Shown here: piece by piece, positions 1-24,093 of the stretch
Layout: each line of letters begins with the position of its first letter
Position numbering within the stretch: position 1 is the stretch's first letter
DNA from: a virus
DNA length: 24,093 nt
IMG/VR virus record: IMGVR_UViG_3300043772_000098
Location: 1 to 24,093 of that record
Strand: one strand, 5' to 3'
Translations under genes and position numbers: made by a program
Notes under the pieces: model-generated
Databases searched by the model: none
Told to the model about the DNA's origin: nothing
Seen by the model: the letters and a program-made list of their open reading frames with translations, nothing else

Positions 1-2
1 TA

Positions 3-1457
3 CGCAAAACTGGTACGGCTGAATTTCCGGTGGTTAGGCGTAGCGTTGATCGTCCTTGGGTGCAAGCAGTTGCGCCGGATGGCGACGTTCTTTTCCCGGC
101 CTATGCCACCGATCCTCAACGCGCTCCTTATTGCTTCTGGCGTGTGCTAATGACTGCGCAGGAACTGCGTAACAAGATTAGCAGCAACGGCTGGGATAAG
201 GACTGGGTGGAGTACGTTATCGAAAACTGCAAAGAAGCGGGAGACCCCCTCCGACTTGAACGGCGCAACCAGTTCACTTACACCACCGTGACGTACGATG
301 CGTCGGAGTTGTATGAGGTCATCTATGGCTATCAGCGACTGATTGACGAAGAGGACAACTCGGAGGGGATCTACTGCACGGTGTTCCATCGTGAAGTGTA
401 TGGCAAGCAGGAAGTTCCTGACTATGCAAAGTTTGAACTGATGAATGGGTACGAAGATTATCCGTTTGTCGTTACCAAGCTGTCCGAAGACAACAAGCGT
501 CTTTACGATATTCAGTCGGTGCCGGAAATGCTGAAGGGCATTCAATGGCAGGTGAAGACTGAGCGCGATAGTCGCATCGACCGCAACAGTCTGGCTACGA
601 TGCCGCCCATCATGCACCCTGTGGGCAACGCCCCGTCCGATTGGGGTCCGGGTCGTTATGTTCCCTATCGCCGCGCTGGCGAGTTCCAGTTTGGTCCGGT
701 GCCACAATACAACCCCGGCTCGATGGAAATGGAGCAGACCCAGCTTGCTCAGGCCGACAAGATTATTGGCCTCGATATTAACAACCCGCTGTCGCAGATT
801 CAGCAGCAGTACTTTGTAGACAAGTTCCTCACGCACGTCCGCGACGTGCTGCGCCTAGCCTACAAGTGCTTCCAGCGGTTTGGCCCCGATCAGGTGTTCT
901 TCCGTGTTACGGGTGTGTCTGATCCCCAGCGTTATAGCAAGGGCGACCCGAATGAAAACTTTGACATTATTATTAACTATGATGTCATGCAAACCGATCC
1001 CGATAATGTCGAAGCGCAAATTACTCAGTTTTCTACGCTACTTCAGTTGGACCGGAATGGGCGCATGGACGTGGATATGCTTCTCGAATTGGCCGCGAGT
1101 GCCATCAATCCGGTTGTTGCTGACTCCATTCTCCGCCCTGCTGGGCAAGCGGCAGACCAAATCACGAAGCAAGTTACGGACGACCTGTCCAAGATTTACG
1201 CAGGCATCGAAGTTGGTGCGCGTCCGAACGGTGCGCAAATCGCGATGCAGGTGATTCAGTCTTACGTCCAGCAGCCTGACGTTAGCCAGCGTCTACAGAG
1301 CGATCAGGCGTTCCAAGCTCGTTTCCAGAAGTACGCTCAGCAGTACCAGTTCCAGATGACGCAGCAGCAGAACGCCCAGATTGGCCGTATCGGTACGGCT
1401 CCCGCTGCAATGGGAGACACCAATACGCAGACCATGCAGCAGACTCCTAGTTACTAA
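3..1457 (+). CDS. Phage portal protein (5' end outside window)
   Basis: The portal is the dodecameric ring at one capsid vertex through which DNA is packaged and ejected. The frame is open to the left window edge, so the true start lies upstream and 484 residues are visible; the GTG at 30 is only the first internal start-like codon. Supporting features are the position directly ahead of scaffold and capsid genes, a central segment with PPIMHPVG, GRYVPYRR and a helical stretch QTQLAQADKIIGLD typical of podovirus portal stem regions, and a Gln-rich, probably disordered C-terminus (Q-rich from about nt 1260 to the stop). Its TAA overlaps the next start by one base. Family assignment rests on remembered resemblance and gene order, not a search. 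Being a portal of some kind is fairly sure; the subfamily is not. Confidence 0.8.
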   Translation, partial: RKTGTAEFPVVRRSVDRPWVQAVAPDGDVLFPAYATDPQRAPYCFWRVLMTAQELRNKISSNGWDKDWVEYVIENCKEAGDPLRLERRNQFTYTTVTYDASELYEVIYGYQRLIDEEDNSEGIYCTVFHREVYGKQEVPDYAKFELMNGYEDYPFVVTKLSEDNKRLYDIQSVPEMLKGIQWQVKTERDSRIDRNSLATMPPIMHPVGNAPSDWGPGRYVPYRRAGEFQFGPVPQYNPGSMEMEQTQLAQADKIIGLDINNPLSQIQQQYFVDKFLTHVRDVLRLAYKCFQRFGPDQVFFRVTGVSDPQRYSKGDPNENFDIIINYDVMQTDPDNVEAQITQFSTLLQLDRNGRMDVDMLLELAASAINPVVADSILRPAGQAADQITKQVTDDLSKIYAGIEVGARPNGAQIAMQVIQSYVQQPDVSQRLQSDQAFQARFQKYAQQYQFQMTQQQNAQIGRIGTAPAAMGDTNTQTMQQTPSY

Positions 1458-1666
1458 TGCAAAAGCCAGATAACCTAGATAGCCTCATCCACATTGACGC
1501 ATACGTTGAGTTCCTTGATGGAATCTACGCCTTGCGCGAATCGTTGATTCAGCAGCTTCACGACGTATCCTCCGACCGCATCCAGCAGATTAGCGGTCGA
1601 ATCCTGCAATGCGACGATATCCTCCAAATGGGTGGATATGATCGTATTGTTTCTCGTAGAGGATGA
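1457..1666 (+). CDS. Small conserved-type phage protein, 69 aa, unknown function
   Basis: I do not recognise a function. The ATG shares a base with the portal stop (TAATG), implying translational coupling. The protein is helical-looking and slightly acidic in its first two thirds (LDSLIHIDAYVEF, YALRESLIQQL), with a short basic end. It has no membrane segment and no Cys cluster apart from one Cys. Its position between portal and scaffold suggests a head-related role, but this is context only. It is the last gene before a 244-base non-coding stretch. Confidence 0.6.
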   Translation: MQKPDNLDSLIHIDAYVEFLDGIYALRESLIQQLHDVSSDRIQQISGRILQCDDILQMGGYDRIVSRRG

Positions 1667-1670
1667 CGTA

Positions 1671-1691
1671 GCCCCTTTTTCTTAAAGGGGC
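1671..1691 (+). other. Perfect GC-rich stem-loop after the portal operon
   Basis: GCCCCTTT (1671-1678) pairs perfectly with AAAGGGGC (1684-1691) around a 5-base loop, starting 5 bases after the stop codon of the 69-residue gene. What follows (CGTTGTTCG) is not a clean T-run, so a classical intrinsic terminator is uncertain. It may instead be an RNA-processing or mRNA-stabilising hairpin. Confidence 0.5.
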
Positions 1692-1746
1692 CGTTGTTCG
1701 CTGTGTCGCTCTGAAAACCGCGACAGACGAAACGTGAAATAAAAGA

Positions 1747-1785
1747 AACCCCTAAAAGAAAGGGGGAGTGTGAGGGGGATTTTTT
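1747..1785 (+). terminator. Possible weak terminator upstream of scaffold gene
   Basis: CCCCT at 1749-1753 can pair with AGGGG at 1761-1765 or 1773-1777, and the second option is followed directly by GATTTTTT (1778-1785). The stem is only about 5 bp. On the - strand the same C/G blocks are also followed by a T-rich run, so it could act in either direction. The call rests on the G-runs next to the T-run and the location between two head operon segments. Confidence 0.3.
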
Positions 1786-1910
1786 CGTCGTGTCAAGCCT
1801 ATTCGACATGGCACCTAATTTTCTCTGTTAGCTCAAAAGCGGGTCTTTTCTAAAGCATGGTATATTCCCGCTATCGCCAACGCGAGGCGTTAAAACGCGG
1901 AAAACCAACA

Positions 1911-3002
1911 ATGTCTGATGAAGCTACGTCCGTCGCCGGGGACGCTAAACAGTCGGTGGTCTCAGAAAAGTCTAATCTGACAGCGAGCCAATACGCGGTT
2001 CGCCGTCTTGGTGAGTTGAAGGGAAAGCCGGATGGGGCGTTAAACCCCGCCAGCCGACCGGAAACCACCAGTCAATCCGCGCCAGCGGAGGAGGAAGAGC
2101 AGCAGCAGGCGAGCAACGACCAAGCTCAGGCTCAACCGAATCCGACTAGCAAGGACGTTCCTTCACAAGTTGAACTCTCGGAACTCTCCGATGAGGACAT
2201 CCAAGAACTCGCTCAGAAAGGCAAGTCTGGCCTGCTCAAGCGCATTGCGGAACTTACAGCCAAGCGAAAGCTAGCCGAGGAGAAAGCAGCGCAGTTGGAA
2301 GCCTACATGGCCCAACAGCAGAACAGCAAGCCCCTTGAGCCGAAGGTCGAGAATAATCCCTACGCCAGCATCTCCTCTATTGAGGATCTTGGGAAGAAAG
2401 TTCAAGAGGTAGCTGATGTTGTTGAGTGGGCAGAAGATATTCTGGATCGCGCTGAACACCTCGGCTTTGAAGATATTGCAGCAACGGTGGATGGGCGCGA
2501 ACTGACTAAGGCTCAGGTAAAGGAGACTCTCCGCAATGCCCGCAAGGCACGCGACAAGTTTCTCCCAGCGCAGAAAAAGGACATTGAAGCTGGCATCCAG
2601 CGCAAAGGTCTCCGTTCTGCTTTCGAGCAACAGGCGGTCAAGGAACTTGAGTGGCTTGCCACCCAAGAAGACAATGACATCAAACGCCAGTTTTTTGCGA
2701 TGCTTAACGATCCGCGCCTCAAGGGCATGGAAGAAGCATTGCCGGATGTCGCTCCTCAGTTGCCCTACATCTTGGCCCATGCTGCCAATTCGATGTATGG
2801 CCGTAAGTTGATTCCGATGGACAACAAGCCCTCTCCTAAGTTGACGCCTCCCGGCTCCCCCTCCGCTACAGCGGCTGCGGGTGACCGGACGCCTTCTTCG
2901 GGTGAGCGCAACGTAAAGGAAGTGTCTAAGCGGTTGGCGGACTCAGGTAGCGTAAGCGACTTCATCGCCCTTCGTGCAGCACAACTCTCTAAACGTAAAT
3001 AA
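1911..3002 (+). CDS. Capsid scaffolding protein
   Basis: Scaffolding proteins guide assembly of the procapsid and are then lost. The 363-residue protein has the expected build: an acidic, Gln/Pro/Ser-rich disordered N-terminal third (an EEEEQQQ run), then a charged helical segment (LLKRIAELTAKRKLAEEK) likely to form a coiled coil, a helical middle, and a basic C-terminal end (KRLADSG ... LSKRK). It lies directly before the major capsid gene. An in-frame ATG at 1857 would add 18 basic residues, but I prefer 1911: the protein then starts MSDEATS, and a TATATT promoter-like box (1861-1866) would sit in the leader rather than in coding sequence. No strong SD is seen; GCGGA lies about 10 bases ahead. 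The role is inferred from composition and position; sequence family not identified. Confidence 0.75.
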   Translation: MSDEATSVAGDAKQSVVSEKSNLTASQYAVRRLGELKGKPDGALNPASRPETTSQSAPAEEEEQQQASNDQAQAQPNPTSKDVPSQVELSELSDEDIQELAQKGKSGLLKRIAELTAKRKLAEEKAAQLEAYMAQQQNSKPLEPKVENNPYASISSIEDLGKKVQEVADVVEWAEDILDRAEHLGFEDIAATVDGRELTKAQVKETLRNARKARDKFLPAQKKDIEAGIQRKGLRSAFEQQAVKELEWLATQEDNDIKRQFFAMLNDPRLKGMEEALPDVAPQLPYILAHAANSMYGRKLIPMDNKPSPKLTPPGSPSATAAAGDRTPSSGERNVKEVSKRLADSGSVSDFIALRAAQLSKRK

Positions 3003-3014
3003 CCTACTACTACA

Positions 3015-3998
3015 ATGGCTTTTTCCAATACTTACGATACGACCAATCCGGGTTCCGCGGTTTCTAATCGCGAAGACCTTCTCGATGTCCTGACGATCCT
3101 CGCCCCTGAGGAGACTCCGGTTCTCTCTTCCGCTGCTAAGTCCAAGGCGTCCGCTACCTTTGTGGAGTGGACCGTTGACAGCCTCTCGGCTCCCGTGACC
3201 ACGGGCGTTGCCGAGGGTAGCGATGTCACCGTCTTTACGGACAAGTTCGCTAACCGCGCTCGTCTGGGTAATTACATCCAGAAGTTCCGCCGCGACTTCA
3301 TGGTGAGCGACCTCCAGAACGCTGTTGATAGCGTTGGTCCCGCCAAGATCGCTCAGGCTGAAGCGAAGGCTGTCCGCGAGATCAAGCGCGACATCGAGGC
3401 GACCCTGTGCTCCAACAACGACCGCACGGTTGAAGATGGTGCTGGCACGCCCTACGGCCTGCGCGGCCTCGGCGACTGGATTGACTCGGCTGGTCCGGCG
3501 GATGTTCCCGCTGCCTACCGCACCCCGGCTGGCTCCATCCATGCCTCCAGCACGTTTAACGAGACGGTGTTTAACAACCTCATCACCTCGATCTACCGCG
3601 TTACGGGTACGTCGAATGGTCTGACGCTGGTTGCTGACACGGCCCTCCGCCGCGTCATCAGCGACTTCGCCCGTACCTCGGGTGGCTCGGACTACTCGGT
3701 TCGCCGTGTGGCTTACGAGGGCGGCGAGGCCACGATCAAGCTGTCGGTTGAACTCTATGAGTCCGACCATGGCATCGTGTCCATCGTTAACATGAATCCG
3801 GACTGCGCGCCGGACACCACGAACAAGGACACGGGTTACCTCGTCAATCCTGAGTTCTACGGTGTTGCGGAGCTTATTCCGCTCGGATCGACCCGCCTGC
3901 CGAATCTCGGTGGTGGCGAGCGCGGCTATGTTGATTGCGCCCTCACCCTGTTGGTTAAGCATCCCGGTGCGCATGGTAAGATTACCACGCTCAGCTAA
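3015..3998 (+). CDS. Major capsid protein, SU10-type (DUF5309-like)
   Basis: This is the HK97-fold shell subunit. The 327-residue protein opens with a short arm (TYDTTNPGSAVSNREDL), followed by the pattern of the SU10/DUF5309 capsid family: ILAPEETPVLSS, then VEWTVDSL, then GSDVTVF, then a helical run around IQKFRRDFMVS and AVREIKRDIEATL. The C-terminus contains LVNPEFYGVAELIPLGSTR, a typical capsid-family ending region. Its position after scaffold agrees. It follows the scaffold stop by 12 bases (CCTACTACTACA), with no Shine-Dalgarno at all, which is striking for what should be the most abundant protein of the phage. Codon choice is more GC-rich and uniform than in the neighbours (Cys/Gly/Arg codons mostly ending in C), as expected for high expression. 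Family assignment from memory, confident. Confidence 0.88.
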   Translation: MAFSNTYDTTNPGSAVSNREDLLDVLTILAPEETPVLSSAAKSKASATFVEWTVDSLSAPVTTGVAEGSDVTVFTDKFANRARLGNYIQKFRRDFMVSDLQNAVDSVGPAKIAQAEAKAVREIKRDIEATLCSNNDRTVEDGAGTPYGLRGLGDWIDSAGPADVPAAYRTPAGSIHASSTFNETVFNNLITSIYRVTGTSNGLTLVADTALRRVISDFARTSGGSDYSVRRVAYEGGEATIKLSVELYESDHGIVSIVNMNPDCAPDTTNKDTGYLVNPEFYGVAELIPLGSTRLPNLGGGERGYVDCALTLLVKHPGAHGKITTLS

Positions 3999-4021
3999 AC
4001 ACTAACTAGGAGTCTACTCAC

Positions 4022-4492
4022 ATGGCTAAACTTACGATTAACGAAGCAGCGGCGGGCTTCACGCACAAGGTTGCGTTCGATTACGTCGATCTCCAGCGCA
4101 CGGGGTTCCTTAGCACCATTGGTGCGGCGAACCAGTTCAAGGCTGGTAAGCTCGGGGCTGGTGGTATCATTGATACTGCCGTCCTTTATCAGGTGGTTGA
4201 TCCGGCTGGTGCGACCGACCTTACCATTGACTTTGGTGTGACGGCGGCTGATCCGGATGAGTTCATCGACAACGGCGACGTTGACGCTCTGACGAAGGTT
4301 ATTTGGAACACGGGCGATGCCTTCGTTGGCACCGACTCGGGTACGCACACGACCTCCAATGTCGTGAACGGCTACGCCAACAACACGGCGTCGGCTGTGG
4401 ATCTGATCGTTGAGCTTAACGGCACGGCGTCTAGCCTCACGGCTGGTAGCTGGGTGCTGGCTTGGCGTCAGATGGAAGTCCCCACCTCGTAA
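4022..4492 (+). CDS. Probable head decoration or virion protein, 156 aa
   Basis: A beta-rich, Gly/Ala/Thr/Asp-rich protein without membrane segments or catalytic motifs. It directly follows the capsid gene, the usual place of a capsid decoration (cement) protein, and precedes a strong terminator, so it is co-transcribed with the capsid gene and probably abundant. It is one of the few genes here with a clear SD: AGGAG at 4008-4012, nine bases before the ATG. Residues ADPDEFIDNGDVDALTK are acidic; the C-terminal half repeats short beta-type stretches (ASAVDLIVEL, TAGSWVLAW). The function is inferred from position and expected expression only; a head-tail joining role is the alternative. Confidence 0.6.
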   Translation: MAKLTINEAAAGFTHKVAFDYVDLQRTGFLSTIGAANQFKAGKLGAGGIIDTAVLYQVVDPAGATDLTIDFGVTAADPDEFIDNGDVDALTKVIWNTGDAFVGTDSGTHTTSNVVNGYANNTASAVDLIVELNGTASSLTAGSWVLAWRQMEVPTS

Positions 4493-4511
4493 AGACTTCT
4501 TGTGTTAGAAT

Positions 4512-4543
4512 AAGCCACCCTCTTAACTGGGGGTGGCTTTTTT
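4512..4543 (+). terminator. Strong intrinsic terminator after capsid genes
   Basis: AAGCCACCC (4512-4520) pairs perfectly with GGGTGGCTT (4531-4539) around a 10-base loop, and T's run from 4538 to 4543. The T-run ends exactly at the ATG of the next gene (4544). The arm GGGGGTGG is also the only SD-like sequence available to that gene, so the hairpin may hide its ribosome site as well as end the capsid transcript. Confidence 0.9.
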
Positions 4544-4852
4544 ATGCATATCAAAGTAGCTTCACCCGAAATTACACGGGAAGAAATCGACAACGAGCTT
4601 CGTAAAGAAATCATCCGCAGCCTAGATTTTGAGAAGGCTACGGAGGCAGAGCGTGTTAATGTAGCTAAGGCGCAGGCTTCTCTAATGAAGGGCCACAAGG
4701 CCATTCCCGGTTTGGGTAAGTGTGTGGGCGTTATGCCTGCCCGCGAGTACTTCCGGCTGGTGAAGAAGTACGGCCATGAGACGGTGCATAGCCGCGAGTT
4801 CATGTCCTATTTCAACAAGAAGATGCCAGAGCTTTCGCCCAATAAAGCGTAA
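4544..4852 (+). CDS. Conserved-type small phage protein, 102 aa, unknown function
   Basis: The protein starts with a short beta strand (MHIKVASP), then a charged helical segment (TREEIDNELRKEIIRSL), a central GHKAIPGLGKCVGVMP stretch, and a C-terminal helical part with the memorable YGHETVHSREFMSYF. Similar C-termini (EYFRLVKKYGHE ... FMxYFxKKxPEL) are familiar to me from structural regions of other podovirus-like genomes, but I know of no assigned function. It overlaps the connector gene by one base (TAATG), and sits between head and connector genes, so a head-completion or tail-joining role is plausible. Translation probably depends on the G-rich arm of the preceding terminator. Confidence 0.65.
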   Translation: MHIKVASPEITREEIDNELRKEIIRSLDFEKATEAERVNVAKAQASLMKGHKAIPGLGKCVGVMPAREYFRLVKKYGHETVHSREFMSYFNKKMPELSPNKA

Positions 4853-5700
4853 TGACCAACCGCACCTACACCGACCTGTTTGATCTTATCGAGTCCCTTG
4901 CGGGCGTCGATGAATTTGCGCCTACGGAATCCACGAAGATTCTGGCAATGGCTAACAGGCGGCTGCGGCAAGCCTACGACTCTTGCGATGTCTGGCCGCG
5001 CTATATGCGGCTGGATGCTCGCCCTGCCCCTAATGGCATTGTGCCGTACAGCTACGATTCTGCTAACGGCACCCGCATGGCTTCTTCTGCTACGCGCAGC
5101 GGGACCACCGTTACCTTCGTTACGGGCGGTGTGGACTTCGATGTTGTAGTGGGCCAAAATGTCACAGTGTCTGGGCTAAGTGGTAGCACTAATCCAAACG
5201 GCACATATTCAATTACTTCTGTTGATGGGCAGACCGTAACCTACGAACTGGCCTCTGGTACAGGCACCGAAACCTACACAGGCACGGGACTACTTACCCC
5301 CGTTACGATGCCTGACGTAGAAATCTTTATGCGCCTGCATGACCGCAACCCCGTGCAGGGTGTTGGCGGCTGGGAATACGACTTCTTTGTTGATAGTAAC
5401 GGAGCCAACATCGTTGGCAACTATCCTGAGCTTGATGGCTTCTTTGTTACTTATAAAGCTATTTGGGATGGTCCTTATACGACGGCATCTGCTACCATTC
5501 CTCAAGAGTGGTTTTATTACGTCGGGCACGCCACCTATGCAGATTTCCTTCGTATGGACGGTCAAGTGGACAAGGCAATGGCTGAAGAGGCTGTTGCGCA
5601 GATGTACCTCGACACCGAACTTACTAAGGCTGGTCAGCAGCGTAATATGAACAACCTGTTCCGCCGCATCTCTACCTACACCTCACGCCAGTTCCGCTAA
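4852..5700 (+). CDS. Head-tail connector (adaptor) protein with beta-rich insert
   Basis: It probably forms the ring between portal and tail nozzle. Residues 1-60 (YTDLFDLIESLAGVDEF ... ILAMANRRLRQAYDSCDVWPRY) and 160-282 (WEYDFFVDSNGANIVG, YYVGHATYADFLRMDGQ, NMNNLFRRISTY) are of the helical adaptor type found in podoviruses. Residues about 77-146 are an insert rich in Thr/Gly/Val (SSATRSGTTVT, then NPNGTYSITSVDGQTVTYEL) that resembles a segment in the nozzle protein at 13571-13786. It starts one base inside the previous gene and is followed by a 2-base gap. The assignment as adaptor is from sequence pattern and position; the length is greater than a plain adaptor because of the insert. Confidence 0.7.
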   Translation: MTNRTYTDLFDLIESLAGVDEFAPTESTKILAMANRRLRQAYDSCDVWPRYMRLDARPAPNGIVPYSYDSANGTRMASSATRSGTTVTFVTGGVDFDVVVGQNVTVSGLSGSTNPNGTYSITSVDGQTVTYELASGTGTETYTGTGLLTPVTMPDVEIFMRLHDRNPVQGVGGWEYDFFVDSNGANIVGNYPELDGFFVTYKAIWDGPYTTASATIPQEWFYYVGHATYADFLRMDGQVDKAMAEEAVAQMYLDTELTKAGQQRNMNNLFRRISTYTSRQFR

Positions 5701-5702
5701 AC

Positions 5703-6017
5703 ATGAATAACTCACTCGTAGTCAATCTCTACCCCCAGCCGACTGGCGAAGCCGATCAGCGCCTCACGGTTAGCACCGCAGTCGTTTCGCTTGATGCGAA
5801 TTGGACCTCTTCCAAGACCAAGTACATTCTGGTCGATGTGCAGACGAACGACGTAATGGTGACGTTTGACGGCAGCAATCCGTCGTCCACGAACGGCCAT
5901 CTGTTCAAGGCTGGCGTGCAGCCTTTCCTTTGGAACAAGGAAACGGCGCGACTGGCTAAGTTTATCCGCGCTGGCGGAAGTGATGCCGCCGTACAGGCAA
6001 CCCCCTTCTCCGTCTAA
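5703..6017 (+). CDS. Small beta-rich virion-type protein, paralog A
   Basis: A 104-residue soluble protein. Its core QRLTVSTAVVSL ... KYILVDVQTNDVMVTFDGSN matches the next protein's QRTVSSSAVAFL ... HLLVQVTGADIRVTFDGTT, so the two genes are tandem paralogs. The pattern of alternating hydrophobic residues with VTFDG turns suggests a small beta sandwich. The location between connector and tail fibre suggests a surface or tail-attached virion component, such as a head or collar fibre base, but no function is established. No SD precedes the ATG. Confidence 0.65.
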   Translation: MNNSLVVNLYPQPTGEADQRLTVSTAVVSLDANWTSSKTKYILVDVQTNDVMVTFDGSNPSSTNGHLFKAGVQPFLWNKETARLAKFIRAGGSDAAVQATPFSV

Positions 6018-6020
6018 GCC

Positions 6021-6347
6021 ATGCCTAACGCACGCATCGTCAATACCCCGTCGCAAGCTATTCCTCAGAATGGCACGACGCACAAGCAGCGCACGGTTAG
6101 CTCATCGGCTGTAGCCTTCCTTGATTGGACGTTGGCTACCGATACGGAACATCTTCTGGTACAGGTGACGGGAGCGGATATTCGTGTTACCTTCGACGGA
6201 ACCACCGATCCTACGGCTACCAAGGGCTTCCGTATGCCAGCCAATAGCTCGGCCTACTGGACGCGCACTATGGCCCTTAAAGCCCGCGCAATCCGCGAAG
6301 CCTCTACTGATGCTGTGATTGAGGCGCAGGAACTCAACTACCTCTAA
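6021..6347 (+). CDS. Small beta-rich virion-type protein, paralog B
   Basis: A 108-residue protein that is the tandem paralog of the preceding gene, three bases downstream. Shared pattern: QR-T-VS, then a hydrophobic strand, then V(T/Q)xxDIRVTFDGTTDP, then a C-terminal A-xxIREAS/IRAGGS stretch with A-V-I/QA. Identity is modest, so the duplication is old. This copy has SAYWTRTMALKARAI where A has FLWNKETARLAKFI. Function unknown; it may form hetero-oligomers with paralog A. It ends 2 bases before the tail-fibre ATG, so expression is likely coupled to the fibre. Confidence 0.65.
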   Translation: MPNARIVNTPSQAIPQNGTTHKQRTVSSSAVAFLDWTLATDTEHLLVQVTGADIRVTFDGTTDPTATKGFRMPANSSAYWTRTMALKARAIREASTDAVIEAQELNYL

Positions 6348-6349
6348 TA

Positions 6350-7753
6350 ATGGACATCTTTAAGACGCTGTTGCTAGACACTCCGGTGTCTACGGCAATT
6401 AGTGGCACCGTAGCCATCAATCAAGGTGGCACCGGAGCTACTACTGCCGCCGATGCGCGAGTTAATTTGCTGCCCTCCTATACGGGTAATGCAAATAAGG
6501 TGCTAAGCCTTAACTCTGGGGCAACGGATGTCGAGTGGACTACGAACGGTGCTGGCACCGTAACGAGTGTCGATCTTACGGCTGGTACGGGAATCAGCGT
6601 TTCGGGTGGCCCGATTACGTCTAGCGGTAGCATTACGGTAACCAATTCTGCCCCTGACCAAACGGTGGTTCTTACGGCGAGCACGGGCATCTCGACTTCT
6701 GGGACTTATCCCAACTTCACGATTACCAATTCTGCGCCAGATCAGACGGTGGTTTTAACGCAGGGTGGAACGACCACCATCACGGGAACCTACCCCAATT
6801 TTACGATTTCGTCTGCCGATCAATACACGGGCACCGTTACAAGTGTTGACGTATCTGGTGGAACTACGGGCCTAACCACCTCGGGCGGTCCTGTCACCGG
6901 AAGCGGCACTATCACCCTAGCTGGCACGTTGGCTGTAGCTAATGGCGGCACGGGCCTAACCTCTGGCACGTCTGGCGGTGTTTTGGCCTTTACGGCAAGT
7001 GGCACCTTAGCCTCGTCCAGCGCATTGGCGTCCAATGCCATTGTTGTTGGCGGCGGTGCTGGAGCCGCGCCATCCACCATCACCACGGGTACTGGCGTTG
7101 TTACGGCTCTAGGAGTCAATACAGGCACGGCTGGCGCGTTTGTGGTCGATGGTGGTGCCTTGGGTACGCCTAGCTCGGGAACGGTTACTAATCTTACGGG
7201 AACGGCCTCCATCAATATCAATGGCACCGTCGGCGCAACCACGGCTGCGGCTGGTAAATTCACAACCCTTGATGCCTCTGGCAACGTAGGCTTTGACGGC
7301 GGCACGTTTACTTTTAATGACGCGGGTGCCGATAAAGACTTTCGAATCGAAGGCGACACGGCGGCTAACTTGTTCTTTTCGGATGCCTCGGTTGACCGCA
7401 TTGGAATTAACCAAGGCACGCCGCTTGCCCGCCTAGACCTCAACGGCAACTACGCTTCCAACATTACGGCAATGGGAGCCTTGGACGTTGACTGCTCTAC
7501 GGCCAACTACTTTACGAAGACCATTTCGGGTAACTCGACGTTTACGTTTAGTAACCCTCCGTCTAGTCGTTCATTCGCGTTCGCTCTTGAACTCACACAC
7601 ACTTCTGGTGCTATCACTTGGCCTGCCGCTGTAAAGTGGCCCAAGGATACGGCACCAACCCTAACCACGGGCAAAACCCACATCTTTATCTTTGTTACCG
7701 ACGACGGCGGCACACGCTGGCGTGGAGCTTCCCTAGTAGACTACGTTAACTAA
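6350..7753 (+). CDS. Tail fibre protein (Gly/Thr/Ser-rich, repeat shaft)
   Basis: A 467-residue fibre that probably mediates contact with the host surface. The N-terminus MDIFKTLLLDTPVST is the likely attachment segment. The shaft has repeated fibre motifs: INQGGTGATTAADARVNL and LAVANGGTGLTS (the NGGTG pattern common in phage fibres), two copies of NSAPDQTVVLT, two of GTYPNFTI and two of GTVTSVD, indicating internal duplication. Near residues 300-350 is AGKFTTLDASGNVGF, and the C-terminal about 80 residues (FTKTISGNSTFTF, then WPAAVKWP, then RWRGASLVDYV) form a globular tip that recurs in the short fibre at 11139-11726. No chaperone or peptidase motif is seen. It lies 2 bases after paralog B and 2 bases before the RCC1 gene. 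Confidence 0.82.
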   Translation: MDIFKTLLLDTPVSTAISGTVAINQGGTGATTAADARVNLLPSYTGNANKVLSLNSGATDVEWTTNGAGTVTSVDLTAGTGISVSGGPITSSGSITVTNSAPDQTVVLTASTGISTSGTYPNFTITNSAPDQTVVLTQGGTTTITGTYPNFTISSADQYTGTVTSVDVSGGTTGLTTSGGPVTGSGTITLAGTLAVANGGTGLTSGTSGGVLAFTASGTLASSSALASNAIVVGGGAGAAPSTITTGTGVVTALGVNTGTAGAFVVDGGALGTPSSGTVTNLTGTASININGTVGATTAAAGKFTTLDASGNVGFDGGTFTFNDAGADKDFRIEGDTAANLFFSDASVDRIGINQGTPLARLDLNGNYASNITAMGALDVDCSTANYFTKTISGNSTFTFSNPPSSRSFAFALELTHTSGAITWPAAVKWPKDTAPTLTTGKTHIFIFVTDDGGTRWRGASLVDYVN

Positions 7754-7755
7754 TT

Positions 7756-8880
7756 ATGGACCCGAACGTTATCAAACTTGCGATGGGTGCGGCTGGGGCT
7801 GGTGGTGCAGATAACAGACTATATGGATGGGGACGCAATATATATGGCGAAATTGGTCTTGGGAATACGACCTCGTATTCATCTCCAAAACAAGTTGGCG
7901 CACTAACAACTTGGTCCCAAATTGCTATGGGACAAAGCCACTCTCTAGCTATTAGCGAAAGTGGAGCTTTGTGGGCTTGGGGGACTGGAGGATCTGGAAG
8001 GCTTGGTCTTGGTAATACAACCTCGTATTCATCTCCAAAACAAGTTGGCTCTCTTACAAATTGGGCAACCCTTATGAAATCTAGTGGCACTCCAAATTTT
8101 AGTGCTGCTATTAAGACTGATGGAACCCTTTGGATGTGGGGTAACAATAGCAATGGTCCGCTTGGTCAAGGAGATCTAACTTATCGGTCATCTCCAGTTC
8201 AGGTAGGTGCATTGACCAACTGGAGCAAAGTAGCTACTGGTAGTACGGCAACAATTGCTATTAAAACAGACGGAACTATTTGGTCTTGGGGAAGAAACGA
8301 CGTAGGCCAACTTGGATTGGGCGATCTTACAGATCGTTCATCTCCAGTACAAATCGGATCATTAACAAATTGGGCAGACGCAGCAATTAACCTACACTCT
8401 CTTTTTGTTAAAACCGATGGAACGCTTTGGTCGTGCGGGTTAAACCGTTACTCTGCTGCTGGAGCTCTTGGGCTTGGAGACTCTGGAATTGATAGAAGTT
8501 CGCCAACTCAAGTTGGATCTCTTACCAACTGGAGCAAAGTGGCTACTGGCGACGGATCTTCGTTTGCCATCAAAACCAACGGAACACTTTGGGCTTGGGG
8601 CAACAATAGTAATGGTCAACTTGGACTTGGCAATACCACTAATCGATCATCTCCTGTGCAGGTGGGGTCTTTAACTAATTGGAGTAATATTGTTGCCAGT
8701 GGATCATTTGTTGTTGCCGTAAAAACCGACAAAACGCTTTGGGCTTGGGGAAGTGGTTCCTATGGAAGACTTGGGCTTGGAAACACCACAAGCTATTCCT
8801 CTCCAAAACAAATTGGATCACTAACTAATTGGAATAAGATTGCAGCCGCATTCTCAACTGCTCTTGCTACAACGCAGTAG
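7756..8880 (+). CDS. RCC1-repeat seven-blade beta-propeller protein
   Basis: Residues 22-374 consist of seven RCC1-type repeats of about 50 residues, each with LWxWG ... GxLGLGxTxxxSSPxQVGSLTNWSK ... SFAIKTDGT. Seven is the number needed for one closed propeller, and the protein ends within blade seven. The first 20 residues, MDPNVIKLAMGAAGAGGADN, are hydrophobic and Gly-rich and are probably an anchor to the virion. RCC1 propellers bind proteins or carbohydrates; the eukaryotic GTPase role does not apply. The gene is visibly AT-richer than its neighbours (TATATATGG, many A/T third positions), suggesting recent acquisition. It lies in the fibre cassette, between a fibre and a glycan-modifying enzyme, so a receptor-binding or displayed protein is the best guess. 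No signal peptide or catalytic residues are seen. Confidence 0.88.
   Translation: MDPNVIKLAMGAAGAGGADNRLYGWGRNIYGEIGLGNTTSYSSPKQVGALTTWSQIAMGQSHSLAISESGALWAWGTGGSGRLGLGNTTSYSSPKQVGSLTNWATLMKSSGTPNFSAAIKTDGTLWMWGNNSNGPLGQGDLTYRSSPVQVGALTNWSKVATGSTATIAIKTDGTIWSWGRNDVGQLGLGDLTDRSSPVQIGSLTNWADAAINLHSLFVKTDGTLWSCGLNRYSAAGALGLGDSGIDRSSPTQVGSLTNWSKVATGDGSSFAIKTNGTLWAWGNNSNGQLGLGNTTNRSSPVQVGSLTNWSNIVASGSFVVAVKTDKTLWAWGSGSYGRLGLGNTTSYSSPKQIGSLTNWNKIAAAFSTALATTQ
7855..8049 (+). repeat. Near-identical 45-base direct repeats in blades 1 and 2
   Basis: 7855-7899 and 8005-8049 differ at only two of 45 bases (7863 vs 8013 and 7869 vs 8019). The offset is exactly 150 bases, one blade of 50 codons. Later blades encode the same motif with more different DNA, for example near 8770-8815. 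This points to recent duplication or gene conversion of blade 1/2. Confidence 0.9.
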
Positions 8881-8913
8881 CATAAAAGTCTTTACCTTAC
8901 GTTAGTAGCTGCC

Positions 8914-8920
8914 AGAAAGG
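8914..8920 (+). promoter_or_regulatory. Shine-Dalgarno fixing the GTG start of the sulfotransferase gene
   Basis: AGAAAGG lies 4 bases before GTG at 8925. An in-frame TAA at 8922-8924 abuts the GTG, and the first in-frame ATG is about 70 codons downstream, past the PAPS-binding loop. The GTG is therefore the only workable start. Confidence 0.75.
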
Positions 8921-8924
8921 CTAA

Positions 8925-10703
8925 GTGAGCAACAACTTGCCTAAGAAACTTCACTTCCTTTCTGGCCTTCCTCGCTCTGGTTCGACGGTGTTAGCTGCGA
9001 TTCTTAACCAGAATCCGCAGACGCACGTTTCAACCACCTCCGGTCTTGGTGCTGCGCTTGACGCTCTTGCTTCAGCGTGGCATCGAGAGCCGCTTCTTGA
9101 GAAGAACGACCTAGATCGCAAGAAGCTGGCAAACGCAATGCGCGGCCTGATTAACGGCTACTATGACGAGGTTACGGACAAGCCTGTTGTCATTGATAAG
9201 GCGCGTAACTGGCCACTTCCTGTTGTGGTTTCTGCGATGAGTCAAGTGCTTGAGCACAAGCCGCGCATCATTGCAACGGTTCGCAGCGTTCCCGACTGCA
9301 TGGCTTCGTTTGTCCGTGTAGCCAAGCCAACGGATCTCGACGACTTTGTGCATAAGTCTGGACTGGCTGGGCATCTCAAGACTTCCTACCAAGTGTTGCA
9401 GGCTGGCTATCAAGCTGATCCAGAGTGCTTTTTGTTTGTGGAGTATGAAGACCTTCTCGCTGATCCGCGCACCCAGCTTAAGCGCATCCACGACTTCCTC
9501 AGCCTCGACCCGTTTGAGTATGACCTAGAGCGCATTGACGGCTCTACCGTCAAGGAAGACGACGAGGGGCTGCATGGCGTAGTTGGCCTACACGACATCA
9601 AGCCTAAGCTGGCTCGGCAGCACAATGAGTCGGCCAAGGATATTCTCGGCTACCATTACGGTCAGTTCTCCCAGCCCGAGTTTTGGTTGCCTAAGCCGCG
9701 CACCATTGCACCACTAGACGACCTAGATCTACAGCTTGCGGCGTCTACAATGGGCAACTTTGACGAAGGCAAGCGCATCGCCGAGAAGCTGAAGGTGGAA
9801 CGCCCCAACGATCACCGCGCAGCCTACAACCGTGGCTGGTACGAACTGCGAGACGGCAACATCCAAGAGGGCTACAAGCTCCTCCACCGTGGGCGCAAGG
9901 TAGGCGTCTTTGGCAACAGCCAGCCCAACACTCCACAGCCTGAGTGGGATGGGCGCAGCGGCAAAACCATCCTGCTCCACCTAGAGGGCGGTTTGGGCGA
10001 TCAACTCCATCAGGTGCGCTACACTCGCGAACTTCGCGCAAAAGGCTTCAGCCCCATTGTTAGCTGCTCTGGGGAGCTTGTTTCGTTTATTTCGTCTACG
10101 GATTTGGCTGATGCCGTAGTGCAGCATGGGGCAGAGTACGGGGTCTATCACGACTACTGGATGGCTGGGATGTCGTCCCCGATCTATCTGAACATCGGGA
10201 AAAACACAATTCGCGGAGACTCCTACATTCACCAAGACTTCACCGTCCAAGGCAAAAAGCTGCGGGTAGGTCTGCGCTGGTCAGGCAACAAAACCTTTGA
10301 GGCCCAGCATCACAAGCTGTTCCCGGCCCACCTGTTCTTTGATGCCGTCAAGCGGGATGACATTGAGTTTATCTCTCTTCAACGGGATGCCGACCTAGAG
10401 CACAAGCCTAGCTGGGTGCAGGATGTACCGCTTCAGACGTGGCACGACACGCACAAGGCGGTAAGCTCCTGCGACCTCGTAATCACTAGCTGCACGTCCG
10501 TAAGCCACCTGTCCGCAGCAATGGGTATCCCCACTTGGGTTGTCATTCCAATTATGGGGTATTATCTGTATGCCGAACCCGGCAATAAGACGCCCTATTA
10601 CAACTCTATGCGGTTGTTCCGCCAACAGAAGTATGGCGACTGGACCCACCCTTTTGAAGAAATTAAGAGCCTAGACTATTCCCATGAACTACTGCTTTGT
10701 TGA
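8925..10703 (+). CDS. Sulfotransferase-TPR-glycosyltransferase (GT9-like) fusion
   Basis: A 592-residue two-enzyme fusion. Residues 9-250 are a sulfotransferase: the PAPS 5'-phosphosulfate loop SGLPRSGSTVLAA (13-25), VIDKARNWP (89-97), the 3'-phosphate site IATVRSVPDCMASF (116-129) and VEYEDLLADP (172-181). Residues about 264-325 are TPR-like helices. Residues 346-590 match the GT9/heptosyltransferase-type domain linked to TPRs: LHLEGGLGDQLHQVR, then LRVGLRWSGN, then DLVITSCTSVSHLSAAMG, then YYNSMRLFRQ near the end. Together these could transfer sulfate and a sugar to a glycan or protein. It lies between the RCC1 gene and a tail-assembly-chaperone-like gene, overlapping the latter by 20 bases. 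There is no signal peptide or membrane segment, so it acts in the host cytoplasm. Substrate unknown. The domain calls are strong; a role in modifying fibres versus host surface polysaccharide is inference. Confidence 0.85.
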   Translation: MSNNLPKKLHFLSGLPRSGSTVLAAILNQNPQTHVSTTSGLGAALDALASAWHREPLLEKNDLDRKKLANAMRGLINGYYDEVTDKPVVIDKARNWPLPVVVSAMSQVLEHKPRIIATVRSVPDCMASFVRVAKPTDLDDFVHKSGLAGHLKTSYQVLQAGYQADPECFLFVEYEDLLADPRTQLKRIHDFLSLDPFEYDLERIDGSTVKEDDEGLHGVVGLHDIKPKLARQHNESAKDILGYHYGQFSQPEFWLPKPRTIAPLDDLDLQLAASTMGNFDEGKRIAEKLKVERPNDHRAAYNRGWYELRDGNIQEGYKLLHRGRKVGVFGNSQPNTPQPEWDGRSGKTILLHLEGGLGDQLHQVRYTRELRAKGFSPIVSCSGELVSFISSTDLADAVVQHGAEYGVYHDYWMAGMSSPIYLNIGKNTIRGDSYIHQDFTVQGKKLRVGLRWSGNKTFEAQHHKLFPAHLFFDAVKRDDIEFISLQRDADLEHKPSWVQDVPLQTWHDTHKAVSSCDLVITSCTSVSHLSAAMGIPTWVVIPIMGYYLYAEPGNKTPYYNSMRLFRQQKYGDWTHPFEEIKSLDYSHELLLC

Positions 10704-11127
10704 GAACAACGTTATTGCCGATGGCCCCCGCGCACTACCTAAGTCGTGGCGTAATATTTCTGGCCTTGACCAGATGGATGATGATGGGCTTCGAGAGCTT
10801 GGTTGGCTTCCTGTCCGCCTTGAGGAGGGCGATGTTCAAGAGAAGTTTGTTGGCTCAGTTTTTGCCATCCTTCCTAGCGAAGTAGTAGAGACCAAGATTT
10901 GGCGGGCGTACACGGCTGAAGAGCAGGCTGAGATTGACACCCAAAAAGCGGCTCAGGTGCGCCGCGAGCGCAACACCAAGCTAACTGAGTGCGATTGGAC
11001 CCAGCTTAACGACACGCCGCTGGATAACGCCGCTAAGATCCAATGGACGGCTTATCGTCAGGCTCTCCGCGATGTTCCCTCTCAGGCAGGGTTTCCGCAT
11101 AATGTAGTTTGGCCCACAAAGCCTTGA
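10684..11127 (+). CDS. Tail assembly chaperone-like protein
   Basis: A 147-residue protein. The C-terminal half has the pattern of small phage tail-assembly-chaperone families, a helical segment RRERNTKLTECDWTQLND followed by WTAYRQALRDVP and FPHNVVWPTKP. The N-terminal half begins with a strand (YCFVENNVIADGP) and contains PKSWRNISGLD and LRELGWLPV, also familiar from these families. Such proteins assist fibre or tail folding. The ATG lies 20 bases inside the preceding gene, which the N-terminal family pattern supports, suggesting coupled translation. Placement between the two fibre genes fits a fibre chaperone. Family recognition is from memory; whether it helps fibres or the RCC1 protein is not known. 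Confidence 0.7.
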   Translation: MNYCFVENNVIADGPRALPKSWRNISGLDQMDDDGLRELGWLPVRLEEGDVQEKFVGSVFAILPSEVVETKIWRAYTAEEQAEIDTQKAAQVRRERNTKLTECDWTQLNDTPLDNAAKIQWTAYRQALRDVPSQAGFPHNVVWPTKP

Positions 11128-11133
11128 TATACT
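11128..11133 (+). promoter_or_regulatory. Candidate -10 box just before the second fibre
   Basis: TATACT follows the TGA of the previous gene, and ATG is 5 bases later (11139). A transcript would start near the ATG, giving a leaderless or very short leader mRNA. No -35 element is evident. Chance is possible. Confidence 0.2.
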
Positions 11134-11138
11134 AAGTC

Positions 11139-11726
11139 ATGGCTCAAATTCAAAAAGGCACCACCTACGGGACGACCTCGCCGTCGAACCTAGTTACTTC
11201 GACCAATCTCAACAACCACGTTGATGATGCGGTGCTTTTGCCGGGAGCCATTACGGACCAGACGGCCAAGACCGTCCTTGCCTCTGCCGACACCATCCTA
11301 GTCCATAGCTCAGCCGATACGGCCTTGCGCAAGACTACGGCGGCTCAAGTGTTTTCCAGCCCCCTGCCTATTGGCTCTTCTACGGCCAATTCCGGCAAGT
11401 TTACGAGCCTTGAGGTAACGGGGCAGTACAAGGGGTCGGTTACGGCGGTAGCCCTGCTAGATATTGATTGTTCGCAGGGCAACTACTTCACGAAGACCAT
11501 TAGTGGCAACTCCACCTTTACGTTTAGCAACGTACCCAGCGGCGCGTATGGCATGATTGTGGAGATCGAGAATACGTCTGGCACGATTAGCTGGCCTGCT
11601 GCCGTTAAGTGGCCGAACGATACGGCTCCCACCCTTGATACGGGAAAGACCCACGTCTTCGTATTCATCACGGATGATAGTGGCAGCCGTTGGCGTGGTG
11701 TGGCCCAAGTAAATTACGTTACCTAA
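11139..11726 (+). CDS. Short tail fibre / receptor-tip protein sharing fibre C-terminus
   Basis: A 195-residue protein. Its last about 90 residues match the tip of the fibre at 6350-7753: FTKTISGNSTFTFSN, WPAAVKWP, DTAPTL-TGKTHxFxF, RWRG and a terminal NYVT/DYVN. The stretch ANSGKFTSLEVTGQYKG also corresponds to AAGKFTTLDASGN in the first fibre. The N-terminal 70 residues (MAQIQKGTTYGTTSPSNLV, VHSSADTALRKTTAAQVF) are a different, probably trimerising attachment segment. DNA identity between the tips is low, with mostly synonymous changes, so the duplication is not recent. It may be an alternative or accessory tip mounted on the same baseplate. It is followed by the holin gene after one base. 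Confidence 0.75.
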   Translation: MAQIQKGTTYGTTSPSNLVTSTNLNNHVDDAVLLPGAITDQTAKTVLASADTILVHSSADTALRKTTAAQVFSSPLPIGSSTANSGKFTSLEVTGQYKGSVTAVALLDIDCSQGNYFTKTISGNSTFTFSNVPSGAYGMIVEIENTSGTISWPAAVKWPNDTAPTLDTGKTHVFVFITDDSGSRWRGVAQVNYVT

Positions 11727-11727
11727 C

Positions 11728-12150
11728 ATGAGCGTAATCACCGAACTCCTCTTCAACGCCGGAACGGGAGGTCTGTTTGGTCTTTTTGGCTCGGTGGCAA
11801 CGAGCGTTATTCGCATCTGGGAAAAGCGGCAGGATAACAAGTTTGCCCTAGATATGCTTGATAAGCAAGCTGCTAGTGCTGAAGCACTTGCCGCTTGGAA
11901 CGCATTTTCGGCATCACAGTCCGCATCTGCTGCCGACATGACCGAGAAGGTGTCTCCGTGGGCAGCTAACGTCCGCGCCGTCACCCGCCCCTTCCTGACT
12001 ATTGGTTTGGTACTTGGCTCATTCATCAGCTTTTTTCTGATCGAAGACCAATACCTGAAGGTCGAAGCTATCCAGAGCTTCATGATGTTGGCCGGAACCG
12101 CCGTGGCTTGGTGGTTTGGTAGCCGGATGACTAGCCTGATTCGCAAATGA
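11728..12150 (+). CDS. Holin, 3-TM type
   Basis: Holins permeabilise the inner membrane to trigger lysis. The 140-residue protein has a hydrophobic N-terminal segment (residues about 8-28, LLFNAGTGGLFGLFGSVATS), a charged and Ala/Ser-rich linker (30-78) with WEKRQDNKFALDMLDKQ, then the AVTRPFLTIGLV motif (84-95) starting a second membrane segment (to about 105) and a third segment around 113-131 (SFMMLAGTAVAWWFGS). The R-P-F-T motif before the second segment and the three-segment layout match the 3-TM holin family first described with gene transfer agents. The next gene begins inside its stop (ATGA). No endolysin is adjacent; it must lie elsewhere. Confidence 0.75.
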   Translation: MSVITELLFNAGTGGLFGLFGSVATSVIRIWEKRQDNKFALDMLDKQAASAEALAAWNAFSASQSASAADMTEKVSPWAANVRAVTRPFLTIGLVLGSFISFFLIEDQYLKVEAIQSFMMLAGTAVAWWFGSRMTSLIRK

Positions 12151-12314
12151 TCTTCGACAACGACATCGTGAAGGTATTTGCCGTTACCGTTGGAGGCTCA
12201 TTGGGAACGATTACACTTACTCAAGTGAATGAAATCGCTGCCTTTATTCTGGTGTTAGTCTCTATTGCCTATACACTTACGAAGCTAATTAAGCTTCTCA
12301 AGCGTGATGAATAA
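12147..12314 (+). CDS. 55-residue membrane protein, probable second holin or antiholin
   Basis: ATG overlaps the holin stop in an ATGA arrangement, with 55 codons and a TAA at 12312-12314. The protein starts MIFDNDIVKVFAVTVGGSL; the likely membrane helix is IAAFILVLVSIAYTLTKLI (about residues 30-48), followed by a basic KLLKRDE tail, so the C-terminus should stay in the cytoplasm. A weaker hydrophobic stretch lies at residues 8-24. Short size, one or two segments and a basic tail suit a class II holin or an antiholin, and tight coupling to the 3-TM holin supports a joint lysis role. No sequence family is recognised. Confidence 0.65.
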   Translation: MIFDNDIVKVFAVTVGGSLGTITLTQVNEIAAFILVLVSIAYTLTKLIKLLKRDE

Positions 12315-12549
12315 GAATACCATGAAGTGCAACGTCCCGCGCCGTGATGTGCAGGGCGGGAAGAAGTTTGTGGTAAAAGCCTGCCAGAATGGGCAGGAGC
12401 GCATCGTCCGTTTTGGCGATGCTAATATGACCATCAAGAAGAACCAGCCTGCCCGTAAGAAGAGCTACTGTGCTCGTTCTGGCGGCATTAAGGGAAAGAC
12501 CAATAAACTGTCTGCCAACTATTGGTCCCGCCGAGCTTGGGACTGCTAA
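12307..12549 (+). CDS. Small basic Cys-containing protein, phage-conserved type
   Basis: An 80-residue protein if ATG 12307 is used (overlapping the previous gene by 8 bases), or 75 residues from ATG 12322. I keep 12307 but MKCNVPRR from 12322 looks more natural as an N-terminus. It is rich in Lys/Arg, with a VVKACQNGQERIVRFGD core and a C-terminal segment NYWSRRAWDC. Four Cys occur (KCN, KAC, YCAR, WDC), allowing a metal site. Proteins with VKACxxGxExIxRFG followed by a basic tail and YWSCxxW-like end are familiar from aquatic phage genomes, but the function is not known to me. First of five small genes in tandem. Confidence 0.65.
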   Translation: MNKNTMKCNVPRRDVQGGKKFVVKACQNGQERIVRFGDANMTIKKNQPARKKSYCARSGGIKGKTNKLSANYWSRRAWDC

Positions 12550-12551
12550 CC

Positions 12552-12728
12552 ATGAAAGACCGCAACGAACGTCGTTATAAGAACCAAGAGCGTATGCTTT
12601 ACCGCCGCATGAAGGAGGCCGACGAGGCCATCGAAGCTGCGGAGGACATGATGGAATACAAGGAGGACAATAAAATGAAATGTGGAAAACGTAAGTGTGA
12701 AATGGGCAAGCGTAAGCCCTGCAAGTGA
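12552..12728 (+). CDS. 58-residue charged protein with Cys/Lys-rich tail
   Basis: ATG 12552 lies 2 bases after the previous stop. The N-terminal part is a strongly charged helix (MKDRNERRYKNQERMLYRR, then KEADEAIEAAEDMMEYKED) and looks like a coiled coil; the last 17 residues contain KCGKRKCEMGKRKPCK with three Cys among Lys/Arg. The tail could bind metal or nucleic acid. An internal ATG at 12675 would make just the tail. I do not recognise a family. The stop is overlapped by the next gene's GTG (GTGA). Confidence 0.6.
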   Translation: MKDRNERRYKNQERMLYRRMKEADEAIEAAEDMMEYKEDNKMKCGKRKCEMGKRKPCK

Positions 12729-12910
12729 AACGCCGCTCAACAGTTAACTCAGCTGGGGTTTACACAAAGCCCGGAATGAGGAAGCGTCTCTTTGAGTCTA
12801 TTAAGTCTGGCGGCAAGGGCGGCAAGCCGGGGCAATGGTCCGCGAGAAAGGCACAGCTTCTAGCCCTCAAGTACAAGAAGAAGGGTGGCGGGTACAAGAC
12901 GGCCAAATGA
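12725..12910 (+). CDS. 61-residue basic GGK-rich protein, GTG start
   Basis: GTG start overlapping the previous stop (GTGA). The sequence TKPGMRKRLFESIKSGGKGG, then KPGQWSARKAQLLALKYKKKGGGYK, is a pattern I have seen repeatedly in phage genomes as a small conserved protein of unknown function. It has more than a quarter Lys/Arg, no Cys, and Gly-Gly-Lys motifs. Nucleic-acid binding or an internal head role is possible. It overlaps the next gene by ATGA. Confidence 0.7.
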   Translation: MKRRSTVNSAGVYTKPGMRKRLFESIKSGGKGGKPGQWSARKAQLLALKYKKKGGGYKTAK

Positions 12911-13140
12911 AGCCACAACAGCGCAGCTTAGCCAATTGGACCCGTCAGGAATGGCGCACCCTATCCGGCAAACCTAGCCTCAAGACTGGCGAACGCTATC
13001 TACCCAAGGCTGCTTGGGAGGCTCTTAGCCCTGCTGAACGCGCCGCCACCAATAGGGCCAAGCGTAAGGGCATGAAGGCCGGGAAGCAGTTTGTTAAGCA
13101 GCCCAAGAAGATTGCTAAGAAAACCTCTAACTACCGATAA
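12907..13140 (+). CDS. 77-residue basic protein, DUF5872-like
   Basis: ATG 12907 overlaps the previous TGA (ATGA). The chain runs RSLANWTRQEWRTLSGKPS, then TGERYLPKAAWEALSPAE, then AATNRAKRKG and a strongly basic end QFVKQPKKIAKKTSNYR. This pattern (WT.Q.WRT.SGK, GERYLP, KQFVKQPKKIAKKT.YR) is widespread in phage and bacterial genomes, and I believe it is the family called DUF5872, but I cannot confirm the accession. Function unknown. The stop is 2 bases before the next ATG. Confidence 0.7.
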   Translation: MKPQQRSLANWTRQEWRTLSGKPSLKTGERYLPKAAWEALSPAERAATNRAKRKGMKAGKQFVKQPKKIAKKTSNYR

Positions 13141-13142
13141 CC

Positions 13143-13286
13143 ATGCCACTCACAAAGAAGGGTAAGAAGATTAAAGCCGCCATGACCGAGGAATATGGCC
13201 CGAAGCGAGGCGAACAAGTGTTCTATGCTTCCCGAAACAAAGGTACAATTAAGGGCGTAGATTTCAAGCGGCGTAAGGTATCATAG
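13143..13286 (+). CDS. 47-residue basic protein, fifth of the small-protein cluster
   Basis: ATG 13143 to TAG 13284-13286. The sequence MPLTKKGKKIKAAMTEEYG, then KRGEQVFYASRNKGTIKGV, then FKRRKVS is of a widespread small phage type (AM..EYG..RGE.VFYAS.NKGTI.G). It continues the tandem 2-base spacing. No function is known to me. It ends 32 bases before the nozzle gene. Confidence 0.7.
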   Translation: MPLTKKGKKIKAAMTEEYGPKRGEQVFYASRNKGTIKGVDFKRRKVS

Positions 13287-13318
13287 TTGAACCTTAACCG
13301 CTGGTTAGGGATTCATCT

Positions 13319-15505
13319 ATGGCACGTTACAGCAGCTTTAGTGGCCGGGATACGCCTATTGCCGAGACGGCAGATATTGGCTTTTCCCGATTTAACAACC
13401 GCCTCCGTCCTGACCAGTTAAAGGCCGGGGAGCTTGCTATGTCCGTCAATGGACGGATGAACGTGGATGGGACGTGGCAGGTGCGTCCCGGCGTAGATAC
13501 GTTTGGCCCTGTTATTGGAACGAAGGACGAGACGCTTGCTCTGCCGTTCTATCTGTGGCCGCAAGTGGTTATTAGCTCGGCCACCCGCAGCGGCACGACG
13601 GTAACCATTACTACGTCAACCAATCACGGTTTCTCGTCGTCCTACGCTGTTGCTATTGTAGATGTTGGCCCCGGCACGGTGGATCCTAACGGCAACAAGA
13701 CCATCACCGTTACTGGTCTTGATACGTTTACCTACACGATTGCTGGTGCCACCGGAAGCGAGACCTACTCAGTTACTGCTAGCTCTAAGGCTGGTGGAGC
13801 TATCCTCGGAACCAGCAGCATCAACGGAGCTTTCGGCTCATGCCTGTTCTCAAATCCCGCATCGAACAACGACGAGTACATCATCCTCGCTCTGTTCTCG
13901 AACGCCATCGCTATCAACATGGCGACCAAGGCAACGACGACGATTGCCTACCCTTCTGGCATCTTTATTTCACAACCCGTGAATATGCTGCAAACCTTCA
14001 ACAAGGTTTTGATATTCCGCGACGGGGCTACGGCTCTGGAATGGAATGGCAGCTTTAGTGGCACGCCAGCCTTTACGAAGGTGGCTAATGGAGATTACGC
14101 CGCAACCACTTACTTGGATTCAAACAACAACACCGTAATTGCAAACGGTATTGTAACGGTTAGCGAAACGGCTCACGGTTTTTCGGTTGGGGACAGGGTT
14201 TATGTTGTTGATAAAGGAAGCTCCACCCTTGTTGAGCAAGAGGAAGGGTATGTTATTGCTACGGTAGCAGACGCCGATACCTTTACTTTCTACGCTGAGG
14301 TTCCAGACCTTACCTCTCACAAGGTGGTGTACGCCAAGAGACAGCCTTCCCAGCTTGGCTTCACGCATATGCCCGCGCCCCCGTGGGGAGTCTATCACCA
14401 GCGGCGTTTGATTGTTCCCTACTATTACAACACCACGGGCAGCATTGGCAGCGAAACAATTACGGACCGGAACGTCAGGGATGAAATCCTCCTATCGGAC
14501 GTATTTGACTCTGACACCTATGACCGCATCCAAAACCAGCTAAAGGTTACGGCTGGGATTGCGGACTATCTCCAGTATGTTCACCCATTTACTGAGGATA
14601 ACGCTGTTATCTTCAACCGCAATTCGATCCATCTAATGCTTGGGCTGAGCGGATCTATTGCGGATATTTCTTTGAAGGAAATCACCCGCGAGGCTGGGTT
14701 GGTGGCGCAGAAGAGTGTGGTAACTATTGGCGACCGCATCTTTTTCTTGTCTGACAACGGCGTCTACTCCACGTCCTTCCAAGACTTGTACAACCTTCGT
14801 GGCGCGGGGCTACCCCTGTCTGACCCGATTAATCCGCTCATCAAGCGGATCAATCCAGACTACGCCCACAACGCTGTGGCGGTCTATCACGACAATCGTT
14901 ATTGGATTGCAGTACCACTAGATAACAGTCCGCGCAACAATGCCATCCTCGTCTACAACCTGTTGAATCAGGGCTGGGAAAGTTTGGATATCATCGACCA
15001 AGAGGGCTGGGACGTCAGCAACTTCATCGTGTCTGGGGCTGGCGGCATCAACAAGTTGTATGCCGTCAACCGCTTTGGTGGTGTGCATACCATCGATGAG
15101 CGCGTGGATGGGTTCGACTACATCTACACGGTTCCCGGCGGCGACTCTATCCCTTACCCAATTGAGGCAGAGGTAGTTACCCGCCAGTATGTCTTTGACG
15201 ACGTTGGCCGCAAGAGCTTCAATTCCTACGAGATCCACGTTGAAAGCTCTGAGTACGAGCCAAGCGATGGCGACATCACCATGATTTCCGAAAACATCGA
15301 TAAGGAAGCCCCGATGTACTCATTGGCTCAGAGCCTTGAGGAAGACCTGCCTATTGGCGAGGATAGCTCTATTCGTGGCCGCATTGGCAACATCCGCGCC
15401 TACGGGATGCAGATGAAGTTTGTCCCCACCAAGGGCCGTCCTAAGCTCCGTATGGTGAAGCTAGAAGCCTATCAAGCATTCCGCTCTGTTACTGAAGCAT
15501 CGTAA
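13319..15505 (+). CDS. Tail nozzle / stabilisation-type protein with two beta inserts
   Basis: A 728-residue protein likely closing the short tail, in the role of P22 gp10 or T7 gp12. The start MARYSSFSGRDTPIAET with RLRPDQLKAGELAMSVNGRMNVDGTWQVRPGVD (residues 29-60) is typical of the type. The C-terminal half (VHPFTEDNAVIFNRNSIHLML; VVTIGDRIFFLSDNGVYST; DNRYWIAVPLDNSPRN; AILVYNLLNQGWESLD) shows repeated beta-propeller-like strands. Two inserts, residues about 85-156 and 272-331, are related: GTTVTITT-HGF...GPGTVDPNG and GIVTVSETAHGFSVGDRVYV..ADTFTF, an HGF/ADTFTF pattern seen in many phage tail proteins (FCCH-like). The first resembles the connector insert. The partial SD AGGG ends 8 bases before the ATG. 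Its last base is shared with the next ATG. Confidence 0.75.
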   Translation: MARYSSFSGRDTPIAETADIGFSRFNNRLRPDQLKAGELAMSVNGRMNVDGTWQVRPGVDTFGPVIGTKDETLALPFYLWPQVVISSATRSGTTVTITTSTNHGFSSSYAVAIVDVGPGTVDPNGNKTITVTGLDTFTYTIAGATGSETYSVTASSKAGGAILGTSSINGAFGSCLFSNPASNNDEYIILALFSNAIAINMATKATTTIAYPSGIFISQPVNMLQTFNKVLIFRDGATALEWNGSFSGTPAFTKVANGDYAATTYLDSNNNTVIANGIVTVSETAHGFSVGDRVYVVDKGSSTLVEQEEGYVIATVADADTFTFYAEVPDLTSHKVVYAKRQPSQLGFTHMPAPPWGVYHQRRLIVPYYYNTTGSIGSETITDRNVRDEILLSDVFDSDTYDRIQNQLKVTAGIADYLQYVHPFTEDNAVIFNRNSIHLMLGLSGSIADISLKEITREAGLVAQKSVVTIGDRIFFLSDNGVYSTSFQDLYNLRGAGLPLSDPINPLIKRINPDYAHNAVAVYHDNRYWIAVPLDNSPRNNAILVYNLLNQGWESLDIIDQEGWDVSNFIVSGAGGINKLYAVNRFGGVHTIDERVDGFDYIYTVPGGDSIPYPIEAEVVTRQYVFDDVGRKSFNSYEIHVESSEYEPSDGDITMISENIDKEAPMYSLAQSLEEDLPIGEDSSIRGRIGNIRAYGMQMKFVPTKGRPKLRMVKLEAYQAFRSVTEAS

Positions 15506-15837
15506 TGAAGCCTATCTATGAGGCTAAAAAGATGTTTTTGGAGCGCGGCCTCAATTTTGAGGAACAGCTTAGTTGGTATCTGACCAATGGCGTGGTCTTA
15601 AGCCTAGAGGATCGCTTCCTCATGGCTAAGCCGATTGAACTGGCTAAGGGGGACGATAGCTGGAACCCCGAAAACCCAGACTGTTGGTATGTTCATTGTG
15701 CCGTTGGAAACGACTGCCTCAAGTGGTTTTTCGACCAAGCACCCTACCGTTTGCCCTACATTGGGTGGCGGCGCAACAAGGACGGAAATAACAGGTTTAG
15801 AGTGTATAATGCCTCCACATTCGAGCGATTTGCATAA
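15505..15837 (+). CDS. Small conserved-type phage protein, 110 aa, unknown function
   Basis: ATG overlaps the nozzle stop by one base. The protein contains ERGLNFEEQLSWYLTNGVVL, RFLMAKPIEL, WYVHCAVGND and LPYIGWRRNKDG. The pattern (N-terminal helix, NG-V-SL/TP, WYVH-A-G-D, then PY-GW-R) is familiar from tail regions of podovirus-like phages, where its role is unknown to me. It has no membrane segment. Sitting between nozzle and ejection genes suggests a tail or injection role. Confidence 0.65.
   Translation: MKPIYEAKKMFLERGLNFEEQLSWYLTNGVVLSLEDRFLMAKPIELAKGDDSWNPENPDCWYVHCAVGNDCLKWFFDQAPYRLPYIGWRRNKDGNNRFRVYNASTFERFA
15805..15810 (+). promoter_or_regulatory. Consensus TATAAT -10 candidate
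   Basis: An exact TATAAT sits inside the 3' end of the preceding gene, 27 bases before the ATG of the large repeat protein at 15838. No -35 element at 16-18 bases is recognisable. It is plausible as an internal promoter but may be chance. Confidence 0.25.
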
Positions 15838-18800
15838 ATGAAAACTTCGATTTCAGCACCACCCCCTCCCCCGGCTCCCGTTGACGTTGGGCAAGCATCC
15901 TTGGACTACATCACCAAGATGGCCGATCCTGAGTTGCAGGGTAAGATTTTGGCTGCTGAACGGGAGTTTCGTCCGCAGTATACGGCTCTCAACCTTGCCG
16001 AGCAGGAGCAGTACCTTCGTGGTGTTGGTGGACAGGCTGGTGCAATCGACATCCTTAAGCAAATCACTCCTGACCTTGTAAAAGCTCAGGAAATTGCTGA
16101 TACGGCGCAACGCGATGCAGACATCCGCGCTCTCCAGAGTCAGAGCGGTGGTTACCTGTCTGCGCTCATGCAGGCCAACCCCCAGATGTTTGCCCAGCTT
16201 GAAGCTGCGCGAGGAATGGGCGGAAAGACTGATTTTTTTGGTGGCCTTCAAGGTGCCATTCAAAACTCGATTAGGTATGGCGATATCGTTCCTACCTCTG
16301 CTCAAGCTAGCCTGCTTGGCAATCTTCCAAATGTAAACCTTGAGGGATATACGGCAGCTACGGGTCAGGCCAATCTACAAGAACGCGCCACTCCCATTTC
16401 GCTTGGTGGATTTAATGCCGCACAAACGCAAGCAACGCTTGCTGGTGTCGCTCCACAGGCTTCTGCAACTGGCTATCAAGCAACGGCTGGAACTGCAGAT
16501 TTGCAACAGGCCGCGCAGCCTGTAACACTTAGTGGATTTCAAGCTGCTCAGGGACAGGCTCAGGCACAGGCTCAGGTAGCTCCGATTTCTCTTGGTGGAT
16601 TCCAAGCGGCTCAGGGCCAAGCCACTATAGCTGGGGCGGCTCCGCAAGCTCAGGCTGCTTTGGCTGGTGCGGCTCCCAGTATGCAGGCCATATCGGCTGG
16701 TGCTGTTCCTTTGGTGCAACAGCAGGGCTTTGGTGCTGAACGTGCGGCTGCTGCTACGCTTGGTGCCGCTCCGACTGTTCAGCAGCAGGGGTATACGGCT
16801 GCGCAGATGCAGGCGTCCCTTTTGGGTGCTGCCCCCACGGTTGCCGCTCAGGGCTATCAAGCTGCTCAGGCTCGTAGCGTTGCTGACGTTGCCGCTCAAC
16901 AGGTGGCTCAGGGTGCTCTCGGTCAGTCGCTGTACGGACAGGCTCTTACCGCCGCGCCCACCTCTGCCTCTGAAACCTTCCGGCAGCGTGCAGCGCAGAT
17001 GGCTACCTCTACGGGTCAACTGTCGCCAGAGGAGCTTCGTAATGCCCAGCAAGCCACCCGTGAAGCCTTTGCTGCGCGTGGCCTAGAGATGAGCAATCAG
17101 GCTATTGCTGCTGAAGCCATGTCCCGTGCGGGTGCCGTGCGTGAACGTCAAGCTCAGGACATCCAGCAAGCCTCGGCCCTCAACCAAGCCTACCTTGCCG
17201 ACCTTTCTGCTAGCCGTGGCTTTGCTACGGGCGTCTATGGGCAGGATCTTGGTCTGCAACAGGCTAACCAAGCGGCCAACTTGCAGGCTGCTATGGGCAA
17301 TCAGCAAATGGCTGGTCAGCTTTCTCTGGCCGACCAAGCTGCCATGAACCAAGCAGCGCAATTCGGTGCTAGTGCTGGTAATGCGGCTGCTATGGCTAAC
17401 GCCCAACAGCAGGCTCAATTCGCAATGGCGAACCAGCAGGCTCAAATGCAGGCTGCTGCTGCTAATCAGGCCGCTCTCAATCAAGCTGGTCAATTTGGCG
17501 CTTCAGCGCAGAACGCTGCCGCTATGGCTAATGCTGAGCGTCAGGCTCAGTTTGCTTTGGCTAATCAGGGCGTGCTTTCCCAGACCAATTTAGCCAACGC
17601 TGGGTTTGGCAATCAAGCTGCCCAGTTTGGAGCGGCTGCTCAGAACGCAGCGGCAATAGCTAATGCTGAACAGGCTGCTCGTTTCGCCCTCGCTAACCAG
17701 CAGGCTGGTATGCAGGCAGGACAGTTCAACGCTCAGCAAGCTGGACAGTTTGCTCTAGCCAACCAGCAAGCGCAGATGCAGGCCAATCTAGCAAATCAGG
17801 CTTTGCTTGGTCAGTACGGCTTGTCCAATCAGTCGGCTGCTAACCAGTTTGGCCTAGCCAATCTTGAGGCTCAGCAGGCCGCTGCTCAGTTTGGAGCTAG
17901 TGCGTCTAATCAAGCAGCGATTGCCAATCAGCAGGCTGCATTACAACAGGCTGCTCAAAATCAAGCAGCCTTCAATCAGTTTGGCTTGGCTAACCTTGAG
18001 GCTCAACAGGCTGCTTCCCAGTTTGGTGCTGGTGCTGCGAACCAAGCTGCCCTCGCCAATCAGCAGGCTGCTTTGCAGCAAGCTGCCGCCAATCAGCAAG
18101 CACAACAGCAAATGGCGTTGGCTAACATTTCAGCACAGAACCAAGCCGCGCAATTTGGTGCTGGTGCTCAAAATCAAGTTTCGTTGGCAAATCAGGCTCT
18201 TCTTGGACAGTATGGATTGTCCAATCAAAGTGCAATGAACCAGATTGCGCTTGCGAATATGCAGGCTAATCAAGAGGCGGCTCAATTTGGTGCCTCTGCT
18301 AGCAATCAAGCTACCCTTGCCAATCAGCAGGCGTTCTTGCAGCAGGCCGCTGCCAACCAGCAGGCTCAGCAGCAGATGGGGTTGGCTAATCTTTCTGCCC
18401 TTAATCAGGCAGCGCAGTTTGGCTCCCAGCTTTCGGCTCAGGGCCAGCTTGCTAATCAGGATGTCGCGGTTCGTGCAGCTATGGCTAACCAAGCTGCCCA
18501 GAATCAGTTTGGGCTGTTTAACGCTGAACAGGCTACCAACACCGCCCTACAGAACCGTGCCTTCCAGTCTGCCCAACAGCAGCAGAACATTAGCAACCTC
18601 GGCCTCCTTGGTCAGGCTCAACAGGGTGAACTGGCTGCTAACCGCGCCTTCCAGCAGAACCTCGTTGGAATGTATGGTGCGGCGTTTGACCCGATGTCTG
18701 CGGTGCTGGGTCGTCCGTCTGGTGCCCTTGGTGTGGGTCAAAACCAGCAGGGCATGGCGGCTAACATGATGCAGACGATGGGTGGTCAGGTGTTTAGTCC

Positions 18801-18996
18801 TGACGCTGGTGTTAACCTCGCCCTTCAGAATGCTGCTAACCTTGGCAACTATCAGGCTTCCACCTACGGTGCGCGTGCTGGTGCTCAAGGTGCAGCTATT
18901 GGTGGACTTATGTCTGGTCTTGGATCTGCTTTTGGCGGCTTTGCCTCTGGTGGGTTTGTTAACCCATTTGCCAAAAAAAGACCTCCCACCGGATAA
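15838..18996 (+). CDS. Giant Ala/Gln/Asn-rich repeat protein, probable ejection protein
   Basis: A 1052-residue protein. Residues 1-169 are non-repetitive with a Pro-rich start (APPPPPAP). Residues 170-359 form an array of about eight 21-residue units (G-Y/F-x-A-A-Q..QA.L...AP). A helical stretch follows (LSPEELRNAQQATREAF, NQAIAAEAMSRAG). Residues 508-903 are nine units of exactly 44 residues, QFGAxAxNxAxxAN..., each made of four 11-residue steps, which predicts a long helical, coiled-coil-like rod. The C-terminus is Gly-rich (GGLMSGLGSAFGGFASGG, then FVNPFAKK), possibly membrane-interacting. It begins one base after the preceding stop and is followed by two more large proteins, the order in which podoviruses keep ejection proteins. 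A tail-length or internal rod is the alternative. No enzymatic motif is seen. No known family is assigned. Confidence 0.7.
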   Translation: MKTSISAPPPPPAPVDVGQASLDYITKMADPELQGKILAAEREFRPQYTALNLAEQEQYLRGVGGQAGAIDILKQITPDLVKAQEIADTAQRDADIRALQSQSGGYLSALMQANPQMFAQLEAARGMGGKTDFFGGLQGAIQNSIRYGDIVPTSAQASLLGNLPNVNLEGYTAATGQANLQERATPISLGGFNAAQTQATLAGVAPQASATGYQATAGTADLQQAAQPVTLSGFQAAQGQAQAQAQVAPISLGGFQAAQGQATIAGAAPQAQAALAGAAPSMQAISAGAVPLVQQQGFGAERAAAATLGAAPTVQQQGYTAAQMQASLLGAAPTVAAQGYQAAQARSVADVAAQQVAQGALGQSLYGQALTAAPTSASETFRQRAAQMATSTGQLSPEELRNAQQATREAFAARGLEMSNQAIAAEAMSRAGAVRERQAQDIQQASALNQAYLADLSASRGFATGVYGQDLGLQQANQAANLQAAMGNQQMAGQLSLADQAAMNQAAQFGASAGNAAAMANAQQQAQFAMANQQAQMQAAAANQAALNQAGQFGASAQNAAAMANAERQAQFALANQGVLSQTNLANAGFGNQAAQFGAAAQNAAAIANAEQAARFALANQQAGMQAGQFNAQQAGQFALANQQAQMQANLANQALLGQYGLSNQSAANQFGLANLEAQQAAAQFGASASNQAAIANQQAALQQAAQNQAAFNQFGLANLEAQQAASQFGAGAANQAALANQQAALQQAAANQQAQQQMALANISAQNQAAQFGAGAQNQVSLANQALLGQYGLSNQSAMNQIALANMQANQEAAQFGASASNQATLANQQAFLQQAAANQQAQQQMGLANLSALNQAAQFGSQLSAQGQLANQDVAVRAAMANQAAQNQFGLFNAEQATNTALQNRAFQSAQQQQNISNLGLLGQAQQGELAANRAFQQNLVGMYGAAFDPMSAVLGRPSGALGVGQNQQGMAANMMQTMGGQVFSPDAGVNLALQNAANLGNYQASTYGARAGAQGAAIGGLMSGLGSAFGGFASGGFVNPFAKKRPPTG
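16345..16914 (+). repeat. Array of 21-residue (63-base) repeats
   Basis: Units begin at residues 170, 191, 212, 233, 254, 297, 318 and 339 of the 1052-residue protein. The consensus is G-(Y/F)-x-A-A-Q-x-Q-A-x-L-x-x-x-A-P. Spacing is exactly 21 except between 254 and 297 (43 residues), where a degenerate unit sits. A 21-residue coil suits a solenoid-type fold. Confidence 0.85.
17359..18546 (+). repeat. Array of 44-residue (132-base) hendecad repeats
   Basis: QFG motifs occur at residues 508, 552, 596, 684, 728, 772, 816 and 860, all in multiples of 44; the unit at about 640 is degenerate but keeps the phase. Each unit divides into four 11-residue steps, for example LANQQAFLQQA then AANQQAQQQMG. 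DNA copies also recur in phase: GCAAATCAGG at 17791 and 18187 lie 396 bases apart (3 x 132). Confidence 0.9.
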
Positions 18997-19018
18997 CCTC
19001 ATTAAATCCCTTTAATTT

Positions 19019-20344
19019 ATGGCACGCATTGGAACAGGTATTCGTCCAGAACTGGGGCGCATTGATTACACGCCGTATATGCAGGGTGCTCTTGCTGGCA
19101 GTCAGTCGATTGCTCAGGGCATTGCTACGCTCGGGCAAATCGCTGGCAAGTCCATCAGCGACTACTACGCCAAGAAAGAGGAGGAAAAGAAGAAGGATGA
19201 GGCTGCGAACTCGTTCATCAAAACCGTCGAGGCAAATCCTGCTGCCTTCCAAAGCTACTTAAAGGACGGGAAGGTTGATAAGGATGCAGTTAGGTCGATG
19301 GTGAATACTCTTGGTTATGCTGCCACGTTGCAGCTAAACACCTATCTTTCTGACGCCGCTAAGCAGGCTAAGGCTGAAAAGACAAAGGGCGATGCGGCCA
19401 AGTATGCTGAGTTTCTTACTACGCAGAGTGCTCCTTCTGCTAATGAGCCTGAGTTCATGTCTAATCTTCGCGATTTCCGCCAGAATCGTGAATTTGCTGG
19501 GCTATCCGCAGAGGCTCGTAGGGCTGGTCAAGCTATGGCTCTTGAGCAGCAGCTTGGTCAGGCTCAACTTGGCAAGGTTCGGGCTGAGGAGCTGGCTTTG
19601 CTTAGGCCGAAACAACAGAATCTCAGCTTCCAAGAGCAACAGGCGCAGGCTGAGTTTGCTGCTTTTGAACAGGTGAACGGACGCGCACCCAACGCCCAAG
19701 AAAAGGCTAGGATTCTTGATAAGATTGCTAAGGCAAGTGCCTCAACCACTAACATCGACATGGGCCAGAAAAACGCCATTGAGCAAAAAGCGTTTGATAC
19801 GTTTGCAAAGCAACGCGAGCAACTGGCCCCTGTGTATGCCATGACTAAGGTTTCTCCAATTCTAGACGATCTCTTAAACAAGAGGGATCTTATTACTGGT
19901 CCGTTTGCCAACGTCGAGATGGGGCTTAAGTCAGCGGCTCAGGCTGTCGGTATCGCAATCTTCCCAGAAGTCGCAGACACGCAGACATACATGAATCTTA
20001 TTGGTCAGCGAGTTGCGTCCCAAATCAGGAGCTTTGGCTCAGGCACCGCCGTTAGCGAAAAGGACCTTAAATACGCAACAGCAATGTCTGGCGCGGATGT
20101 GACTCATACCATTGAGTCACTTCGCGAACTCAATCGTATTCTTAAGGAGCTTGAGTCCACAACCATCAGGGACTATGAGGACCGCGTTACTCGCGTTTTT
20201 GGTAAGAATGAAACTGCGTTTGAAACGCTGAAGTTCGGGCTTCCTGACAAAACCACAAAGCCACCCGCTCAAACTCCAACTACTGAAATGACGTTTGACG
20301 GATCGCGCCTGCTTCCGGCTTCCAGAGGGTTTGGCCGGTTTTGA
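19019..20344 (+). CDS. Probable internal virion / ejection protein, 441 aa
   Basis: A mainly helical protein. Residues 17-48 (IDYTPYMQGALAGSQSIAQG, then ATLGQIAGKSISDYY) are a weakly hydrophobic helix, followed by a strongly charged KKEEEKKKDE run at 52-61. Residues 120-235 are Ala/Gln/Glu-rich helical. A C-terminal domain at about 270-395 contains ITGPFANVEMGLKSAA, ADTQTYMNLIGQRVASQI and GTAVSEKDLKYATAMSGAD, a pattern I recognise from structural proteins of other podovirus-like phages. The last 40 residues are Pro/Thr-rich. It starts 22 bases after the giant repeat protein; ATTAAA/TTTAAT inverted repeats (19001-19016) lie just before its ATG and no SD is seen. Virion location is inferred from position and composition. 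Confidence 0.65.
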   Translation: MARIGTGIRPELGRIDYTPYMQGALAGSQSIAQGIATLGQIAGKSISDYYAKKEEEKKKDEAANSFIKTVEANPAAFQSYLKDGKVDKDAVRSMVNTLGYAATLQLNTYLSDAAKQAKAEKTKGDAAKYAEFLTTQSAPSANEPEFMSNLRDFRQNREFAGLSAEARRAGQAMALEQQLGQAQLGKVRAEELALLRPKQQNLSFQEQQAQAEFAAFEQVNGRAPNAQEKARILDKIAKASASTTNIDMGQKNAIEQKAFDTFAKQREQLAPVYAMTKVSPILDDLLNKRDLITGPFANVEMGLKSAAQAVGIAIFPEVADTQTYMNLIGQRVASQIRSFGSGTAVSEKDLKYATAMSGADVTHTIESLRELNRILKELESTTIRDYEDRVTRVFGKNETAFETLKFGLPDKTTKPPAQTPTTEMTFDGSRLLPASRGFGRF

Positions 20345-20354
20345 TTTAGTTGGC

Positions 20355-20360
20355 TAAAAT
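20355..20360 (+). promoter_or_regulatory. Candidate -10 box just before the largest ejection gene
   Basis: TAAAAT ends 6 bases before the ATG at 20367. TTGGCC lies 18 bases upstream (20331-20336) as a poor -35. If used, the transcript would begin at about the ATG. Low certainty. Confidence 0.2.
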
Positions 20361-20366
20361 AAAACT

Positions 20367-23333
20367 ATGAAGCGAGTTACAGACAATCGCAGCAACAAGG
20401 TTTACCTTTTCCCTGATGAGCTATCCAACGAAGAAATAACTGAGCGCATCAACAGGGACTACGCTTCTATTGCCCCAGAGCTAGAGGCCCGTGGCCGAGA
20501 TGCGATGCTTCGCGGCAGCATGGCTGGGCTAGCTGGAGCGGGTATGGCTCCCGGTCCTGTGGCTGGTCTTGGGGCTATGGTTAGCAACGCGATGGGTGAA
20601 CCCAACTTTGGGCAGTCGATGCTCAACCAAACGGCCAATGTTGCGAGAGTTGCAGTTCCTGTTGCTGCTGGCGCACTTGCGGCCCCTGTTGTTGGAACTG
20701 GACTTGCTGGCGCAGCGGCTATTGCCGCTGTTGGCGGATTGAGCAGCGCGATTAGCGAGTTCCTTGGGCAGACCATTGAGCAGGCCAGCAACGAAGACAC
20801 TAAGTATTCTGGGCGTCAGATTGCTGGAGCGGCGGCTGGCGGTTCAGTTCCAATCATTGGCAAGGGTGGTATGTTTTTACGGCCATCCTTTAACGTAGCC
20901 GCGCAAACTGCTGGCAGCGAACTTTCGCGGTTCATTAGCTCCGGTCAGAATTGGGAGGAGTACAAGGACGACGGCTTTAAGTCCAAGGGCGGTCTTGATA
21001 CGACAATGCGCGTAGCTGCACCTCTCCTTGGCGGCGTTGCTGCTGGTACGGCGAGTCGTGTTGGTCAGCTTTCTGACGAGGCTAAGGCAAACATTGCCGT
21101 CATTCGCAATAATGGCTACACCGGCCCCGCTTCGCTTAGTATGGGTCTACCTGAGATGGCTGGCGCAGAGCGTGAGGCATTTGCTCGCAACTCTAGGAGA
21201 GCGTTGCAGGTTGTTGGCGATATTGAAGCAAGCCTTGATGATGCCATTCCTGCTGCGTTCCCTGATGTGCCAAATACAAGCGGGTTGCAGGACTACCTGA
21301 TCCAGACCACGGACAAGCTGAAGAATCTCCAGTCTGACTACCGCACGGCCAAGGCCGCTGCTGATCGCGCAACCATGATTGCGGAAGAGGCTCGTAGGAC
21401 TAACCAGACCGCCGCTCCTGCGCTGATTGCCGACGCCAAGCTCAAGGCTATGGAGGTTACGGCGCGTAGGGCTATGTTTAACAATGCTGCTGATACGTTC
21501 TTCGGCGGCAACAAGATCACTAGCATTGATGATGTCACCAGCGTTCGTCGTGGTGCTCAGCTAATGGATCTTGCTAGGGCGTCTGACGACTTTGTGAGCA
21601 GTGTTGTTAGTGCGGCCTACGATTCGGCTGGCATCAACAACAACTACACGGTGCTGACGCGAGCCGACTTTGAGCGCGAGGTAGCCAATCTAGCTAAGAG
21701 CAGCCGCAATGCGGTTCAAGGTAAGCTGGCCCGTCAAGACGTGCTGGATATGGCTGGCGCATTTTTTGATGCGCGAGCACCCAAGGGACGCCTTTCGTAT
21801 GAGGGCTTCAAGGAGTTCAAGAACAAGGTTTATAACGACTTTGTTGCTTCGGGTAAGAGTCCCCGTGACGCGGAAAGAATCACCCGAGATGCCTATCGCG
21901 CGTTGATTAACGCCTCTGAGTCCTATTTGAATCGCGTTGACCCAACCGCCGTTCCGAGGCTCCGCGCAGCTAACGCTCTGGCAAGCTCCCGGTTCTCTGC
22001 GATTGACACTCCGGTTTATCAGATGCTCGAAAATGGGCAGTCTGATTTGATTACCAATCTTCTGCTGGATGAGATCCCTGATGCCGCTAAGCAGCTTGGC
22101 GGTCGTCCCGTGATGGATCAGGTGGATGCCATTGCCTCGATGATTGCGGCGTCCGCTGATCCCGCCAATCCGTCTTCGGTCAATGCTGCCACAATGGCTG
22201 GCGACCTCTTCAAGCGAGGCTTCTTCGATAACGTCCGTGATTCGGTGTTCCGCCGCTCTCAGGTTGCTGGTGGTGGGCAACGCCTCAACCATGAGGCTTT
22301 CGATCCGGCAAAGATCGTTCAAGACTTGGACAAGCTGTCTGCCACCGGATTCCCTGTGCATGAACTGGGACTTGGTACGGCTAAGCAAGTTCGTGCTCTG
22401 GCTCGTCTCGGCGCACTCACTCAGGTTCCTGCCGTCAGTAAGCAGGAGTATGAAACCTTCCTAAATCAAGCCGTTGAGCTTGGTGCCGATACGGCTGCTT
22501 GGCGCGTAGAGTATGGCCGCGCTGTTCGCGACCAGCTTCTTAGCACCACCGCTAAGGCTCGCCGCGCAAATAACGCCCGTGTTTTCGAGGCCCGTCGCAA
22601 CGCCAAGATTGACGAGCGCGTGGCTAACGATGCGCTGGTTGCCGCGCAGAAAGACCCTCTGGTTGTCTTCCTAAACGATCAGGGCGTGAAGCTGTCCTCC
22701 GACCCCGGCAACAACGCCAAGTGGATTGAAAAGCTGCTTACGGTGGCTCCTGACACGCTAACCGACTTCACGGGGGCCTTGCAGGCATCTGGGCGCACCG
22801 CTGACCTAGACAACCTACGCCGTGCTGCTGCGGCTACGGTGATGCGTGAGTTCTACCCTGCTTCCAAGGGCGTGACGCCACAGGTCAATATGAAGAAGTT
22901 GACCGACTTCTTTAACAGCAAGGGCGGCGAAAATGAGATGAAGCGCAAGGCATTCCAAGCCATCATGGGTGCGGCTGAGTTCGACAATCTCAAGCGGCTC
23001 TACGGCGAGTACACCAAGATTGCCGTAGACTCTATCACCGACATCAAGTCGGGAGCTACTGAGCCTGTGCAGCGCGGTATCAACGTCCGCAATCGTCTGA
23101 CGCCTAACAAGGGTGTTACGGCCTACGTCAATCCGACTGAGCTTATGCGGATGATGGAGAACGGAATGTACAACATGGCCTACACCATGTACATCGATCC
23201 GCGCTATGCCCCCAAGTTCAAGGCGGCTGCTTCTAACACCAACGCCACAATTAGCCCTGCCCTTCAAGCGATCCTCACCATCTCCCGCATGGAAGATGAG
23301 AGGACTGAGCCGATGTTTAAGCCACCGCGCTAA
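20367..23333 (+). CDS. Large internal virion / ejection protein, 988 aa
   Basis: Residues 1-40 are hydrophilic (MKRVTDNRSNKVYLFPDELS). Residues 48-75 and 88-134 are Gly/Ala-rich hydrophobic segments (MAGLAGAGMAPGPVAGLGAM; AVPVAAGALAAPVVGTGLAG), as in proteins that insert into the cell envelope during ejection. The remainder to the C-terminus is long, charged and helical (for example LKNLQSDYRTAKAAADRATM; RRANNARVFEARRNAKIDER), with no transglycosylase, peptidase or other catalytic motif that I can see. Length and location as the last gene of the structural module match the largest ejection proteins of podoviruses. The C-terminus ends EPMFKPPR, a type of ending common in such proteins. Its TAA overlaps the stop of the convergent metallophosphoesterase. 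Role inferred. Confidence 0.7.
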   Translation: MKRVTDNRSNKVYLFPDELSNEEITERINRDYASIAPELEARGRDAMLRGSMAGLAGAGMAPGPVAGLGAMVSNAMGEPNFGQSMLNQTANVARVAVPVAAGALAAPVVGTGLAGAAAIAAVGGLSSAISEFLGQTIEQASNEDTKYSGRQIAGAAAGGSVPIIGKGGMFLRPSFNVAAQTAGSELSRFISSGQNWEEYKDDGFKSKGGLDTTMRVAAPLLGGVAAGTASRVGQLSDEAKANIAVIRNNGYTGPASLSMGLPEMAGAEREAFARNSRRALQVVGDIEASLDDAIPAAFPDVPNTSGLQDYLIQTTDKLKNLQSDYRTAKAAADRATMIAEEARRTNQTAAPALIADAKLKAMEVTARRAMFNNAADTFFGGNKITSIDDVTSVRRGAQLMDLARASDDFVSSVVSAAYDSAGINNNYTVLTRADFEREVANLAKSSRNAVQGKLARQDVLDMAGAFFDARAPKGRLSYEGFKEFKNKVYNDFVASGKSPRDAERITRDAYRALINASESYLNRVDPTAVPRLRAANALASSRFSAIDTPVYQMLENGQSDLITNLLLDEIPDAAKQLGGRPVMDQVDAIASMIAASADPANPSSVNAATMAGDLFKRGFFDNVRDSVFRRSQVAGGGQRLNHEAFDPAKIVQDLDKLSATGFPVHELGLGTAKQVRALARLGALTQVPAVSKQEYETFLNQAVELGADTAAWRVEYGRAVRDQLLSTTAKARRANNARVFEARRNAKIDERVANDALVAAQKDPLVVFLNDQGVKLSSDPGNNAKWIEKLLTVAPDTLTDFTGALQASGRTADLDNLRRAAAATVMREFYPASKGVTPQVNMKKLTDFFNSKGGENEMKRKAFQAIMGAAEFDNLKRLYGEYTKIAVDSITDIKSGATEPVQRGINVRNRLTPNKGVTAYVNPTELMRMMENGMYNMAYTMYIDPRYAPKFKAAASNTNATISPALQAILTISRMEDERTEPMFKPPR

Positions 23334-24093
23334 TTGAGGGCGCGTCCGTTGACGATGCGGTAGTTGGCCACCTCGTAATAGCTGCCGTCTAGGGTGACGA
23401 TGGCTGACCCGTGGTTGTAGCTGTTGTATGGGCTATAAGCGGGGTGCAGGTCCGAGAGGCACCCTACGCTCCAAGTGGTGGTCATCGTCCCATCTAGGGC
23501 CGTTTCCGTGTGCTCTGAGGTGCGGTGGTGGTGGCCGACCATGACGCTCTGCTTAGCCTTGAGGTAGGCTCCGCGAGCAGGGTTCACCGGGGGCGCGAAG
23601 CCCTTGTGGAACTCATGCCCATGCATCACGGCCAAACCACCAAGCATGATGATGCGCTTGTCGGTGACATACTCGATGCCCAAATCCTCAAAGTTGAGTA
23701 GCTTGTCGATGGAGCAAAATTTCTCATCGTAGACCTCGGGAGCCTTCTGCATCATGTAGGTCTTAAAGCGATCCTCATGGTTGCCGTCTCGCCAGACTAT
23801 ACGGGTATCAGGGAATTCTTGTCTTAGATACTCCAATAGCTCATTCGTCGTCTCACGCTCTTGCTTGAACGACCGAGCGCGAGGGTCTTTGATAAATTGA
23901 GAAAGGCTATGACAGTCGATGGTGTCGCCGTTGAGGATGATGCCGTCCACGTCCTGCTTCTTGGCGCGCTTCACCGCGCACTCAATGGCCTCCTCGGTAT
24001 GGTAGGGAACATGGATGTCTGAGAGGATAGCCACCTTATCCACCCCATCCATGATGAAGGGGGACCACTCACGAACGCAAGACTTGGGGATAG
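23330..24093 (-). CDS. Calcineurin-like metallophosphoesterase (5' end may lie outside window)
   Basis: A binuclear-metal phosphoesterase. Counting from the first ATG at 24052 the motifs are: LSDIH (D12, H14), NGDTID (D43), GNHE (N91, H92), MHGHE (H144, H146) and GHHH (H174, H176). All metal ligands are present, so it should be active. The frame stays open upstream of that ATG to the right window edge with sensible residues (SCVREWSPFIMDG), so the true start may be earlier; related phage enzymes often carry an N-terminal DNA-binding-like domain. It is the only - strand gene and converges on the ejection gene with stops overlapping at 23330-23333. Substrates could be nucleotides, nucleic acid ends or phosphoproteins; the sequence does not decide. 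Confidence 0.85.
   Translation of the reverse strand, partial: IPKSCVREWSPFIMDGVDKVAILSDIHVPYHTEEAIECAVKRAKKQDVDGIILNGDTIDCHSLSQFIKDPRARSFKQERETTNELLEYLRQEFPDTRIVWRDGNHEDRFKTYMMQKAPEVYDEKFCSIDKLLNFEDLGIEYVTDKRIIMLGGLAVMHGHEFHKGFAPPVNPARGAYLKAKQSVMVGHHHRTSEHTETALDGTMTTTWSVGCLSDLHPAYSPYNSYNHGSAIVTLDGSYYEVANYRIVNGRALN

Follow-up and report, generated by a model that had tools for sequence, protein, structure and literature searches.

Organization of the locus

The window, that is, the whole stretch of 24,093 bases analysed here (positions 1-24,093 of the virus record IMGVR_UViG_3300043772_000098 in IMG/VR), encodes an SU10-type major capsid protein assigned to the SU10_MCP family (3.2e-47) together with portal-like and nozzle-like proteins; large genes follow downstream of them as a block. 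The nozzle-like virion protein (728 aa, 13319..15505, plus strand) matched the virion structural protein family phrog_3287 (2.9e-8), shared 34% identity with the "head closure" protein of phage C75C1 and was constant in length across the family; a search among solved structure chains gave no convincing match to it. It is followed on the same strand by a small 110-aa protein of conserved position (15505..15837), the 1052-aa array protein (15838..18996), and two proteins of 441 aa (19019..20344) and 988 aa (20367..23333), which by conserved gene order are the second and third of three putative ejection proteins. Neither a family match nor a solved-structure match was found for the 988-aa protein. 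The same order of nozzle, small protein, array protein, a protein of 400-670 aa and a protein of 966-2096 aa was kept in the window and in its relatives.

Upstream in the window, the tail region includes a 374-aa RCC1-repeat protein (7756-8880, plus strand) with seven stretches matching PF00415 (8.8e-72), a beta-propeller that is possibly a receptor-binding tip, and a 592-aa protein (8925-10703, plus strand) in which an N-terminal sulfotransferase domain (PF13469, 7.6e-16) precedes further, unassigned sequence. A small protein next to them (10684-11127, plus strand) carries a C-terminal phage tail assembly chaperone domain (PF16778, 7.9e-27). The structural block closes with a calcineurin-like phosphoesterase encoded on the opposite strand (23330-24052, minus strand).

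Relatives of the array protein with the same architecture were present on about 45 viral contigs. Its N-terminal domain (residues 1-146, 15838..16275, plus strand like all the parts that follow) is charged and, judging from its composition and a low-confidence model, predicted to be helical, with a pLDDT of 50-70 in the model of a shorter relative (L026). The putatively extended "tape" region (residues 147-356, 16276..16905) consists of repeats of about 21 residues (5+5+5+6), each with one G[YF] motif, which appeared as an autocorrelation at 21; neither AlphaFold model gave regular structure for this region. An invariant turn module containing LSPEELRNAQQATREAFAARGLEMSNQAIAAEAMSR (16906..17229; alignment A1) measured 107 residues between anchors in all members and leads into the hendecad array (residues 465-948, 17230..18681). 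As a whole, the window protein had no match in Pfam, PHROGs (phrog_4287 included), solved structures or cultured-phage genomes, probably because low-complexity filtering hides the array.

The C-terminal tail (residues 949-1052, 18682..18993) finishes with the GGFVNPFAKKRPPTG end, which is exchanged for several others among relatives. In L003, L022, L059 and others it is replaced by the pattern CWVAREVYG..NP.W..FREWL..KAP.WF.KLY..YGE.FA.W...KPRIKNLIRKWMDSRI, an end without a Pfam match that is swapped against GGFVNPFAKKRPPTG in otherwise similar phages. Peptidase_S74 chaperone ends were detected only in the relatives L105 and L120, and the domain was absent from the window protein in the Pfam search. 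Another set of array proteins (L138, 4819-7965; also L127, L136 and L143) carries a Hint-like C-terminal domain, which is unexpected on a virion protein and in L138 matched PF13403 at 3.3e-5, below the curated cut-off.

The hendecad array and its conservation

The array comprises 44 units of 11 residues (44 x 11), with QFG-type hendecads recurring every 44 residues. The initial annotation had described a strict 44-residue array of nine units at 17359-18546, a stretch enclosed in the array as delimited here. The nine units were recovered, with in-phase QFG motifs at residues 508, 552, 596, 684, 728, 772, 816 and 860 and a degenerate unit lacking QFG at 640, and residues 508-903 coincide exactly with those nucleotides. 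Identity at lag 44 reached 0.495, whereas 500 shuffles gave no value above 0.256 at any lag. The proposed 11-residue sub-period was borne out by raised autocorrelation at all multiples of 11, and the near-uncharged composition by a content of 2.8% charged residues over residues 461-920. Three further QFG motifs (670, 714 and 890) lie off the 44 phase. The description as a strict 44-residue array had to be revised, however, in its unit and its extent: the array is longer, and because some relatives are only one hendecad apart and others several, the unit conserved is that of 11 residues, with the period of 44 arising secondarily from duplication of four hendecads. Growth by in-phase duplication, also claimed earlier, agrees with the DNA copies of the nine 44-aa blocks, which are in phase with identities of just 0.39-0.76, so that the duplications are old.

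Relatives were collected by viral contig searches, 30 at first and further ones later; at least 120 viral DNA stretches matched a degenerate DNA pattern for ANQQAxxQxxLANQ, and scans of bacterial genomes yielded no relatives. In clade X1, to which the window belongs, the array measured between the anchors GVYGQD and YGA/AFDP was exactly 11n in every complete member (n = 17, 18, 19, 20, 21, 22, 32, 33, 34, 37, 44 and 50, the 37 units being those of L040), with one fixed extra residue ahead of the SFDP anchor in one sub-clade. The more distant clade X2, anchored at GLYGQE and AAYDP, likewise showed exact 11n spans (n = 14, 18, 20, 26, 32 and 42), and a third group (L068, L069 and L102) had spans of 11n+1 with n = 13 and 16. 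The 11-residue step is thus kept in relatives as whole hendecads between anchors (13 to 50 units, with a single fixed residue added in two clades). Exact multiples alone are not proof of selection on phase, since recombination between repeats could also yield them.

Steps of 11, 7 and 4 residues return to one face of an α-helix, and a mixture of 7 and 11 is a mark of α-helical coiled coils. In arrays of the GAFGGSR families, identity peaked first at 11n, then at 11n+7 (7, 18, 29, 40, 51, 62 and 73) and then at 11n+4, and related arrays mix 7- and 11-residue steps. Together with the exact 11n spans and the absence of proline from all 303 distinct hendecads, this mixing supports the α-helical reading of the hendecads in the initial annotation, and on such periodicity the array is very probably α-helical. 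This predicted helix has its main Ala/Phe seam bordered by polar positions 2 and 8, an arrangement compatible with bundles or tubes. AlphaFold models were helical over most of the array of the window protein and over parts of that of L026, at mean pLDDT values of just 39.8 and 47.4, respectively. Profile comparison gave no demonstrable homology between the SPEELRN turn module and the GAFGGSR module of other families, and homology between them is therefore not claimed.

Length coupling between the tape region and the array

While other segments were checked for fixed steps, the length of the tape region was found to be proportional to that of the array. This second repeat at residues 147-356, length-locked to the first, had been overlooked in the initial annotation, and a length-matched partner region for a hendecad array in the same chain is the new observation of this work. 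In X1, the tape region lengthens by 5.317±0.008 (5.32) residues per hendecad, with r = 0.99997 and a largest residual of 0.7 aa, in a fit of 28 proteins and 14 distinct points (n = 17 to 50) with anchors on both sides of the region; these sequences, like those of the other coupling tests, are related, and the counts are not independent data points. In X2, the tape region measures exactly 5n-19, or 5.00 residues per hendecad. The lengths of the N-terminal domain and the C-terminal tail showed no dependence on n.

Further X2 members were fetched as a test, and 5n-19 held without error for n = 14, 18, 20, 24, 26, 28, 32, 42 and 44 with one exception, the newly fetched loci including contigs seen earlier and adding the sizes n = 24, 28 and 44. 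The exception, L245, has an array three hendecads short of the predicted one (compare L244), which may reflect a recent deletion or an assembly collapse. Misassembly of repeats in metagenomic contigs is possible, yet it would break such a coupling rather than create one.

Coupling was also observed in family Y1, composed of L104-like proteins with a different module and unrelated flanks. There, 16 proteins giving 11 distinct points yielded a slope of 0.50±0.016 aa per array aa (r = 0.995), or about 5.5 residues per hendecad, with residuals of up to 7 residues and arrays that mix step sizes; a stricter tail anchor gave a slope of 0.467 from five points. This single-family test replaced an all-against-all pair test in the GAFGGSR families, which was discarded because its anchors were mixed: some pairs anchored inside the N-region showed no change, and L088 and L122 differ by an unrelated N-terminal insertion. 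The literature searched, open-licence papers only, contained no description of such length coupling.

A close relative, L022, indicates how the two regions may stay matched. Its DNA is 99.2% identical to that of the window over 19065-24093 and 93.9% identical over 13218-16263, it has 21 hendecads compared with 44, and its tape region is shorter in keeping with 21. As the close match ends 13 bases ahead of the start of the tape region, tape region, turn module and array seem to have been exchanged together, which would keep them matched. The comparison of window positions 13218-24093 with L022 also showed that the ejection genes recombine as cassettes. Relatives with a nozzle about 97% identical have very different array, second and third proteins.

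Antiparallel register of the two repeats

When the tape region was read antiparallel, from its C-terminal end backward, 191 of its 195 G[YF] motifs fell on hendecads starting with Phe, in a test of 31 distinct patterns with offset and slope fitted, one pair per clade. Register shuffles (5000) gave a mean of 63.5 (sd 5.6) and a maximum of 84 of 195, and the best offset of a parallel reading gave 130 of 195. All four misses sit in L245. In the window, hendecads 5, 9, 13, 21, 25, 29, 33 and 37 pair with QGYQA, QGYTA, QGFGA, GGFQA, SGFQA, TGYQA, GGFNA and EGYT, respectively.

Proposed architecture

An α-helix rises by 1.5 Å per residue, or 16.5 Å per hendecad, and the same span of about 16 Å is covered by 5 residues of a beta-like strand (3.3 Å each) or by 5.3 residues of a polyproline-like chain (3.1 Å each). 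The ratios of 5.00 and 5.32 fit this spacing of an extended strand per 16.5 Å hendecad, from which we infer an antiparallel helix-strand rod. The whole protein would form a long antiparallel hairpin, in which residues 147-356 would run out as an extended strand at about 3.1-3.3 Å per residue, the invariant 107-residue module would turn the chain back, and residues 465-948 would return as an α-helix. Each strand step of about 5 residues may pack on one 11-residue helix step, with the register set by strand Gly-Tyr or Gly-Phe sitting on Phe-Gly hendecads, and such pairs might form within one chain or between neighbouring chains. A rod or tube built from several copies could result, with Ala/Gln/Asn as its lining or facing and a predicted length that ranges from about 23 to 83 nm by allele and is about 73 nm in the window. 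After release from the head, the assembly would act as part of the DNA-ejection apparatus of a short-tailed phage and extend the path beyond the nozzle.

This reading as a whole, a hairpin helix-strand rod or tube that likely belongs to the ejection apparatus, is given a probability of roughly 0.62. It is also fairly probable that the architecture was previously undescribed, that is, a strand and a hendecad helix of one chain zipped antiparallel with one pentamer to one hendecad, aromatic/Gly register marks and two separate parts of one gene gaining and losing steps in concert, an architecture common to several phage ejection protein families. A beta-solenoid or pentapeptide-repeat fold of the tape region was considered separately and rejected; no Pfam match was obtained, and the 5:11 ratio agrees with a chain extended at 3.0-3.3 Å per residue but not with a solenoid of about 20 residues per 4.8 Å rung.

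The ejection proteins and helical DNA conduits of short-tailed phages are only short-lived and therefore difficult to observe. The present family would allow the fold register of a rod of up to about 83 nm to be read residue by residue from natural length variants and sequence alone. The simple code, a QGYxA-type pentamer on a QFG-type hendecad, is testable by structure or mutation and may serve the design of rods of chosen length. It also poses the evolutionary question of how two distant parts of a gene keep an exact proportion.

Function and alternative explanations

The array protein is suggested to be a DNA-ejection rod or tube, a role favoured by the conserved gene order and by several features of relatives. 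In L122, the gene after the array encodes an SLT transglycosylase domain of the internal-virion type. L105 and L118 matched phrog_4287, "DNA ejection protein" (8.8e-25 and 4.9e-6), both being relatives without demonstrable flank homology to the window protein. In Sinorhizobium phage phiM5, the syntenic protein phiM5_27, which has hardly any array or none, carries the annotation "detected in phage particle proteome" and is encoded beside an "internal virion protein/exolysin".

The main rival is an external fibre, raised by those relatives that end in a Peptidase_S74 chaperone, a domain usual in tail fibres and spikes. The same helix-strand rod would then serve as the shaft in an appendage of the tail or head, with free length and exchangeable tip or chaperone ends. 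The S74 ends of L105 and L120 and the Hint-like end of L138 would suit such a shaft, as would the annotation of phiM5_27 as a "putative tailspike", the free variation of array length at constant nozzle and capsid, and a length of up to about 83 nm. In every locus read, however, the gene sits between the nozzle and hydrolase-bearing or giant internal-virion-type genes, the "DNA ejection protein" PHROG of the relatives spans both the array and the S74 end, and the window has separate fibre-like genes upstream (RCC1, 7756-8880; tail assembly chaperone domain, 10684-11127). An external fibre is regarded as unlikely.

It is improbable that the protein is an internal core or packing protein, whose uncharged helices would stay in the head around the portal or among the DNA with only a loosely constrained length. 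A near-zero charge would be useful beside packed DNA, and the T7 ejection proteins do form a core stack (PMC8954989), but so exact a register between strand and helix implies that the structure is defined and elongated, up to about 83 nm in length and likely too long to lie straight in such a head, and the capsid protein is nearly identical at 18 and 50 units. Since a straight rod of 73-83 nm may not fit the head of a phage of roughly 38 kb, an ejection rod of the preferred kind, if internal, would have to be assembled after release.

Long helical tape measure proteins act as rulers in long-tailed phages, and the exact step length might suggest that the array likewise gauges some set distance, for instance the thickness of the host envelope or the length of a tail, to which the initial annotation had proposed to relate the repeat number. 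This is very improbable, because array length is set by neither nozzle nor capsid. Across arrays of 14 to 50 units, every complete read from the two main clades had a nozzle of 726-728 aa, and the capsid protein was 98-100% identical to that of the window in phages with 18, 19 and 50 units and 90% identical in one with 42 units. The ruler was rejected on the near-identical phages with 21 (L022) and 44 (window) units; L015, with a third ejection protein 95.5% identical, has 18 units.

Least credible of all is that the segments are disordered, low-complexity products of neutral slippage without structural meaning, for although the biased composition, the low model confidence and the DNA-level repeats would allow it, the arrays contain no proline, and in both clades as well as in a third family two regions 107 residues apart keep strict proportion and antiparallel register, whereas slippage would lengthen the one region but not the other.

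Comparison with known ejection systems

The H protein of phiX174 forms a decameric α-helical tube with three hendecads plus heptads (121 residues, 170 Å) that is lined by Gln/Asn/Arg and passes DNA across the envelope (PMC7354561). Like the present array, it is amide-rich and built from helix steps of 11 (and 7) residues, and the window array shares the hendecad/heptad, amide-rich character of H (11n spacing, rich in Ala/Gln/Asn) when compared with Table 1 of that paper. By this analogy, a polar rod or tube form of the array is plausible. H differs in having three hendecads compared with 44 in the window protein, and no length-matched extended partner in the same chain has been described for it. 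Homology to H found no support, the array protein having no sequence match among solved chains.

In phage T7, gp15 and gp16 build a helical periplasmic tunnel cemented by an extended "molecular tape" of gp16, residues 157-228 (PMC8954989). As in T7, the putative ejection genes of the window follow the nozzle gene as a block, and a predicted helical part is combined with a putative extended tape; in T7, however, tape and tube belong to separate proteins, for which a proportional repeat code has not been described. With regard to gp14, gp15 and gp16, neither the family profile nor the 988-aa protein had a match among solved chains.

Members of PHROG 4287 occupy the same gene position, and those relatives that match it have the same type of array; the window protein differs from them in its N-terminal domain and turn module, and the array is small or lacking in members such as phiM5_27. 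The Kuravirus SU10, which shares the SU10_MCP capsid family with the window, releases ejection proteins of five types, by which its nozzle is believed to be extended, and the parts of its description consulted mention no array protein of the window kind (PMC9509320). Among cultured phages, C75C1 is distantly related through its capsid and nozzle and has, at the array position, a 2769-aa protein without an 11-residue array. This protein (L032, 38751-7576, across the origin) contains repeats of about 67 residues at residues ~1980-2330, and near residues 170-320 it has a tandem duplication of 75 residues that looks perfect.
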